Shown: piece after piece, positions 1 to 64,000 of the stretch
Layout of the letters: every line of letters begins with the position of its first letter
How positions within the stretch are numbered: the stretch's first letter is position 1
Source: Candidatus Cloacimonadota bacterium
GTDB lineage: Bacteria > Cloacimonadota > Cloacimonadia > Cloacimonadales > JAIOQZ01
Length of the DNA: 64,000 bases
Direction of reading: 5' to 3'
Assembly (NCBI GenBank): GCA_021108395.1
Contig: JAIOQZ010000058.1
Location: 1-64,000, forward strand
Made by a program: the position numbers and the translations under genes
Notes under the pieces: model-generated
Database searches by the model: none
What the model saw: only the letters and a program-made list of their open reading frames with translations
What the model was told of the DNA's origin: nothing

Positions 1-97
1 GATTCGGAATAAAGAATGCCAAGCCTGGCTGCTCTTTCTTATTTCTCAATCCTGTCGATTTCTCTAATCCTGAAAATCATGATTCAGAAAAAAGTAT

Positions 98-134
98 TTG
101 ACATAACTGCAACACCGGTGTACTATGTCACCGG
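98..134 (+). promoter_or_regulatory. sppA promoter bracketed by an inverted repeat
   Basis: TTGACA at 98-103, a 17-bp spacer and TACTAT at 121-126 make a near-consensus sigma-70 promoter about 80 bp before the sppA start. Perfect 6-bp arms CCGGTG (115-120) and CACCGG (129-134) bracket the -10 box. A repressor bound there would block the promoter; that role is inference. Confidence 0.65.
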
Positions 135-205
135 AACACCTGATGAATCGACCATATTGAACTACAGACCGAGTGGCGACCGCAAACCCGCCACATGAAG
201 GAGCT

Positions 206-2641
206 ATGATGAAACGAATGCATTTACTGCTGATTCTACTGATGCTGGCAGCCGTCCTTGGCGCACAGACCAGCTATGCCACCCTGCCCATCGCCACCAC
301 AGACGAGGTGCTGGCGCCGATGGTCAACTCCGCCGCCCTGGGCTATGGCAACGCCGAAGGATTCGGCTGGCTCACATCGTTTGATGACAACGACTTCAAA
401 CGACAGTACAGCCTGTTTTTCAATCTCGATGGGCTGGCATACGTTTACGAGCGCAACGAAACTCGCAGCTTCCATCGCCTTGCAACGGGCAGCGAAGTTA
501 TTCGCAACCTGTATGTAGGCTCTTCATGGGACTGGCGGGAGCGTGACTTCCATGTGGGCGAGTACAGCTTTTCGACGCTGTGGCGTCCGCACAACATGGT
601 CTCGCTGGGCACAGTGAGCAGTTTTCACCGCGGCGATGTGGAAGACCTGCATCGTGGCGGCATTGGCTTGCGTCCGCTCGCTATGCTGGGCAGCCTGGGA
701 CACCGCGTCACTCTCACGGGCGACATTCTGTACAGCAAGGAACTGCCGTACGTTTATGAAGAGGATGAGGATAGAGAGTTGTCATGCCCCATCTGGGGCC
801 TTCAGGTCGAGCCGATTGACGGCGTTCGCCTCGGTGGCAGCTACAACGTAAACAACGAAACCTACAGCGCCATGTTCAGTCTGGCGTTCGGCAACAGCAG
901 CTCCGGTACCACCGCCTACTTCGACGAGGACAATGAATTCTCCAGCGGCGTCACCTACAACCACATGTCCACCAGGCCCTACCGCATGCCTACCATCAAG
1001 TTTGGCAAAAAGCGCTTCTACGAACTCAAGCTCGAGGGCGAGCTCGTCGATCGCCGCTCCTTCATGAAGATTGGCCCGATACGCCTGAACCGCAGTGGGC
1101 AACTGAACCTGTTCAGCCTCATCCGCAAGCTTCACGACCTGCGCGACGACCCGGCAATCGACGGCATCCTGGTGCGCAATATGCACATACGCGGCAGTTT
1201 TGCCGACTACCAGGAACTGGCAGTTGCATTCCAGGAATTCCGCGAAGCAGGCAAAGAAGTTGTCTATTATTTCGACAACATCAGCAACTCGAACTATATC
1301 TTTGCCGCCTACACCGGCGACGCGATCTACCTCAACCCGCTGGGCGGCATAGCTCTGCGCGGTATGTCACTCAGCATTCCCTTTATCGGCGAATTGCTCG
1401 ACACTATCGGTGTGGAGATGGTCAACCTGCAAAGCCACGACACCAAGACCGCCTTCAACTTCCTCACAGAAAGCAAGATGCCAGATTCCGAGCGCGAAAG
1501 CTATGAGCTCGTTTTTGGTGACATCTACCAGTCAATGCTCGATATGCTCGAAGAGGGGCGTGGCGACAAACTCGCTCTGTCCGCCGAAGAGACCGTGAAC
1601 AACGGTCCCTACTTCACAGACAGCCGCATCGAGGAGATGGGGCTGGTTGACGGCTTCATCTACGAAGATGAGCTCGAAGACACGCTCAAGGAGCGCTACG
1701 GCAAAGTCTGCCTGAGCGATGAATATGTCTGGGAAACGCAAAGCATCGACTGGTCGCAGCCCCGCTCGCCAGAGATTGCCGTTATCTATGCCAGTGGCAG
1801 CATCCACATGGGCAAGAGCGACCCCGGCAGCTCGATAGGCGCAGAAACGATTGCCCGCGCCATCCGCAACGCCCGCGAAAACAAAAGCGTCAAGGGCATC
1901 ATCCTGCGCGTCGATTCCGGCGGCGGCTCGGCTCAGGCATCGGATATCATCACCCGCGAGATACGCCTGACCACTGGCGAAGGCGAAAAGACCAAGCCGC
2001 TGGTGATCAGCATGGGCGGCGCGGCGGCTTCAGGCGGCTATTACATCGCTGTCTATGCCGATCACATCATCGCCATGCCAGGCACCATCACCGGCTCCAT
2101 CGGCGTCACGGGCCTCCTGCCCAATCTCGCCGGACTGCTGCGCAAGGTGAAAATCAACTTCGAGACTGTCCGGTTCGGCGATCACGCCGACATCGGCACC
2201 ATCACGCGTTCTCCTACCGAGGACGAGGTGGCATTGTTCATGGATTCGATTGAGGACAGCTATGAGATATTCATCACTCACGTGGCCGATGGACGTGGCA
2301 TGACAGTCGAACAGATCGACCCAATCGCTCAGGGACGTATCTGGACTGGACGCCAGGCGTTCGATCGCGGCCTGGTGGACGAGCTGGGCAGTATGGAAGA
2401 TGCCCGCGCCTGGATGATGGAGCAGCTCGATGTCGAACACATCACGCTGGTCGAGTTCACCGGCGCCGAAGACAAGTTCTCCATCGCGGTTGACGCCGAG
2501 TTGCCTTCCGGCCCGTTCGGCCTTGCGTTCATGGCAGCCGACGCGCAAGAGTTCCTCTCGACAGTGAAGGAGCTGCTGTTGTATGAGAACGAGCGGGTGC
2601 TCTACCGCTGGTCACTCAGCAGCGCACCAGTGTTCGAATAG
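206..2641 (+). CDS. sppA: Signal peptide peptidase SppA (S49 family) with a beta-rich N-terminal extension
   Basis: Serine-lysine dyad protease that degrades leftover signal peptides at the inner membrane. The start is the ATGATG at 206, because AAGGAG lies just upstream and a signal peptide (MMKRMHLLLILLMLAA) follows at once. The 811-residue product has a region at about 25-260 with alternating aromatic and polar stretches and no S49 similarity that I recognise. Two S49 domains follow from about 265. Ser609 in GGAAASGGYY is the likely nucleophile, and Lys414 in SHDTKTAF aligns with the general-base lysine of the long E. coli enzyme. The latter has about 618 residues, so this protein carries roughly 190-250 extra. 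The extension resembles a small beta-barrel or beta-sandwich, but its function is unknown. The gene stands alone, with its own promoter and terminator. The SppA assignment is firm. Confidence 0.92.
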   Translation: MMKRMHLLLILLMLAAVLGAQTSYATLPIATTDEVLAPMVNSAALGYGNAEGFGWLTSFDDNDFKRQYSLFFNLDGLAYVYERNETRSFHRLATGSEVIRNLYVGSSWDWRERDFHVGEYSFSTLWRPHNMVSLGTVSSFHRGDVEDLHRGGIGLRPLAMLGSLGHRVTLTGDILYSKELPYVYEEDEDRELSCPIWGLQVEPIDGVRLGGSYNVNNETYSAMFSLAFGNSSSGTTAYFDEDNEFSSGVTYNHMSTRPYRMPTIKFGKKRFYELKLEGELVDRRSFMKIGPIRLNRSGQLNLFSLIRKLHDLRDDPAIDGILVRNMHIRGSFADYQELAVAFQEFREAGKEVVYYFDNISNSNYIFAAYTGDAIYLNPLGGIALRGMSLSIPFIGELLDTIGVEMVNLQSHDTKTAFNFLTESKMPDSERESYELVFGDIYQSMLDMLEEGRGDKLALSAEETVNNGPYFTDSRIEEMGLVDGFIYEDELEDTLKERYGKVCLSDEYVWETQSIDWSQPRSPEIAVIYASGSIHMGKSDPGSSIGAETIARAIRNARENKSVKGIILRVDSGGGSAQASDIITREIRLTTGEGEKTKPLVISMGGAAASGGYYIAVYADHIIAMPGTITGSIGVTGLLPNLAGLLRKVKINFETVRFGDHADIGTITRSPTEDEVALFMDSIEDSYEIFITHVADGRGMTVEQIDPIAQGRIWTGRQAFDRGLVDELGSMEDARAWMMEQLDVEHITLVEFTGAEDKFSIAVDAELPSGPFGLAFMAADAQEFLSTVKELLLYENERVLYRWSLSSAPVFE

Positions 2642-2664
2642 GCGCAACGCGACATATATGACAA

Positions 2665-2695
2665 CAGGCGGGGCCGAAAGGCTCCGCCTGTTTTT
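2665..2695 (+). terminator. Intrinsic terminator of sppA
   Basis: Arms CAGGCGGGGCC and GGCTCCGCCTG (11 bp with one G-T wobble) close a GAAA loop and are followed by TTTTT. It lies 24 bp after the sppA stop codon. Confidence 0.88.
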
Positions 2696-2726
2696 GCACA
2701 GGGACAGCACCCCTGCTCTTAACCTG

Positions 2727-3359
2727 TCAAATCGAATACGGGCCTGGAATCAATCGCCAGCCCCAAACGTATTCCAGTACACTCCAGGCAGTCAGCAGCC
2801 CGAAATACGACCAGAACATGATAGAGTGAATCTGTTCGCTTTTCCTTGCTTTATAGACAGCAAGCGCTGTCAACAGCAAGAAAACGCCGCACATGATGTA
2901 AGTCGTGAAATGAGTTCTTGAAAGCGCTTCATACTGAAAAATCATAACATAGTGCATCGACCAGATCATGAGGAAACTTGATAGCGAAAACTGAACCGGA
3001 ACAGATAGGCGCCTTCTCACATTCAGGAAAACAAAGATCACGAAGATGAGAACAGGAAGGTAGTTCCAATGGGCGATTTCCAGGGTCGCACCTTTGATAT
3101 ACATGTCCGCGTTTTCCAGAAATTCGCCAAAAAATCCCCAGAGGGCAACTCCGCTCATAATTGCGAAAAGATTGCTTCTGAAGTGGTTCTCTGCGTCTTT
3201 TTGCGATAAAATGAACAGAACTATTCCGACAAAAAGCAATATCAATCCGGCAATAAGATATGGGATATTGCCTGACCGATTCGTGAACACCAGCAACATA
3301 TAGGTAAATCCGAAAAACAGTAACGCCGAAACAACCGTTTTCAATCCGATGTTCTTCAT
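2727..3359 (-). CDS. Multi-pass membrane protein of unknown function
   Basis: I do not recognise the family. The start at 3359 is chosen because GGGAGGAG lies five bases upstream; an upstream in-frame ATG has no such site. The 210-residue product shows about six or seven hydrophobic segments, the first at about residues 8-25 and the last near WSYFGLLTAWSVLEYVWGW. An acidic-aromatic stretch (WGFFGEFLENADMYIKG) lies between predicted helices. It stands alone on the minus strand behind a recognisable promoter and a DtxR-box-like palindrome, so metal-dependent control is possible but not shown. Confidence 0.75.
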   Translation of the reverse strand: MKNIGLKTVVSALLFFGFTYMLLVFTNRSGNIPYLIAGLILLFVGIVLFILSQKDAENHFRSNLFAIMSGVALWGFFGEFLENADMYIKGATLEIAHWNYLPVLIFVIFVFLNVRRRLSVPVQFSLSSFLMIWSMHYVMIFQYEALSRTHFTTYIMCGVFLLLTALAVYKARKSEQIHSIMFWSYFGLLTAWSVLEYVWGWRLIPGPYSI

Positions 3360-3414
3360 TATCTCCTCCCTGTTTCGCATGTTCATCGACATGAAGAAAG
3401 CAACGCTACCGTCG

Positions 3415-3469
3415 ATAATACATTGAATCGCTCTGATTGTGTCAACACCTATTTGTTAGGCAAGCCTAA
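3415..3469 (-). promoter_or_regulatory. Promoter with a DtxR-box-like palindrome
   Basis: On the minus strand TTGACA occupies 3445-3440. TGTATT follows after a 17-bp spacer, or TATTAT (3420-3415) after 19 bp. Ten bases upstream, 3456-3469 reads TTAGGC-AA-GCCTAA, a perfect palindrome like the operators of iron- or manganese-dependent DtxR/IdeR/MntR regulators. The promoter is moderately supported; the regulator identity is inference. Confidence 0.5.
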
Positions 3470-3495
3470 TTTTCTTCAATGGCCTTTCTGGGAAA

Positions 3496-4143
3496 TCAAA
3501 CATAGAATTGGTGCAGCATTCGTGCAACACCTGGAAGTTCCATTGTACCTGTCGGAATATTTAGCATTTTTGTTAAGTCAATTGGACTAGCATAGATAAT
3601 ATTGAATGAAGTTACGAATTTGTTCCTTTTCATCCGCTTGCTTGCTGATTTTTGATCAGCAATTGCATTCGCTTTTTCCATTCCTTCGGTACCCAATAAG
3701 TGACCACTGCTAGCATTTACGCTACGTGATACAGGGCACAACCTTAAGTACGGATGAGAATAATTATTCAAACGAACAGCTTTTCGATTCTGAGTATGGT
3801 CCAGAACATACCCATCTTGAAGAGCCGGCATTCCAAAGCGAAAATAGGCCTTGCGATAGCTACTGTAGTCCACATGAACCCAAACTTGTAATGCAGGATA
3901 CAGCCGTTTGACGAAATCATTTCTGTCGGCATGTTGCCATAACTTGGCCAGAGGAGACACAGGTTCTCCTGCCATATACGGACTGATTAGCAGTGCCTTA
4001 GTCTGCGAATCTCTGCCTTTGATGATGTTTTGAATTTCCCCGACATATTTCTCAATTGATTCAATATCAGAGGCTGCAATAGGAACCCTGAGACATGAAG
4101 GCATTCCATGTGTTGGTGAATTAGGATCAACAGGATAATGCAT
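3496..4143 (-). CDS. Hypothetical protein, possible HNH-like nuclease fold
   Basis: The 215-residue product has no signal peptide or membrane segment. The middle holds a stretch with histidine and asparagine positions (VLDHTQNRKAVRL, then LRLCPVSRSVNASSGHL) that loosely recalls beta-beta-alpha-metal HNH endonucleases. I cannot place it in a family and the similarity is weak. The gene is more AT-rich than its neighbours, has only a weak ribosome site (GGGGTG) and sits next to a repeat cluster. These signs suggest accessory or transferred DNA. Confidence 0.6.
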   Translation of the reverse strand: MHYPVDPNSPTHGMPSCLRVPIAASDIESIEKYVGEIQNIIKGRDSQTKALLISPYMAGEPVSPLAKLWQHADRNDFVKRLYPALQVWVHVDYSSYRKAYFRFGMPALQDGYVLDHTQNRKAVRLNNYSHPYLRLCPVSRSVNASSGHLLGTEGMEKANAIADQKSASKRMKRNKFVTSFNIIYASPIDLTKMLNIPTGTMELPGVARMLHQFYV

Positions 4144-4227
4144 GTTTCACCCCATGCTCGCCATGAACTTCTTTCAAATTGCAGTTAAATATTTCTGGTT
4201 TATAGCGAAGCGAAATGAGCCTTCACG

Positions 4228-4379
4228 AGGGGCAACGCCCCTGTCTTGCAGTCGCGTTCCAGTCACCTCACCCTGTCGCTATGGGGTGTTCAAGCGCCTG
4301 AAAGGCGTTACACTCCACTTTCGGGTATCCGCTACGCTACATTCCCTTTCGTTCGATGAGTAGCGCCAAAAGGCGCTAC
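4228..4379. repeat. Cluster of short hairpins (repeat locus 1)
   Basis: Several small self-complementary units lie in a row: AGGGGC-AAC-GCCCCT (4228-4242), CACCC/GGGTG, CGCCT-GAA-AGGCG, the 45-bp F repeat (4314-4358) and GTAGCGCC-AAAA-GGCGCTAC (4360-4379). The last covers the stop codon of the minus-strand gene at 4376. The first unit is the D module of the family seen at 22.1, 34 and 40 kb. Confidence 0.6.
4314..4358 (-). repeat. F repeat, copy 1 (45 bp)
   Basis: Read on the minus strand, 42 of 45 bases match 39782-39826. The unit begins CATCGAACGAAAGGG and ends ATACCCGAAAGTGGA, with GTAGCG in the middle. GGGTAT-type arms could pair across the centre. Both copies lie at the 3' end of a gene for a protein with the secretion-type C-terminal domain. 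Confidence 0.75.
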
Positions 4380-7300
4380 TTCAGCAGCAGCGCCTTGTGC
4401 GTATGGCTGCCCTCGGCGGTGACCAGCCGCAGCAGGTAGAGGCCGGTGGACACGGGGTTGCCATTGTCATCGCAACCGTTCCACACCACGCTGTGTTCAC
4501 CCGCGAAAAGACTGCCCTGCACCAAAGTGCGCACGCGCCTGCCACGGATGTTATACACACACAGTGTGCTGTGAGATGGCTCTGCCAGGCTGAACACAAT
4601 GGTTGTTTCTGGATTGAACGGATTGGGGTAGTTGCCCGCCAGGCCAGTAACCAGTGGCGGCGTGTCGTCGCCGGCGGCCCCGACAGGCAGGATGTCGCCA
4701 TCGTCGCGTGGCTCGATTTTGAAGACGCTGTAGGCGTAATCGACAGGGCCTCGAATGTCGAGGTTGTCGCCCATAACCGGGTCGTAGGTGTATGTGCCAT
4801 AGTCGTCGATAACGCAGGGACCGCTGCCGTCGTCCACTTCCCATTCGCCATAGCCCAGGCTGTCGTCCGTCACTGTGGCGAAGTTCACGCGAACCAGCAC
4901 GCCCTCGAGCGCTTCGGAGGCGGCAACCTCGCCCGTGGTGACGTTGATGATGCCGGGCAGGTCGGTGACGCCGGAGATGTTCAGGTCGGCCATCTCGGAG
5001 AGGGTGGTGCGGCTGTAGAACTCGACAACTGTGGCGGTGAGAGTGATTTCGTCGCCCACGGCCACGCCGCTGCCATCAACTGCGATGCCGTTCCACTCGC
5101 CAAAGCCGTCTTGCAGAAAGAACAGATCGGCAAACACGGCGGTGACGACGCCCTGAGTGAGGACGCGCTCGCCATTGTGGGGCGAGGGGCCGGTTTCGCT
5201 GAACTGAATCTCGTAGATCGTGTATGGCGTGGCGTCGGGCGCTTCGGTGTTGATGATGCCCGGCGTGCCGTTCGGCGAGTAGCTCGACTGCCAGCTTTCG
5301 GCGAATGCGTTGTCTAACGCCGGATCGATGAGTTCGAGGCTGGGGCCGGTACCGTCGGGGGCGGTGGGCCAGGGCTGTGCGTCAGCATATTCGACGAAAT
5401 CGACGATGTCGCTGTTGCCGTCAACGAGCTGCACCATCTCGCCGGAGTTGTTGAGCCCGCCCGTGAAGGGCCCGACGACGTTGGCGATGCCGTAGAAGTC
5501 GGTGACGCTCGTCGGGTCGATGGCCACGACGAGATATGCACCCGCGGCAATGACCGTGCCGCCTGCGAAGGTATAGTCGATGCCGTTCGAGAAGCTCCAG
5601 CCGGAGATGTCGGCGTCGGTGTCCTCGTTGTTATACAGTTCGAGCCACTCGAAGAAGGCGTCGTCACCCTGCTCTGTCGAGGGATTGTACATGATTTCGT
5701 TGATAACGATGTCGGCCAGCCCCAGGCTTCCAGAGCCTTGCAGCGGGATGCTGATGATGTCGATGTTGCCCTCGATGCCCAGTGTGCCGGTGTAGGTCGT
5801 CACTTCTGTAGGCGTGAAGTAGATATACACGTCAACTGCGCTCGTGGGCGTGAGTTCGATGGGGAACGACAGCGCCGCGCCGGACTCGTCTGCATAGGCC
5901 TCGAAGATTGTGTTGTCGATGGTGACGGCACTGATGGTGACGGTCTCGGTGCCGGAGCTGGCGAGATGCAGCGGCAGGATGGCGGTTTCGTTCAGCATAA
6001 TGCCGCCGAACTGCAACGATGCGGGGGTAACCGTGAGCACAGGACCTTCTGCGCCGAAGTCGGCGGCATTGCGCGCCGTGATGTAGCTGCCGTCACTGCG
6101 GCTGTTGGGAATGACTGTGAGGTTTATTGCGCCACCTGGAATCTGGGTGCCAATGTAATCGACATCGTAGAATGTGGTGCGGAAATCGTAGTCGGTGCGG
6201 CTGCCGTCGTGCACGGGGTACACCGTGCCGTTCTCGAAAGCGCCTGTGGCGTCGAAGGTGACGCCGACAATGGTGACGAGTTCGCTCTCATAGGCTTCAA
6301 AATCGGCGGCGATGTCGGCCAGGGTGACCACCTCCGGCGTGATGGCGTTGCCAGTGCTCGATGCTGCGCCGGGGTCTTCCACCGGCATGAACTCGAGCAT
6401 ACCACCATATTCGGTGAGTGTGCCATGGATGCCGGTGATGCCGTCGCCGATGGCGAAGGCGGTGCTGATGACGCCGGAATTGTCGTCGATCATGATGCCG
6501 GCGGTGTCGTCCTGGATGTATTTCTGGTGACGGAAGTTTTGCTGGAAGGTGAGGATAGCTTCGCCGGTGAGGTGATAGATGTCGGTGCCGGGGGCCTGCT
6601 GGCGCAGTTCGCCAATGGTGGCCACATCGATTGTGTTGCCGCCGCCGGAGTTCTCTGCGCCTGGGCTGCCGCCCATGTCGGCGCTGGCCTGCCAGTTTTC
6701 TGGCGCGTTGTTGTCCAGCAGCGGGTCGATGAGTTCGAGGCTGGGGCCGTTGCCGTCGGGCTGCACAGGCCAGGGTGGCGAGTCGGTGAAGACTACCTGG
6801 TCCCACAGATTGCCCAGGTCGTCGAACAGGTTGAGTTCATCATCCGAGTTGTTCAGGTTCCAGTCGCAAATCTCTGTGCCGTCGAAGTCGGGGGTGAAGG
6901 GGAACGGCTCGGCCTGGCTGTCGTGATAGACAGCGACGGTGTAGTAGCCGAATGCCGGGATGACAGCGCCGGCGGGGAAGGCCAGCGGGGTGTGATTTGT
7001 GTCGTCGTCCAGCAGAGTGAAGCCATCGAGCGCGAACGGGGCAGCGTCCATGTTATACAGCTCAATCCACTCGTTGTCGTAGCCGGCGCTGTTATACATT
7101 ATCTCGTTGATGACCGCGCCGCTCTCCTCGGTGTCGATGGTGTATGTGAGCGAAAGGTCGACTGTGGTGAAGTTGCCCTCGAACACTATCTCGCCGTTGA
7201 AGATGTAGTCGCGGACGAGTTCGTTGGGCACGCAGGTGACCTCTACCGGCATTACCTGGCCAGGAGTCAGGGTTAGTGGCAGTGGCAGATCCCGCCACAC

Positions 7301-7999
7301 AGCATTGATGTCGAACTCACCGGAGACCGGCATGGTGACGGTGTCAATTACCAGGTCGGCGGTGCCGGCGTTTTGCAGCTCGGCGTCGAGCGCGTAGGTC
7401 TGCTGCGGCTCGACGACGCCGAAGTCCAGCTCGTCGGGCGTGATAATGAGCACCGGCTGGTTCATCGAGCTGTTGGGATCGCCCGGGCTGCCGCCGTCAA
7501 CGGCGCTGGCCTGCCAGCTCGCTGCCAGACTGTTGTCTAACGATGGATTTATCAGTTCGAGGCTGGGGCCGCCACCATCGGGCGTGGTGGGCCAGGGAGC
7601 GCCATCATCATAGACAACTGTGTCGTGCGGGCTGCCGTCCGGCATGAATAGGTTTACGGCGTCTGTGCTGTTGCCCAGATTCCAGTCGCACACATCGATG
7701 CCGTTATAGTCGGGCGTGAAGGGGAAAGGGTCGGCATCGGCATGGTGGTCTATGGCGATGGTGAAGTAGCCGCTTGCGGCAATGGAATGTCCGGCGGGAA
7801 TGACCAGCGGGGTGTTGCCTGGCGTGTTGTCCAACAACGACCAGCCATCGAGGTCAACGGCTGAGGCGCCGGTGTTGTATAGCTCGACCCATTCGTTATC
7901 GTAACCGGGGGTGTTGTACATGATTTCGTTAATCACGATATCGGCGGGCAAAACGACAGCCAAGACGGCCAGTATCGTCAGAGCGAGAAATTTGCGCAT
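4376..7999 (-). CDS. Large secreted protein with three lamin-tail domains and a T9SS-like C-terminal domain
   Basis: The 1207-residue product opens with a signal peptide (MRKFLALTILAVLAVVLPA) and runs straight into the first lamin-tail domain (IVINEIMYNTPGYDNEW). Near-identical copies start at about residues 293 and 760, each closing with a P-D-G-x-G-P-S-L-E-L motif. Ig/HYDIN-like segments follow the first domain and precede the third. Two OB-like segments lie at about 450-640 and 915-1090. The last 85 residues are a FlgD-Ig-type sorting domain (NYPNPFNPETT, then NIRGRRVRTL, ending KALLLK). Such lamin-tail/OB assemblies are typical of secreted nucleases or surface proteins, but no catalytic domain is visible. 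AAGGAG supports the start. Expected to be exported and surface-attached. Confidence 0.85.
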   Translation of the reverse strand: MRKFLALTILAVLAVVLPADIVINEIMYNTPGYDNEWVELYNTGASAVDLDGWSLLDNTPGNTPLVIPAGHSIAASGYFTIAIDHHADADPFPFTPDYNGIDVCDWNLGNSTDAVNLFMPDGSPHDTVVYDDGAPWPTTPDGGGPSLELINPSLDNSLAASWQASAVDGGSPGDPNSSMNQPVLIITPDELDFGVVEPQQTYALDAELQNAGTADLVIDTVTMPVSGEFDINAVWRDLPLPLTLTPGQVMPVEVTCVPNELVRDYIFNGEIVFEGNFTTVDLSLTYTIDTEESGAVINEIMYNSAGYDNEWIELYNMDAAPFALDGFTLLDDDTNHTPLAFPAGAVIPAFGYYTVAVYHDSQAEPFPFTPDFDGTEICDWNLNNSDDELNLFDDLGNLWDQVVFTDSPPWPVQPDGNGPSLELIDPLLDNNAPENWQASADMGGSPGAENSGGGNTIDVATIGELRQQAPGTDIYHLTGEAILTFQQNFRHQKYIQDDTAGIMIDDNSGVISTAFAIGDGITGIHGTLTEYGGMLEFMPVEDPGAASSTGNAITPEVVTLADIAADFEAYESELVTIVGVTFDATGAFENGTVYPVHDGSRTDYDFRTTFYDVDYIGTQIPGGAINLTVIPNSRSDGSYITARNAADFGAEGPVLTVTPASLQFGGIMLNETAILPLHLASSGTETVTISAVTIDNTIFEAYADESGAALSFPIELTPTSAVDVYIYFTPTEVTTYTGTLGIEGNIDIISIPLQGSGSLGLADIVINEIMYNPSTEQGDDAFFEWLELYNNEDTDADISGWSFSNGIDYTFAGGTVIAAGAYLVVAIDPTSVTDFYGIANVVGPFTGGLNNSGEMVQLVDGNSDIVDFVEYADAQPWPTAPDGTGPSLELIDPALDNAFAESWQSSYSPNGTPGIINTEAPDATPYTIYEIQFSETGPSPHNGERVLTQGVVTAVFADLFFLQDGFGEWNGIAVDGSGVAVGDEITLTATVVEFYSRTTLSEMADLNISGVTDLPGIINVTTGEVAASEALEGVLVRVNFATVTDDSLGYGEWEVDDGSGPCVIDDYGTYTYDPVMGDNLDIRGPVDYAYSVFKIEPRDDGDILPVGAAGDDTPPLVTGLAGNYPNPFNPETTIVFSLAEPSHSTLCVYNIRGRRVRTLVQGSLFAGEHSVVWNGCDDNGNPVSTGLYLLRLVTAEGSHTHKALLLK

Positions 8000-8114
8000 A
8001 TGCGTCTCCTTGCTTCTATGTTTTACAATATTTCAACATTTACCAATGAACATCATATAATCAAACTGGAGCGAATTTGTAAACAAAAAAAGGTTTATCG
8101 CATCTTCATTGTTT

Positions 8115-8251
8115 TAACACCCCCCTGTTAAGGGGGGAAGACCCGTAGTCGGGTCAGGGGGGTATAAAAACAGAGGGCTTCAAGACTATGAGAAAACGAT
8201 ACCCCCCTGTTTCGCTACGCTCAACGTCCCCCCTTGACAGGGGGGTGTTAA
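8115..8251 (+). repeat. C/G-rich inverted-repeat element, copy 1
   Basis: The outer ends are inverted copies: TAACACCCCCCTGT at 8115 and ACAGGGGGGTGTTA near 8251. Inner CAGGGGGGTAT and ATACCCCCCTG arms flank a 35-bp spacer. One half contains the hairpin GACCCGTAGTCGGGTC; the other contains TTCGCTACGCTCAACG. The same layout in reverse orientation is at 34682-34813. No coding capacity, so it is MITE-like. With the glyA terminator it fills most of the 361-bp gap between genes. Confidence 0.75.
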
Positions 8252-8311
8252 ACAGGCTGTCTGTTGGGAGCTCATGCCCGCAAAAGCGTTATCACATTAT
8301 CCCCGATGAAC

Positions 8312-8343
8312 AAAAAAAGAGAGGAACCCCATGGCTCCTCTCT
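8312..8343 (-). terminator. Intrinsic terminator after glyA
   Basis: On the minus strand AGAGAGGAGCC pairs with GGTTCCTCTCT around a short loop and is followed by seven Ts. It lies 18 bases beyond the glyA stop. Confidence 0.85.
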
Positions 8344-8360
8344 ATATCTGAAATCGGTGA

Positions 8361-9664
<1,304 letters not shown>

Positions 9665-9668
<4 letters not shown>

Positions 9669-10114
9669 TGTGCCCCTCGCATGTTTTCTTGTTTCATAAT
9701 CTTGTCAACACGAGGCTGGTGACGGCCAGCGCTGAAATCTGTAGAAAGCCAGTCGGTGATGATTTGCCGAGCGTAATGCGGCGCTATGTAGCGTCCGGCC
9801 AGCGTCAGCACATTGGCGTTGTTGTGCCGGCGGGAAAGCACGGCGACTTCGCGCGTGTGACACAGCGCGGCACGCACTCCAGGCACCTTGTTGCCCACGA
9901 TGCTCATGCCGATGCCTGCGCCGCAGATGAGGATTCCTCGCTCGCAGTCACCCGAGGCGACCGCCCTGGCCGCAGGAAAGCCGGTGTCGGGGTAATCGAC
10001 GGGGTCCTGGTCGTGAGCGCCGAAATCGATAATCTCATGTTCCTGCTGTAGCCAGGGGAGCAGGCTTTCTTTGAGGCTGAATCCGGCGTGGTCGCTGGCG
10101 ATGGCGATTCGCAT
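9665..10114 (-). CDS. rpiB: Ribose-5-phosphate isomerase B
   Basis: Interconverts ribose 5-phosphate and ribulose 5-phosphate in the pentose phosphate pathway. The 149 residues carry family hallmarks: SDHAGFSLK at 7-15, [10 protein letters not shown] with Cys64 as likely catalytic base, [11 protein letters not shown] and [11 protein letters not shown]. The length is usual. The stop overlaps the glyA start (ATGA), so the two are translationally coupled, and ptb lies eight bases upstream. An allose-phosphate preference cannot be excluded from sequence. Confidence 0.93.
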
Positions 10115-10122
10115 ATAGTCTC

Positions 10123-11025
10123 CTAACTCATCAACGCGCCCAGCGCGATGGAGTACAGTTTGCTGCGGGCGCTGTCGCCGCGAGAGGTGAGGAGCGAGGG
10201 CTTGCGGGTGCCCATCACCACTGCGGCGCTCTCGGCTCCACCCAGTTTTGTCAGGCTCTTGTAGAACACATTGCCCGCATCGAGATTGGGCATCAGGATG
10301 CAGTCGGCGTCGCCGGCGACGGAGCTTTTGATGCCCTTGATGCGGCAGCTCTCCGCGTCAATCGCCAGATCGAGCGCCAGGGGGCCGTCAATAACGCCGC
10401 CCTCAATCTGCCCGCGCTGGCTCATTTTGGTGAGCAAGGCGGCATGAACGCTCGACTCGATTCGGGGGTTCACCTTCTCGGTCGGGGCCACTACGGCAAT
10501 TTTGGGGTTGTCGATGCCAATGTTGTGCGCCGTGTGAATGAGGTTTTTAGCTATTTGCACCTTCTGGGCAAGATCGGGCTGTGGGATGATGGCCACGTCG
10601 CTGATGATTAGCAGCTTATGGTAGGAGGGAACTTCAATCACGGCAATATGTGCGAGGATTGAGCCGGGGTCGATGAGGCCGCGTTTTTTGTTGAGCAAAG
10701 CCTTGAGATACTTGTCGGAGGAGATAAGGCCCTTCATGATGAAGTCGGCGTCGCCGGAATTAACCATATCGACCGCGATGGCGCCAGAGGATATTTCATC
10801 GGATTCGTGAACGACCTGAAACTTGCCTGGGTCGATGCCTTCGACCTGGCACACTTGTTTGATGCAGGTCTCGTCGCCGATCATAGTTGCGTCAACGATG
10901 CCGCGGTCGATAGCTTCGGAGATGGCGCAGATGGAATGCTTGTCCTGTCCGCAGGCGACAACGACACGTTTTCTGGGTTTGGATGCGGCCAGTTCAATTA
11001 TATGATCGAGCCGAGTGATGTTCAT
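10123..11025 (-). CDS. ptb: Phosphate butyryltransferase / phosphate acetyltransferase family enzyme
   Basis: Transfers an acyl group between CoA and inorganic phosphate, normally paired with a butyrate or acetate kinase for ATP formation. The 300-residue protein matches the short PTA/PTB family: SGDADFIMKGLISSDKYLKALLN, IIPQPDLAQKVQIAKN, EKVNPRIESSVHAALLTKM, GVIDGPLALDLAID and LMPNLDAGNVFYKSL. The length favours Ptb over the longer acetyltransferases, but acyl specificity cannot be read from sequence. No kinase gene is nearby. It leads the ptb-rpiB-glyA set and implies a fermentative metabolism. Confidence 0.88.
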   Translation of the reverse strand: MNITRLDHIIELAASKPRKRVVVACGQDKHSICAISEAIDRGIVDATMIGDETCIKQVCQVEGIDPGKFQVVHESDEISSGAIAVDMVNSGDADFIMKGLISSDKYLKALLNKKRGLIDPGSILAHIAVIEVPSYHKLLIISDVAIIPQPDLAQKVQIAKNLIHTAHNIGIDNPKIAVVAPTEKVNPRIESSVHAALLTKMSQRGQIEGGVIDGPLALDLAIDAESCRIKGIKSSVAGDADCILMPNLDAGNVFYKSLTKLGGAESAAVVMGTRKPSLLTSRGDSARSKLYSIALGALMS

Positions 11026-11183
11026 GCACTCCTCCGGATATCAAGTGGAAATTATCGTCATTGTCAGTCTTGCCGATGGCGTGTCAAGCATTTCCTGCTT
11101 TCCACGGGACGCCTGCTCTGGCTGGTTCAAACTTGACAAACCCACGCCTCATGGCTGAAGTGGAAAAGTGAGAAGGAGGCAGC

Positions 11184-11636
11184 ATGCGTCGCACCGACAA
11201 AGAACTAACCGACCGCACGGCTATCGAGGACATCCTGCGTCACGCCCAGGTGTGCCGACTGGCCATGTTCGATGGCGCCGAACCATACATCGTCCCGCTC
11301 AACTACGGCTACACAGACGGCTGTCTTTACTTTCACAGTGCGTTGCAGGGCCGCAAGCTCGACATTTTACGCCAACACCCGCGTGTCTGCTTCGAGGTGA
11401 GCGCCGATATGGCTCTGGTGCGCACCGCAAAAAGCTGGAGCATGGACTACGACTGCGTTATCGGCTGGGGCGAGGTGGAGATTGTCGAGGACGCCAGCGC
11501 CAAACGCGCCGCGCTGGACGTGCTGGTGCGCCACTACGCCGAGCCCTGGAATTACCCCGCGGCAACCGTTGACCGCACCTGCGTGCTGTGCCTGCGCATC
11601 GAGCGCATGACGGGGAAGCGCTCGCGGCACGATTGA
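11184..11636 (+). CDS. Pyridoxamine 5'-phosphate oxidase-like flavoprotein (NimA type)
   Basis: The 150 residues form a split-barrel FMN-binding protein of the PNPOx-like/NimA group. The order is DRTAIEDILRHAQVCRLAMFDGAEPYIVPLNYGY, YFHSALQGRKLDILRQHPRVCFEV, then SVIGWGEVEIV-type strands and a C-terminal segment with EPWNYPAATVDRTCVLCLRIERMTGK. Relatives reduce small heterocycles, including nitroimidazoles, or bind flavin or haem. The substrate here is unknown. AGAAGGAGG before the ATG gives a strong start. It lies 126 bp upstream of the thiol-redox operon on the same strand and may be co-regulated. Confidence 0.82.
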   Translation: MRRTDKELTDRTAIEDILRHAQVCRLAMFDGAEPYIVPLNYGYTDGCLYFHSALQGRKLDILRQHPRVCFEVSADMALVRTAKSWSMDYDCVIGWGEVEIVEDASAKRAALDVLVRHYAEPWNYPAATVDRTCVLCLRIERMTGKRSRHD

Positions 11637-11714
11637 CCAGCGTAGCTTCATTCTCACCTCTGACCACATTTCACCACAGAAATTACCAATTCGCTTTTTT
11701 TAACTTGTCAAATA

Positions 11715-11728
11715 TTATGTCTGCATAA
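11715..11728 (+). promoter_or_regulatory. Candidate MarR operator before the thiol-redox operon
   Basis: TTATG-TCTG-CATAA is a short perfect palindrome 34 bp before the glutaredoxin ATG, just after a TTGTCA hexamer (11705-11710) that could be a -35 box. MarR proteins often bind such sites to repress their own operon. Proposed from position and symmetry only. Confidence 0.4.
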
Positions 11729-11762
11729 AGATTGACGATATGAAATATTTCGGAGGTGAACC

Positions 11763-12008
11763 ATGGAAAAGCGCGTAGTCGTATTCAGTACGCCCACCTG
11801 CGCATGGTGTACGAAGTTGAAGAGCTATCTGCGGCAGCACAACATCCGTTTCAAGGACATCGATGTTTCGAGGAACCAGTCCGCCGCACGCGATATGGTA
11901 AACAAAACCGGCCAGCAGGGCGTTCCCCAGATGTGGGTGAACAATCAGCCGGTGGTGGGTTTCGACAAGACAAAAATCAACCGCCTGCTGGGTATTGGAG
12001 GGCAATGA
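11763..12008 (+). CDS. Glutaredoxin-like protein
   Basis: An 81-residue thioredoxin-fold protein with redox motif Cys13-Ala-Trp-Cys16 (FSTPTCAWCTKLKSYL), cis-proline segment GVPQMWVNNQPVVGFD and a C-terminal helix. It belongs to the small glutaredoxin/NrdH-like group that reduces disulfides; the CAWC centre is a variant of the common CPWC/CPYC. CGGAGGTGA before the start is close to perfect. Its TGA overlaps the ATG of the MarR gene, and all five genes to 14146 are coupled this way, so it is the first product of one operon. Confidence 0.9.
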   Translation: MEKRVVVFSTPTCAWCTKLKSYLRQHNIRFKDIDVSRNQSAARDMVNKTGQQGVPQMWVNNQPVVGFDKTKINRLLGIGGQ

Positions 12009-12466
12009 TGAAACGCAAATCCGTCGAGCGGCTTTCTGGCCTGTACCGCGAGATGCAGGGCCTGTTCAACGAGTGTGACCTGAAGCAGCGCGGCTGCGTG
12101 AACATCGGCCGTATGGAGTGCAGCTTGCTTCAATATCTCTACAAGGGCGACAAACCGACCTGCATGAACGACCTGAGCATTCACCTGTGTGTGTCCCACA
12201 GCCGCATCACGCGCATCGTGGACAACCTGGTGAAAAAAGAACTTGTACAGCGCTATCCCAGCGAGAAAGACCGGCGCCGGTGGTACTCGGAGATTACCGA
12301 AAAGGGCAAGCTGGTGGCGCGACAGTCCGAGGTTGACCGCGTTAACCTGCTCGAACGCATCTTCGATGGTGTGCCCAACGAAAAACGCAATGAGCTAACC
12401 AGTTACCTTGACGCCTTTGTGCAGGCGTTCCGCAACGCAATAACCGAGAAGGAGAAATTGAAATGA
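12005..12466 (+). CDS. MarR family transcriptional regulator
   Basis: About 153 residues with the MarR winged-helix layout: a helical N-terminus, MNDLSIHLCVSHSRITRIVDNLVKKELVQRYPSEKDRRRWYSEITEKGK (recognition helix and wing with the DRR motif), then a C-terminal dimerisation helix. Cysteines in NECDLKQRGCVN and at MECSLL could sense oxidants or electrophiles, as in OhrR-type members. The start is the ATGATG at 12005/12008 overlapping the glutaredoxin stop. Likely autoregulates the operon; the ligand is unknown. Confidence 0.88.
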   Translation: MMKRKSVERLSGLYREMQGLFNECDLKQRGCVNIGRMECSLLQYLYKGDKPTCMNDLSIHLCVSHSRITRIVDNLVKKELVQRYPSEKDRRRWYSEITEKGKLVARQSEVDRVNLLERIFDGVPNEKRNELTSYLDAFVQAFRNAITEKEKLK

Positions 12467-12894
12467 GCGTGGTTTCCACAATAACCTATACCGATGGCCT
12501 CAGCTTTGACGTCGAGGTGAACGGCCATCATTTCGACATCGACGCCGACGCCAAATATGGCGGCAAGGATCGCGGCCCCAAGCCGATGCCGCTGCTTCTT
12601 AGCGCCCTGGGCGGTTGCTCGGGGATGGACACCGTATCGATACTCAGGAAGATGAAGTTCGCCGATTTCAAGCTGAAGGTGGAGGTTGAGGGCGAGTATT
12701 CGACTGGCGATCATCCGCACATATATGAGAGCATCGAAGCTCGCTATTATTTCGAGGGCGAGGGGCTGGTGGAGGATAAGGTCAAGCACGCCATCAAGCT
12801 CTCGATGACTCAATACTGCGGCGTAAAGGCCATGTTAGACAAAGCCGCCGACATCACTTGGAAGATATTCATCAACGGACGGGAGGTTTCATGA
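12463..12894 (+). CDS. OsmC family peroxide-reducing protein
   Basis: The 143-residue OsmC-fold protein has the two conserved cysteines in LGGCSGMDTVSILRKMK and MTQYCGVKAML, which form the thiol peroxidase centre. It looks closer to the YhfA-type OsmC group than to Ohr. It probably reduces organic or fatty-acid hydroperoxides in the cytoplasm using thiol reductants. It overlaps the MarR gene and the next gene by four bases each. A MarR-OsmC pair plus three thioredoxin-fold proteins points to a peroxide or thiol-stress role. Confidence 0.88.
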   Translation: MSVVSTITYTDGLSFDVEVNGHHFDIDADAKYGGKDRGPKPMPLLLSALGGCSGMDTVSILRKMKFADFKLKVEVEGEYSTGDHPHIYESIEARYYFEGEGLVEDKVKHAIKLSMTQYCGVKAMLDKAADITWKIFINGREVS

Positions 12895-13730
12895 AGCATC
12901 TGCTGATAATCGCAATGCTGTTGACAGCGTTCGCCCTGCAAGGGGAAGTGATTTCGGTTATCCCAGAAACTGCGCAGTCCACTCACGAAAGCAAGGACAT
13001 GGGCGTGATGATAATCACGGATGCCCAGTGCGCCGACAGCGACGCCATGCTCGCGTTGCTCGATAAACTGTCAGCAGATTATCCCGATATTGTCTTCATC
13101 GAGTTCAATCTTGACACAGAAGGTTTCGAGGAAGCCAAACGGCAAGTTGGCGCTCTCGAAGAACCGATGTTCATATTTTATGTCGGTGGCGGCGTGCAGG
13201 ATGAGATTCGCGGCGTGCAGACGGAGGACGAGTTGCGCGCCAGGCTCGATGCTCTGCGGGTTAGCTGGAAAGAAAAACTTGCCGCCCGTATCGGGTTCAA
13301 GCAGACTATGGACTTCACGCTGAATGACCTGGACGGCAATGAAGTGACTCTGAGCGAACTCGAAGGGCTCATCATCCTCGATTTCTGGGCCACATGGTGT
13401 CCGCCATGTCGCGCCGAAATCCCAGTATTGCAGCAGCTTCTGGACGAGCACGGCGAACGGGGGCTGGTTGTCGTTGGCGTGAGCGCCGAAGACGCGCAGA
13501 CCGTGAAGGACTGGGTGGCAGAGCAACGCGAGAACGGCGTGGCAATGGATTACTATCTGCTCATCGACTCTGAGCGGACAGTCAGCGAGCAGTATGGCAT
13601 AAAAAGCATCCCCACCACCTATTTTATCGCGCCAAACGGAGACCTCCTTCAAAAGCACAGTGGCTTCTCGCCAGAGATGGAACCGGGCTTTCGCGCCACG
13701 ATTGAAGAACACCTGCCGGAGGGAAAATGA
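12891..13730 (+). CDS. Exported TlpA-like thiol-disulfide protein with two thioredoxin folds
   Basis: Start at the ATG overlapping the OsmC stop, with GGGAGG upstream; a signal peptide follows (MKHLLIIAMLLTAFALQG). Residues about 36-122 form a first thioredoxin-like domain with a single Cys47 in DAQCADSD, so it lacks a CxxC pair. Residues about 140-275 form a TlpA/ResA-type domain with Cys170-Pro-Pro-Cys173 (DFWATWCPPCRAEIP), a VVGVSAEDAQTV segment and the cis-proline IPTTYFIAPNG. Total 279 residues. Probably reduces protein disulfides in the periplasm. The first domain may be a docking surface; that is inference. Confidence 0.88.
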   Translation: MKHLLIIAMLLTAFALQGEVISVIPETAQSTHESKDMGVMIITDAQCADSDAMLALLDKLSADYPDIVFIEFNLDTEGFEEAKRQVGALEEPMFIFYVGGGVQDEIRGVQTEDELRARLDALRVSWKEKLAARIGFKQTMDFTLNDLDGNEVTLSELEGLIILDFWATWCPPCRAEIPVLQQLLDEHGERGLVVVGVSAEDAQTVKDWVAEQRENGVAMDYYLLIDSERTVSEQYGIKSIPTTYFIAPNGDLLQKHSGFSPEMEPGFRATIEEHLPEGK

Positions 13731-14146
13731 AGAAGCTCACCATTATCATCGCGCTGGGGCTGTTGCTGGGCCTCACAGCCTGTGGCGCCAGTGACGACAA
13801 TGAAGCTGTGGAAGCCGCCACGGCAGAAGTTCACGAAGGCAATTACACCGTCCTCACCGCCGCTGCCTTCGACGATTTCATTGCCGAGGGGCGCACCGTC
13901 GTCGATTTCTGGGCGCCCTGGTGTCCGCCGTGCCGCCAGCTTGCGCCCATCTTCATCGAACTATCCCACGAGATCGAGGGCGTTCGCTTCGGCAAGCTCG
14001 ACACGGACGACCATCCGTCCATTCCGCAACGCTACCGCATCACCGGCATACCCACGCTCATCGTCTTTGAAGACGGAGTGGAAGTGGATCGCGTGGTGGG
14101 GCTACAAGGCAAGGAAGAACTGAAGCGAGTGATTGCCGGTAACTGA
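13727..14146 (+). CDS. Thioredoxin-domain lipoprotein
   Basis: The 139-residue lipoprotein has lipobox LTAC with Cys19 as the lipidation site, a short acidic linker, then a thioredoxin domain with Cys66-Pro-Pro-Cys69 (VVDFWAPWCPPCRQLAP) and cis-proline ITGIPTLIVFEDG. The CPPC centre replaces the usual CGPC and tends to give a different redox potential. It ends the five-gene operon, overlapping the TlpA-like gene by four bases. Probably membrane-anchored, in the periplasm. Confidence 0.9.
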   Translation: MKKLTIIIALGLLLGLTACGASDDNEAVEAATAEVHEGNYTVLTAAAFDDFIAEGRTVVDFWAPWCPPCRQLAPIFIELSHEIEGVRFGKLDTDDHPSIPQRYRITGIPTLIVFEDGVEVDRVVGLQGKEELKRVIAGN

Positions 14147-14164
14147 ACTGAGTGAAACTACTAT

Positions 14165-14195
14165 AGCCGCTTCATTCGTGGAGCGGCTGTTTCTT
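14165..14195 (+). terminator. Terminator of the thiol-redox operon
   Basis: AGCCGCT (14165-14171) pairs with AGCGGCT (14182-14188) and is followed by GTTTCTTCT. The right arm lies inside the last codons of the convergent gene that ends at 14172. Confidence 0.6.
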
Positions 14196-15089
14196 CTGGG
14201 GCAGAACAGGATCATAGAAGCCGTCGGCAATCTGCATGTCGATGAGCACACGCGACCCGTTGACGTTGATGTGCCTTCCGTCGGCAAAGAGCGACGAGTC
14301 GGTTATGGCGAGGCGGTAATCCCAAACGTGCTCGGAGATACCGGTGTAGTCGCGCAGATACGTTTCGTATGGCAGCAGCGTCGAACCAGCTACATACTGT
14401 GGCAGGTAGGGGTTTAACACCAGTCTGACCGCAACGCCATGTTCGCTGGCTGTCCGCAGAATTTCGGCAAGCTCTTCGTAGCGTTCCCGAGGAGGCGGGG
14501 GATTCTGAATTCGGCGTCCCTGACTGATGTCATCGAGAATGGCCTGTGTGATGAGCGCGCTGTTCACCCAACTCTGGTCGGCCTGGCGGGACGACATTAT
14601 CTGCGCCCGCAAAAAGAATTCACTGTTATACCGATAGATATGCACCATCTTGCACAATACCCACTCTTTGAAGGATTTCGCACGCAGGAAATCGCTGAAC
14701 CGCTCCGAGGAACCAATGAATACCTTCATCGAGCCTTCGTGTGCCTTGTTCTCCCCTTGCAGGCATTTCATCTCGATGATGAGAAGACGAGGCGCGGCGT
14801 TGTGGTCGAGATAATCGGCGAACAAAATGCCGGCAATTTTGGTGTCCACGGCGTCATAGGCGAGGTTGAAACATGACACGCCGAGTTTCTCTTCCATATA
14901 AGGGGTATAGTATGCTTTGCCGCGTGAATTGCCCATGATAATAACTTCGTTTGTCATGCCGCCGCGATAGAGCCTGGCAAAGCGGAATTCCGAGCCGTAG
15001 AACATGCGGTGCAGCCCCAGAGAGATAATCCTGTCTCCTGCAAAGAATACCAGAAGAAGAACGAGAAGAATGACAATCAGGCGTTTCAT
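14172..15089 (-). CDS. Membrane-anchored SGNH-hydrolase-like partner of MBOAT (DltD/AlgJ type)
   Basis: Start chosen at 15089, where AGGAG precedes an ATG that opens with an N-terminal membrane anchor (MKRLIVILLVLLLVFFAG); the longer frame lacks this. The 305 residues show an SGNH block I (VIIMGNSRG, Ser55) and a C-terminal D-x-x-H pair (Asp270, His273 in DGRHINVNG). This arrangement fits extracytoplasmic acyl-transfer partners of MBOAT proteins. It lies 11 bp after the MBOAT gene in the same operon. Together they probably O-acetylate an exported polysaccharide; the acceptor is unknown. Confidence 0.78.
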   Translation of the reverse strand: MKRLIVILLVLLLVFFAGDRIISLGLHRMFYGSEFRFARLYRGGMTNEVIIMGNSRGKAYYTPYMEEKLGVSCFNLAYDAVDTKIAGILFADYLDHNAAPRLLIIEMKCLQGENKAHEGSMKVFIGSSERFSDFLRAKSFKEWVLCKMVHIYRYNSEFFLRAQIMSSRQADQSWVNSALITQAILDDISQGRRIQNPPPPRERYEELAEILRTASEHGVAVRLVLNPYLPQYVAGSTLLPYETYLRDYTGISEHVWDYRLAITDSSLFADGRHINVNGSRVLIDMQIADGFYDPVLPQKKQPLHE

Positions 15090-15100
15090 GTCTGGGGCTC

Positions 15101-16528
15101 CTAAAATACGAAGTAGATAAAGGCGTTGGCGAAGAAGTTGCCAAAGAGGAAAATGAGCCACAAAAGAACGGAAATGAAGATGACGAACAACCACGGTTTT
15201 TCCGAAACCCTGAACAGGAAGTCGTATTTCTCGTCCAGAATGTCAATGAAGGTCATAAACGCGATGAGGAACAGTCCTTTGACAACGTGCAGCTTATAGC
15301 GAATTTGATAGAGCGAAAAGTCTTCGAGCAGGAATATCTTTTTTCCAATCAGCAGGGCGTCGTCCATGGACTGCGCCCTGAAGAAAATGCGGGTGAGGCA
15401 GGCGATGGCGAACACAATGAAAAGAGCCAGCGCCGTCCGAATGATTTTGGGGCAGCGCAGCCAGTCAAGCAGCCGGCCATATGGCTTGATGATTTGGTTC
15501 TGAATGATGAGAAAAGCGCCGTGCAGTCCGCCCCAGACGACGAAGTGCATGGCCGCGCCGTGCCAGAGGCCGCCAAGCAGCATGGTGATCATGATGTTGC
15601 GGTAGGTGTGCCACTTGCCATGCCTGCTGCCTCCCAGGGGGATGTATAGGTAGTCGCGCAGCCAGGTGGAAAGCGAGATATGCCAGCGCCGCCAGAACTC
15701 GCTCATGGTGGTGGCGAAGTATGGCTTGAAGAAGTTGATGCCGAAGTCGAATCCGAGTATGTGGGCGATGCCGATGGCGATGCTCGAATACCCGCAGAAG
15801 TCGCCATATATCTGGAAAGTGTAGAAAAAGGTTCCGGCCAGCAGCGCAGACGAGGTGAATTGTTGCGGGGTGGCATAGACGATATCGACGATGAGGGCGA
15901 TGGAATCGGCCAGGCCGACCTTGAGAAAATAGCCCCAGACGACCAGCGTGAACCCTTGCAGAAAGCGTTGCGGGTCGAACCGGTGATCCTGGTGAAGCTG
16001 TGGCAGGAACAGGCTGGCGCGAACGATGGGGCCGGCCACAAGCTGGGGGAAGAAGGCCACGAACACGGCGAATCGCAGCAGGAGCGTTTCGGGTTCGAGG
16101 TTGCGGCGGTAGATGTCTATGGTGTAGCTGAGTGTTTGAAACGTGTAGAAAGAGATGCCGACCGGCAGGATAATACGGAGCGTGTGAAGGTTTGGCTGCA
16201 TACCAAACAGCGTCAGGAACGTTGCGGTGGAATCGATGAAGAAATTGAAGTATTTGAAAAAACCCAGCAGGCCGAGGTTGACCGCCAGGCTCAACAGCAA
16301 GAGCCGCTTGCGCACGGCCTGGTTGTCCGTTCTGGCAACGTGCATCCCCACCCAGTAGTCCACCAGTGTCGAGACGATGATGAGGGAAAGGAACCGCCAG
16401 TCCCACCAGGCATAGAACACATAGCTCGACACCAGCATGACGACGAGACGCAGCTTTCCTCGTGTGAGGAAATACAGCACGAAGAATATGCCGAAAAACA
16501 AGAAAAACGCACTACTGTTAAATAACAA
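15101..16528 (-). CDS. MBOAT family O-acyltransferase (AlgI/DltB-like)
   Basis: The 475-residue polytopic membrane protein has about ten hydrophobic segments. It shows the AlgI signature EFWRRWHISLSTWLRDYLYIPLGG (residues 278-300, His283) and the catalytic-type histidines His323 and His336 in GGLWHGAAMHFVVWGGLHG. MBOAT members move acyl groups across the inner membrane onto polysaccharides or teichoic acids. The SGNH partner follows directly. The upstream region runs into the porX terminator, so transcription of this pair starts separately. Confidence 0.93.
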   Translation of the reverse strand: MLFNSSAFFLFFGIFFVLYFLTRGKLRLVVMLVSSYVFYAWWDWRFLSLIIVSTLVDYWVGMHVARTDNQAVRKRLLLLSLAVNLGLLGFFKYFNFFIDSTATFLTLFGMQPNLHTLRIILPVGISFYTFQTLSYTIDIYRRNLEPETLLLRFAVFVAFFPQLVAGPIVRASLFLPQLHQDHRFDPQRFLQGFTLVVWGYFLKVGLADSIALIVDIVYATPQQFTSSALLAGTFFYTFQIYGDFCGYSSIAIGIAHILGFDFGINFFKPYFATTMSEFWRRWHISLSTWLRDYLYIPLGGSRHGKWHTYRNIMITMLLGGLWHGAAMHFVVWGGLHGAFLIIQNQIIKPYGRLLDWLRCPKIIRTALALFIVFAIACLTRIFFRAQSMDDALLIGKKIFLLEDFSLYQIRYKLHVVKGLFLIAFMTFIDILDEKYDFLFRVSEKPWLFVIFISVLLWLIFLFGNFFANAFIYFVF

Positions 16529-16584
16529 CGGGTCTCCAGAAACAAGTATTCAGGTTATCAAAAAATTGTGCAGAGAGCGGTCAA

Positions 16585-16611
16585 GAAAAAAAGCCCGTTG
16601 GGTAACGGGCT
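16585..16611 (-). terminator. Intrinsic terminator after porX
   Basis: On the minus strand AGCCCGTT-ACCC-AACGGGCT is followed by a seven-base T run, 15 bases after the porX stop. It closes the rseP-tgt-panB-unknown-porX operon. Confidence 0.9.
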
Positions 16612-16625
16612 GGCGTGAAACATCG

Positions 16626-18182
16626 CTATTTCTTTGAGCGGCAAACAGCCAGCGGCAGAATCATCTCTTCCATGCTGATACCGCCGTGCTGGAAGGTGCC
16701 GTTGTATTGGCGCTGGTACTGGTGATATGAATTTGGATAGACGAAGTAGTAGTCATCTTTTGCGAAGATGAAGTTATCGACGATGTTCTTGGCCGGCAGG
16801 CCAAAGTCGGATGGCTGCTTCACATGCACTGCGTGTCGGTCTTTGCAGGTAAGGTTGCGGCCTTCCTTGTAACGCACGGTGACGGTGGTGTCGCGGTCGC
16901 CGATGGTTTGCGTAGCGCGATTGACGCGGATCGAGCCGTGGTCGGTGGAGAGAATGACGGTAGCGTCCTGATTGGCAATCTGGCGAAGGGTTTCGTAGAA
17001 GGCGCTATGCATGAACCAGTGCCTGGTGAAGGCGCGCAGAGCTTCCTCGTCCGGGATGGTTTCTTGGAGTATCTGGTCGCGGCTGCGATGATGCGCCAGC
17101 AGGTCGAGAAAATTATAGACCAGCACGACAAGCTTTTCGTGGTTCCACGTGTCCACCTTGCGCAGCACAAAGTTACCCTCTTCGATGTTGAAGATTTTCA
17201 CATACTTCGAGGGCGGATCGAGCTGCAGCCCCAGGTCTGTGATGTGGGCGTCTAACAGTTGGTGTTCGTTGCGGTTGCGGCTGTTGTCATTATCGCTGTT
17301 GTTGGTCCAGTATTCGGGGAAGTTGCGGGCGATGTCGATGGGCAGCAGGCCGCTGAACACGGCGTTGCGCGAATAGGGCGTGGCGGTGGGCAATATCGAG
17401 TAGTAGAGGCTGAGATCGATGTCGAACAGTTCGGCCAGAAACGGCTCGATGGCGAAATACTGGTCCAGCCGCATGCAGTCGAGGATGACGAAATATACCG
17501 GTTTGCCTTCTTCGAGCGCGGGCATCAGGTGCTGGCTGACGAGGTCGAACGAAAGATTTGGCCGCTCGTCACTGCTTATCCAATGCGAGTAGTTGTCGCC
17601 GATGTAATTGCAGAACTCGGTGTTGCTGTTGCGTTTTTCCAGGAAGTGCATCTGCGACAGGTTGGGGTCGTTGATCTCGTCGATAACGATATCCCAGCGG
17701 CAGATGTCGCGGTAAATCTTTGTCCAGTCGTCCCAGTCGGGATCGTCAAAGATACGCTGGTTGAGCTGGGCGGAGAAGCGCGCATATTCCTCGCCGATGC
17801 GGTTCTGGCGGATCTCGTCGGCCTGGAATATCTTCTTCACGGTCATGATAATCTGGTTGGGATTCACCGGCTTGATGAGATAATCGGCAATCTGGCCGGC
17901 GATGGCCCTGTCCATGATGCCTTCTTCTTCGCTCTTTGTCACCATGACGATAGGCAGCGAGGCGTTGATCTTCTTTATCTCCTGAAGAGTGGCCAATCCG
18001 TCGAGGCCAGGCATCTGCTCATCCAGCAGGACAAGGTCGAAGCGTTCGGCCACCACCCTGGCAATGGCGTCTGTGCCGTTCGAGACGGTCGTTAGCTCAT
18101 AGCCCCGCTCTGCGAGAAAGAGCACGAACGGCTTCAGCATCTCCATTTCGTCATCGACCCACAGGATTCTCAGCTTTTGCAT
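16626..18182 (-). CDS. porX: PorX-type response regulator with PglZ phosphodiesterase domain
   Basis: The 518 residues equal the length of Porphyromonas PorX. Residues 1-120 are a receiver with Asp10/Asp11, phospho-acceptor Asp54 (LLDEQMPG), Thr82 and Lys104. A helical linker follows. From about 225 there is an alkaline-phosphatase-fold PglZ domain with ILDCMRLDQ, the PTATPYSRN catalytic threonine motif and STDHGSIRV metal ligands. PorX controls type IX secretion in Bacteroidota through PorY and an ECF sigma factor and cleaves cyclic or linear oligonucleotides. Its presence beside four proteins with matching C-terminal domains supports a T9SS-like pathway here. No porY or sigma gene is in the window. 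Confidence 0.9.
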   Translation of the reverse strand: MQKLRILWVDDEMEMLKPFVLFLAERGYELTTVSNGTDAIARVVAERFDLVLLDEQMPGLDGLATLQEIKKINASLPIVMVTKSEEEGIMDRAIAGQIADYLIKPVNPNQIIMTVKKIFQADEIRQNRIGEEYARFSAQLNQRIFDDPDWDDWTKIYRDICRWDIVIDEINDPNLSQMHFLEKRNSNTEFCNYIGDNYSHWISSDERPNLSFDLVSQHLMPALEEGKPVYFVILDCMRLDQYFAIEPFLAELFDIDLSLYYSILPTATPYSRNAVFSGLLPIDIARNFPEYWTNNSDNDNSRNRNEHQLLDAHITDLGLQLDPPSKYVKIFNIEEGNFVLRKVDTWNHEKLVVLVYNFLDLLAHHRSRDQILQETIPDEEALRAFTRHWFMHSAFYETLRQIANQDATVILSTDHGSIRVNRATQTIGDRDTTVTVRYKEGRNLTCKDRHAVHVKQPSDFGLPAKNIVDNFIFAKDDYYFVYPNSYHQYQRQYNGTFQHGGISMEEMILPLAVCRSKK

Positions 18183-18228
18183 TGGATACCTCTCATGTCG
18201 TTATCGTAAGGGCTGTCCGGGGCGCGAA

Positions 18229-18858
18229 TTATCGCATCCCCTCCATCTCACCGGCTTCTTCCAGGCGTCGCTGGCGCACTCGTATCTCGTCCTTCACCTC
18301 GTCCAGGTTGCGATCCTGGAAGAACACGGCCAGCTTGTAATCGAGCTCCCTGCGGCTACAGTTGAACACGGTCGTCATTCTCTCGATATATTGTTCAACG
18401 AAAACTTCTTTATTCGTTTTCTCCTTTTTTTGCTCCCGTACATCTTTCACCTCATCCCGAAGCTCGGAAGCGGTGAGGCTTGACGCCTTATCGACCCAGC
18501 TTTCGGTTTCCTCGAAGGAGCAGTCTTTCACCATCGGCTTGATGATGTTGAGCTTGTCCATGCCGATGTTAGTCAGTTGCGACTCGACGATATCGAGTTC
18601 GTCAACGAAGAGGTCGTGGATGCCGATGAGACGGGCGGCGAAGCTGCCTGCCATGCCATACTCGCTCTCGACGAATTCCTTGAAATTCTTGTAACCGCGC
18701 AGGCGGAAGGCTTTGGTGCGCTTGATTTCCGAAAGCAGGCTGCCCAGGGCGATGAAGTCGTCTTCGAGACGTTTGCGCAGTGTGGCGACGGCTGCGAACT
18801 TCTCCTCGGTGGTCAGCTCGATGCTCTCTCCGGCGGGGTTGTTATGCGTGTTGTCCAT
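18229..18858 (-). CDS. Conserved-looking hypothetical helical protein
   Basis: I do not recognise the family. The 209-residue product is highly charged and mostly helical, without signal peptide or membrane segment. The N-terminal half (TLRKRLEDDFIALGSLLSEIKRTKAFRLRGYKNFKEFVESEYGMAGSFAARLI split by charged turns) recalls the helix-turn-helix-like N-terminus of DUF3102/ParB-associated proteins. The C-terminal half is a coiled-coil-like charged region. It lies between panB and porX with gaps of 23 and 46 bp, so it is probably co-transcribed with them. Confidence 0.72.
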   Translation of the reverse strand: MDNTHNNPAGESIELTTEEKFAAVATLRKRLEDDFIALGSLLSEIKRTKAFRLRGYKNFKEFVESEYGMAGSFAARLIGIHDLFVDELDIVESQLTNIGMDKLNIIKPMVKDCSFEETESWVDKASSLTASELRDEVKDVREQKKEKTNKEVFVEQYIERMTTVFNCSRRELDYKLAVFFQDRNLDEVKDEIRVRQRRLEEAGEMEGMR

Positions 18859-18881
18859 GTGGCGTCCTTTCAGTATAATGC

Positions 18882-22125
<3,244 letters not shown>

Positions 22126-22140
22126 ACGGCCTCCTAAGAT

Positions 22141-22313
22141 GGGGCGCTGCCCCCACCCCCGCCAAACTTTTTGCAAAAAGTTTGGATCAAAAACAGTTAG
22201 TGGATGCTACGCATCCTTTGTACAAGACAAATTCTTGTAAAGGACGTTTTTTTGAACATAGGAAACGAAGTTTCCGTTAAAAGTTTTCGGCCTCGCCTTT
22301 TTCAAAAGGCGAG
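22141..22313 (+). repeat. Modular hairpin repeat (locus 3): D-C-A-spacer-A-C
   Basis: In order: D GGGGCGCTGCCCC (22141-22153); C with arms CCAAACTTTTT/AAAAAGTTTGG (22162-22185); A GGATGCTACGCATCC (22202-22216); a 44-bp spacer; A GGAAACGAAGTTTCC (22261-22275); C with arms CTCGCCTTTT/AAAAGGCGAG (22292-22313). The two halves are inverted. The stems differ between halves but each pairs with itself. The linker (ATCAAAAAC-type) is constant. It lies just upstream of rseP. Confidence 0.8.
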
Positions 22314-22331
22314 CTTGTCCCTTCTTCGCTC

Positions 22332-22469
22332 TTACACATCCATCAGCGGCGTTGGTTCACGCTGGGCGGCCACTAGCAGGTTGCAGTCGTGGCGCACGGT
22401 GGCCAGGAACGCCGCTGTGGTCGTGCGGGCAATCTCGGGGTTGTTGTTTATCTCGGAGAGATGGGTCAG
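22332..22469 (-). pseudogene. C-terminal remnant of a YycJ-type MBL-fold hydrolase
   Basis: The 46 open codons read LTHLSEINNNPEIARTT, then LVAAQREPTPLMDV and a stop. This matches the typical end of WalJ/YycJ-like metallo-beta-lactamase-fold hydrolases (H-L-S-x-x-N-N-x-P-E, then a Q-x-E-P-T-P-L tail). A stop codon at 22470-22472 directly precedes it, followed by a terminator-like hairpin, so the rest of the gene is missing. Identification rests on my memory of the family and is moderate. Confidence 0.5.
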
Positions 22470-22483
22470 CTAATAGACAAGAA

Positions 22484-22513
22484 GGGTGAACGCAACTGCG
22501 TTCACCCTCTTTT
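22484..22513. terminator. Strong hairpin after the vWA gene
   Basis: GGGTGAACGCA (22484-22494) pairs perfectly with TGCGTTCACCC (22497-22507). The plus side is followed by TCTTTT, the minus side by TTCTTGTCT. Only the minus-strand vWA gene reads towards it, so it most likely ends that operon. With the remnant and the repeat it accounts for the 424-bp gap between rseP and the vWA gene. Confidence 0.6.
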
Positions 22514-22549
22514 CGTAACAATTCTCAGAACAGCTCCTCTCTCGCTCTA

Positions 22550-24388
22550 CTACCTCTCTCCCTGGATGCGCGGCGCCGGCCCACCGTCGCCGCCGCCGGC
22601 CTGCCCATCGAGCAGCTCCGCCTTTTCGACCAGGCGCAGGAACTCGCCGCGATAGCCTTCGGGGTCGTCGCCACGGGCGTTGCGGGCCATCTGACGCACG
22701 TCGTCAAAGCCGATGTCACCGGTGTATTCGGAGTCACGCAGCAACATGCCGAACGCGGCCACTGCGGCGCTGAAACGGAAGTTGTCGCTGGCGCGAGCGA
22801 GCGGCACGCGCCGGTCTTCGAGGTGGCGGACGATGAGCTTCGAGGTGTCGCCGTCGGGATCCTTGTAGCGGAACTTCACCGTCAGCATCTCGTCGCCGGC
22901 GTCGTCGCGGGGCGAGATGTCCTGATAGCGCAGCTCGTCCACGCCAGGCACCGCCTCGTCGGAGTCTGCCGTGATTAGCTCGTAGAGCGCAGTGACGGTG
23001 TGGCCGCTGCCCATCTCGCCGGCGTCCTTGGTGTCGTCGTTAAAGTCCTGCGCGGCCAGCAGGCGGTTCTCGTAACCCACGAGACGGTAGGCTTTCACAT
23101 GCGCAGGGTTGAACTCCACCTGCACCTTCACGTCCTTGGCGATGGTGTACATGGTGCCGCCCATCTCGTTCACCAGCATCTTCTTGGCCTCGAGGATGTC
23201 GTCGATATAGCCGTAGTTGCCGTTGCCCTGGTCGGCCAGCGTCTCCAGTTTCGAGTCCTGGTAGTTGCCCATGCCAAAGCCGAGCACGGTAAGAAACACG
23301 CCCTCGCCGCGCCTCTCCTCGATGAGCCGCTCCATCGCGCCGTCGCTGCTCTCGCCCACATTGAAGTCGCCGTCGGTGCACAGGATGACGCGATTGTTGC
23401 CGCCATGCTGGTAGTTTTCCGCCGCAGTGTCGTAGGCGAGTCGGATGCCCGCGCCACCGGCTGTGGAGCCACCAGCGTTAAGGCGGTCGATGGCGTCGAG
23501 GATGTCCTGTTTCTCGCTCCCAGAGGTCGAGGGCAGCACCAGTCCCGCCGCGCCGGCATAGACGACGATGGCCACGCGATCCTGCGGACGAAGCTGGTCA
23601 ACCAGCAGGCGCATGGACTGCTTCACCAGCGGCAGCTTGTTGCTGTTGTTCATCGAGCCGCTGACGTCCAGCAGGAACACGAGGTTCGAGGGCGGCGCTG
23701 TCGTAAGGTCGATGCTGCGTGCCTGCAAGCCGATGTGCACCAAGCGATGGCCTGGGTTCCAGGGGCAATCCGACACCTCGGTGACGATGGCCAGCGGGTC
23801 GTCGCCGGTTGGCTGCGGGTAGTCGTAGCGGAAGTAGTTGATCATCTCTTCGATACGGACGGCGTCGGGCGGAGGCAGGCGGTCGTCGTTGAGGAAACGG
23901 CGGACGTTGGCGTAGCTGGCGCGGTCAACATCGACGCTGAAGGTGGACAGCGGCTCGACGCCCACCAGCTTGAACTTGTTCTCGTCGATGGCGGCATAGC
24001 CTTCGGTGTTCCAGTCGGTGGCCACCGGCGGACAGTGCACAAAGCCGGATATGAGAACGTCTTGTGTCGCCCCACTCGCACCGGCGTAGTTTGCGGTGGT
24101 GCATCTCCTCTCACGATGGGCGATGTTCATGTCATCAGCGTCGCCGATGCCAAGTGTTGTGTTGACCGCCGCCGATTCTTCGACGACGAGGCCTTCATCA
24201 AACTCGACTTCCGCATCAGCCAGCACTGGTTGCGCTACGGGTTGCTGAGGTGGCGAGTCTTGTTGAGGTGTCTGCGGAATGTTATCGGTTACAGTAGAAT
24301 CGGTGTCGGCGTCGCTGCCGGCGCAACCGGCCATAAAGACGGCAGCGGTGAGCAGCAGTACGAGCGCGAAGAGTGCGAGATGTTTCAT
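22550..24388 (-). CDS. von Willebrand factor A lipoprotein (YfbK type, DUF3520)
   Basis: The 612 residues start with a lipoprotein signal (lipobox MAGC, Cys22) and a low-complexity linker. A vWA-associated N-terminal domain follows (FSVDVDRASYANVRRFLND, about 130-225), then a vWA domain with MIDAS motif DVSGSMNNSNKL (about 240-410) and a DUF3520-like C-terminal domain (VEFNPAHVKAYRLVGYENR onwards). This is the standard order of the YfbK family. It is probably an envelope protein with metal-dependent ligand binding; function is not established. AGGAGG before the ATG fixes the start. It lies 12 bases after the AgmX-type gene, so both form one operon. Confidence 0.9.
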   Translation of the reverse strand: MKHLALFALVLLLTAAVFMAGCAGSDADTDSTVTDNIPQTPQQDSPPQQPVAQPVLADAEVEFDEGLVVEESAAVNTTLGIGDADDMNIAHRERRCTTANYAGASGATQDVLISGFVHCPPVATDWNTEGYAAIDENKFKLVGVEPLSTFSVDVDRASYANVRRFLNDDRLPPPDAVRIEEMINYFRYDYPQPTGDDPLAIVTEVSDCPWNPGHRLVHIGLQARSIDLTTAPPSNLVFLLDVSGSMNNSNKLPLVKQSMRLLVDQLRPQDRVAIVVYAGAAGLVLPSTSGSEKQDILDAIDRLNAGGSTAGGAGIRLAYDTAAENYQHGGNNRVILCTDGDFNVGESSDGAMERLIEERRGEGVFLTVLGFGMGNYQDSKLETLADQGNGNYGYIDDILEAKKMLVNEMGGTMYTIAKDVKVQVEFNPAHVKAYRLVGYENRLLAAQDFNDDTKDAGEMGSGHTVTALYELITADSDEAVPGVDELRYQDISPRDDAGDEMLTVKFRYKDPDGDTSKLIVRHLEDRRVPLARASDNFRFSAAVAAFGMLLRDSEYTGDIGFDDVRQMARNARGDDPEGYRGEFLRLVEKAELLDGQAGGGDGGPAPRIQGER

Positions 24389-24400
24389 TGTTCCTCCTGT

Positions 24401-25744
24401 TTATTGCATAAAGGTCATACGGAATTTATAGACGGTGTCTTCTTTCACGGGCAAACGCCAGGCGCGCAGCATGTCATAGGCCTTGCGAACGAAGCTGTCA
24501 GAGAAGCTGCTGCCCGGTACGGCTTGCAGCGTAGCGTCCTGCACCGTGCCATCGGCGGCGATGAACAGCGTAATGGCCAGGCTGCCGTGCATGTCGTTCA
24601 GGGCGCACTCGGCGCGAAACAGGCTCTCGATCTGGCGGCGATAGGTGCGCACTGTCTGGCGCAGTCCGGCCAGATCGCCGCGACCGCCCACCGCGTTCGT
24701 CTCCACATCCAGCGCTTCTTCCGGCACCGGCTCCAGGCCGCTGAACCGTTCCTGCACGGCTGGATTGATGATGCCACCGGTTTCCAGTCTCACCAGGTTA
24801 TACTCACCGGCGCGGGCCGTCACCTCATCGAGGTTGACCTGTTCGAGACGAAAGCCCTCCTGCCCCACGCCGATGTTTCGGCTGCGCAGATTCCCTGTGT
24901 TGTCGGCAGCGAGAACCGCAGCCGCGCCGCCAGGCGCTGTCTCGAACCAGGCGGTGGCTTCATCGCTGCTCAGATGGCGATTGCTGCCACCGACTGTGAT
25001 GATGGTGGCGCCGGTTTCCACCTGTAGCAGGTCGTGGGCGCCCAGGTTGATGTCTGTAAGACTGCCGGAGGGAAGCGTTGCGTCAACGCCGAACAGGTCG
25101 CCCACAGAGGGCAATGGCTGGTCGGTGGGCGCAGACGGTGTGCTCTCCACGACGGGCTGATTGACGGGGTCTGGTGCGAACGTGGTCGCCGCCCGTTGCC
25201 TCTGAATGCGCACGAGGCTGGCTTCATGTGCGCTCGAGGCAAGGTCGAAGATGTCCCGCTCGACCGACTGTGCAGGCCATATAGCGTTCACCAGCACGAT
25301 GCCGCCGATGGTGGCCAGCAGCGCCAGCAGCATAAACAGCCGCGTGAACCGTTGCTCGAGCGAGAGCGGAAGGCGCCGAGCGTACTGTCTGCGCAGGGTA
25401 AGCTCGGCCTGGGTAAACACATGGCGCACAGGCTCCCGCCAGGCAAAACCGATGACCCAGTCGGGCGAAAGCGTCAGTGTGCCATCCATACCAGGACGCA
25501 ACAGCACATCCCCCGTCTCCTGTCGTCCGCTCACCTGTAGGAGCCAGTCGCTGCGGCAGTGCAGGCGAAAGCCCTCACCCGAGCGTACGAGCAGCGTGTG
25601 GCGACACGGAAAATTGTCGTCGAGAATCTGCCAGAAGAGCGAAGCGTCTGAGCCTATACGCAGGCTGCGGCCAAAATCGACGCCCTGGCGCATATAGCTG
25701 AGCGCCTTGCCCTTGTAGTTCAGTGTCATGTTGAGCTGTTTCAT
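24401..25744 (-). CDS. AgmX/PglI C-terminal domain protein with one membrane segment
   Basis: Start at 25744, where GGAGGAG precedes the ATG; the longer frame is spurious. The 447-residue product has a cytoplasmic N-terminal domain (1-130, beta-rich), one hydrophobic segment (137-156) and a long low-complexity periplasmic linker. The C-terminal AgmX/PglI or TonB-like domain (about 360-447) contains SLAITLFIAADGTVQDATLQAVPGSS and AYDMLRAWRLP. Myxococcal relatives take part in gliding or energy transduction; here the partner is unknown. Co-transcribed with the vWA lipoprotein, and divergent from the TetR gene across a shared 251-bp region. Confidence 0.8.
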   Translation of the reverse strand: MKQLNMTLNYKGKALSYMRQGVDFGRSLRIGSDASLFWQILDDNFPCRHTLLVRSGEGFRLHCRSDWLLQVSGRQETGDVLLRPGMDGTLTLSPDWVIGFAWREPVRHVFTQAELTLRRQYARRLPLSLEQRFTRLFMLLALLATIGGIVLVNAIWPAQSVERDIFDLASSAHEASLVRIQRQRAATTFAPDPVNQPVVESTPSAPTDQPLPSVGDLFGVDATLPSGSLTDINLGAHDLLQVETGATIITVGGSNRHLSSDEATAWFETAPGGAAAVLAADNTGNLRSRNIGVGQEGFRLEQVNLDEVTARAGEYNLVRLETGGIINPAVQERFSGLEPVPEEALDVETNAVGGRGDLAGLRQTVRTYRRQIESLFRAECALNDMHGSLAITLFIAADGTVQDATLQAVPGSSFSDSFVRKAYDMLRAWRLPVKEDTVYKFRMTFMQ

Positions 25745-25893
25745 AATCTCCTCCTGTCGTTCCTCGTTTGACAATAGTAAGGCATGGACGGTGCCACACA
25801 CAGCGATGCGACCTATTGTGCTGGGCGGCTGGAGGTAAGCTGCATCTCCCCTGTCCCCGTCCCGTGCAGGAGTGCAGCAGAGAGCGCACAGAA

Positions 25894-25957
25894 TGTTGAA
25901 AACATTCAACAGTGGACTTAAGGATTTTTTTTATTGACTGTTATGAACAGCTATTCA
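25894..25957. promoter_or_regulatory. Palindromes between the AgmX-type and TetR genes
   Basis: TGTTGAA-AACA-TTCAACA (25894-25911, perfect arms) and TGAACAGCTATTCA (25944-25957, near-perfect) both use TGAA/TTCA half-sites. They lie 38 and 85 bp before the TetR start and upstream of the divergent operon. Likely TetR operators, by position and symmetry only. Confidence 0.5.
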
Positions 25958-25995
25958 TCTTCTGACATAAGCATTTCTGGGGGTAAGGAGAGAAC

Positions 25996-26607
25996 ATGCA
26001 ACGCAATCTGCGAGGACTGAAAACCAAGCAAATCGCCAAACGCCGCGCCATCCTCGAGGCCGCCATTGAAAGCTTCGCCCAAAAGGGTTTCCACAACACG
26101 CGCATCGCCGATGTCGCCCAGCAGGCGCAAGTGGCCGACGGCACTGTGTATCTCTATTTTCAGAACAAGGACGAGCTGCTCATCAAGGCTTTCGAGGAGA
26201 TGTTTGACGCGAACCTGCAACGCATCCGCGACGAGGTGGACAAGCAGGAGACTGGCATCGACCGTCTCAACCGTTTCTTTGAGCTGCATGTCGAGCTGTT
26301 CACCGAGAACCCGCGCATAGCGCAGTTCATGGCTGTCGAGCTGCGGCAAAGCCCCGAGTTCTACAACAAATACCCCGAATACTCGCCGTTCAAAAGCTAC
26401 ATGAGCTACATGCGCCAGCTTTGCGACCAGGCCGTAAACGAAGGCGAAGTACGCCCCATCAACACTGAAGCGCTGATAATGATTATCTTCGGTACCATCG
26501 ACTTCGTGCTGACGGAGTGGTCGGTGAAGGGTCGCGTTTTCTCGCTCGGGATAATCAAGAACGACATCATGGACATCATCCGCTTCGGCACCCGCCCGCG
26601 AGACTGA
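25996..26607 (+). CDS. TetR/AcrR family regulator (FadR-like)
   Basis: The 203 residues have a TetR DNA-binding domain: RRAILEAAIESFAQKGFHNTRIADVAQQAQVADGTVYLYFQNKDELLIKAFEEM (broken here only by helix turns). The VADGTVYLYFQNK recognition helix is close to FadR-type fatty-acid degradation regulators. The C-terminal ligand domain is of normal length. AAGGAGAG supports the start. The ligand may be an acyl-CoA; that is inference. Probably autoregulated and possibly controlling the divergent AgmX-vWA operon. Confidence 0.9.
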   Translation: MQRNLRGLKTKQIAKRRAILEAAIESFAQKGFHNTRIADVAQQAQVADGTVYLYFQNKDELLIKAFEEMFDANLQRIRDEVDKQETGIDRLNRFFELHVELFTENPRIAQFMAVELRQSPEFYNKYPEYSPFKSYMSYMRQLCDQAVNEGEVRPINTEALIMIIFGTIDFVLTEWSVKGRVFSLGIIKNDIMDIIRFGTRPRD

Positions 26608-26685
26608 AGCAACTCTTCATCGCAGGCGACAAATACACGCGTTTACGGCAATTTCGTGCTTGACACGAAACACGCTCAATTCATA

Positions 26686-26713
26686 TTGACTTACCGTATT
26701 ATGCGGATATTCT
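26686..26713 (+). promoter_or_regulatory. Promoter of rpsU
   Basis: TTGACT (26686-26691), a 16-bp spacer and TATTCT (26708-26713). A second possible -35, TTGACA at 26660-26665, lies upstream. The promoter is 24 bp before the rpsU start, so the leader is short. Confidence 0.5.
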
Positions 26714-26736
26714 ATAAAGAAGGGAGGTGATTGCAA

Positions 26737-26943
26737 GTGCCTACAGTTTACGCACGAGAAAACGAGTACTTTGAAGTGCTGTTGAAGAAGTTCAAAAAGA
26801 AATGCGAAAAAGCGGCAATCCTGTCTGAGATAAAGAAGCACCAGACTTACGAAAAGCCCAGCGATGCCCGCAAACGCAAGATCAACGCAGCTCGGCGCAA
26901 GATGCTCAAGCAGAAGCGCAAAATGGAACGCTACAACCGGTGA
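26737..26943 (+). CDS. rpsU: 30S ribosomal protein S21
   Basis: The 68-residue S21 is rich in Lys/Arg and starts (M)PTVYARENEYFEVLLKKF. The GTG at 26737 is preferred because GGGAGGTGAT, almost a full anti-Shine-Dalgarno match, ends five bases before it; a TTG at 26731 overlaps that site. It opens the macromolecular synthesis cluster, as in E. coli rpsU-dnaG-rpoD. Its TGA overlaps the yqeY GTG. Confidence 0.95.
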   Translation: MPTVYARENEYFEVLLKKFKKKCEKAAILSEIKKHQTYEKPSDARKRKINAARRKMLKQKRKMERYNR

Positions 26944-27383
26944 TCAACCGCATCGCAGACGACATCAAGCAGGCAATGCGCAGCAAAGACAAAGCGCGCC
27001 TGCTGGTGTTGCGCTCGCTCAAGACCGACCTGATGAATCGCAAGATCGAGAAACGGGCTGAACTGAGCGACGAAGAAGCGCTCGAGGTGGTGCGCAAGGC
27101 TGCAAAAAGCCGCGAGCAGGCCGCCGAGCTCTACGATAAGGGCGAGCGGCCCCAGCTTGCCGCCACCGAACGCGCCGAGATTGAAATCCTGCGCGACTAC
27201 TTGCCCCAGGCGCTGTCAGAGCAGGAACTGCGCGAGCTCGTGCAGGCGGCTGTCACCGAAACCGGCGCCAGCGGTATGCAAGATATGGGCGCGGTGATGT
27301 CTCTGGTGATGGAACGCTCCGAGGGCCGCGCCGACGGCAAGTCCGCCAGCGGCATCGTGCGCTCCATCCTCATGTCGAAGTAA
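26940..27383 (+). CDS. yqeY: GatB/YqeY domain protein
   Basis: The 147-residue YqeY family protein is found next to rpsU in many bacteria. It is helical, with MINRIADDIKQAMRSKDKARLLVLRSLKTDLMNRKIEKRAELSDEEALEVV-type features and the C-terminal GRADGKSASGIVRSIL tRNA-binding-like segment. It resembles the tail of the GatB amidotransferase subunit; a role in tRNA binding is proposed for the family but not proven. The start is a GTG within GTGA, coupled to the rpsU stop. Confidence 0.92.
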   Translation: MINRIADDIKQAMRSKDKARLLVLRSLKTDLMNRKIEKRAELSDEEALEVVRKAAKSREQAAELYDKGERPQLAATERAEIEILRDYLPQALSEQELRELVQAAVTETGASGMQDMGAVMSLVMERSEGRADGKSASGIVRSILMSK

Positions 27384-27405
27384 CCTTCTCAATCGTTTGA
27401 TATTT

Positions 27406-27482
27406 GGGGAGTCCTTCTCCCCTCTTTTTTGGGGAGATGCCATCTCCCTTCTTTTTGGGGAGCCTCTACTCCCTTCTTCTCT
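27406..27482 (+). terminator. Three tandem terminator-like hairpins
   Basis: Three near-repeats of about 26 bp. The first is GGGGAG-TCCTT-CTCCCC then TCTTTTTT (27406-27430). The second is GGGAGAT-GCC-ATCTCCC then TTCTTTTT (27432-27456). The third is GGGAG-CCTCTA-CTCCC then TTCTTCTCT (27458-27482). The first two are good intrinsic terminators; the third has a poor T tract and runs into the ribosome site of cvpA. Confidence 0.8.
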
Positions 27483-27492
27483 GGAGGCGATT

Positions 27493-27975
27493 CTGGTCAT
27501 CGATATCGTCGTCGGACTGCTAACGCTCGCCGGACTGGTCTATGGATTCCGCTACGGTCTGGTGGGCGCAATGGCACATCTGGCCGCCATTCCTGTCGGC
27601 CTCGCTTTTGTCATTCGGCTCAGCCCGATAACTTCTGGCTGGTTTCAGCAGTGGCTGCCCCGCATCCCCGCCGCCATCATCGGCTGGGTGCTCACCTCGA
27701 TGCTGATTGGGCTGGGCGTGGCGCTGCTGTTGCGGCTGGCCAACACCATTCTCAAACGCACCGGACTGAAGACCACCAATCATCTGCTGGGCGGCTGGTG
27801 CGGACTTGTGGGCATGGTGATTGTTCTTGCATTACTCTACCTGATGGTGGGAGTCTTCGCCTCACAAGGTTGGAGCGACTACACAGACCGCCATGTGTCC
27901 TTGCGTTGCCTGCGGGCCGTCGCCCAGGAAATCGAAGGGCGCATGCCTGCCCACATGCTGCCACAGATTCGGTGA
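27493..27975 (+). CDS. CvpA family membrane protein
   Basis: The frame encodes a CvpA-like protein of about 160 residues: IDIVVGLLTLAGLVYGFRYGLVGAMAHLAAIPVGL, then three further hydrophobic segments and an amphipathic tail. Homologous starts align near 27493, but no ATG, GTG or TTG is present there. GGAGG (27483-27487) sits five bases before a CTG at 27493, and an ATT at 27490 is even closer. The only standard in-frame start (TTG at 27397) lacks a ribosome site and would run through the terminator hairpins. I annotate CTG tentatively. CvpA proteins are linked to envelope function, and cvpA-mutS2 pairs are common. MutS2 follows after seven bases. Confidence 0.7.
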   Translation: MVIDIVVGLLTLAGLVYGFRYGLVGAMAHLAAIPVGLAFVIRLSPITSGWFQQWLPRIPAAIIGWVLTSMLIGLGVALLLRLANTILKRTGLKTTNHLLGGWCGLVGMVIVLALLYLMVGVFASQGWSDYTDRHVSLRCLRAVAQEIEGRMPAHMLPQIR

Positions 27976-27982
27976 AGCTGAA

Positions 27983-30313
27983 ATGAACGCTCTGCGGCAG
28001 CTTGAATTCGACCAGATAATCGACCTGCTGGCGACGGAATGCCACAATGAGGCAGGCAAAGCTCTGGCAGCCGCCACAGCGCCGCTTTCCGACGCCACCG
28101 ACATCCGCCATAGACTGGCGCTCACCGGCGAGCTGCAACTGCTGCTGCGACGCGGGCACACGGTTGACCTGCGTGGCGTGAGCGAGATTGCCCGCCTGCT
28201 GCACGAACCCGAACACGACGCCTATGGCTTTGCCGAGTGCGGTCTTATCTGCGCCAACGTGCTGGCCGCCAACCACCTGCCCCGCACCATCGACGAGCAT
28301 GAGGAATTCCCGCTCTACTGCGCCATCCTCGACCGCGTCGAGCCGCTGCCAGCCATCGAGAAACGCTTCGGGGCAATCTTTTCGTCCGAGGGCGAGGTGA
28401 AGGACACCGCCTCGACTGCACTGGCAGGCATCCGCAAACGCCGCCGCAACGTGCGCACCAATATCTATGGCACGCTCGAAAAGCGCATGAGCGATATCCC
28501 GCAGTTGCTGTCCGATGCCATTGTAACCGAGCGCGACAACCGCTTTGTCATCCCGGTGAAGCAAGGCTCCGAGACGTTTGTGCCCGGCATGGTGCACGGT
28601 CGTTCCGGCAGCCGCGCCACGGTGTTCGTAGAGCCGACCGAAGTGGTTGCGCTCAACAACGAACTGAGCACGCTGGGCGACGACGAACGCGAAGAGATAC
28701 TGCGCATCCTCATCGAGTTCTCGCACTTGCTGCGCGAGCATACCGACACCATCCTGGCCAACACCGCCGAACTGGGCAAACTCGACTGTTTCTTTGCCGC
28801 CGCCAGGCTGGCAAACCGTCTCGACGCACATATCCCGCGCATCATTGACGAGCCGCGTCTGCGCCTCGATGGCGTGCGCCACCCGCTGCTCATCGTTGGC
28901 TTTGGCGACCGCGACAAGGTTATCCCCTTCGACATAGAGCTGGGAGGCGAGCGCCGCGTGATGGTGTTGAGCGGCCCCAACACCGGCGGCAAGACCGTCA
29001 CTCTCAAGGCCACCGGCCTGCTGACCGCCATGGCGCTGTCGGGGCTGCCCATCCCCGCCGCCGACACCAGCGAGGTGGGGCTGTTCACGCGCATCTTCGC
29101 CGACATCGGCGACAGCCAGTCGCTGGCGGGGGCGCTGTCCACCTTCTCGGCGCATGTGCAGCGCTTGCAGGCGATGCTCGAGCATGGCGACGAGCGCTCG
29201 CTGACGCTGGCCGACGAGATTGGCAGCGCCACCGACCCCGAGCAGGGTTCGGCGCTGGCTCAGGCCATGCTCGAACGACTCGTCGAGCGTGGCGTTGTCG
29301 GACTGGTGACAACCCACTACACCGCACTCAAGGTCTTCGCGGAAAACGCCGAGGCCTGCGTCAACGCCTCGATGCACTTCGACCCCGACCGCCTCACGCC
29401 CACCTTTCAGTTCAAGCTGGGGCTGCCAGGCAACAGCTTCGCCATCGACGTGGCGCGCCACCTGGGGCTGGATGAAACGCTCATTGGCCGAGCACGCCAG
29501 CTTGCCGGTGAACAAAACGTCGAGCTGACCGACATGATACGCAAAATGAGCCGCGAGAAGCGCGAACTCGCCCGTCAGAGCTATGAGCTAAAGCTCAAGG
29601 GCAGCCTGCTGGCATTGAAGACCGGCGAGTACGAAAAGAAGCTGGCCGCAATTGAGCGAGACCGCAACCAGCTTCGCCGCGAGATGCTGCACGACGCCCG
29701 TGACTGGCTTGCCGACATGCAGCGCGAACTGCAGGCCGAGGTTGACGACATCCGCAAGCTGGGCCGCGCCGAGCAGAAAGCGCGTCTCGAAGAAGTGACT
29801 GCGAGCGTATCTCATCGCCAGCGCGAAATGGCAGACGAAGAGAAGCGCATGCAACCAGGCCGCCAGAAGCTGGGCGCACCGGAAGTTGGCCAGCGGGTGT
29901 GGGTGGAGGACTTCGAGGACAGCGGCGAGATTGTCGAGATTGGGCGAGACCGGGTGCGGGTCAACGTCAACGGTATTCACTACACCACCACCGTTGATCG
30001 CCTGGCAGTGGCGCCGCCGCCGGAGAAGCCGGTAACCGGTGGCCATGTGGTGAGCGAAACTCACGAGGGCAGCAGCCTCGAACTGAACATCATCGGCAAG
30101 ACATTCGACGAAGCAGAGCCGGAACTGGCGGGGTTCATCGACAACGCTATCTTTCAGGGGCTTGGCAAGGTACGCATCGTGCATGGTAAGGGTACCGGCG
30201 CTCTGCGCACCAAAGTGCGCGGCTGGCTGCGGCGTCATCGCAGATGCGGCGAGTTTTATTCGGCGGCGCGAGACGCCGGCGGCGACGGCGTGACAGTGGT
30301 TGGCTTCAAGTGA
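27983..30313 (+). CDS. mutS2: MutS2 family endonuclease/ATPase
   Basis: Start ATG 27983 (MNALRQLEFDQIIDLLATEC), matching family N-termini. The 776 residues contain a core/lever region, Walker A SGPNTGGKTVTLK near 330, Walker B LADEIGSATDPEQG and QSLAGALSTFSAH signature. A long coiled coil (about 510-630) and a C-terminal Smr nuclease domain (LELNIIGKTFDEAE, VRIVHGKGTGALR) follow. MutS2 acts on recombination intermediates or collided ribosomes depending on species, not in mismatch repair. dnaG begins 16 bases later. Confidence 0.94.
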   Translation: MNALRQLEFDQIIDLLATECHNEAGKALAAATAPLSDATDIRHRLALTGELQLLLRRGHTVDLRGVSEIARLLHEPEHDAYGFAECGLICANVLAANHLPRTIDEHEEFPLYCAILDRVEPLPAIEKRFGAIFSSEGEVKDTASTALAGIRKRRRNVRTNIYGTLEKRMSDIPQLLSDAIVTERDNRFVIPVKQGSETFVPGMVHGRSGSRATVFVEPTEVVALNNELSTLGDDEREEILRILIEFSHLLREHTDTILANTAELGKLDCFFAAARLANRLDAHIPRIIDEPRLRLDGVRHPLLIVGFGDRDKVIPFDIELGGERRVMVLSGPNTGGKTVTLKATGLLTAMALSGLPIPAADTSEVGLFTRIFADIGDSQSLAGALSTFSAHVQRLQAMLEHGDERSLTLADEIGSATDPEQGSALAQAMLERLVERGVVGLVTTHYTALKVFAENAEACVNASMHFDPDRLTPTFQFKLGLPGNSFAIDVARHLGLDETLIGRARQLAGEQNVELTDMIRKMSREKRELARQSYELKLKGSLLALKTGEYEKKLAAIERDRNQLRREMLHDARDWLADMQRELQAEVDDIRKLGRAEQKARLEEVTASVSHRQREMADEEKRMQPGRQKLGAPEVGQRVWVEDFEDSGEIVEIGRDRVRVNVNGIHYTTTVDRLAVAPPPEKPVTGGHVVSETHEGSSLELNIIGKTFDEAEPELAGFIDNAIFQGLGKVRIVHGKGTGALRTKVRGWLRRHRRCGEFYSAARDAGGDGVTVVGFK

Positions 30314-30329
30314 GCGCGGAAAGGCAGAG

Positions 30330-32057
30330 ATGTTCGACCAGAGTTTGATTGACCAGGTGCGCGAGAACGTCGATATCGTTGACGTTATCCAGAGCTACAT
30401 CCCGCTCAAGAAGGCGGGAAGCGGGTTCAAAGCGCTGTGTCCCTTCCACGAAGAGGACACGCCCTCGTTCAACGTCAGTCGGCAGAAACAGATTTTCAAG
30501 TGCTTCGGCTGCGGCAAGTCTGGCAATGTTTTCACCTTCGTGCAGGAATACGAGAAAATCAGCTTCCCCGAAGCCATGCGCCGTCTGGCGCAACGCGCCG
30601 GAGTGCGCTTGCCGCAGCAGGCCCCGCCTTCTGCCGCCGACCATGCCCGCGACGCCCTGTTTCGCGCCTGCGAGCTGGCCGCCGCGTTTTACCGCAAGCA
30701 ACTGGCAACCATTGGCGAAACAGCGCGAGAATACCTCGAACAGCGCGGCATCGGCGAAAAAACCGTCGAAGCGTTCGACATCGGCTATGCTCCCGACGAC
30801 TTTCAAGCCCTGCACAACTACCTGCGCGAGAAAAGCATCAGCGACAACGATCTGATACGCGCCGGTCTGCTGCGCCGCAACGAGCGCGGCAATGTTTACG
30901 ATTTGCTGCGCCACCGGCTCATCTTTCCCATCCGCAACGGCAATGGCCGCGTGGTGGCGTTTGGCGGGCGGGTGCTCTCGCCCGACCAGCAGGGTGGCAA
31001 ATACATAAACTCGCCCACGAGCGACATCTACACCAAAGGCGAGGAACTGTACGGTCTTTACCAGGCGCGCTACGATATTGGCAAGCGGGAGCACGCGGTG
31101 ATGTGCGAAGGCTACACAGACCTCATCCGCCTGCACGACAGCGGCTTCACGCATGCAGTGGCCAGCCTCGGCACGGCGCTCACAAACCGCCAACTGCACC
31201 TGCTGGGTCGCTATGCAAAGAAGATTGTGCTGCTGTATGACGGCGACCGCGCCGGCCGCACTGCTGCCATGAAGTCCGGCCTCTCCGCCCTCCAGCAGGG
31301 ATTCGATGTGCAGGTGTGCGCCCTGCCTGCCGACCAGGATCCTGACAGCTATCTCGTCGAACAAGGCGCCGAGGCGCTGCAAAAGCTGTTGGACGAGGCG
31401 CCGTCGCTACCCGACTTCGTGAACGCCGACAGCGTAATGGACATGAGCCGCCGCACCAAGGTGGACGTGCTGCGCGACGCCATCCTGCGCATCGACAACG
31501 CCCTGGCGCGAGAGCTGTTTGCCGGCGAAGTGGCGCAGGCCTTTGGGGTATCTGTAACGTCATTGCTCGCAGGCGGTTTGCAGCGACGCAGGAAAAATAA
31601 TGCAGAGCGAGAGCAGTTTTTCCTTGCAAAGAATCACTGGGAACAGGAATGTATCCGATTCATGATGCAACACCCTGAGTTGGTGGAAAATCTTTGTTCC
31701 AAACTGAAAACAGATTACTTTTTCGATGAGATATATCGTGAGCTGTACGAAGTGATTGCCAGACAACCGGAAAGGTTGCAACACGCGTCTTCTCTGCTTT
31801 CGGAGATAGCGAGCGAGGACGTGCGCAACCTGCTGGGCGACTTGCTCATGGACGAGGCACCCGTGCTCACCGAGCCGGAGATGGTCGCCCTGGTAAGGCA
31901 ACGCAAAGCACAGCTCGATTTGCGCCGCATCGAGGAGGCGCTGACCCTGGTTTCCCAGGATTCAGTTGAGTTTACAGAGTTACTTCGCAGGAAAAAGGAA
32001 TTGCAGCAGGAGCTGCACGTTCACGATCGTCGTAAAGTGACAAAAACTTTGTTTTAG
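30330..32057 (+). CDS. dnaG: DNA primase
   Basis: Synthesises RNA primers at the replication fork. The 575 residues carry the CHC2 zinc finger (Cys37, His40, Cys58, Cys61 in LCPFHEEDTPSF and KCFGCGKSGN). The catalytic core has ERGNVYDLLRHRLIFPI and GRVLSPDQQGGKYINSP. A TOPRIM domain follows from about 255 (VMCEGYTDLIRLH, LLYDGDRAGRTA, DQDPDSYLVEQG), then a helicase-binding tail. The ATG at 30330 is preferred over a frame-extending start. Second core member of the rpsU-dnaG-rpoD set. Confidence 0.96.
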   Translation: MFDQSLIDQVRENVDIVDVIQSYIPLKKAGSGFKALCPFHEEDTPSFNVSRQKQIFKCFGCGKSGNVFTFVQEYEKISFPEAMRRLAQRAGVRLPQQAPPSAADHARDALFRACELAAAFYRKQLATIGETAREYLEQRGIGEKTVEAFDIGYAPDDFQALHNYLREKSISDNDLIRAGLLRRNERGNVYDLLRHRLIFPIRNGNGRVVAFGGRVLSPDQQGGKYINSPTSDIYTKGEELYGLYQARYDIGKREHAVMCEGYTDLIRLHDSGFTHAVASLGTALTNRQLHLLGRYAKKIVLLYDGDRAGRTAAMKSGLSALQQGFDVQVCALPADQDPDSYLVEQGAEALQKLLDEAPSLPDFVNADSVMDMSRRTKVDVLRDAILRIDNALARELFAGEVAQAFGVSVTSLLAGGLQRRRKNNAEREQFFLAKNHWEQECIRFMMQHPELVENLCSKLKTDYFFDEIYRELYEVIARQPERLQHASSLLSEIASEDVRNLLGDLLMDEAPVLTEPEMVALVRQRKAQLDLRRIEEALTLVSQDSVEFTELLRRKKELQQELHVHDRRKVTKTLF

Positions 32058-32111
32058 AAACCATCGTCGAGATTTACGTTATATGCATATGGACCACCGA
32101 CAGGAGAATGC

Positions 32112-33857
<1,746 letters not shown>

Positions 33858-33873
33858 ATATACGCGGTAGTGG

Positions 33874-33949
33874 GCCTATAGCTCAGTTGGTAGAGCCTCC
33901 GGCTCATAACCGGACGGTCAGAGGTTCGACTCCTCTTGGGCCCACCAGA
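33874..33949 (+). tRNA. tRNA with CAU anticodon (Met elongator, possibly Ile2)
   Basis: A complete cloverleaf of 76 nt: acceptor GGGCCTA/TGGGCCC with one G-U pair, D arm GCTC/GAGC, anticodon stem TCCGG/CCGGA with loop CTCATAA, T arm AGAGG-TTCGACT-CCTCT, and encoded CCA. The CAU anticodon means elongator Met or, if modified by TilS to lysidine, Ile for AUA. The acceptor sequence alone does not decide. It is not an initiator type, since the three G-C pairs typical of the initiator anticodon stem are absent. Confidence 0.95.
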
Positions 33950-33978
33950 TTTTTATCGCGCCCCGCCCGGTAAAAACA

Positions 33979-34052
33979 GGGGCTTCGCCCCCATCCCCAC
34001 TCACTTTTTGCAATAAGTGAGATCAAAAACTCTTGGTGGATGCTGCGCATCC
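33979..34052 (+). repeat. Modular hairpin repeat (locus 4a): D-C-A half element
   Basis: D GGGGC-TTC-GCCCC (33979-33991), C with arms CTCACTT/AAGTGAG (34000-34021), linker ATCAAAAACTCTTGGT, and A GGATGC-TGC-GCATCC (34038-34052). It is a single half element between the tRNA and the gene at 34074; a fuller element lies on the other side of that gene. Confidence 0.78.
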
Positions 34053-34073
34053 TTAAAATCTGTCAGAGGATCG

Positions 34074-34607
34074 ATGCTATATCACTGGCTTGCTCTCGCT
34101 CTGCTTCTTAGCTTCGGTACTGCCGTCGTCGCTGATACTCCCGACACTACCGGCACCAGCGAGCCAGAATTTCTTGCTGCTCACTGGAGTCTGGGTTTTG
34201 CGGGCGGATACCCCTTTTATTTCACAACTGGGCCTGTACTAATGAACAATGGCATCATGCAGGTGGACTTAAAAGCTATGTTCGCTCCGTTGATATTTAG
34301 AAGACCGAGTAACTCACTATTTGGTCTTTCCTCATCGTTAATTTACTTCCCCGGCAAGCGTGGCTCTGGTTTTTTCAATGGAGTTGTAGTTAACTACATT
34401 TTCTTCGTGAACGGTGATGCGTATTATCGCCAGAGGGATTTAGAGACCGACTATGGAATAGATACTTATCCAAGCTTGGCTTGGTGGGAAATTGCCTATA
34501 AAATCGGCCGGGCTTTTCCCAGGAATGACGAAAACCTGCGCATTAGTCTATCACTGGGGTATCTGGAGTTCCTGAGATGCCAGATCGGCTTCGATGTGAT
34601 TTGGTAG
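34074..34607 (+). CDS. Small secreted protein of unknown function between repeats
   Basis: Start ATG 34074 with AGAGGA upstream; the 177-residue product opens with a signal peptide (MLYHWLALALLLSFGTAVVA). The mature part alternates glycine/aromatic stretches (HWSLGFAGGYPFYF, LIYFPGKRGSGFFNGVVVNYIFF) and ends in FDVIW with a terminal aromatic residue, as in outer-membrane beta-barrels. I do not recognise the family. More AT-rich than neighbours and bounded on both sides by modular repeats, so it may have arrived as an accessory gene. Confidence 0.7.
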   Translation: MLYHWLALALLLSFGTAVVADTPDTTGTSEPEFLAAHWSLGFAGGYPFYFTTGPVLMNNGIMQVDLKAMFAPLIFRRPSNSLFGLSSSLIYFPGKRGSGFFNGVVVNYIFFVNGDAYYRQRDLETDYGIDTYPSLAWWEIAYKIGRAFPRNDENLRISLSLGYLEFLRCQIGFDVIW

Positions 34608-34621
34608 CCCCTGAAATCCCA

Positions 34622-34898
34622 CTCGCCTTTTGCAAAAGGCGAGACCGAAAACTTCTAACGGAAACTTCGTTTCCTATTTCTTACACCCCCCTGTCAAGGG
34701 GGGACGCTGAGCGTAACGAAGCAGGGGGGTATTGTCTTATCTTTTCTTGAATCATCTGATTTTCATACCCCCCTGACCCGAATACGGGTCTTCCCCCCTT
34801 GACAGGGGGGTGAGTGACACGGATGCGTTAGCATCCAATAAAAGTTTTTGATCCAAACTTTTTGCAAAAAGTTTGGCGGGGTTCAGGGGCAGCGCCCC
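34622..34898. repeat. Modular hairpin repeat (locus 4b) with an element nested in its spacer
   Basis: Order: C with arms CTCGCCTTTT/AAAAGGCGAG (34622-34643); A GGAAAC-TTC-GTTTCC (34660-34674); spacer containing the C/G-rich inverted-repeat element; A GGATGC-GTTA-GCATCC (34821-34836); C with arms CCAAACTTTTT/AAAAAGTTTGG (34853-34876); D GGGGC-AGC-GCCCC (34886-34898). The spacer at the other two-sided loci is 44-45 bp; here it is 146 bp because of the insert. Confidence 0.8.
34682..34813 (-). repeat. C/G-rich inverted-repeat element, copy 2
   Basis: Reverse-complement layout of 8115-8251: ACACCCCCCTGTC, inner ACGCTGAGCGTAACGAA, CAGGGGGGTAT, a 36-bp spacer of unrelated sequence, ATACCCCCCTG, hairpin ACCCGAATACGGGT, then GACAGGGGGGTG. 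The spacers of the two copies are not alike while the arms are. Confidence 0.75.
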
Positions 34899-34905
34899 CT
34901 GCTCT

Positions 34906-35829
34906 TCACATCATCCCCGGCGGCTGCGCGCCACGGCGTTGTCGCCACCCGCGCCGCATCAGTGGCGCCTGCGACACCGCTATTCCACCGCCTACCAACA
35001 ATATGCCTACCACCGTGCCCGGCCCTATGCCCGTGCCCAGCCGAAAGTGCGAATAGATCGTCGCCGCTACGGGGATGAGAAACGTGAACAGGTTGGTGTT
35101 GTTGATGCCCAGGTTGCGGATGGTGGCGGCCAGGCACACATAGGCCAGTCCCGACACCAGCACCGTCAGCTTGAGTATGGCCAGTATGGCGCCCGCGTGC
35201 GGCGGAGTGGCAAGCATGGGCTTCAGCTCGAAAATGAGGAACAGCGGCAGGAAGTACAGCACTGCGAGCTGGCATATCGTCTTGACGATGAACAGGGGTG
35301 AATAGCGCCCGGCAAGCGTCTTGACGAGAAGGCTGTAGCCCACCACCGCTAACACGGCGATGAACAGCAGGCCCACGCCGGTCAACGAGCCGCCGCCGAT
35401 GCCCTCGTCCCACACCGTGGCCAGTATGCCGACAAAGCTGACTACCAGTCCCAGCACCCCCCAGCGCGTGATGCGCTCCTTGACGAACAGCCATGCGAAT
35501 GCCGGTGTGACCAGAGGTATGGTGCAGATGACGACCGAGCCGAGCGTGGGCGACACGAGGTTCATGCCGTGGCTCTCGCCGAGGAAGAGCATGAAGGGAT
35601 CGAAGAACGCCAGCAGCGCGAACCACTTGCGATCGCCGGGGAGGATGCGCTGGTTCTGCCCGCGCAGCCGCGCCAGCACGTCCAGCAGCACGCCGACCAG
35701 CACCAGCCGCACGAACACGACCGCCAGCGGACGGTAGGCGACGAACGCTTCCTTCACCCAGACAAAGCTGAGACCGAAAATGAGCATGCCCAGCACGGCG
35801 ATGCCATACTGCACCAGGTGTTTTTTCAC
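34906..35829 (-). CDS. EamA/DMT superfamily transporter
   Basis: The 307-residue protein has ten predicted membrane helices in two EamA repeats, the first opening MKKHLVQYGIAVLGMLIFGLSFVWVKEAF and including the helix-4 motif GVLGLVVSFVGILATV. The family exports or imports small metabolites such as amino acids or nucleotides; the substrate cannot be read here. The product ends in a basic tail (RRGWRQRRGAQPPGMM). The gene stands alone, with repeat locus 4b at its 3' end. Confidence 0.9.
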   Translation of the reverse strand: MKKHLVQYGIAVLGMLIFGLSFVWVKEAFVAYRPLAVVFVRLVLVGVLLDVLARLRGQNQRILPGDRKWFALLAFFDPFMLFLGESHGMNLVSPTLGSVVICTIPLVTPAFAWLFVKERITRWGVLGLVVSFVGILATVWDEGIGGGSLTGVGLLFIAVLAVVGYSLLVKTLAGRYSPLFIVKTICQLAVLYFLPLFLIFELKPMLATPPHAGAILAILKLTVLVSGLAYVCLAATIRNLGINNTNLFTFLIPVAATIYSHFRLGTGIGPGTVVGILLVGGGIAVSQAPLMRRGWRQRRGAQPPGMM

Positions 35830-36065
35830 GCGATACTCCCCCGATTCATATTGCTGCCGACTTTGCGAGGGATGCTGTGGCTGTCGAGGAAAAACGTCTG
35901 CCGCACAGTAACGCCGTTTGACACTGCCACCCGTTTCGCCCCCATCTTATATTTTATTTGACAATCATTTGTCTGGAATGGTAAATGTCGAATATATTAT
36001 ATATATAGCTGATACTTGATTCGCCGCAGACAAACACCTTACTTGAATCAATCGGAGGCGAGCCC

Positions 36066-36482
36066 ATGAAGCCGCATGCAGTTAAGAAGCAAGTTGTGCT
36101 TTGCCAAGTGATTACGTTCATCCTGTTCATCGGCTTGCTGTGGGCAATTGAGGTGTTCGATTGGGCAAACTTGTTATTCGGCGCGCCGGCTACGCCGATC
36201 AATGTTGTCGAGAGTATCGTCGAGACGGTTGTCTGTATAATCGTCGGCGCAGTCTGTATCGGTATCACTGTGCGCTTGCAGCGAAGACTGAGCCACCTCG
36301 AAGAATTCCTCATCATCTGCAGCAACTGCAAACGGGTTAACGTGAACGACCGCTGGATATTAATCGAAGAATTCATGCACTCCCACACCGACACGGAGCT
36401 ATCGCACGGACTGTGCGATGAGTGCGTCAAGAAGCTCTATCCAGGCTTAGCCGACAAAGTGCTCAAATCCAGAAAAGCCTGA
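36066..36482 (+). CDS. Two-helix membrane protein with a C-x2-C ... C-x2-C motif
   Basis: The 138 residues show two membrane helices (about 15-35 and 50-75) and a short coiled coil. The tail is CSNCKRVNVNDRW ... HSHTDTELSHGLCDECVKKLYP. This C-x2-C-K ... S-H-x-x-C-x2-C tail occurs at the end of many bacterial PAS or response-regulator proteins, where it looks like a small metal-binding knot; here it is on a bare membrane anchor. Function unknown. GGAGGCGAGCCC precedes the start. Confidence 0.78.
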   Translation: MKPHAVKKQVVLCQVITFILFIGLLWAIEVFDWANLLFGAPATPINVVESIVETVVCIIVGAVCIGITVRLQRRLSHLEEFLIICSNCKRVNVNDRWILIEEFMHSHTDTELSHGLCDECVKKLYPGLADKVLKSRKA

Positions 36483-36555
36483 AAGAAAGCGGCATCCCCG
36501 CCACTCTCGGCTCCCCCCCCCCACTTGATTACCGCCGAAAACGACCTCGCGCCTC

Positions 36556-37809
36556 TCAACCTTCGACCTTGTACCCAGCGTCGTGAACCGCCTTGCGGAT
36601 GGCGGCGGCGTCGAAGTCGCCGCTGATGTCGGCGCTCTTGCCGGCCAGGTCAACCTCTACCCTCACCACGCCCTGTACAGCTTGCAGTGAACTGGTGACG
36701 TGCGCCGCGCAATGATTGCAGGTCATGCCCGCGATGCGGAATGTCTTGTGCATCGCGTCCTCCGTATGTTCGTGGTCATGGTCGTGGGAATGGCCGTGGC
36801 GAACCCGTCGCCACAATGACGCCGCCAGTAACAGCGAGAACAGCGCCATGAGCGCCCACTCGTACCAGGGCCGCTGGCCGTGTTCGTGCATCATGTTCAT
36901 CAGTTGCGGTGCGCCCACCAGCGAAAAAATGTAGTTGAGCAGAAAGCCGCCGGCCAGCGCCCCCACGACGATGACCGCCAGATAGACCGTGATGACCTTG
37001 CGTCCCATCGCACGGCCAATGACGCTGATGGTGGCGGCGTTGGTCGCGGGACCCACCACCAGAAACACGAACGCCGCGCCGGGCGAGATGCCCTTGAGGA
37101 TGAGGGTCACGGCGATGGGGATGGACGCCGTGGCGCACACATACAGCGGCACTCCCACCGCTATCATCATCAACATACCGAGGAAGCCGCGCCCGCCGTA
37201 TTCGAGAAAGAAGTCGTCGGGGACAGCCCAGCCGATGACGCCCGCAAGAATGACGCCGACAATGAGTTGCAGAGCGATGTCGTCGAGAAAGGTGACGAAG
37301 GCGTATCGCGTGCCGTTTTTCAGCTTCGCCCAGGCGCTATCGCGGGCTGGCTTGCACACCTCGCAGCCGGGGCAGTCTTCTGGGTGGTCAGCAATGCCGC
37401 CGGCGCTGTCCCTGCCAGATAGATTTATGGCGATGCCACCCGCAATGCCCATCACCAGGGCCGCCAGCGGACGGAAGATAGCGAACACCGGGCCCATCAT
37501 GGCGAACGTGGGAATAATGCTGTCTATGCCAGTCTGCGGGGTGCTGATGAGAAATGACATCGTGGCCCCGCGCGATGTGCCGCTCTTGCGCAGGTGCAGC
37601 GCTGTGGGAATCACCCCGCAACTGCACAGCGGCATGGGCACGCCCAGCAGCGCCGCCTTCAGCGCCGACCAGAAGTTATTTTTGCCCAGATGGCGCACAA
37701 TCATGTCCTTGCGAAAGAAAATGTGCAGCAGCCCGGCAAAGAACAGTCCGATGAACAGGTAGGGAGCGATGTCGAGATATGTCACCCAAATGCTGTTCAG
37801 TAACGCCAT
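36556..37809 (-). CDS. Heavy-metal efflux permease with C-terminal HMA domain (SO_0444 type)
   Basis: Start at the second ATG of ATGACTATG (37809), seven bases after GGAGG. The 417 residues hold an ArsP/DUF318-type permease of about eight helices with VPMPLCSCGVIPTALHLRKSG and LISTPQTGIDS, and a Cys-rich loop (CPGCEVC). A histidine-rich stretch (HGHSHDHDHEH) and a C-terminal HMA domain with GMTCNHCAAHV follow. This matches copper/zinc efflux permeases. The palindrome 30 bp upstream may bind a metal sensor. No adjacent sensor gene is seen. Confidence 0.88.
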   Translation of the reverse strand: MALLNSIWVTYLDIAPYLFIGLFFAGLLHIFFRKDMIVRHLGKNNFWSALKAALLGVPMPLCSCGVIPTALHLRKSGTSRGATMSFLISTPQTGIDSIIPTFAMMGPVFAIFRPLAALVMGIAGGIAINLSGRDSAGGIADHPEDCPGCEVCKPARDSAWAKLKNGTRYAFVTFLDDIALQLIVGVILAGVIGWAVPDDFFLEYGGRGFLGMLMMIAVGVPLYVCATASIPIAVTLILKGISPGAAFVFLVVGPATNAATISVIGRAMGRKVITVYLAVIVVGALAGGFLLNYIFSLVGAPQLMNMMHEHGQRPWYEWALMALFSLLLAASLWRRVRHGHSHDHDHEHTEDAMHKTFRIAGMTCNHCAAHVTSSLQAVQGVVRVEVDLAGKSADISGDFDAAAIRKAVHDAGYKVEG

Positions 37810-37838
37810 AGTCATTCCTCCATTTCTCACGCGACAAC

Positions 37839-37852
37839 TAATACAATTATTA
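37839..37852 (-). promoter_or_regulatory. Palindrome before the metal-efflux gene
   Basis: TAATA-CAAT-TATTA, perfect 5-bp arms, sits between a minus-strand TTGACA (37863-37858) and the gene start, where a -10 box should be. Its position suits a metal-responsive repressor. The -10 itself is unclear. Confidence 0.35.
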
Positions 37853-38134
37853 CACTCTGTCAAAGAAAATATAGCGAAATGAGTGATAAAACCAAACGAA
37901 CCTGCATGGCTATCACATTTTCCGGCAACAGCTTGAGTTTTCTTCACATATATGGTGCGCTTAAGCGCTTGCACAGCTTCTATTTCTGAAATCCCATCGC
38001 GCCTTCCGGCAATTCAATTATTGCAACACGCGCAGCAGGCTAACTATTGCACGGGCTGGAATGCATATTGCACGGCAAACAAACAGGCTGCCCGCCATTT
38101 CGCAGTGAATCCAGAAATCGGCGGCAGAAGTTTG

Positions 38135-38162
38135 TTGACGAAACGAGACAGGGACGTATAGT
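38135..38162 (+). promoter_or_regulatory. Promoter of the secreted gene at 38204
   Basis: TTGACG (38135-38140), 16 bp, TATAGT (38157-38162); 41 bp to the start codon. Confidence 0.6.
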
Positions 38163-38203
38163 GTGGTAAAATAGTGTTGCATGAGATTAATCAAGGGGGA
38201 CCA

Positions 38204-39751
38204 ATGCGCAGACTGATTCTGCTGACCATACTCTGTTGCCTTGCCGGGTTGCTGTTCGCCGCCCACGACTTCACCATCAACGGTGTGGATGAGGTTTGGG
38301 TGTCGCTGGGCGATACGCTGCACCTGGAATTCACCTTCGAGGCTGTGGGCAACGCCGCCGACATCGCCATCTCCCTCAGCGCTATCGGCATCGAAATTCC
38401 CATATACGCCACCGACAACGCACCACTGATGGACGGCCTCCCCCCCGACGAAACCCCGTCGGACGGCGTCTTTTCGATGCATCTGCCCAACAACTTCAGC
38501 CTGCCCGAAGCCGCCGTGCTCGAAATCACCGTCACCGATGACGGCGTTTCGGATACAGCCATCCTCCACTTCGAGCAGCTCGACTCGACCTACTACCTCT
38601 ATGGCAACGTGCTGCAGGAAGGCATGTGGATCGACCTGCCGGTGCCCGGGGCGCTGGTCTATACATTCTACAACGCCAGTCTCGAGGAGATTCAGGAGAT
38701 GCTCGAGAACTTCGAGCTCGAGGCGTTCCTGGCATGGCTGGCGCAGGATCACTATCTGCTCTCCGAATTGACCGGCTTTCTGGGCGGCTACGAACTCTAC
38801 GTTCCCGACACCATTCCCGATGTCACCTGTACGGTGGGTGTGCTCAGCGCGCTCGACCTTGCCGGCACGTTCGTCGCGCCGGACGCACAGTCGGTGACTG
38901 TGAGCGGCGCCACCGAGGTCGATTTCCTCTATCTCCAGCCCGATGGATACCTCGAAGGCGAGGTGAGCAACGACGCCGGCGACCCCCTGCCCGGCACAGT
39001 CCTCACCCTCACCCAGCCGGACAACCTCAACTTTTTCCGCATCATCACCGCCGACTCGCTGGCAGCGTTCAGCGTCCCGCTGGTGAACGGCGATTACTCG
39101 CTCTCGGCTATTACGCTCAACTACCTGCCCTGGCAGCAAGACATTGCGATAGCCGGCAGCGACGTCTGGGTTGACGTTATCCTCGAAGTTGATTCGCCTG
39201 CCTGGGTGCACCTCGAAACCACTGTCCATTTCGATAACGGCGATCCCGTGCAGGGCGCCCTGCTCGAACTGACCTGGTTGCAGTATCCCGCGATTGTTTT
39301 TTCAGATGTCTCAGACGATGATGGCCTGCTTGATCTCGACGTGCCCGTAGGTGACTTCGATCTGGCGCTCAGTCTCAATGACGTCGTTGTCTATACCGCA
39401 ACCATCAGCGTGACGCAGAGTACCCAGCTCGACCCGATAGTCATCCCCTGGACGGACACGGACGAGGACGCCGTGGCTCTGCGCGGCTCACGCCTCTACC
39501 CCAACCCGTTCAACCCGCAGACCACGCTCAGCTTCGACCTGGCCACACCGGCTCATGTGTCGGTTGTGGTATATGACGTTCGAGGCCGCCGCGTACGCCA
39601 ACTGTCCGACGACAACCTGCCGGCAGGCGCGCATAGCCTGCTGTGGAACGGCCTGGACGAACAGGGTAACGCGGTCGGCAGTGGCGTGTATCTGTTGCGG
39701 CTGCAAAGCGGGGACAGCACCAGCGTATTCAAAGCGGCGCTGCTGAAGTAG
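38204..39751 (+). CDS. Secreted repeat protein with T9SS-like C-terminal domain
   Basis: Start ATG 38204 after AAGGGGG; signal peptide MRRLILLTILCCLAGLLFA. The 515 residues contain an N-terminal beta-sandwich. Several carboxypeptidase-regulatory-like beta domains follow (DGYLEGEVSNDAGDPLPGTVLTL; WVHLETTVHFDNGDPVQGALLEL), and a FlgD-Ig-type sorting domain ends the protein (RLYPNPFNPQTTLSF, DVRGRRVRQL, ending KAALLK). No catalytic domain is visible. Likely exported and attached to the surface. Repeat locus 5 lies directly after it. Confidence 0.82.
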   Translation: MRRLILLTILCCLAGLLFAAHDFTINGVDEVWVSLGDTLHLEFTFEAVGNAADIAISLSAIGIEIPIYATDNAPLMDGLPPDETPSDGVFSMHLPNNFSLPEAAVLEITVTDDGVSDTAILHFEQLDSTYYLYGNVLQEGMWIDLPVPGALVYTFYNASLEEIQEMLENFELEAFLAWLAQDHYLLSELTGFLGGYELYVPDTIPDVTCTVGVLSALDLAGTFVAPDAQSVTVSGATEVDFLYLQPDGYLEGEVSNDAGDPLPGTVLTLTQPDNLNFFRIITADSLAAFSVPLVNGDYSLSAITLNYLPWQQDIAIAGSDVWVDVILEVDSPAWVHLETTVHFDNGDPVQGALLELTWLQYPAIVFSDVSDDDGLLDLDVPVGDFDLALSLNDVVVYTATISVTQSTQLDPIVIPWTDTDEDAVALRGSRLYPNPFNPQTTLSFDLATPAHVSVVVYDVRGRRVRQLSDDNLPAGAHSLLWNGLDEQGNAVGSGVYLLRLQSGDSTSVFKAALLK

Positions 39752-39781
39752 TTTCGTATTTCGCGTAGCGAAAAACGAAAC

Positions 39782-39826
39782 CATCGAACGAAAGGGTATG
39801 TAACGTAGCGAATACCCGAAAGTGGA
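39782..39826 (+). repeat. F repeat, copy 2 (45 bp)
   Basis: Differs from the inverted copy at 4314-4358 at three positions. GGGTAT and ATACCC arms could pair around GTAACGTAGCGA. It lies just after the secreted gene and just before repeat locus 5. Confidence 0.75.
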
Positions 39827-39830
39827 AGAT

Positions 39831-40058
39831 GGGGCGCTGCCCCTTTTTAAGGCTCACTCCGCTTCTCTACGCGACTACCCCCGCTCGCTTTTTGTAAAAA
39901 GCGAGACCAAAAACTTCTAACGGATACTGCGTATCCTGTGTACAAGATAGTTTATATGTAGTAGTTCCTTTTATGATACAAGGATGCGTAGCATCCGCTA
40001 AGAGTTTTTGATTCCACTTTTTGCAAAAAGTGGATGGGGTTCAGGGGCAAAGCCCCTG
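39831..40058 (+). repeat. Modular hairpin repeat (locus 5): complete D-C-A-spacer-A-C-D element
   Basis: The most complete copy. D GGGGCGCTGCCCC (39831-39843); C with arms CTCGCTTTTT/AAAAAGCGAG (39884-39905); A GGATAC-TGC-GTATCC (39922-39936); 45-bp spacer with TGTACAAGAT; A GGATGC-GTA-GCATCC (39982-39996); C with arms CCACTTTTT/AAAAAGTGG (40014-40033); D CAGGGGC-AAA-GCCCCTG (40042-40058). With the F repeat it fills the 310-bp gap between two convergent genes for exported proteins. Confidence 0.85.
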
Positions 40059-40061
40059 TCT

Positions 40062-42602
40062 TCATTTCAGCAGCAGCAGCTTCTTCGTTTCCGTGCGGTC
40101 GCCCGTTTGCAGTCGGCAGAAATACACCCCAGAGGCCACCGGCTGGTCATCATCGTCGCGGCCATCCCAACTGAACAAATGCGGGCCTGAGGGCATATGC
40201 TCTCGTGCCAGTGTGCGCACCCGCTGACCACGCACGTTGAACACACACAGTGTGCCGTAGGCGGGCCCGGCCAGACTGAACGCAATATTTGCGCTTGGAT
40301 TGAACGGATTGGGCCATGTGTGCAGGCCTGTTGTCAGTGACGGTGTGTCGTCGCTGTTCACAAGCACCGTTGTGAAGCTGAAGATTCCCTCGTCGTAAAC
40401 GCTATAGCTGTCGGTTACGCGCACCGTGAGCGACCATGTAGAATCCGGCTGCGTGGGCGTTCCTGCCAGAATGCCGTTCTCGTCCATGCCAATCCCCACT
40501 GGAAATGGTTCGGGAAACAAACTCAGGGCGCTGTTCTGTGACAACGGGTTGGCGCCGGATACCGTAGCGACGAGATAGTTGTCGCCCTCGCCTTCCGAAA
40601 CGCCGGCCACCCAGTTGTTGTCGGGTGTGCTGTCGTTGCCATAATGGAAATCGATGCGGCCGTCGTCGTACAATCGCGCCTCGAACACAGCGTGATAGTC
40701 GGGATCGTCGTAGCGAGAGGTGACCCAGCATATGCGGGCGGTTGTGTCGTCCGCCTCGAACCAGATACCGTCTCCCAGTTCGAGATATAACTGCAAATCG
40801 GCGCCGTATGGCGTGATGGCGCACGTCTCCAAGAGGTGTTCGAGTCTGCGGACGGTTGTTGGCGTGGCATCGAAGAAGATCGAGCCGTCGCTGCCAACAT
40901 ACAGCGAATCATAACTCTGCGTATAGAATGGGAAGCTGAACGGCAAGTGCACAACGCCGAGACCATCGTCAAGGCTTGCCATTTCGACCAGCTCACCCGT
41001 GGCCTGCGGCTGTTGCCAGTCGAGCGCGTCCTCTTCGTAGTGGCGAATCATCCGCCAGGTGTAGGGCGGCTCGCCAAACGCCGCGACAAGCTCTGTCTCG
41101 TAGGGCTGACCGGCTATGGCGACCGGCAGCGAGGCCGTTTGAATGGCCACAGCCTGATAGTCGATGATCGCATCGGCCCAGATGCGGGAGACGCCGTTGT
41201 TGACCAGTTCGACGTCGGTTTGAACGCTGCTCCACACGATCGGATCGCCGGTAGTGCAGTCGCAGATAGCAAACTCATTCAGCAGGCCCCAGGCGAGACT
41301 GTCGGGGTCTTGCTCGTGCAGTTCGAGGAACCATCTCGCGGGCTGCCCGGGCGTGATGTGCCCCAGCAGCGGCGTGATGTCAAACCCCAGCTCGAGGGTG
41401 CGATCTTCCGGTGAATCACCGCCCTGCATGAAGAGTTCCCCGCCCTGGTGGTGAAAGTGAGGGAATTCGAGCGTGTGTGTCGGCTCGGTTGCGGTGGTGT
41501 CGGCGTTCACGCCGGCAACCAGTTTGATGGCGTTGCGGCACTCGTGGGAAACGGTGGCTCTGGCGGTGAGCAGCGGATTATAGCCGTCTCGCGCACGGAT
41601 GACGTGAACCATTCCGCGCCATATACCGCCGTCGGGCACAGACTCGGCCAGAAGGTGATAGGACATCCAGATGCGGCCGTCGTCGGCCCAATTATCGCCC
41701 CAACTGTTGACAACCAGCAGCGCGCCGATTTCCCAGTCACGCATGTCCACCACGTTATCGCCATTTATGTCGATGTCGTTGGTGAATTGGCCGTCGCCGT
41801 TAATATCGACGCGAATCGAGTCGCTGTAACCGGCGAATGTCATGGCGTGATTCACGCTGGGGTGCCACTCTGTCACGATGTGTTCGCCCTCATGCGGTGT
41901 GCCGGCCGCCAGTTCTTGCGACAGATAGCCGGATACTCCGCAGGCGAAATTGGCCAGTCCGCCGCTTGGCTCGCCGTTCAGGTAGTCGTTCATCCAGGCT
42001 TTGAGCGTCTCGAGGCCTTCAGGCGTACTCACCTCGATGGCCATCATTTCGCTCATGCGATTGTCCATTCCCACGGAATAGCTGTCGTAGCCGTTCATCC
42101 AGCGGGTGGGGCCGCCTGCGGCAAAGTGACCGCCATATTCGGCCACGTTTGGTACGCCGCCCGCGCCGATGATGTGCCAGGCGTCCCAATACCATGACCC
42201 GCCGCCACCGCCATTGTTGAGAAAGTTCCAGGTGTAGTGGGTAGGATACTGCGTGGAGATCGTGTTGGCGGCGAGTCCGCGCAGGTAGTCAATCTCGTAG
42301 GTGTAGTTGTAGCCGACGCCAGCGGCCTGAGAGCAACTGCCGCCCTCCTGGGTAAAGACAGGCCGGAACCAGGGATGCAGCGTGTTGTCGAGCTCGAAAC
42401 GGCGGAGCGGACGATAGCCCTGGGGCAGGCTCAAGCGGGGCAGTTCGTCCAGCCAGAGAGAATCGGCGGCTGTGAGCGGACGCAGTTCGCCAACAAGCCA
42501 GGGATCGCCGTCAGGGTCGGGATTGAGGTTGCGCAGGCCTTGCGCCTGGGCGGCCACAGCGGTGACGATAAAAAGCAGCGACAGCATCGTACGGATGTTC
42601 AC
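40062..42602 (-). CDS. Secreted papain-like (C1) cysteine peptidase with T9SS-like C-terminal domain
   Basis: Start GTG 42602, five bases after GAGGAGG, gives a signal peptide (VNIRTMLSLLFIVTAVAAQA). The 846 residues carry a C1-type catalytic set: Gln85/Cys90 in FTQEGGSCSQAAG, His252 in VNHAMTFAGY and Asn299 in LVVNSWGDNW. Between His and Asn lie two Ca-binding-like loops (DINGDGQFTND and DINGDNVVDMRD). Downstream are beta-sandwich domains, a putative-Ig cadherin-like segment and the sorting domain (WPNPFNPSANIAF, NVRGQRVRTL, ending KKLLLLK). Probably an exported protease acting outside the cell. Promoter at 42659-42631. Confidence 0.85.
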   Translation of the reverse strand: MNIRTMLSLLFIVTAVAAQAQGLRNLNPDPDGDPWLVGELRPLTAADSLWLDELPRLSLPQGYRPLRRFELDNTLHPWFRPVFTQEGGSCSQAAGVGYNYTYEIDYLRGLAANTISTQYPTHYTWNFLNNGGGGGSWYWDAWHIIGAGGVPNVAEYGGHFAAGGPTRWMNGYDSYSVGMDNRMSEMMAIEVSTPEGLETLKAWMNDYLNGEPSGGLANFACGVSGYLSQELAAGTPHEGEHIVTEWHPSVNHAMTFAGYSDSIRVDINGDGQFTNDIDINGDNVVDMRDWEIGALLVVNSWGDNWADDGRIWMSYHLLAESVPDGGIWRGMVHVIRARDGYNPLLTARATVSHECRNAIKLVAGVNADTTATEPTHTLEFPHFHHQGGELFMQGGDSPEDRTLELGFDITPLLGHITPGQPARWFLELHEQDPDSLAWGLLNEFAICDCTTGDPIVWSSVQTDVELVNNGVSRIWADAIIDYQAVAIQTASLPVAIAGQPYETELVAAFGEPPYTWRMIRHYEEDALDWQQPQATGELVEMASLDDGLGVVHLPFSFPFYTQSYDSLYVGSDGSIFFDATPTTVRRLEHLLETCAITPYGADLQLYLELGDGIWFEADDTTARICWVTSRYDDPDYHAVFEARLYDDGRIDFHYGNDSTPDNNWVAGVSEGEGDNYLVATVSGANPLSQNSALSLFPEPFPVGIGMDENGILAGTPTQPDSTWSLTVRVTDSYSVYDEGIFSFTTVLVNSDDTPSLTTGLHTWPNPFNPSANIAFSLAGPAYGTLCVFNVRGQRVRTLAREHMPSGPHLFSWDGRDDDDQPVASGVYFCRLQTGDRTETKKLLLLK

Positions 42603-42630
42603 AGAAGCCTCCTCACAAGTTCTGCCTGCT

Positions 42631-42659
42631 ATTATGCACATAGGGTTCCAATCCGTCAA
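42631..42659 (-). promoter_or_regulatory. Promoter of the C1 peptidase gene
   Basis: Minus strand TTGACG (42659-42654), 17 bp, CATAAT (42636-42631). Confidence 0.6.
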
Positions 42660-42668
42660 GCTTCGCAC

Positions 42669-42702
42669 AAAAAGAAACGGGCAACGCTTCAGCGTCGCCC
42701 GT
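42669..42702 (-). terminator. Intrinsic terminator of the DUF4476 gene
   Basis: Minus strand ACGGGCGACGC-TGAA-GCGTTGCCCGT with one mismatch, followed by TTCTTTTT. It overlaps the -35 side of the next gene's promoter region. Confidence 0.85.
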
Positions 42703-42718
42703 CATGCAAGCTGAGGCC

Positions 42719-43408
42719 TTACTGGTTGATGATGCCTTTCACCGCATCCTTTTCGTTGGAGTATGTGAACAGACTCAGCAAGTCGTGGCCATTTTCGGGG
42801 TCAACCACACGGGGCCAGAGCAAACGCACCACTGCAACCTGCTCGTCGCCGAAATCGAAGAGCTGCACAAGCTGGCCGATCTGGTCAACACTGAAGTAAT
42901 GATGCAGCACAGCCACTTCGATGACACCCATCATATCGTCGGAAAAGTCCTCGGACTGGACGTTACGCTTGAGCTTACCGAAGTCGCTGCCGTTCATGGC
43001 CAGGGGCGCTTGCTCCAGTTCCGGTTCATCCATCTCGGCATCCATTGTCTCCCAGCCGCTGACGCTCACATCCATAGTGACGCTGGTGGACTGAGAACTC
43101 GAGCTGCTGGTGTTGAGAGTGATGGCCTGGTTGTCGGGAAGCTGCACGAGCAACGCGAATATCTCGGTGATGAGCCTTTTGGCGCGTTCCTGTTCCAGCC
43201 GCTTGAGCTGCGAGATATATTCCTGCTCGAGCAGGTCGAGCTTGTCGGCGATAGCCTCGATGACGCTGCCTGTGGTGGTGGTGCCGTCTGACTGCACATC
43301 ATTGATCTCGATGCTCATGGTGGTTCCATTCACAGAGATGCTCACCTCTTCGGCAAACAACCCGCCGCAAAGAAACACTGCCAGCAAAGTAATTAACGTA
43401 ATTTTCAT
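42719..43408 (-). CDS. Secreted protein with DUF4476-like C-terminal domain
   Basis: Start ATG 43408 with GGAGG upstream and signal peptide MKITLITLLAVFLCGGLFA. The 229 residues show a short beta region (VSISVNGTTMSIEIND), a coiled coil (about 55-95), a serine-rich linker, and a C-terminal DUF4476-type helical domain (FSDDMMGVIEVAVLHHYFSVDQIGQLVQLFDFGDEQ, LLSLFTYSNEKDAVKGII). Function unknown. Own promoter and terminator. Confidence 0.8.
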   Translation of the reverse strand: MKITLITLLAVFLCGGLFAEEVSISVNGTTMSIEINDVQSDGTTTTGSVIEAIADKLDLLEQEYISQLKRLEQERAKRLITEIFALLVQLPDNQAITLNTSSSSSQSTSVTMDVSVSGWETMDAEMDEPELEQAPLAMNGSDFGKLKRNVQSEDFSDDMMGVIEVAVLHHYFSVDQIGQLVQLFDFGDEQVAVVRLLWPRVVDPENGHDLLSLFTYSNEKDAVKGIINQ

Positions 43409-43430
43409 TGTACCTCCATGTTTGCGTGAC

Positions 43431-43459
43431 AAATACGAAACAGACGCTCGCCTCGTCAA
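43431..43459 (-). promoter_or_regulatory. Promoter of the DUF4476 gene
   Basis: Minus strand TTGACG (43459-43454), 17 bp, GTATTT (43436-43431). The -10 is imperfect. Confidence 0.45.
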
Positions 43460-43554
43460 GTTTATCACTGCTGAAACTTCCAGCCCGCCACTTCGTTTCA
43501 CAAGAAAAAGGTTGTCAGGCATGTACAGGCATGCAAACTGAGGTTGGAGGCTCT

Positions 43555-44508
43555 ATGCGAAACTTGATGATCCTGATGATATTCACAACGTTGCTGCTGG
43601 CTGGGTGCAATTTCGACACCACCAGCAGCGGTGGGGGCAATTCGGCGTTTCTCGTCGGTGTCTCCTCGTTATCACTGAACGGCGCCCCCACGCGCATCAC
43701 TCGAACCGGCGCAACGCTGTTCGTTCTCAGCGAGCCATATGATCTTGTGGCCATCGACGTGCAGGATCCCTACTTCCCCTGGGCCGAATCATCAACGTTT
43801 TCCGAGGGAATCGCGCTCGACACAAACTACAACATCACCTGCGTCATCGACGCAAACGGACTGGGGCTGTGGCAAATCGACAACGACTGGGATATGGAGG
43901 AGACAGCTTTCGTGTCCATTTCCAGCGCCACGGACGTGGACATTGTCGGCAACTACGCCTATGTGTCCAACGCCAATCTCGGCCTGCAAGTATTCGACAT
44001 CACCGACCCCTGGTTTCCGCCATTCGAGGTAGGCGACAACTGGGGACAGCTCGATTGCTTTCGCCTCGAAGTGGCGGGGTCATGCGTCTATATGCTGCAC
44101 CCCTACGGCATGAAGATACTCTCCTCGACGCCAGTGACCGGCCCAATCGAGATGGGCGCCTTCACCATCACCGCGCCTCTCGATGTCGCCGTACGCGGGC
44201 AATACGCCTACATCGCCCATGAGTATGGCCTCACCGTCGTTGACATAAGCGACCCCTATCATCCCAATTCGGCGGCCTCCTACGCCTCATTCGACAGCTA
44301 CAACGCCATCGCGATTGCGGGGAATTACGCCTTTGTCTGCGCCGGTAGCGACGGCATCAAGCTTTTCGACATCAGCGATCCGCTCTCGCCTGTGTTGCTC
44401 GACACCTACAGCACACCCGGCGCGGCATGGGACGTTGTCACCGACGGCGTCTATGCCTATGTCTGCTGTGACGGCAGTGTGGAAACGCTACGGTTGGACG
44501 TGTGGTAG
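43555..44508 (+). CDS. LVIVD-repeat lipoprotein
   Basis: Start ATG 43555 after TTGGAGG. The 317 residues have lipobox LAGC (Cys18), a Ser/Gly linker, then a series of LVIVD-type blades of about 40 residues, for example ATDVDIVGNYAYVSNANLGLQVFDITDPWFPP and LDVAVRGQYAYIAHEYGLTVVDISDPYHPN. These fold as a beta-propeller. Family members are surface or periplasmic proteins of unclear role. No partner gene is obvious. Confidence 0.86.
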   Translation: MRNLMILMIFTTLLLAGCNFDTTSSGGGNSAFLVGVSSLSLNGAPTRITRTGATLFVLSEPYDLVAIDVQDPYFPWAESSTFSEGIALDTNYNITCVIDANGLGLWQIDNDWDMEETAFVSISSATDVDIVGNYAYVSNANLGLQVFDITDPWFPPFEVGDNWGQLDCFRLEVAGSCVYMLHPYGMKILSSTPVTGPIEMGAFTITAPLDVAVRGQYAYIAHEYGLTVVDISDPYHPNSAASYASFDSYNAIAIAGNYAFVCAGSDGIKLFDISDPLSPVLLDTYSTPGAAWDVVTDGVYAYVCCDGSVETLRLDVW

Positions 44509-44620
44509 GCTATGGGCCTGCCACCGCAGATTTGCGCTGTCTCTGACAAGCGGGAAAACATTGGCCGCGCCAAATTTGCGGAGGGAGCTGAAAATAAATA
44601 GCATTCAGTGAAAATATTGC

Positions 44621-44649
44621 TTGTCACAGTCCACGACAATATCTAATAT
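44621..44649 (+). promoter_or_regulatory. Promoter of the HD-GYP gene
   Basis: TTGTCA (44621-44626), 17 bp, TAATAT (44644-44649), 34 bp before the start codon. Confidence 0.6.
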
Positions 44650-44682
44650 CGAGTTCTGTAAATGCGGTGGGGGGAGAGTGCA

Positions 44683-45744
44683 ATGGACGAGAATCGCCAA
44701 ATTGTTATTCTGATAGTCGATGATGACGAAGTCATCCGCGACGTTACCAAAGAGATATTGCTCGAAGAGCTGGACTGCCGTGTTGTCGAAGCGACCAACG
44801 GTCTCGAAGGCATCGAAATGGTCGATCGGTATCTGCCCGACCTAATCCTGCTGGACATCGAGATGCCGCAGCAGGATGGGTTCACCGTAGCCAAAATCGT
44901 CCGTGGCGACCCCCGCTCGTGGGACATCCCCATCATCTTCATGACCGGCCTGATAGACCAGAGCACAATCCTGCGCACGTTCGAGGTTGGCGGTAACGAC
45001 TACATAAGCAAGCCCGCCTCGCCACGCGTATTGCTGGCGCGCATCCGTTCTCATCTCGAACGCAAACGCATGTCCGATGAGCTACACCTCAAGAATCGTC
45101 TGCTGATGGACCGTGAGCTGCATCTGTCAACGCTGCTTACCGAGAAAACGAAGGAAATCCGCCTGGTCACTCTGGCCATGATCGAGGCCCTGGAAAACGC
45201 CAACCACCTGAACGATGAGGATACTGGTCTTCATCTGCGCCGAGTGGGACACTACTCCGCGCTACTGGCGCGGGAATATGGCTGTGACCAGAAGTTCGTT
45301 AGCGATATCGAGTTGTACGCATCGTTGCATGATGTGGGTAAAGTGGGCATCCCAGACCACATCCTCAAAAAGCCCGGCCCACTCACGTCCAGCGAGTTCA
45401 GCCTTGTCGAGAAGCATGTGGTGCTGGGGCATCAGATGATCGACCAGCCGGCTGTTGACCAAATGGCCAAGAACATCGTTCTCTATCATCACGAACGCTG
45501 GGACGGCAATGGCTATGTGCACAAGCTCGCTGGCGAGGAGATTCCGCTCGAAGCGCGCATCGTCACCGTTGCCGATGTGTATGACGCGCTTTCCTTCCAG
45601 CGGGTCTACAAGCCATCGTTCCCCGAGGTGGAAATCGAGAAGTATATGAAATCGGCATCAGGCCTTCACTTCGAGCCTGCCCTGGTCGATATTTTCTTCA
45701 ACCACCACGACAAGTTCCTCGAGATTAAAGCCCACACTTCCTGA
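44683..45744 (+). CDS. HD-GYP response regulator (RpfG type)
   Basis: Start ATG 44683, seven bases after GGGGGGAG. The 353 residues hold a receiver domain (LIVDDDEVIRDVTKEI; phospho-acceptor Asp in LILLDIEMP; Lys in YISKPASP), a coiled-coil linker and an HD-GYP domain. The latter has DEDTGLHLRRVGHY, HDVGKVGIPDHILKKPGPL, HVVLGHQM, HHERWDGNGY and VTVADVYDALS, so all metal-ligand positions appear present. Such proteins degrade cyclic-di-GMP (or related cyclic dinucleotides) on phosphorylation. No ordinary histidine kinase is next to it; the two ATPase-less proteins nearby are candidate phosphorelay partners. Confidence 0.92.
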   Translation: MDENRQIVILIVDDDEVIRDVTKEILLEELDCRVVEATNGLEGIEMVDRYLPDLILLDIEMPQQDGFTVAKIVRGDPRSWDIPIIFMTGLIDQSTILRTFEVGGNDYISKPASPRVLLARIRSHLERKRMSDELHLKNRLLMDRELHLSTLLTEKTKEIRLVTLAMIEALENANHLNDEDTGLHLRRVGHYSALLAREYGCDQKFVSDIELYASLHDVGKVGIPDHILKKPGPLTSSEFSLVEKHVVLGHQMIDQPAVDQMAKNIVLYHHERWDGNGYVHKLAGEEIPLEARIVTVADVYDALSFQRVYKPSFPEVEIEKYMKSASGLHFEPALVDIFFNHHDKFLEIKAHTS

Positions 45745-45822
45745 TACCGCCTGTCGTCCGTGCATCTACAGGATGCGCACCTGCAAAGCGGCCTCTTCCT
45801 CACCCGCCTTTCGGTGCAATCG

Positions 45823-46335
45823 TTAGTCGAGGTACATCCCGGCGCAAACCACATACTGCACCTCATCACTGCCGCTAACCAGCAGTCCGTAGGTCTTCTT
45901 GTCGTGCAATCCTTCCTCGTCCGGAATCGTATAGACATAGGTTGTCCAGCCGGAGCCGGCATCGAGCGCAGTCTGCACAATCTCCTTGCGGAACAGCTTG
46001 CCGTGGGCGTCCGGCTTGTCGGCCAAGTTGACGCCGATAAGCTCTGGGTTGGGATGCGCCACCATCGTGGCCGTGGTGTCATAGATGAAAGTATAGAATT
46101 CATGCTCACCGCCGGAGAACGGGTGCGTTCCACTGTTGATGGCTGCGATGCAACCTGCGGCGTTTTTTTCGAGTGAGTCGGCGGCGGCGGCCACAAGGTC
46201 CATCACCTTCTGCTCGGTTGGCGAAGGCGCTGGAGCAGGCTCGGCGGCCTCGACGGTTTCGGCGGCGTTTTGCTGCGGCTGGCCGCAAGCAAATAACGCC
46301 AGCAATACAAAGACGGCAATGAGAATACGAATCAT
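45823..46335 (-). CDS. Cache-domain lipoprotein
   Basis: The 170 residues start with a lipoprotein signal (LFAC, Cys17), a Pro/Ala-rich linker, and a single Cache-like domain: FYTFIYDTTATMVAHPNPELIGVNLADKPDAHGKLF, GWTTYVYTIPDE and KTYGLLVSG. Cache domains bind small ligands outside the cytoplasm; a stand-alone lipoprotein version probably works as a sensor or solute-binding partner. CAGGAGG before the ATG supports the start. Convergent with the HD-GYP gene. Confidence 0.82.
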   Translation of the reverse strand: MIRILIAVFVLLALFACGQPQQNAAETVEAAEPAPAPSPTEQKVMDLVAAAADSLEKNAAGCIAAINSGTHPFSGGEHEFYTFIYDTTATMVAHPNPELIGVNLADKPDAHGKLFRKEIVQTALDAGSGWTTYVYTIPDEEGLHDKKTYGLLVSGSDEVQYVVCAGMYLD

Positions 46336-46452
46336 AGAATCCTCCTGTTTTCCATTGTTAACAAATATTCATCTAAACCATTCATTACCTTATGTTACGT
46401 CATTATCGGGTATGTCAAGCACAAATTATCACCCTGGGCAACAAGTAAATGC

Positions 46453-46482
46453 TTGACGAGGCATGTGTGAGTGGCATATGAT
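46453..46482 (+). promoter_or_regulatory. Promoter of the DUF4388 gene
   Basis: TTGACG (46453-46458), 18 bp, TATGAT (46477-46482), 35 bp before the start codon. Confidence 0.6.
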
Positions 46483-46517
46483 GAAAGTTGTTTTTCTCTG
46501 AATATGTGGAGGAAATT

Positions 46518-47402
46518 ATGCACAATATTCTGTTAATGGACGCCGACAAGGGAATGCTCAGCCTCACTTCGTCAGAGCTCATGGCTACACAGAAAACCGC
46601 CATCGCCGAAATCATGGCCAGAGCCGAGCATGTCGCAGAAATCCCCGACGGCTGGCTTCGCAATAAAATCCTCACAGCCGGCAATCTCCTGACAGCCCAG
46701 TCGCTGCTTCAGAGTGAAGAGGTATCGGTGGTATTCATCAACACGTTGAGCCTCGAAATCGAGAGCATTCAGCTTATGCTGCATCTGAAGCGCTCATATC
46801 CACACATTCCTCTGGTTGTATTCACCAATGCGATTCCGACCTTCACCGACAGAGAGATGAAGCATCATGTCGTGAGCCACTACATCGAGCGCCCCTACAA
46901 CGTCAGCATGATTCAGTTGCGCATCTTCGAGATATTGCTTATACGCATCCTCGATCCTGAATTCGTTTTCGATAGCGGCGTGGGGCTGCCCTCGCTGCTA
47001 CAGCTCATCTATCTTGGCAGTCTCGCCTGCACCCTCCGCCTACAGTGCGACGAGCAGAGTGGGTTCATCAGCTTCCTGCCGGGTAACCTCGTAGATGCAG
47101 GCTGCAACGATCTGAGTGGGGAAGCCGCAATGTTGGAGCTGTTGAACTGGAAGGACGCTACAATCTACATCCAAGCTGGGAGCAGCACGCAAACAGACCT
47201 TATCCTCAAGCCTCTGCCAAAAATTCTGGCGGCTCATTTCGAGAATATCTCGATGGACCAGCCGGAAGAAGTTGCTCGCAAGATTCGCAAAATCAAGGAA
47301 TTCCTGCAATACCTGCTGGCCGGCATCAACCGGCGCGACCCCAAACGCCGTCGGCCTTCACTGTTTGGGGTATGGCGCGGGTTCACCAAAGTCGAAAAGT
47401 AG
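46518..47402 (+). CDS. Pseudo-receiver protein with DUF4388 domain
   Basis: Start ATG 46518 after GGAGG. The 294 residues begin with a receiver-like fold (MHNILLMDADKGMLS ... VSVVFINTLSLEIES ... IPLVVFTNAIP ... HYIERPYNVSMIQL) in which the usual phospho-acceptor Asp is Asn (VFIN). A DUF4388 domain follows (VGLPSLLQLIYLGSLACTLRL ... GFISFLPGNLVDAGCNDLSGEAAMLELLNWKDATIYI), then a basic tail. DUF4388 (PatA-like) domains occur in response regulators of gliding and social bacteria. Probably acts by protein contact rather than phosphorylation. Confidence 0.82.
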   Translation: MHNILLMDADKGMLSLTSSELMATQKTAIAEIMARAEHVAEIPDGWLRNKILTAGNLLTAQSLLQSEEVSVVFINTLSLEIESIQLMLHLKRSYPHIPLVVFTNAIPTFTDREMKHHVVSHYIERPYNVSMIQLRIFEILLIRILDPEFVFDSGVGLPSLLQLIYLGSLACTLRLQCDEQSGFISFLPGNLVDAGCNDLSGEAAMLELLNWKDATIYIQAGSSTQTDLILKPLPKILAAHFENISMDQPEEVARKIRKIKEFLQYLLAGINRRDPKRRRPSLFGVWRGFTKVEK

Positions 47403-47489
47403 CCAGCCTCTCCCGCACCTCGGCACAGTTATTCCGCACAGACACGCAAGATCAGAGGCTTGCTGCCTATTTGTGCCCGGAGCAACTTA

Positions 47490-47879
47490 CTACTTGAGGA
47501 ATTTACGCAACTTGCGGCGTATTCTCAGCAGCAGATTCTTCTCTTTGTCGATAAACTCGAGCTTGTTTTCGTAGCCGCGTATTTCGGAGATATCGCTCCA
47601 GGAGTGACGGCCAAAATCGAGTTCTTCCTTCGACTTGCTGATAATGGTGATCTGGAGCGTTATGCGTTCGGCTTCAGGCCATTTCTGCGCAAGATTGAAC
47701 ACCTCATACATGATGAACTTGGCGTCATTTTCCGGCCCTTTATCGGAGATAGTGAGCTTTGCGGTGAGAAGGTCGCCATAGAGTTGTTCGTCGGTTACCT
47801 TGCCAAACAACCCGAAACCGTCACAACCCAGCAACAGCAGGGCCAAAGCGAGTGGAGCAAGCCAAATCATACGTTTCAT
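47490..47879 (-). CDS. Small lipoprotein of unknown function
   Basis: The 129 residues start with a lipoprotein signal (MKRMIWLAPLALALLLLGC, Cys19). The mature part has a beta-strand-rich core (KLTISDKGPEND, ERITLQITIISKSKEELDFGRHSW) and a basic C-terminus (LLLRIRRKLRKFLK). No family recognised. GGGAGG upstream supports the start. Confidence 0.75.
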   Translation of the reverse strand: MKRMIWLAPLALALLLLGCDGFGLFGKVTDEQLYGDLLTAKLTISDKGPENDAKFIMYEVFNLAQKWPEAERITLQITIISKSKEELDFGRHSWSDISEIRGYENKLEFIDKEKNLLLRIRRKLRKFLK

Positions 47880-48004
47880 ACACAGCCTCCCAGAATCTGA
47901 TATAGTACGAAGTATAACTCGGCGTGTGTGGCGTCAACCATTTTCCGCTACAGCGGTGTGTGTGTCATGACGTCTGGCGGCCAGCGCAAGCTTGAGGGGC
48001 GCTG

Positions 48005-50071
48005 TCAGTCTTCGCCTTCCTCGCTCTCTGTCGAGTCAAACACGACCATCTCGGCGCCGGAAACATAGCGCTCGAAGTGGAACAGGTCGTTTTCTCTGAA
48101 CTTGTCGAGGATGGCATGGATGGCATCGAGCGCTCCGTTGATACGCTCGAAATAGTGGTTCTGGCGTTCGTTCAGTTGGTTGTCTTCTGTCACCAGGCTG
48201 TCGTGCAGCATATCCATGTTACCACGCAGCACCATCAGTGGTTGATTGATCTCGTGGTTGGTGGTTATCGCCATAGCCATTATCGAGGCCTGGCGATCGA
48301 GGCGAATGATTTCATCCTGTGCCTGCTCGAGCTTCGTGAAGGACTCCTTCAGCGCCTGCATATCCTTTTTGTGTTGCGAAACATCGACCATGACGCCGAC
48401 CAGGCCGCCCAGCGAGCCGTCAACATTGTAGAACACCGATTTACTGATGCGCATATCAATTTCGCGGCCATCGGCGCGCACCACTCTCGATTCATACTCC
48501 TGGTGCTTTGTTTTCAGGAGCCGAAGGTCGTGCTGATGAAATTCTTCGGCCAGGTGGCGCGGCTGAAGGTCAAATATGCTCCGTCCGACTATCTCCTCAC
48601 GAGTATGTCCCAGCAGCAGTTCAAGCTCTCTGTTGCACCCCAGGAACACCCCGCTTGCGTCCTTGTAGAACACCGGATGCGGCAGTTGATCAAGCAGGCT
48701 CTGCAAGAAGCGGTACTGATTCTTCAGCTCGTGATTACTGCGGTTCATCTCGAGGCTGCGCTCCTCGACAAGCTGCTGTAGATTGTCGCGATGCTGGGCC
48801 AGCTCATATTCGATACGCTTGGACTCTGTGATATCCCGAATGGTGCCCACCAGTGTCTTTCTGCCGGTTTTGGGGTCGGTGAGCAGCGTTTTCTTGGTCG
48901 AAATGACATGAAGCTCGCCATCGCCATTGGTCAGGTCCTCGATATTCTCGTTGGCCTTGCCCGACTGAAAAACCTGGTCATCCTTTTCCCAGAAAACATC
49001 CGCCTGCTCTCGCGGGAAGTAATCGTAGTCAGTTTTGCCGATAAGGTCCTCGCGACTGACACCCATGAAACTGCACAGAGCGTCATTCAGCAATATCCAG
49101 TTGTGCTGCTCATCCTTGACGAAGACAGGGTCGGCGAGGGCGTTGAGGATGTCGTCGAAGAACTGGCGAGACACCCGCAACTGTTCACTGGCGTCTCGTT
49201 GCGCGGTTACGTCGATATTCATACATAGTATCTCACGCACCTCGTTCTGCTCGCGGATCGGAAACATCGCCGAAAATATCCGCAGCATACGGCCATCACC
49301 CTGCCGCACATCCCATTCCCGGGTCGCAGAGGCCTCGCCGGTTTTAATCATGCGTTTTACCAGCGACAGAAATTCTCTCCTGTCCACAGCCGACAGGCGC
49401 AGGAGGTCATGCACTGGTTCGCCCAGCGCGTTTTCGCGGGTAATGCCATACAGCCGGGAGCTGGCATCATTCCAGTATTGCACACGGCTTTTACGGTCGA
49501 AACCCATGATGGCTACGCCGGAAGCGTTTTCGAGGACTGCGCTGAATCGGGCGATGCTGCGACGCAGCTCCTTCTCGGCCAGCAGGCGCTCGTTCACCTC
49601 GATATCGAGCTCTACGCCGGCGCGATTGAGCTCATCGGCGCGTTGTTCCATCAATCTATCGTGCTCGCTGGTGGATTGATCGAGGCGACGGCTGAGGCGG
49701 CTGACTTCGCTGTAGTCTATGAGGGAAGCGAAATAACGAAGACGCCCGTCGGTGGGGACAGCAATAACCCTGACGCGCACAAACACGCTGTGGCCTTCAC
49801 GGTGGCGCAACCGCAACGACAGGAAATCGTCGGTTTCATCCTTCGCCAGGCCGGCCAGCTTGCGTTCCCAGAGTTTTCGTTCTTCGGGATGCACCAGGTC
49901 AGTAAGATGCAAGTCGCCCTCGAGGAAGGATTTGGCAGGATAGCCTGTCAGTACCGTTACGCCAGGAGAAACCCAAGCCACCGGCTCGTCAGGATTGTCA
50001 CTCCAGGCGATGAGTACGACATGGCTGTCTTGCAGCAATAGGGACAGAGTTTCTTCGCCAACTGTTTGCAT
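48005..50071 (-). CDS. Multi-PAS sensor ending in a DHp-like module, no ATPase domain
   Basis: The 688 residues, with no membrane segment, hold about four PAS domains separated by coiled coils (first near 15-125, last near 445-560: LDQLPHPVFYKDASGVFLGCNRELELLLGHTREEIVG). The C-terminal 95 residues start RLDRQASIMAMAITTNHEINQPLMVLRGN, with His606 in the H-box position. A helical hairpin and a conserved end (FHFERYVSGAEMVVF) plus an acidic tail follow. A HATPase domain would need at least 100 further residues and is absent. The same module ends the TPR protein at 54350. It cannot autophosphorylate alone. Confidence 0.88.
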   Translation of the reverse strand: MQTVGEETLSLLLQDSHVVLIAWSDNPDEPVAWVSPGVTVLTGYPAKSFLEGDLHLTDLVHPEERKLWERKLAGLAKDETDDFLSLRLRHREGHSVFVRVRVIAVPTDGRLRYFASLIDYSEVSRLSRRLDQSTSEHDRLMEQRADELNRAGVELDIEVNERLLAEKELRRSIARFSAVLENASGVAIMGFDRKSRVQYWNDASSRLYGITRENALGEPVHDLLRLSAVDRREFLSLVKRMIKTGEASATREWDVRQGDGRMLRIFSAMFPIREQNEVREILCMNIDVTAQRDASEQLRVSRQFFDDILNALADPVFVKDEQHNWILLNDALCSFMGVSREDLIGKTDYDYFPREQADVFWEKDDQVFQSGKANENIEDLTNGDGELHVISTKKTLLTDPKTGRKTLVGTIRDITESKRIEYELAQHRDNLQQLVEERSLEMNRSNHELKNQYRFLQSLLDQLPHPVFYKDASGVFLGCNRELELLLGHTREEIVGRSIFDLQPRHLAEEFHQHDLRLLKTKHQEYESRVVRADGREIDMRISKSVFYNVDGSLGGLVGVMVDVSQHKKDMQALKESFTKLEQAQDEIIRLDRQASIMAMAITTNHEINQPLMVLRGNMDMLHDSLVTEDNQLNERQNHYFERINGALDAIHAILDKFRENDLFHFERYVSGAEMVVFDSTESEEGED

Positions 50072-50092
50072 TAGCGTCTCCCTGTTACAATC

Positions 50093-50121
50093 AATATACT
50101 ACCAATATACCTGCCTTGCAA
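50093..50121 (-). promoter_or_regulatory. Promoter of the PAS gene
   Basis: Minus strand TTGCAA (50121-50116), 17 bp, TATATT (50098-50093). Confidence 0.5.
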
Positions 50122-50136
50122 GGTTTTTTCAGGTGA

Positions 50137-52689
50137 TTACTGAACCTTCAGCCGAATCTGGCCGGGCACGCTGAGATTGTAGCCCCTCGAATAATAGAGA
50201 AGGGAATCTTCCCCGTCAAAAAGATACACCAGCGGGTAGGCTTCGCTGTCCAGTTCTTCGCCGCCCACAGGCTGGCCATACAGCACCCGTGCGTCCTTCA
50301 CCTCAATCGGGCGGCGGCCTTCCACCCACACCACCACATCAACGCCGGCGGCGGTCATGTCGGGCAGCAGCCCATGCAGTTGTTCGAGCATCCGATGCTG
50401 CGGCTCGGTGTCTTCGCGGCCCAGCACATAGACCAGTTTCATTCCCTGAGGCGCACCGCCGAGGTCTCTGGCGGCAAGGGCTTTGTCGTCCAGCTCGAGC
50501 GGTTCGTCGCCGCCACGGCGGGCAGGCGTCCACAAGCGCACCACGAGGCTGTCTGTCGTCTCGTCGAGCGAGCGCAGATGCGCACAGGCGTCACCGTTGT
50601 CGTTGCGCGTTACCGCTTCGAGTACATAATGCACATCCGGCTCCTGCGACCACGTAAACACGGCTGTGAGCGAGTCGGTTTCGGCCTCGAACCAGGTGTA
50701 GTATAGCCCGTCTTCGTCAATCGTGGCCAGAAACATGTTGCCGAATGGGTCTGGCGGCGTCGGTGTTCCGTCCACCTCGAGGCGAACAGTCAGCGTCCGC
50801 TCGATTCGCTCGACCGGGTCTTCTTCGTCTTCCTCGAACGCTGTCCATTCCCCGTCGTTCCAGTATTCAAGAAAACCGCGCCAGCGCAGCGGCACGCCCA
50901 GGCTCTTCAGGGCGGATGTAAGCAACACGCGCCGACCAGACTTGCTGATATTGCGCATGTTGAGCCATTGCATCGGGTCGGGCGAGCCGGTGAAGTAAGT
51001 ATATCGCAGTGTTGTATCCACGCTGGTTTCAGCATCCAGCCACTGTTCCACCGCCGCGATAGTGGAAGGAATGTCGTCGCCGCGTAGATGCGCCACGCGC
51101 TCGCTGAAGGGCAACGCCCAGCCGTTCTCCGGGCAGGGGACGCGGCGAAAGGTGCAACCCAGCACATGCTCTCGCCAGATGCTGTCCGGCATCGCCCAAT
51201 ACTGCCGCGCCTGTGCCAGCAAGGTCGCCCGCTGGTGAATAGCCGCGCTGTCGGGCATTTCGATGAGCTCTTTGATGTCCCAATCGGCCAGCATCAGATG
51301 CAGCACGTCGTACACAGCCTCGTCGTCCGCGGCGGCGGCAAGCACGTTCAGCCAGTCATCGGCGGCGCCGGCAAGACGCTTGCACATCTCCAGCCAGGCT
51401 TCGCGGCGTTCCATGTAATCCTCGTCGCTCTCGTCGTCGTCGGGCGACAGCGGGAAGTGGCGCAGGAAATCAAGGGTTTGACGCTGGTCGCGAAGCCATT
51501 TGTCACGGGTGAGTTCCGCCACGCGCTTGCGCAGAGTGAAATCTTCGAGGATGGCTACATCGGATTCGGGCAGTTCGGTGTCGTCTTTGCTCAGAAAGTG
51601 CAATATAAACGTGTCGTCCAATTCCACGTCGTCCGTGATGGTCAGTGTGTGCGTTCCTGGCTTCGAGCCATCGGCGGAACCCATCGCAAAGCGTTCGCCC
51701 TCCTGGGCCGACCAGATGACGTCGGCCCGCCCCAGCGGAATCTCGACACAGCCGTCTTCATCGGTATCGAGCCGCAGCATCCCGAACAGCCCGCCCCAAC
51801 TGACGGCGAACAGCGTCACCTCGGCTTCGGCTACCAGCTCACCCGCTTCGTCCAACACGATGAACCGATGAAGATGCACCGGCGCGTATATCTCGGTGGT
51901 GACCATCGTGGTCACGCAAAGATGCGTCTCGATCGTGCGCGGGCTGTCATACTCGCCAATGGCGTGGCTGGTGATAATCGGGGCGCGCTGCGTGGAGCGG
52001 GTAAACCACGCTGAGGCCAATCGGTTGGCCGGTTCCGCCGAACCCAGGAATGTCCAGCCGTCGGGCGTCCACACCTCGGTCCAGGCGTGGTTGTTGTCGG
52101 TAAAGCTCCAGTTGGGCGCCGAGGCCGTGCGGGCGGGGATGCCCACGCTGCGCGCCGCGGCGATGAACAGGATCATCATCTCCTCGCAACGGCCATAGCC
52201 GCGACGGATTGTGGTGAGCGGGGGCTGGTCGCGGCCACTGGTTGGCTCGAAGCGCATTTTGCCGTCGCACCAGATATTTACCAGAGTGATGGCCTCATAG
52301 ATGTCGGTTATGTCCTCCAGCTCGGCGGAAAGCTCCTCATAGAATGGCTGACGCCAGCGCTGGTATGGCTCCTGCGACACACGCGACGGCAGCACAAAGT
52401 GAACAAACGCTTGCTCGGGTACATCCTGCGCCCAGGGCAATTGCCGGGCAGCGACGGCCAGGCGAATATTGTCGAGCACGAAGTCTGCCGGCAGCGCCGA
52501 GAGGTCGTAGGATGAGGCATTGTCGAGCAGGAAGCGGACGTAACGCAGGGTGTCGCCGCTTTGCGAATCTAACAGTTCGAGCAGGCCGGAAGCGTTGTCG
52601 CCGGCGTAGCGCTCGATGCGTTCGTCGAGTGTCAGGGCCGCCAGGGTTGTGGCGATGAGCAACAGAAATATCAACGTAATGTGGCGCAT
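50137..52689 (-). CDS. Exported transglutaminase-fold protein
   Basis: Start ATG 52689 with GAGGAGAG upstream; signal peptide MRHITLIFLLLIATTLAALT. The 850 residues contain a transglutaminase/protease-like core at about 145-260 with Cys in RRGYGRCEEMMILFIAAARSVGIPAR, His in NNHAWTEVWTPDGW and a following Asp-type position. Beta-sandwich and helical regions follow (about 270-700), with an Asp/Glu-rich patch (SPDDDESDEDYMERRE) and a C-terminal thioredoxin-like segment (MKLVYVLGREDTEPQHRMLEQLHGLLP). It may cleave or cross-link cell-surface peptides. It follows the Wzi-like gene by 43 bp, so they probably share an operon. Confidence 0.82.
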   Translation of the reverse strand: MRHITLIFLLLIATTLAALTLDERIERYAGDNASGLLELLDSQSGDTLRYVRFLLDNASSYDLSALPADFVLDNIRLAVAARQLPWAQDVPEQAFVHFVLPSRVSQEPYQRWRQPFYEELSAELEDITDIYEAITLVNIWCDGKMRFEPTSGRDQPPLTTIRRGYGRCEEMMILFIAAARSVGIPARTASAPNWSFTDNNHAWTEVWTPDGWTFLGSAEPANRLASAWFTRSTQRAPIITSHAIGEYDSPRTIETHLCVTTMVTTEIYAPVHLHRFIVLDEAGELVAEAEVTLFAVSWGGLFGMLRLDTDEDGCVEIPLGRADVIWSAQEGERFAMGSADGSKPGTHTLTITDDVELDDTFILHFLSKDDTELPESDVAILEDFTLRKRVAELTRDKWLRDQRQTLDFLRHFPLSPDDDESDEDYMERREAWLEMCKRLAGAADDWLNVLAAAADDEAVYDVLHLMLADWDIKELIEMPDSAAIHQRATLLAQARQYWAMPDSIWREHVLGCTFRRVPCPENGWALPFSERVAHLRGDDIPSTIAAVEQWLDAETSVDTTLRYTYFTGSPDPMQWLNMRNISKSGRRVLLTSALKSLGVPLRWRGFLEYWNDGEWTAFEEDEEDPVERIERTLTVRLEVDGTPTPPDPFGNMFLATIDEDGLYYTWFEAETDSLTAVFTWSQEPDVHYVLEAVTRNDNGDACAHLRSLDETTDSLVVRLWTPARRGGDEPLELDDKALAARDLGGAPQGMKLVYVLGREDTEPQHRMLEQLHGLLPDMTAAGVDVVVWVEGRRPIEVKDARVLYGQPVGGEELDSEAYPLVYLFDGEDSLLYYSRGYNLSVPGQIRLKVQ

Positions 52690-52732
52690 TGTCTCTCCTC
52701 GTATATCGTTCTTGTGTATCAATTCTCGTGAA

Positions 52733-54217
52733 TCAGTAGCGCGTCTGCCAGGAGACGAACCAGTTGGTTTGTGAGCCGCTGTCACGCTCGGTGTGGGTTG
52801 CAGCCAGCTTGACGCTGTGGTGCGCCAGCGGCAACCAGGTAATGGCGCCTTTCAGGTACAGCGTGTCGGTGACGTCGCCTTCGAGCCAACCGGCGGCGTT
52901 TGACGGGCGCGCGTCGTAGTTTGTGGCGGGGTCGTAGCCCACGCTCCCCTGTTGAACGAAGGTGACGGCGGCATCCAGCGAAAGGCGCGCCGGCAGCGGC
53001 AGGTTGGCCTCGGCGGTGTAGGCGATGAGATTGGCGCCGAGCGGATAACCCAGCCCCTCGCCTTCGTGGGTATAACTGCCAAGCTGGGAGTTGTGCGTGT
53101 ACAGCCAGGGACGGATGGCCACGCCTTCGAGGGTGAGCCGCGGAACGCCGCCGGCAAATGTTGGCGCACAGAACACTACTCCGCCCTGCACTGCGTATTT
53201 GTTGCCCCACCAGTCACCCATGATTTCGGCTATGCGCAGTTCATCGAGATAGCCCTGGCCGTAGAGAGTGAGCCAGGAAAGCGAGCGCCACTCGAACCCG
53301 GCGAAAATGGCGACATTGTCACGGTCGTGCAGCTTGTGCTCTACAATGCGCAGGAAGGTGTGCGGCAACAGGTAGCTGACATCCGGGGCGCGACCGCCAT
53401 ATACGATTGTTTCACCGGCAAAGATGCTCAGGTTGTCGGTTGGCTCGATGTCCAACCGATGCAGCATCAGATACTTCTCGTCCAAACGCTTTTCGCTGTA
53501 CAGTGTGTCCCTGCCCGCAGGCAACAGCGAGGCATGCACCAGGCTGAGGCTGACCGGGCCGGCATCGAGCTCCCATGACGCCCAGCCGTAGTTGCCGACG
53601 GCGCGGCTGAGAATGATGGAGCCGCTGACGCCGTTGCCAACCTGAAAGCGGCCACGCCCCAGGGCAAAATCCCCCCAGTCGCTGGCAGCCACCATCCATG
53701 CTTCGAGATCATCGAGTTCGAGCAGTTCCGGGTCGCGTTTGTGCCAGCCCGTCACCAGCGGCGAGTGTTTATCTGCCCATGGCAGGTCTCCGCTGTAGAA
53801 TCCATACCACCAGCGCCCCCACATGGACAGCCGCGAACCCCAGGCGACGTCAACTTCCGTTCCATAAAGCAGGAACAGCGCCTGCTCGTCCTCGTCGCCT
53901 TCCATTGCCGCCCCGGCAATGGGCGACACCGCGATGACAGCTTTGTCGCCACCCCAGACCAGAAAGCGGTTGTCGTCTCGCCGCGCAAAAAAAGCCTGCA
54001 TCGAAGGCGCGACGCGACGAAGCGGCCAGAGTGCGCAAGCAAGGGAATCGGTAACCGGCAAAGAAAGTGAGTCAGGTGGCGGAACAAGCTGAAAGTGAGT
54101 ATAGAGGCGCGAGTGAACGGTTGGCCGGCGCAGGCCGCCGGGCAGCGTCGGCGCTGCCTGCAACAGGAAACAGAGCATCAGGAGGCAAATGGAAAACAGG
54201 ATATGTCGGCGATGCAT
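52733..54217 (-). CDS. Wzi-like outer-membrane beta-barrel protein
   Basis: The 494 residues start with a signal peptide (MHRRHILFSICLLMLCFLLQA). The mature part alternates aromatic and polar strands and ends in WQTRY, the aromatic-terminated beta-signal of outer-membrane barrels. The middle segment (EKRLDEKYLMLHRLDIEPTDNLSIFAGETIVYGGR) resembles the capsule-assembly protein Wzi group. It could anchor a surface polysaccharide; the MBOAT pair at 14-16 kb may modify such a polymer, but this link is speculative. Confidence 0.75.
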   Translation of the reverse strand: MHRRHILFSICLLMLCFLLQAAPTLPGGLRRPTVHSRLYTHFQLVPPPDSLSLPVTDSLACALWPLRRVAPSMQAFFARRDDNRFLVWGGDKAVIAVSPIAGAAMEGDEDEQALFLLYGTEVDVAWGSRLSMWGRWWYGFYSGDLPWADKHSPLVTGWHKRDPELLELDDLEAWMVAASDWGDFALGRGRFQVGNGVSGSIILSRAVGNYGWASWELDAGPVSLSLVHASLLPAGRDTLYSEKRLDEKYLMLHRLDIEPTDNLSIFAGETIVYGGRAPDVSYLLPHTFLRIVEHKLHDRDNVAIFAGFEWRSLSWLTLYGQGYLDELRIAEIMGDWWGNKYAVQGGVVFCAPTFAGGVPRLTLEGVAIRPWLYTHNSQLGSYTHEGEGLGYPLGANLIAYTAEANLPLPARLSLDAAVTFVQQGSVGYDPATNYDARPSNAAGWLEGDVTDTLYLKGAITWLPLAHHSVKLAATHTERDSGSQTNWFVSWQTRY

Positions 54218-54349
54218 GGGGGCAATCCTTTGTCCGTTTTTGATAGATTACTGAGAAGGGCAATGGCGTCAAGCAAAACCGGATGAAAGAAATAACTTGC
54301 CGTCAGAGCATGATGATACCATTTTATATAAATGGAGGCAGAAGTACTC

Positions 54350-55585
54350 ATGTCAGATATTGAGAACAAGAAAGAAATCATCGATACCATGCTGACACAA
54401 GCGCGAAACAAACGACGCAAGGCTCCCGAAGAAACCATCTCGCTGGCAACTCGTGCGCTCGAAATAGCTAAAGAAATCGAAAGCGACGAACACATTGCCG
54501 ACGCCTACCAGTGGATGGGGATTGGCCATTTTAACATATCGAGCTACGAAAAATCACTCAAGTACAATCTGAAAAGCATGGAGTTGAACGAAAGGCTCGG
54601 TCGCACAAAACACTTCGCCAGCAATCTGTCAAACATCGGCCTCCAGTACGAAGTTCTCGACGATTTCAACAGTGCAGAATATTATTACAACAAAGCGCAC
54701 GACATCTATAAGGAACTGGGCTACACTCTTGGCCTGGCAGGCATCTATTCAAAAATGGGCAATCTGATGGTGGGCAGGGGTGACCTCGAGCAGGGCATCG
54801 CCTACCACCAGCAAGCGCTCGAGCTGCGCCGCCAACAGGGCAATGACATGGGCATCGCGCTCGCCTGTCACAACATCGGCCACATCGAAAGACAACTGGG
54901 CAAGTTCAATTCTGCCATGGAAAACCTGCAAACAGCATTGAAAATCCGAGAGGATATCGACGATAATCGTGGCATCGCCATCACCGCCACCGAAATCGCC
55001 AGAATCCTGATAGTACGCGAGCAATGGGCAGATGCCCTCGCCAAAGCCCTTATCGCACACAACATAGCCAAAGATTGCGGGTTGCGTGAAGAGCTGATGC
55101 ATTCGTGGGAATTGCTGTCCAACATCCAGGCCGGCATGGGCCAGTTCGAGGAAGCTCTGCATTCCCACCGCCAGTTTTCGCAGTTGCAGCACGAGATTTA
55201 TGCTTCGCAGTTATTGATGCGCATTTCCGAGTTGCAGACACGGTGGACCAGCGAGAAACAACAGCGTGAAATCGATATTCTGCGCAAGGACAATGAAATC
55301 CTCGAACTTGAACGACGCAACATCGCCCTGGCGCTGGCTGTTACGGCGAGCCACGAGATGAACCAACCGCTGATGGTACTTCAGGGTAATCTGGAAATGC
55401 TGCTGAGTACAATCACGGCTGTCGATGGGCGGCAAAAGCGTTACATGGCACGAATCGACGCTTCACAGAAGCGTATCCGGAATGTGTTGCGCAAATTCAG
55501 AACAGCCAGCGATATTCAATTTGAGCCATACAGCGAATCATCACCCATGATCGTCTTTGCAGACAACGAGGAGTCCAATCCATGA
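54350..55585 (+). CDS. TPR protein ending in a DHp-like module, no ATPase domain
   Basis: Start ATG 54350, since the upstream in-frame ATG overlaps the GGAGG that serves it. The 411 residues have an N-terminal array of about six TPRs (about 15-290: IADAYQWMGIGHFNISSYEKSL, HFASNLSNIGLQYEVLDDFNSAEYYYNKA), a coiled coil (about 290-325), then the module ALAVTASHEMNQPLMVLQGN with His335. It ends IQFEPYSESSPMIVFADNEE. About 77 residues follow the histidine, and there is no HATPase. The module matches the PAS protein at 48005. Coupled to the PilZ gene by a four-base overlap. Confidence 0.9.
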   Translation: MSDIENKKEIIDTMLTQARNKRRKAPEETISLATRALEIAKEIESDEHIADAYQWMGIGHFNISSYEKSLKYNLKSMELNERLGRTKHFASNLSNIGLQYEVLDDFNSAEYYYNKAHDIYKELGYTLGLAGIYSKMGNLMVGRGDLEQGIAYHQQALELRRQQGNDMGIALACHNIGHIERQLGKFNSAMENLQTALKIREDIDDNRGIAITATEIARILIVREQWADALAKALIAHNIAKDCGLREELMHSWELLSNIQAGMGQFEEALHSHRQFSQLQHEIYASQLLMRISELQTRWTSEKQQREIDILRKDNEILELERRNIALALAVTASHEMNQPLMVLQGNLEMLLSTITAVDGRQKRYMARIDASQKRIRNVLRKFRTASDIQFEPYSESSPMIVFADNEESNP

Positions 55586-55995
55586 GACGTTTCATCCGTC
55601 ACCCCGCCTCCATCCCCATCATCTACAGTCTGGAAGACCGCATGGATCCGCACGAGGAACTGGCGAGCAACATCGGACACGGAGGCCTGTGTTTTCGCTC
55701 AGAACACCCACTGCCCACCGGCAGCGTGATTCAAATCCAAATAATGGTGCATGAGCCTGCATTTGAGGCCAACGGCACAGTGATGTGGAGCAAGAAACGC
55801 AACGACCACTATGAGATAGGCATCGAGTTCGACAATGCCGACATCGAGTTCAGGGTACGCATGGTCGAGCAGGTGTGTTACATCGAACACTACCGGCATG
55901 AAGTCGAGCGCGAAGAGGGGCGTAAGCTGTCGAGTCGTGAAGCCGCGCTCGAGTGGATTCGCAAGTTCGGCGGCAGCTTTCCTCACATCGAATAG
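55582..55995 (+). CDS. PilZ-domain protein
   Basis: The 137 residues open with the cyclic-di-GMP signature R-x3-R (Arg2-Arg6 in RRFIRHP) and continue with SNIGHGGLCFRSEHPLPTGSVIQIQI; the second motif reads N-x-G-x-G-G where most have (D/N)-x-S-x-x-G. The rest is the PilZ barrel (FEANGTVMWSKKRNDHYEIGIEF) and a helical tail. Binding of cyclic-di-GMP is likely but the Ser-to-Gly change may weaken it. Translated from an ATG overlapping the TPR-gene stop. Confidence 0.88.
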   Translation: MRRFIRHPASIPIIYSLEDRMDPHEELASNIGHGGLCFRSEHPLPTGSVIQIQIMVHEPAFEANGTVMWSKKRNDHYEIGIEFDNADIEFRVRMVEQVCYIEHYRHEVEREEGRKLSSREAALEWIRKFGGSFPHIE

Positions 55996-56013
55996 CTGTT
56001 ACTCTCCAGAGAT

Positions 56014-56691
56014 TCAGTTCCCTTCCAGCTCGGCTCTCACCTGCGCCGCTTCCTCGTCGCGGCCATTGACCTCGAGTAACATGGCGTAGAATTCTTTCAC
56101 TTCGACAGCGTCCACTTCCTCATCAGGGTCTTCGATGTCCTTTCCATAGTATCCGAAACCGGTCTCCAGCGTGGCCAGCGCTGTGGCGTCCTCGCCCAGC
56201 GCGTGTTGAGCCCTGGCCAGCCACACATAGGCGTCGTAATGCTCGATGCGCGTCTCGATGGCTTTCTCGAACGCTGTAGCAGCCTGAGCGTAGCGGCCAC
56301 TCTCGTAATAGGCTTCCCCTTTGTGCCGCCACGGGCACGACCAGTCAGGCTTCGACTCGTTGAGCTTGTCGTACTGCGCCAACGCATCGTCATAGCGACC
56401 CATGGACAGCATGAGGTTGGCCCAGCCAAAACGCTGCCCGGCCTTCAGGTCGTCCTGGTGTTCGTCGTACCAGCCGATGGTGCGGTTCAGCTCCATGAGA
56501 TGCAGATAGCCCAGCATAAGCCGCGCCGAGGCGTCGGCCTCGTTCTCGGCGAGTTGGGCAGTGAAGTGCCCCTGTGCCGCCAAGAATGTCTCTTGTGAGG
56601 GTTCGGCTTGATAGACGGCGAAGGGGGCATCCTGGGCGAACAGCCAAGTGGCGCACGCCAGGATTGTCAGGATAATGAATGTGTTGCGCAT
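56014..56691 (-). CDS. Exported TPR protein
   Basis: Start ATG 56691 after GAGGAG; signal peptide MRNTFIILTILACATWLFA. The 225 residues form TPR repeats (QRFGWANLMLSMGRYDDALAQYDKLNESKP, WRHKGEAYYESGRYAQAATAFEKAIETR, AYVWLARAQHALGEDATALATLETGF) and end acidic. Periplasmic or secreted scaffold; partner unknown. Adjacent to era, but the 41-bp gap and separate signals leave the operon question open. Confidence 0.85.
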   Translation of the reverse strand: MRNTFIILTILACATWLFAQDAPFAVYQAEPSQETFLAAQGHFTAQLAENEADASARLMLGYLHLMELNRTIGWYDEHQDDLKAGQRFGWANLMLSMGRYDDALAQYDKLNESKPDWSCPWRHKGEAYYESGRYAQAATAFEKAIETRIEHYDAYVWLARAQHALGEDATALATLETGFGYYGKDIEDPDEEVDAVEVKEFYAMLLEVNGRDEEAAQVRAELEGN

Positions 56692-56732
56692 CGTTTCTTT
56701 CTCCTCATATTTTGTTTGATTTCTACTGTGTT

Positions 56733-57620
56733 TCATCGATAGCCGAACTCGGTCAGCGCGCCTTTCTTCTTGCGCCAGTTTTTCTTCACCTTCACCCAGA
56801 GCTGTAGCTGGGTCCGTTTGCCCAGAAAGCGATACATTTCTTTCTCCGCCGCCAACCGCAGCTTCTTGATGGCCTGCCCCCCCGCGCCCAGCATGATGGG
56901 CTTCTGGCTGTCATGCTCGAGCCAGATGTTGGCATGGATGACAGTTTTGTTCGGCAAGTCCTCATAGCTCTCCACAATCACGGCGCTACTGTAGGGGATT
57001 TCCTGCTGATATTGCAGGAATATCTGCTCACGGATAATCTCCTGGGCGAAGAAACGCACCGGTGCGTCGGAGAGGTCGTCTGGGTCGTATAGCGGCGGCG
57101 AGAACGGCAAGCGCTGCGTGAGCGCCTCGAGCAGCGGGTCAAAGTTCTCGTCGTGCAGCGCGCTGATGGCCAGCACGTCGTCAAACCCCAGTTCACTCAG
57201 ATGCGCAGCGGCGGCCTGCACCTTCACGTCATCCGCCTTGTCAATCTTGTTCAGCACGGCCAGTCGCTGAGTGGGAACGCGCTTCAGCTCCTCGCACATG
57301 GCTGCGTCATAGTCTGTGGGAAATGAGGCGACCTCGGTGAGAAAGACGATGACATCAGCGCCGCGAAATGCGTTGCGAATGGTTCGCAACATGCGCTCCT
57401 GAAGCTCGTAGCGCGGTACCAGAAAGCCAGGGGTATCGAGAAAAACAATCTGACGGTTCTCGCTGGACAGGATGCCCTTAATGCTCTGGCGGGTAGTCTG
57501 CGGTTTGGGCGAGATGATGGACAGCTTCTGCCCCACCAGTCGATTCATCAGGGTCGATTTGCCCACGTTTGGCCGACCGACAATGGTCACGAATCCGGCA
57601 CGATGTTCAGCAGCGTTCAT
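56733..57620 (-). CDS. era: GTPase Era
   Basis: Start ATG 57620, three bases after GGGAGGTG, sharing one base with the holA stop (TGATG). The 295 residues have G1 GRPNVGKST (15-23), DTPGF (G3), NKIDK (G4) and ISALH (G5), then a KH domain (VIVESYEDLPNKTVIHANIWLEHDSQKPIMLGAGGQAIKKL). Era binds the 3' end of 16S rRNA during 30S assembly. The length is standard. Confidence 0.95.
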   Translation of the reverse strand: MNAAEHRAGFVTIVGRPNVGKSTLMNRLVGQKLSIISPKPQTTRQSIKGILSSENRQIVFLDTPGFLVPRYELQERMLRTIRNAFRGADVIVFLTEVASFPTDYDAAMCEELKRVPTQRLAVLNKIDKADDVKVQAAAAHLSELGFDDVLAISALHDENFDPLLEALTQRLPFSPPLYDPDDLSDAPVRFFAQEIIREQIFLQYQQEIPYSSAVIVESYEDLPNKTVIHANIWLEHDSQKPIMLGAGGQAIKKLRLAAEKEMYRFLGKRTQLQLWVKVKKNWRKKKGALTEFGYR

Positions 57621-58639
57621 CACACCTCCCTGCACAGACGCCAAACCATAATCTCGGCCAGAAAGCGGTCGAGGCGGTCACCGGTCGATTTGAGGGCGGC
57701 GTCGGTATCGTAGAGCGCCTCGAACACGCGGCGAATGCTGTCAGGCCCAATGTTGCGCGCAGCAGTCATGTAGCGGTCTTGAAAGCGCGGCATGATGCCC
57801 CGCAGGGCGCGCTGGCGCACCTCTTGTTCGTTCAGGTTGTGGCCGCGCAGCGCATGAATGCGCCACACGACATGATAGAATCTGGTGAGCACCGCCACCA
57901 CGAACACCGGGCTTTCACCGGCGGAGAGGATGTTTTCGAGCATTTCCATGCCGCGCTTGAGATTGCGGCTGCCCAGGGCGTCTTGCAACTCGTAAACGGA
58001 AAAGGTGCGCAACTGTCCCAGGCTGGCGGTCACGTCGTCGGTGGTGATGCGGCGGCGCTCGCCCACATAAAGCTTCAGCTTCTCCCACTCCTGCCAGGCG
58101 GTTTCGTAGTTCAGCTCCACACTGCCGGCAAACAGGCTCAGGGCGTCTCTGTCCACGCTATAGCCACTGTTCCTGATCTCGCCCTGCAACCAGCGCTCGA
58201 TGTCCCGCGGCTCCCAGGGCGGCGTACAGCGCACAGACTCGGCGTGTTTCATTACGCCCTTCCACAGCACCCGCCGCTGGTCAATCTTGCCGGCGGTGAG
58301 CACCAATACAACGCTGGGACTGGGGTTTTCGATGTATGGCAGCAGGCGTTTGCCTTCATCGGCGCGCATCTCGTCGGCGCCGCGTACCACCACTACACGC
58401 TTTGGCGACAGCATCGGCAGCATGGCAAGCTGCTCGATGATCTGCTCCGCCTTTGTCTCGGCGCCATAGAACACTGTCAGGTCAAAGTCTTCGGAGCCTT
58501 TCGCCAGGGCTTCCTGGCGCACCATTGCCTCGAGGCGGCGCTGTGAGAGGCCGTCTTCGCCCCAGAAGAGGTAACAGTTCGCGGGGGGCAGCTTGCCGCC
58601 GGCTCGCAGAATCTGATTGGCGTAAACGGTGCGGCTCAC
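57620..58639 (-). CDS. holA: DNA polymerase III delta subunit
   Basis: The clamp-loader wrench of the replicative polymerase. The start is the GTG at 58639, overlapping the uppP stop (GTGA). The 339 residues follow the HolA pattern: NCYLFWGEDGLSQRRLEAMVRQ, RVVVVRGADEM, a lid domain and a C-terminal collar helix bundle. The length is usual. Lies between uppP and era, fused translationally to both by short overlaps. Confidence 0.9.
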   Translation of the reverse strand: MSRTVYANQILRAGGKLPPANCYLFWGEDGLSQRRLEAMVRQEALAKGSEDFDLTVFYGAETKAEQIIEQLAMLPMLSPKRVVVVRGADEMRADEGKRLLPYIENPSPSVVLVLTAGKIDQRRVLWKGVMKHAESVRCTPPWEPRDIERWLQGEIRNSGYSVDRDALSLFAGSVELNYETAWQEWEKLKLYVGERRRITTDDVTASLGQLRTFSVYELQDALGSRNLKRGMEMLENILSAGESPVFVVAVLTRFYHVVWRIHALRGHNLNEQEVRQRALRGIMPRFQDRYMTAARNIGPDSIRRVFEALYDTDAALKSTGDRLDRFLAEIMVWRLCREV

Positions 58640-59442
58640 GAGACAACACCGCTCAGCAGCAGCACGATGGAGACGAGGCCAAACGCCCAGCAATAGTAAG
58701 CGAAGTAGCGCAGCTTCTGGCGGCGCACCAGCCGCAGCAGCAGACCGATGACCGCGTAACCGGAGATGAAAGCCGCGGCGCCGCCCAGCGCATAGGACAG
58801 CGGCGAGATGGCGGGGTCGCCAATCATGTCGCGGAATTTGAGCACGGTAGCCCCGCCAATGGCCGGGATAGCCAGCAGAAAGGCATACCTGGCCGCTTCG
58901 TCACGCCGCAGCCCGGCTGCCAGTCCGGCCACGATGGTTGTGCCAGACCTGCTGATGCCGGGGAACAGGGCGAACGTCTGCGCCAGGCCAAGCCACGCCG
59001 CTCGAAACCAGCCCATTTGCGCCGCGGTGCGCTCGTGCGTCGGTATGCGGTCGGAGACAAACAGAATGAAACCGGTCACCAGCAGCATGATAGCAGCCAG
59101 TAGCGGGTTCATGAACAGCCTGTCCACCCAGTCTTCGCAGAGCAGGCCGATGACGGCGGTGATGAACGTGGAAACAGCCAGCCACAGTAGCAACCGGCGG
59201 TCTTGCGCGGCGCCGTCGCGGCTGCCTGCAAACGGAGCGCGCATCAGTCGCCAGACATCGCGGCGGAAATATAGCAGAATGGCCAGCAGCGTACCGAAGT
59301 GAACGAACACGTCGAAGCCCACCTTTGGCTCGTCAAAGCCGAGAAAACGGCCCCAGAGAACGAGGTGCCCGCTGCTGGACACCGGCAGAAATTCGGTCAG
59401 GCCCTGGATGATTCCCAGGATGAGCGCAATGAATGGGGACAT
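58636..59442 (-). CDS. uppP: Undecaprenyl-diphosphatase (BacA type)
   Basis: Recycles undecaprenyl pyrophosphate, the lipid carrier of cell-wall precursors. The 268 residues have the two BacA motifs: IIQGLTEFLPVSSSGHLVL (12-30) and FALFPGISRSGTTIVAGL, with about eight helices between and around them. The length is standard. First gene of uppP-holA-era. Confidence 0.95.
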   Translation of the reverse strand: MSPFIALILGIIQGLTEFLPVSSSGHLVLWGRFLGFDEPKVGFDVFVHFGTLLAILLYFRRDVWRLMRAPFAGSRDGAAQDRRLLLWLAVSTFITAVIGLLCEDWVDRLFMNPLLAAIMLLVTGFILFVSDRIPTHERTAAQMGWFRAAWLGLAQTFALFPGISRSGTTIVAGLAAGLRRDEAARYAFLLAIPAIGGATVLKFRDMIGDPAISPLSYALGGAAAFISGYAVIGLLLRLVRRQKLRYFAYYCWAFGLVSIVLLLSGVVS

Positions 59443-59461
59443 TGGGATTCCTTAATGATAA

Positions 59462-60589
59462 TCAGGGGATTTGCGGAACAGTTGTTTGAAACAGCGCCGA
59501 GACGGGCGCCAGTTCGGCATCGAGTTCGGGAATGCGGGCGAGAAACTGCTGCAAATAGCGCAGTTTGCCGGACGGAATGCAATGCGTGATGACTATTGCC
59601 CTGCCTTGCCGAGACAGCAGCGTCTTCAGCGTTTGCATGTGCTTATCGAGTGTGGCGTCATCCCAAGTGGGGTCGTCGAGAAATATATCGCGGGACAGCG
59701 AGCGCATCCCGCGCTCGATGGCCATTTGGTGCGCCACAGACGAAGCGATGGTGCGCGAGTCGATGAAGTACAGTCCGGCATCGTCCAGCTCGGTCAGCGC
59801 TGCGTCCATGACGTTGCGGTCGGTGGTGGCCAGGCTGCCCATGTGGTTGTTCGCGCCCATTGCCAATGGCAGCTCGGCGATGTAGCGCCGCACTCTGGCG
59901 CGGATTTCGCGTGACGGCAGATCGACGTATATCGCGCCCGGGCCAGGGTTGTTGCGCGGATAGCTGATAGGCTCCATCGGCATGTGGATCAAGAGTTCAT
60001 GTCCGCCGGCGGCGGCTTTGTCCATTGCCTCACGGCTGTATGGCTGACCGGGGATGATGGCGAAGCAGACGGCGGGATCGGTGTCTTGGCAAAACGAATC
60101 GAGCACGGCGCCGCCGAAGGAGCCGAAGTCGTCAACCACCACAGCGAGCAGCGGCCTGGCGCTTGCATAGCGACCACGAGTGTCGAGCTGTAGCGCCACT
60201 TCCCACGCGCCACCGGTGATGGGATCGAGCGCCAAAAGGCGATGCTGGCGGCCGCTGTCGGTGCCGTCGCCCACTTCGCCGCCGGCTTGCTGCACCATGC
60301 GGGTGATGCAGGCGCTGGCAAAGGGCAGCTCGAACCTGGCCGGATCGAGAACATAGGTGAACACGGTGCGGCCGTCGCACTCGGTGGTATCACGCAACGC
60401 GAGGGGAACCAGGAGGTCGTCGGCGGCCTGGTGCAGCGCGGCCAGCGCCCGTGACGGCTCGGCTGCTGCCCGTGCGCGTCTGTGCGACAGCCCCCACCAG
60501 GTGAGGCTTGCGGCCAGCGCCAGAATCGAAACCGCCAGGACGACATCGACAAGTCGCAAACGACGGCGCAACAAGCGGTGTTTTTTCAT
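59462..60589 (-). CDS. Divergent polysaccharide deacetylase (YibQ/DUF610 type)
   Basis: Start ATG 60589 after GAGGGAGAG. A membrane anchor (LRLVDVVLAVSILALAASLTWWG, 12-34) leads into an N-terminal spacer domain. A NodB-like deacetylase domain covers about 150-370: LAVVVDDFGSFGG, LIHMPMEP, GANNHMGSLATTD, YFIDSRTIASSVAH, RAIVITHCIP. Total 375 residues. YibQ-like proteins act on cell-wall or surface glycans, often near envC/ctp genes, which are not seen here. The N-terminal domain (about 40-150) is longer than usual. Confidence 0.84.
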   Translation of the reverse strand: MKKHRLLRRRLRLVDVVLAVSILALAASLTWWGLSHRRARAAAEPSRALAALHQAADDLLVPLALRDTTECDGRTVFTYVLDPARFELPFASACITRMVQQAGGEVGDGTDSGRQHRLLALDPITGGAWEVALQLDTRGRYASARPLLAVVVDDFGSFGGAVLDSFCQDTDPAVCFAIIPGQPYSREAMDKAAAGGHELLIHMPMEPISYPRNNPGPGAIYVDLPSREIRARVRRYIAELPLAMGANNHMGSLATTDRNVMDAALTELDDAGLYFIDSRTIASSVAHQMAIERGMRSLSRDIFLDDPTWDDATLDKHMQTLKTLLSRQGRAIVITHCIPSGKLRYLQQFLARIPELDAELAPVSALFQTTVPQIP

Positions 60590-60723
60590 ACACTCTCCCT
60601 CAGCGAAAAAACGGCTGCAAGCCGATTCCGTCAAGCTTTTTGCGCACTATACTTGACAGAATCGAGGCTGCTGGGCTAAGACTGCGTCGTAATCCTCGGT
60701 GGAAATATCAGAAAATTTTTTGT

Positions 60724-60753
60724 TTGACAATATTTGGCAAAGTCATCTATACT
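60724..60753 (+). promoter_or_regulatory. Promoter of the subtilase gene
   Basis: TTGACA (60724-60729), 18 bp, TATACT (60748-60753), 34 bp before the ATG. The best-matching promoter of the window apart from sppA's. Confidence 0.7.
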
Positions 60754-60787
60754 GGTGTTATCAATAAACACATTGTTGGGAGAAAAA

Positions 60788-62944
60788 ATGAAAAAGCTAC
60801 TGATGTCTTTATTCATAGGAGTAATCTTAACAGTTAATCTGTTGTCAGCAGTCTTCAGCCCGACACTAAAATGGGCAAGTCAGGAAATTACAAGGAATCG
60901 GGAAATTCCAATATCTATTTCGGATAATTATTCTGTGTTTTATCATCCCGACAGTAACGAAATAACTTATGGCGTAATTATTAAGCTTGATAATGTCGTT
61001 GATTTACACAAACTCAAAATCAATGAAGTAGAACTTCACACTATTTTACCATCAGGTATTGTTACTGCCTGGGTTTCTGATGATGCTTTAGATGAATTAC
61101 AACATATTGAAGAAATAATATATGTTGATCTTTCTGCGAAATCGCATGCAAGATTAGATGTCAGTAGAATTGAAATTGGAGCCGCTGATGTTCATATAGG
61201 AACTGGACTTGGCCAAGCGTACACAGGAACAGATGTAATTGTTGGCGTTATTGATACTGGTATAGATATTGATCATGCAGACTTCAAAAATGATGATGGA
61301 ACAACACGGATACTGTATATTTGGGATCAGACTGTTAATGGCAATCCTCCACAAGGATACAGCTACGGAACCGAATGGACGGCTGCAGAAATAAATGACG
61401 GACAATGCACTCAAATTGACGATAATAATCATGGAACTCATGTGGCTGGAACAGCCGCTGGTAATGGAAATGCAGACAACCCTTTCGGTGATTATACAGG
61501 AATTGCTCCTGAATCAAATATCATTTTCGTTAAGGGTATGCAGAATGTGATTGATGGAACTAATTACATTTTTACACAAGCGCAAGCCCTCGGTAAGCCT
61601 GCTGTGATCAATATGAGTTTCGGAGAACATGATGGTCCACATGATGGGACTTCTTTATATGAACAGGGGATTACCGGATTAACAGGGAATGGAAAAATAA
61701 TAGTTGCAGCCGCCGGAAATGAAGCTGACAAGATAATGCATTTAAGCTATACCGTTGACTATGATGGAGGCGCTTCTCTGTTCTTTCCTAATCCTGAGCA
61801 GGAAATAATTGGCTTTGACATTTGGTATTCTTCTGAGTATCAAATGGATGTAGCTGTTGATCAAATTGATGACAATCTGGATATCATTGAGTCTTCTGAT
61901 TGGATCCTGTTTGGCAATCAATATGACGATACATTTGCTTCCGGGCAAACTGTTCAAATTGATGCAACTGAAATATCCAATCCAAATAATGGAGACAGAC
62001 ATATCGAAATTATGATACAAGGTGCAGGATTAGATACCTATTACTGGGGATTATATTTCAGTTCACATACATCAGGCGAAACTGCAATATTTGATTGTTG
62101 GTCGGTGGTTGATGGTTCGGGGGATTTTATCGAAGCTCAAGGATATATTGCAGGTGATAACTTAAAAACTGTGGGAGCGCCCGCTACGGCAAACAATGTT
62201 ATTGCGGTTGGAGCATATAACACAAAGAATGTTTGGATTGACGTAAACGGACAAACACATACTGAAAGCTTCACAGTTGGTGAGAGAGCAAATTTTTCAA
62301 GTATCGGACCTACTCGCGACGGTCGCATTGTTCCTCAAATCTGTGCTCCAGGTAATCTAATTGCTGCTGCCTTAACCGAGGATATACCACCCGGTGACTC
62401 AAGAGTTATACAGGGTGGATATTATCATGTTTTAGAAGGAACGAGTATGGCAACACCTCATATCACAGGTGTTGTTGCCTTAATGATGCAAGCTGATCCG
62501 ACAATGGGTTTTGACGAAATAATGGCAACTTTGATTTTAACAGCAAGACAAGATGAGTATACTGCTTCAAATGGTGATTTGCCAAATAGTTATTGGGGTG
62601 CAGGTAAAATAAATGCTTACGGGTCAGTATTACTCACAAATGTTGATGATGACTTAATGGAATTACCTAACGCTTTTCTTCATCAAAATTATCCTAACCC
62701 GTTCAATCCTGAAACTGAAATATCATTCAGCATTCAAACTGCACAACATGTTGAGTTAAAAATATTCAACATAAAAGGACAAAGAGTAAAAACACTTCTA
62801 AACTCATCGTTCGCACAAGGAGATCATTCGGTAAAATGGTTTGGTGATAATGAATCAGGTGAGCCGGTTAGCTCTGGCATTTACTTTTACCGACTGAGAA
62901 CAGATAATAATTGTTCAACAAAGAAGTGTCTGTTGTTAAAGTAG
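60788..62944 (+). CDS. Secreted subtilisin-like (S8) peptidase with T9SS-like C-terminal domain
   Basis: Start ATG 60788 after GGGAGA; signal peptide MKKLLMSLFIGVILTVNLLSA. The 718 residues contain an S8 domain with Asp156 (GVIDTGIDIDHADF), His215 (NNHGTHVAGTAAG), an oxyanion-type Asn in VAAAGNEAD and Ser553 (LEGTSMATPHITGVVAL). A long insert (about 320-470) separates the His and Ser parts. The end is the sorting domain NYPNPFNPETEISF, NIKGQRVKTL, ending KKCLLLK. Base and codon use are strikingly AT-rich against its GC-rich neighbours, which points to recent transfer. It nevertheless carries the local type of C-terminal domain. Confidence 0.93.
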   Translation: MKKLLMSLFIGVILTVNLLSAVFSPTLKWASQEITRNREIPISISDNYSVFYHPDSNEITYGVIIKLDNVVDLHKLKINEVELHTILPSGIVTAWVSDDALDELQHIEEIIYVDLSAKSHARLDVSRIEIGAADVHIGTGLGQAYTGTDVIVGVIDTGIDIDHADFKNDDGTTRILYIWDQTVNGNPPQGYSYGTEWTAAEINDGQCTQIDDNNHGTHVAGTAAGNGNADNPFGDYTGIAPESNIIFVKGMQNVIDGTNYIFTQAQALGKPAVINMSFGEHDGPHDGTSLYEQGITGLTGNGKIIVAAAGNEADKIMHLSYTVDYDGGASLFFPNPEQEIIGFDIWYSSEYQMDVAVDQIDDNLDIIESSDWILFGNQYDDTFASGQTVQIDATEISNPNNGDRHIEIMIQGAGLDTYYWGLYFSSHTSGETAIFDCWSVVDGSGDFIEAQGYIAGDNLKTVGAPATANNVIAVGAYNTKNVWIDVNGQTHTESFTVGERANFSSIGPTRDGRIVPQICAPGNLIAAALTEDIPPGDSRVIQGGYYHVLEGTSMATPHITGVVALMMQADPTMGFDEIMATLILTARQDEYTASNGDLPNSYWGAGKINAYGSVLLTNVDDDLMELPNAFLHQNYPNPFNPETEISFSIQTAQHVELKIFNIKGQRVKTLLNSSFAQGDHSVKWFGDNESGEPVSSGIYFYRLRTDNNCSTKKCLLLK

Positions 62945-63174
62945 AAAGAGAAACACACGAGCAACTACACCAGAGCTGAATACACAGGATTACCCCTGAT
63001 GTTCTCGCCGTCTCACACAACGTTGCGACCACCCTCTTCGAGCCCTCGTTCACCAGAATACGCACACGCTGCCCATGTACTTCGCGGTATCGGGGTCGCG
63101 CCACACTATGCTTGACAACCGCAAGACCACCACGCAACGATGACTCATAAAATATCAGTATTTCTGGAGCATTC

Positions 63175-64000
63175 ATGGGCAAAACAGGCAAAAGAAAGCT
63201 GCGCATTGCGCTGGCCGGCAACCCCAACGCCGGCAAAACAACCGTGTTCAACGCGCTCACCGGCGCTCGGCAGCGCGTGGGCAACTGGCCGGGCGTCACC
63301 GTAGAGCGCATCGAGGGGCAGGCGCGCTGGAACGACACAGACGTCGAGATCATCGACCTGCCGGGCATCTATTCGTTCTCCGCCTGGTCGCAGGACGAGC
63401 GCATCGCCCGCAATTTCATCCTCGAACAAAAGCCCGACGTCGTCATCGACATCGTTGACGCCTCCAATCTCGAACGCAACCTCTTCCTCACCACCCAGCT
63501 CATCGAGTTGCGCGTGCCGCTCGTCGTCGGGCTCAACATGATGGACGTGGTGCAGAAACGCAGGATGAAGCTCGAAGTGGAACACCTGGCCCAGCATCTC
63601 GACTGCCCGGTCATCCCCCTGGTAGCCACACGCGGCGAAGGCTTCGACGAGCTGCGCGATGCCGTGCTGCGCCTGGCCGAAGCCAAAAGCGTGCCAACCA
63701 CCAGCGTCCGCTACGACAGCATTGTCGAGGAAGCGCTGGCCGAAATGATCCCGATTCTGACAGAGCTGGCGCAGTCCGAGGACGTTGACGTACGCTGGCT
63801 GGCCGTGAAGCTGCTCGAAAAAGACGAGACGGCTTGCCGACTGGCCGGAGACATCTGCGAAAAGCTGGTGAAACACCACACCCACCGCATCGAACGGCAT
63901 GTGGGCGAGTCGATTGACCTCGTACTCATCGGCGGCCGTTACGGATTCATCCACGGCCTCTCCCGCGATGTGCTCCACCGCGATTTCGACTTCCGCAAAA
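63175..64000 (+). CDS. feoB: Ferrous iron transporter FeoB, N-terminal part (cut by window)
   Basis: Start ATG 63175 with GGAG upstream. The visible 275 codons give a FeoB G domain: GNPNAGKTTVFNALTGARQRVGNWPGVTVE (split here at residues 15-44), the DLPGIYSFSAWSQDE switch II, LNMMDVV (G4) and the helical GDI region (about 180-275). The reading frame stays open to the window end, so the membrane part lies beyond. No feoA or iron-box palindrome is seen in the 230 bp before it. Confidence 0.93.
   Translation, partial: MGKTGKRKLRIALAGNPNAGKTTVFNALTGARQRVGNWPGVTVERIEGQARWNDTDVEIIDLPGIYSFSAWSQDERIARNFILEQKPDVVIDIVDASNLERNLFLTTQLIELRVPLVVGLNMMDVVQKRRMKLEVEHLAQHLDCPVIPLVATRGEGFDELRDAVLRLAEAKSVPTTSVRYDSIVEEALAEMIPILTELAQSEDVDVRWLAVKLLEKDETACRLAGDICEKLVKHHTHRIERHVGESIDLVLIGGRYGFIHGLSRDVLHRDFDFRK

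Follow-up and report, generated by a model that had tools for sequence, protein, structure and literature searches.

In Escherichia coli, T1, an intrinsic terminator between rpsU and dnaG, partly controls the abundance of the rpoD transcript, and mutations that should weaken the terminator became more frequent in chemostats limited for glucose, as described in an excerpt of PMC7863352 that cites Versalovic 1993 for the control of rpoD. The arrangement is of general interest in that, in many bacteria, one operon sets the ratio of a ribosomal protein to primase and a sigma factor. Familiar tandem terminators are made of unlike hairpins at the ends of genes or operons, as in rrn operons and expression vectors. 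A literature search with most subscription journals outside its reach found no natural triple of homologous units, and no paper was found on terminators of yqeY, rpsU or dnaG or on operon terminators in Cloacimonadota. Here we analysed a stretch of 64,000 nucleotides from a Candidatus Cloacimonadota bacterium (the window) in which three similar hairpins stand in a row inside such an operon. We consider it quite probable that this array is a three-unit intrinsic-terminator attenuator within an operon of the macromolecular-synthesis type.

The hairpin array and its operon

The genes rpsU, yqeY, cvpA, mutS2, dnaG and rpoD form a contiguous operon, in this order, on the + strand, as judged from open reading frames and Pfam matches. 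Its features in the window are as follows.

26660..26713, + strand: likely operon promoter region 5' of rpsU (TTGACA-16-CATATT and TTGACT-16-TATTCT; consensus matches only)
26737..26943, + strand: rpsU, ribosomal protein bS21 (GTG start; Pfam PF01165, E 5.5e-17; extended Shine-Dalgarno GGGAGGTGAT upstream)
26940..27383, + strand: yqeY (Pfam PF09424, E 1.5e-46; its start overlaps the rpsU stop)
27406..27430, + strand: terminator hairpin 1 (27406-27422) with its T tract; GGGGAG-TCCTT-CTCCCC followed by TCTTTTTT
27431..27456, + strand: terminator hairpin 2 (27431-27449, longest stem) with its T tract; GGGGAGATG-C-CATCTCCC followed by TTCTTTTT
27457..27482, + strand: terminator hairpin 3 (27457-27474) with degraded T tract TCTTCTCT; GGGGAG-CCTCTA-CTCCC followed by TTCTTCTCT
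27483..27487, + strand: GGAGG, Shine-Dalgarno of cvpA, abutting the array and, in the fold predicted for 27384-27500, largely paired
27493..27975, + strand: cvpA, colicin V production family (Pfam PF02674, E 7.5e-14)
27983..30313, + strand: mutS2 (Pfam MutS_V and Smr)
30330..32057, + strand: dnaG, DNA primase (Pfam)
32112..33857, + strand: rpoD, primary sigma factor (Pfam)

Between the stop codon of yqeY (27383) and the likely start of cvpA (27493) lie 109 bases, most of which are taken up by the three hairpins. Their stems have 6, 8 and 6 pairs and their loops 5, 3 and 6 nucleotides, so that each has the GC-rich stem (5 pairs or more) and short loop of an intrinsic terminator; in the fold, the 8 pairs of copy 2 include a terminal G-U pair and enclose a 3-nt loop. 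T occupies 7, 6 and 5 of the 8 positions that follow copies 1, 2 and 3, which gives each a T tract, marginally so for copy 3, and a C interrupts the tract in all three. Hairpin energies are −11.5, −10.8 and −8.9 kcal/mol, respectively. TRF reports a tandem array at 27403-27478 with 3.0 copies of a 25-nt unit, a repeat search finds successive copies offset by 27 and 25 (roughly 26 bp), and a terminator scan calls all three units on the + strand. What the preliminary description had seen at this place, three tandem terminator hairpins of about 26 bp between yqeY and cvpA, the second with a longer stem and the third with a degraded T tract running directly into the cvpA ribosome site, was thus recovered in the sequence, by TRF and by the terminator scan.

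Such a triple is hard to obtain by chance. Among 2000 shuffles of the gap, one strict terminator hairpin appeared in 253, two in 3 and three in 0. Terminator-like matches as such are common: across 864 kb of sequence from the source genome (about 30% of it, window included) there are 1038 of them, against 842, 904 and 945 in three Markov controls, so most genomic matches are also expected. Clusters of at least two terminators within 20 nt number 15 in the 864 kb, and the single triple among them is the array of the rpsU operon, while each Markov control has 9 pairs and no triple. The pattern GGGGAGN{3,9}CTCCCNTC occurs three times in the 2.89 Mb genome, always in the array, and not at all in a reversed control; with no further matches genome-wide, a dispersed (REP-like) repeat family was rejected. 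A bidirectional terminator was likewise discarded, given a minus-strand side without a T tract. Rfam, searched with the window at the gathering threshold, returned tRNA only and no family in the array. The cvpA frame is open upstream across the array to a TTG at 27397, yet this start has no Shine-Dalgarno, and a translated array was set aside; the open frame is expected because the array is poor in A.

GGAGG at 27483, adjoining the tail of copy 3, is the sole plausible Shine-Dalgarno of cvpA. No ATG, GTG or TTG is present at the homologous start of the gene, leaving CTG at 27493 or ATT at 27490 as candidates. Such a rare start (window 27490-27495) would lower cvpA expression further. At the other end of the operon, the extended Shine-Dalgarno of rpsU (window 26725-26739) follows the pattern GG[ATG]GGTGA, which is found at 89 of 93 rpsU loci (the window and, in relatives, L037-L130), before cvpA at 0 of 92 loci and before mutS2 at 0 of 95. 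In Flavobacteriales, an extended Shine-Dalgarno of rpsU serves autoregulation by bS21, according to excerpts of PMC9976891 and PMC10931766. Because the rpsU site here resembles that case, bS21 autoregulation may also operate in the Cloacimonadota lineage of the window.

One terminator in relatives and the origin of three

The order comprises 106 genomes including the source genome, and a match to the N-terminal 406 residues of MutS2 is present in 97 of them. The upstream side was taken for 94 relatives, none of the source genus, with G044 and G091 (partial matches) left out. It carries rpsU or yqeY upstream of cvpA-mutS2 in 92, the other two stretches ending at a contig edge, and all 92 readable relatives keep the order rpsU-(yqeY)-cvpA-mutS2. 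A strict hairpin-plus-T scan found exactly one terminator in 86 of these 92 gaps; the other 6 gave none, and no gap gave two or more, whereas shuffled versions of the relatives' gaps gave none in 914 of 920 and one in 6. On inspection by eye, five of the six misses do have a hairpin (G014, G017, G020, G028 and G076, though the one in G028 has a poor T run), and none is visible in G085. The source genome alone, compared with its 92 relatives in the order, has three terminators in the gap; its sister genus has a single unit, GAGGGGAGTTTCCCCTC+TTTTTT. The preliminary description had held that absence of the array from close relatives would count against it. The triple is in fact absent from all 92, and yet a single terminator is conserved at the site in 86 of them, so that what the relatives share is the terminator and not its number.

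In the same class outside the order (families f12 and f13), 15 loci have an adjacent rpsU, and a clear intergenic terminator is present at two and a weak one at a third (G120); seven further scan matches fall within cvpA and were not counted. Because only these two clear cases and one weak case occur outside the order, the putative attenuator appears to be mainly a property of the order. Most rpsU-cvpA-mutS2 loci of the sister family f13 (L132-L149) have no terminator in the rpsU-cvpA gap. In G122 and G123 the arrangement is rpsU-terminator-mutS2, without cvpA between. One genome, G049, has an additional rpsU-cvpA-mutS2 set in which rpsU is again followed by a terminator (L194, G049:C34); this set is either duplicated or foreign DNA within the assembly. 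A MutS2 search found only two distant loci in general genome contigs and none in viral contigs.

The hairpins differ in sequence between families. When hairpins were chosen by structure alone, the core CAGGGA...TCCCTG was present in 32 of 41 hairpins of family f10, and GGGGAG...CTCCCC in 26 of the 44 hairpins outside it. Sequence comparison shows that both arms of the stem differ together between families, as pairing demands. In its fuller form, ACAGGGA...TCCCTGT followed by T5, the f10 hairpin lies directly downstream of rpsU at all 29 f10 sites (28 genomes), 27 of them in the retrieved gaps, another in G044 and the last in the second rpsU-cvpA-mutS2 set of G049; it also occurs at four sites elsewhere, in genomes of family f8. 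A manual count gives 46 sites of the GGGGAG form in f8 genomes, 25 of them in the yqeY/rpsU-cvpA gap. A general terminator type of these genomes was considered and rejected, since each genome has few sites with the motifs, most of them at the locus of the rpsU operon. By these sequence counts, the hairpin sequence is locus-specific.

Compared with one another, the copies of the array match in 19-21 of the 22 positions of arms and tail and in 2-3 of the 5-6 positions of the loop; Fisher tests of this contrast give p values of 0.08, 0.06 and 0.01, two of which miss 0.05. These identities are compatible with duplication and subsequent selection for stem and tail, weakly if taken alone. Most likely, the triple arose on the source lineage by local duplication of an ancestral unit, with stems and tails retained and loops free to vary; because the sister genus has one unit, multiplication on the source lineage is the most parsimonious account.

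The same genome contains another tandem-terminator array of homologous units (L168, G000:C18, 18446-18590), with two strict hairpins at 18486-18553 in a period of 41 and a degenerate third hairpin before them. Its neighbour identity (18486-18553) is 0.75, against 0.24-0.45 in the other 13 two-member clusters of the 864 kb scan. The open reading frame that begins downstream of it at 18638 we take to be RIO-kinase-like.

Proposed partial read-through and the competing explanations

Terminator strength was estimated with a d'Aubenton-Carafa-type score d. Copies 1, 2 and 3 score −0.7, −6.6 and −26.1, whereas the single units of f8 have a median of 19.9 (30 of 34 f8 loci) and that of the sister genus reaches 34.4, so that every unit of the array falls below the sister's single unit and copy 3 is lowest. 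A second, cruder scoring covered 85 relatives, with a trimming rule by which many stems retained T bases; its median is −2.2, which makes copy 1 (−0.65) average, not weak. The idea that three weak units replace a single strong one is accordingly a guess, although a supported one. Copy 3 may be a decayed, non-terminating unit.

We propose that RNA polymerase would start 5' of rpsU, transcribe rpsU and yqeY, and then meet three weak terminators in series. A large fraction would halt at the array and yield a plentiful short transcript of rpsU-yqeY whose 3' end is protected by a hairpin, whereas the remaining polymerases would read through into cvpA-mutS2-dnaG-rpoD; because only this remainder reads through, the low-demand genes would be held at a fixed lower level. 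Each unit would thus terminate in vivo, read-through of the array would be partial, and the three short-stem units with C-interrupted T tracts would jointly match one better unit of the relatives. The array probably sets the amount of downstream message and, by analogy with E. coli T1, would lower cvpA-mutS2-dnaG-rpoD relative to rpsU-yqeY. Hairpins with T tracts, polarity on one strand, the operon itself and one orthologous terminator in nearly all relatives support attenuation.

The preliminary description had offered insulation and attenuation side by side. Its reading of the hairpins as terminators holds in structure, T tracts, strand and the one terminator conserved throughout the order; as to function, tuned partial read-through fits better and full insulation less well. 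Near-complete insulation would mean that the array stops almost all transcription and that a separate promoter in cvpA or mutS2 drives mutS2-dnaG-rpoD. Terminators in series multiply, a single unit already scores high in the sister genus, and E. coli rpoD has extra internal promoters, each of which would suit such an arrangement. However, a simple consensus scan, itself a weak test, gave no sigma-70-like match on the + strand from the rpsU promoter region to 34000, which includes everything from the array onward; the units of the array score low one by one; and the gene order kept in 92 of 92 readable relatives suggests that co-transcription matters. Because dnaG and rpoD lie downstream, no + strand promoter match follows, the units are weak and E. 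coli T1 offers an analogy, we favour attenuation and regard near-complete insulation as quite unlikely. Neutral slippage, in which one terminator suffices and the additional copies are inert by-products of duplication, is unlikely too, despite several observations in its direction: the T tract of copy 3 is degraded, more than one copy is found in no relative, and the second homologous tandem pair (L168, 18486-18553) indicates that the genome may be prone to such duplications. Against it, stems and most of the tails have stayed alike while loops changed (with the modest statistics given above), all three copies can still fold, and each is weaker than the single unit of the sister genus.

The copies could also pair with one another, either 1R-2L and 2R-3L across the T tract or nested as 1L-3R and 1R-3L, and such cross-copy pairing might act as a two-register RNA switch that disarms the terminators or buries the Shine-Dalgarno of cvpA in read-through RNA. 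Since one arm can nearly replace another, the full array favours the nested fold (−35.2 kcal/mol, compared with −31.2 for three local hairpins), with equilibrium pairing of 0.72 each for 1L-3R, 1R-3L and 2L-2R. In the 117-nt segment, bases 27485-27487 of the Shine-Dalgarno are unpaired at only 0.04-0.11, and the whole fold has a z of −2.19. These pairings, however, arise by construction in any tandem repeat of one hairpin, and local hairpins fold first during transcription, whereas the nested state requires all three copies to be transcribed. The outer helix shifts once more flank is folded, no signal or factor is known, and single-copy relatives could not form such a switch at all, which makes it very unlikely. 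A broader and still improbable version takes the order-wide hairpin to be a sequence-specific regulatory RNA of the rpsU-rpoD operon, the array here flipping between terminating and read-through registers and hiding the cvpA ribosome site; because the stem is nearly unique to the locus in each genome, a reader of the hairpin, perhaps bS21 or a termination factor, may exist. The array might instead be a binding site for an RNA-binding protein such as CsrA and no terminator. The genome has a csrA gene (G000:C16 54649-54801, 86.3 bits), the three repeats each contain GGA, and the hairpin sequence is conserved and locus-specific. CsrA, however, binds its sites in loops, and here GGA lies within the paired 5' arms of the stem; a T tract follows every hairpin, and other families swap the sequence yet retain hairpin and T tract. 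We give this explanation hardly any weight.

Comparison with known systems

Read as a three-unit attenuator, the array would make its lineage, with three weaker terminators for one, a natural test of the trade-off between strength and number at an essential operon. With a sequence-conserved terminator 3' of rpsU throughout the order, the principle of E. coli T1 would reach into a lineage that has received little study, and some 90 naturally occurring versions of a single attenuator could be compared.

The likeness to E. coli rpsU-T1-dnaG-rpoD lies in a conserved intrinsic terminator 3' of rpsU and in an operon that ends in dnaG and rpoD. By contrast, T1 is one long-stem hairpin (fold −20.9 kcal/mol) directly before dnaG, whereas the array consists of three short hairpins after yqeY and before cvpA-mutS2-dnaG-rpoD, with a stem sequence unrelated to that of T1. 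Because the operon is conserved and the hairpin is locus-specific 3' of rpsU, the array is, by analogy, the local counterpart of T1, a single unit multiplied; it would be T1-like in working, and orthology is not claimed. As in tandem (double) intrinsic terminators, the units stand in series, each presumably adding to total termination, but they differ from these as three homologous copies inside an operon that needs read-through. Classical attenuators based on a leader peptide or a riboswitch similarly place a terminator before downstream genes to limit read-through, and the array differs from them in that no leader peptide was identified, no Rfam family was matched and no regulatory ligand is known. 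The array is a switch of a known kind in an unusual form rather than a new kind of switch.

Follow-up and report, generated by a model that had tools for sequence, protein, structure and literature searches.

What a DHp domain of the HisKA type does when no ATPase domain follows it is the question raised by two sensor genes in the stretch of 64,000 nucleotides analyzed here (the window), which lies on contig C7 of a Cloacimonadota bacterium genome that is 98% complete. The first protein, P0001 (688 aa; 48005..50071, minus strand), was delimited as an open reading frame and with Pfam and consists of four PAS domains, a DHp module and a short tail. The second, P0002 (411 aa; 54350..55585, plus strand), has TPR repeats in front of the same module and tail; its ATG at 54350 has a GGAGG just upstream, and a longer reading from 54332 is possible. 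In both proteins the DHp domain scores above the curated Pfam cut-off for HisKA (PF00512, 26.9 bits), with 29.8 bits in P0001 (48083..48301, minus strand, from LDRQAS to the start of the tail) and 37.4 bits in P0002 (55307..55513, plus strand). Alignment of the modules places the putative phospho-acceptor at His606 of P0001 (48254..48256, in HEINQPL) and at His335 of P0002 (55352..55354, in HEMNQPL; His341 in the long reading). The domain is followed by a conserved tail of about 20 residues (F..Y.....M-V-F, then acidic), which is FHFERYVSG..MVVFDS in P0001 (48032..48082, minus strand) and IQFEPYSES..MIVFAD in P0002 (55514..55564, plus strand); the acidic last residues of P0001 (TESEEGED in the translation, 48008..48031) are variable. 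Pfam searches detected neither a HATPase domain nor an HPt domain (PF01627) in P0001 or P0002. A BLASTP comparison of the two proteins aligned only their endings (97 columns, 39% identity, 2e-18), and the alignment runs to residues 682 and 413, respectively, so that the tail is included. The coordinates, strands and residue numbers given by a first, sequence-only reading of the window are correct, and so is its claim that the endings represent one shared module and not two truncations, as they are homologous and seven further copies are present in the same genome.

Each of the nine copies in this genome was read through to its stop, and a HATPase domain is absent from all nine proteins. Besides P0001 and P0002, they comprise two tandem TPR proteins and a PAS protein (all on C4), another TPR protein (C2), a GAF-like protein with Asn at position +4 after the His (C5) and two REC-DHp proteins (C15 and C27). 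The His, Glu, Asn and Pro of the H-box, a Gly and a Leu of the hairpin, and the Tyr and Met of the tail are invariant across the nine, and because the seven further copies keep these residues the resemblance between the two window proteins goes beyond chance. Of the 33 places in the genome matched by a HATPase_c profile, none lies on C7. A frameshift just after both stops, an error considered in the sequence-only reading, is ruled out because the stop of P0002 and the first codon of a PilZ gene share nucleotides (ATGA at 55582), a small gene follows about 125 nt beyond the end of P0001 and C7 has no HATPase match, which leaves no room for a hidden ATPase. Given the overlap, P0002 and the PilZ gene (55582..55995, plus strand; c-di-GMP receptor type; Pfam PilZ, 43.5 bits) are probably on one transcript. 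The same reading had suggested a separate ATPase subunit, and no dedicated subunit of this kind was found: among the HATPase proteins examined that lack a HisKA match of their own, the only stand-alone candidates are one RsbW-like protein (188 aa, HATPase_c_2) and one protein of 258 aa with an odd H-box (referred to below as the mini-kinase), and the remaining ones resemble CheA, GyrB-type proteins and ordinary sensor kinases.

One scan of genome contigs yielded 40 loci with the module, spread over Cloacimonadota, Calditrichota, Aminicenantes, Marinimicrobia, Zixibacteria, KSB1, Gemmatimonadota, Latescibacterota, Eisenbacteria, Omnitrophota, Deltaproteobacteria and relatives of Bacteriovorax. 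At nearly all of these loci the protein stops 60-90 residues past the His or continues into a receiver or receiver-like stretch; two carry a HATPase. A tally made with profiles built in this analysis gave 101 modules that reach the tail and have no HATPase and 39 that do not reach the tail and have one, and three apparent double positives turned out to lack the Y..M motif. The module is present in 31 of 40 Calditrichota genomes, usually in one copy, and in 17 of 98 genomes of the class of Geobacter, and all 42 further tail-bearing modules from these two groups are without HATPase. Tail and HATPase are mutually exclusive: the 143 tail-bearing modules in total include no true HATPase case. Homologues thus also stop without an ATPase, the opposite of the outcome, weighed in the sequence-only reading, that most close homologues carry one. 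On a tree computed from the DHp core without the tail columns, two changes suffice to explain the tail and HATPase labels, which argues, without proof, for one old family of tail-bearing modules; this tree has few columns and weak branch support, and its HATPase rows were gathered as distant matches. We propose a family of tail-bearing, ATPase-less DHp proteins to which both window proteins would belong by their DHp domain, Y..M tail and missing HATPase. A family of 300-aa membrane proteins with a DHp domain (DHD[IL]NNPL), from other Cloacimonadota families, has no HATPase either; it has no tail and was treated as a separate lineage.

The HisKA profile matched 87 of 98 relatives, and a sequence profile matched DHp domains of known structure from FixL-type proteins and LvrB, with the match ending before the tail. 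In an AlphaFold2 model of the single chain (pLDDT 84.6 overall), a long helix carrying the His (residues 2-76) and a second helix (82-107), with pLDDT mostly above 84, are followed by two short strands that correspond to the tail. The tail itself reaches a pLDDT of about 63-65, so that the beta-hairpin predicted for P0001 and the two short antiparallel strands predicted for P0002, both from alignment and model, are weakly modeled. The best Foldseek matches were the RetS-GacS DHp complex, GacS and FixL-type DHp domains, none of which reached an E-value of 0.001. NCBIfam contained no named family for this ending; its matches to full kinases, response regulators and TPR proteins all scored below the cut-off, and the only other match was to a general PAS model.

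The His is present in 90 of 104 aligned modules. The residue after it is acidic in 86 of these 90 (Glu in 85), and nearly all modules without the His have lost the Glu too. Position +4 is Gln in 70 of the 104 modules, including both in the window, and Asn in 21. For HisKA kinases, Willett and Kirby showed that the Glu next to the His is needed only for phosphorylation of the His and not for phosphatase action, and that Thr or Asn at +4 is needed only for phosphatase action (PMC3510030). A module serving only in dimerization or only as a phosphatase should not keep the Glu. The conservation supports the view that the His may be phosphorylated, either by a receiver or by the ATPase of another protein, and the pattern of His, Glu and +4 residue is weak evidence against a pure phosphatase. 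The Glu at +1 is equally compatible with phosphorylation by an ATPase in trans. In the tandem paralogue pair on C4, the one pair compared, dN/dS was lower in the module (0.15) and the tail (0.14) than in the TPR part (0.27), suggesting that module and tail are under purifying selection in this pair.

The His and the tail are in some cases distributed over two neighboring genes. All six modules that have the His and lack the tail are encoded beside a module that has the tail and lacks the His (G104:C1, twice; G104:C141; G103:C25; G058:C97; G055:C75); the four pairs from G103 and G104 are related, so that these represent perhaps three independent cases, and the gene order within the pairs varies between families. 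The remaining His-less modules whose surroundings are intact, also six, are all located directly before the gene of a mini-kinase, which has a His and no tail. For the 87 modules that have both His and tail, the tally contains a single tandem pair of this kind, to which the pair on C4, overlooked by the counting rule, must be added. The complementary loss of His and tail points to heterodimers and to a functional tail. The simplest reading is that the split pairs form obligate heterodimers in which one His and one tail would be enough, and the tail seems to matter and to act within the dimer. The split pairs also suggest that the DHp domains would dimerize by a four-helix bundle.

The module is linked to receivers, which are strongly enriched both as domains of the module proteins and as products of adjacent genes. 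A receiver is carried by 33 of 98 module proteins, and the architectures in Calditrichota and the class of Geobacter are REC-DHp (28), REC-DHp-REC (12) and DHp-REC (2). Judged by distance within 77 loci, the first 300 nt around the module genes contain 23 receiver genes, compared to 15 over the next 4.2 kb, both sides included. Operons combine a hybrid kinase ending in a receiver with a REC-DHp protein (L075, L076, L087), a hybrid kinase with a DHp protein (L182), or a stand-alone receiver with a sensor-DHp protein (L082, twice in a row, and L180, L183, L188, L187 and L193). The genome that contains the window encodes eight hybrid kinases that end in a receiver and no stand-alone HPt protein; its HPt domains, at five places, are found only in three CheA-like proteins and two unorthodox kinases. 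Hybrid kinases without stand-alone HPt, together with the receiver operons, would fit a phosphorelay architecture with the DHp module in the position of the HPt. For seven of the nine copies in this genome no receiver was identified, either as a domain of the protein or as a partner, an observation that counts against a relay. No receiver gene adjoins P0001 or P0002, the latter being next to the PilZ gene, so that for the window genes the phosphorelay reading rests on membership of the family. The nearest receiver gene found to P0001 encodes a Receiver-HD-GYP response regulator (44662..45744, plus strand; Pfam Response_reg and HD_5) and is located within about 2.3 kb on the opposite strand. 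The regulator is a possible partner of P0001, and nothing specific beyond this proximity ties it to P0001 or P0002.

In our interpretation the module is a dimer that would exchange phosphate with receivers through its histidine under sensor control, in the manner of Spo0B, ChpT and PhyT, and we put the probability of this interpretation at slightly below 60%. Of what the sequence-only reading had proposed, a phosphotransfer module is thereby retained as the best reading and the dedicated ATPase subunit is dropped. The protein would have a dimeric DHp domain of the HisKA type in which the HATPase has been permanently replaced by the short conserved tail. A receiver domain would be phosphorylated by a true kinase elsewhere, in many cases a hybrid kinase, and its phosphoryl group would pass to the DHp histidine and from there to another receiver, or back to the first, which would drain the phosphate. 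This relay would be gated from the N-terminus, where the PAS, TPR, GAF or receiver domain would shift the helices of the four-helix bundle. The tail, which begins where the ATPase would attach, would be needed at least once per dimer and probably shapes or gates the docking of the receiver near the histidine. More tentatively, and with odds that we consider somewhat against it, the proteins may constitute a family of sensor-gated histidine phosphotransferases, so far unnamed and spanning several phyla, whose tail replaces the ATPase and acts across the dimer; in some lineages the functions would have been split into tandem His and tail genes that form obligate heterodimers with one active histidine.

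Decay or mis-assembly of kinases that lost their ATPase by a stop or frameshift has nothing in its favor beyond the absence of the ATPase. It is refuted by the single ending shared by nine copies in one genome and 143 tail-bearing copies across phyla, by the lack of a HATPase on C7, by the selection on the tail and by the nearly single clustering on the tree, and we give it a negligible chance. An unlikely alternative, for which several observations nevertheless speak, is a split kinase or heterodimer in which the module would pair with the DHp of a real kinase, and the ATPase of that kinase would phosphorylate the module's His in trans. This would account for the retained Glu at +1, which an ATPase requires in order to phosphorylate the His; ten HATPase genes were counted at no more than 300 nt from a module gene, and the split kinases CheA3/CheA4 provide a precedent (PMC3591291). 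The candidate for such a role in Cloacimonadota is the mini-kinase, a small sensor-less kinase-like protein (HNLNTPLMG, about 210-260 aa; C17:21184-21861 in the genome of the window). It occurs in 12 of 14 Cloacimonadota genomes with strong modules and in none of 111 others, and it directly follows the six His-less tail-bearing modules described above. However, the mini-kinase looks more like Spo0B or ChpT than like a kinase because its ATPase part is degraded in most members and Asn occupies position +1 of its H-box, the member in the genome of the window is unlinked to any module gene, and shared ancestry may explain the co-occurrence with the module. As a universal partner it was rejected, since 18 module-bearing genomes of other phyla, reached through named records, yielded no match of comparable strength, though modules are common in those phyla; it may be a rival or an additional partner.

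A dedicated receiver phosphatase, in which the DHp domain alone dephosphorylates response regulators under sensor control, is in our view rather unlikely as well. The phosphatase activity of HisKA kinases resides in their DHp domains, the linkage to receivers is compatible with this role to an equal degree, and the 21 modules with Asn at +4, including the GAF-like protein, would fit it. A phosphatase role was proposed by Galperin and co-workers for archaeal HisKA-without-HATPase proteins (PMC5847659). Against it stand the retained kinase-specific Glu at +1 and the Gln at +4 of most modules, including both in the window, in place of the Thr or Asn required in the tested HisKA kinases, an argument that weakens the phosphatase reading only in part, as Gln was apparently not among the residues tested there (PMC3510030). 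Quite improbable, finally, is a role like that of RetS, in which the module would join the DHp bundle of a true kinase and raise or lower the activity of that kinase while accepting no phosphate. The RetS-GacS complex and GacS are the best Foldseek matches, the tandem pairs imply mixed dimers, and heterodimerizing RetS inhibits GacS (PMC12189002); pure dimerization, however, leaves the joint retention of His and Glu unexplained, and the neighbors of the module are receivers more than kinases.

The claim in the sequence-only reading that no named family has this ending holds in part. Proteins of the architectural class 'HisKA, no HATPase', or nonenzymatic HK-like proteins, have been described in archaea with suggested phosphoacceptor, phosphotransfer or phosphatase roles (PMC5847659), P2CS classes HisKA-without-HATPase proteins as phosphotransfer proteins (PMC2716373) and an Archaeoglobus family of this kind is noted in PMC1183210. 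P0001 and P0002, with sensor domains, a C-terminal HisKA domain with its conserved His and no HATPase, fit the definition of this class, in which REC-plus-HisKA forms are also listed. In the available descriptions the class is defined by absence only, is reported mainly from Archaeoglobi and Methanomicrobia, and comes without a tail, a link to neighboring receivers or paired genes, so that the present family is set apart by description. Literature searches covering open-licence papers retrieved no published description of the tail-bearing family, nor any report of a defined tail, of the mutual exclusion of tail and ATPase, of the wide distribution, of the receiver operons or of the His/tail split pairs.

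The further assumption that a DHp domain needs a HATPase is too strict, as an own HATPase is not always required in proteins such as Spo0B, ChpT and PhyT. To our knowledge neither Spo0B nor ChpT carries a sensor domain, and Spo0B keeps an ATPase-like C-terminal fold. ChpT keeps such a fold too, whereas the module has only the tail of about 20 residues after the DHp domain (PMC3433190). The module keeps the DHp His and has no ATPase; Spo0B and ChpT, the latter with a kinase-like fold, have no autokinase activity, and both use a phosphate-shuttling His on a dimeric DHp four-helix bundle (PMC3433190). PhyT of Sphingomonas is a sensor-bearing kinase-like protein that relays phosphate through its DHp His from a stand-alone receiver to a response regulator, and it differs from the module in its HRxxN-type H-box, its retained, degenerate ATPase domain and its location in the membrane (PMC5898713). 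The H-box of this precedent has no acidic residue at +1, which counts against a relay. RetS-GacS (PDB 7n0e), the closest fold match, is a case of DHp-DHp cross-talk between two proteins that, unlike the module proteins, are both full kinases with ATPase domains, and in FixL/YF1 and LvrB (PDB 4gcz, 8vc9), whose DHp domains are the closest sequences of known structure by profile, a HATPase follows. The proposed mechanism would be of a known kind, since PhyT and ChpT already relay phosphate without autokinase activity.

Proteins of this type are counted as incomplete or are mis-annotated as histidine kinases, and signaling maps of many uncultured phyla thereby assign impossible kinases and miss relay nodes that probably exist. 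If the proposed role is true, sensory input can join a phosphorelay at the phosphotransfer step and not at the kinase, and the natural pairs with His and tail on separate genes would be suited to tests of how a DHp dimer works.

The two sensors that end in the ATPase-less DHp module lie in a region that is rich in signalling genes, since the interval from the HD-GYP regulator to the PAS sensor P0001 is occupied by genes for a lipoprotein-like single Cache-domain protein (45823-46335, minus strand) and a DUF4388 protein (46488-47402, plus strand). The TPR sensor P0002 is translationally coupled to a gene encoding a PilZ protein (55582-55995), which hints that P0002 reads, or gives input to, c-di-GMP signalling. 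A large secreted protein is also encoded in the window (40062-42668, minus strand); read by eye, its N-terminal half resembles a papain-type protease (GGSCSQAAG) and its C-terminal repeat looks FlgD/Por-like.

Elsewhere in the same genome, two tandem TPR-DHp paralogues (G000:C4:44337-46232) share 89% identity in the module, and each has kept both the histidine and the conserved tail, in contrast to the split pairs of other genomes. A second ATPase-less DHp lineage (L125:820-1728, reverse strand, and relatives in L124-L139) occurs in other Cloacimonadota families. These proteins of about 300 amino acids consist of N-terminal hydrophobic (membrane) segments followed by a DHp domain with DHD[IL]NNPL, without tail or ATPase.

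At six loci (L184, L187, L189, L191, L193, and L194), a PAS-domain sensor with a His-less DHp, its box mostly NDRINSPL, is followed in one operon by a mini-kinase. A stand-alone receiver gene lies immediately upstream in five of these operons; the sixth, L191, is cut at that end. The mini-kinase of the window's own genome (258 amino acids; G000:C17:21184-21861, equivalent to L200:3670-4443, minus strand in L200) stands alone, in a gene order (hflX-like, aminotransferase-like, mini-kinase) common to three genomes. Its H-box reads HNLNTPLMG and its HATPase is degraded in part; it is possibly a ChpT/Spo0B-like phosphotransferase of Cloacimonadota.
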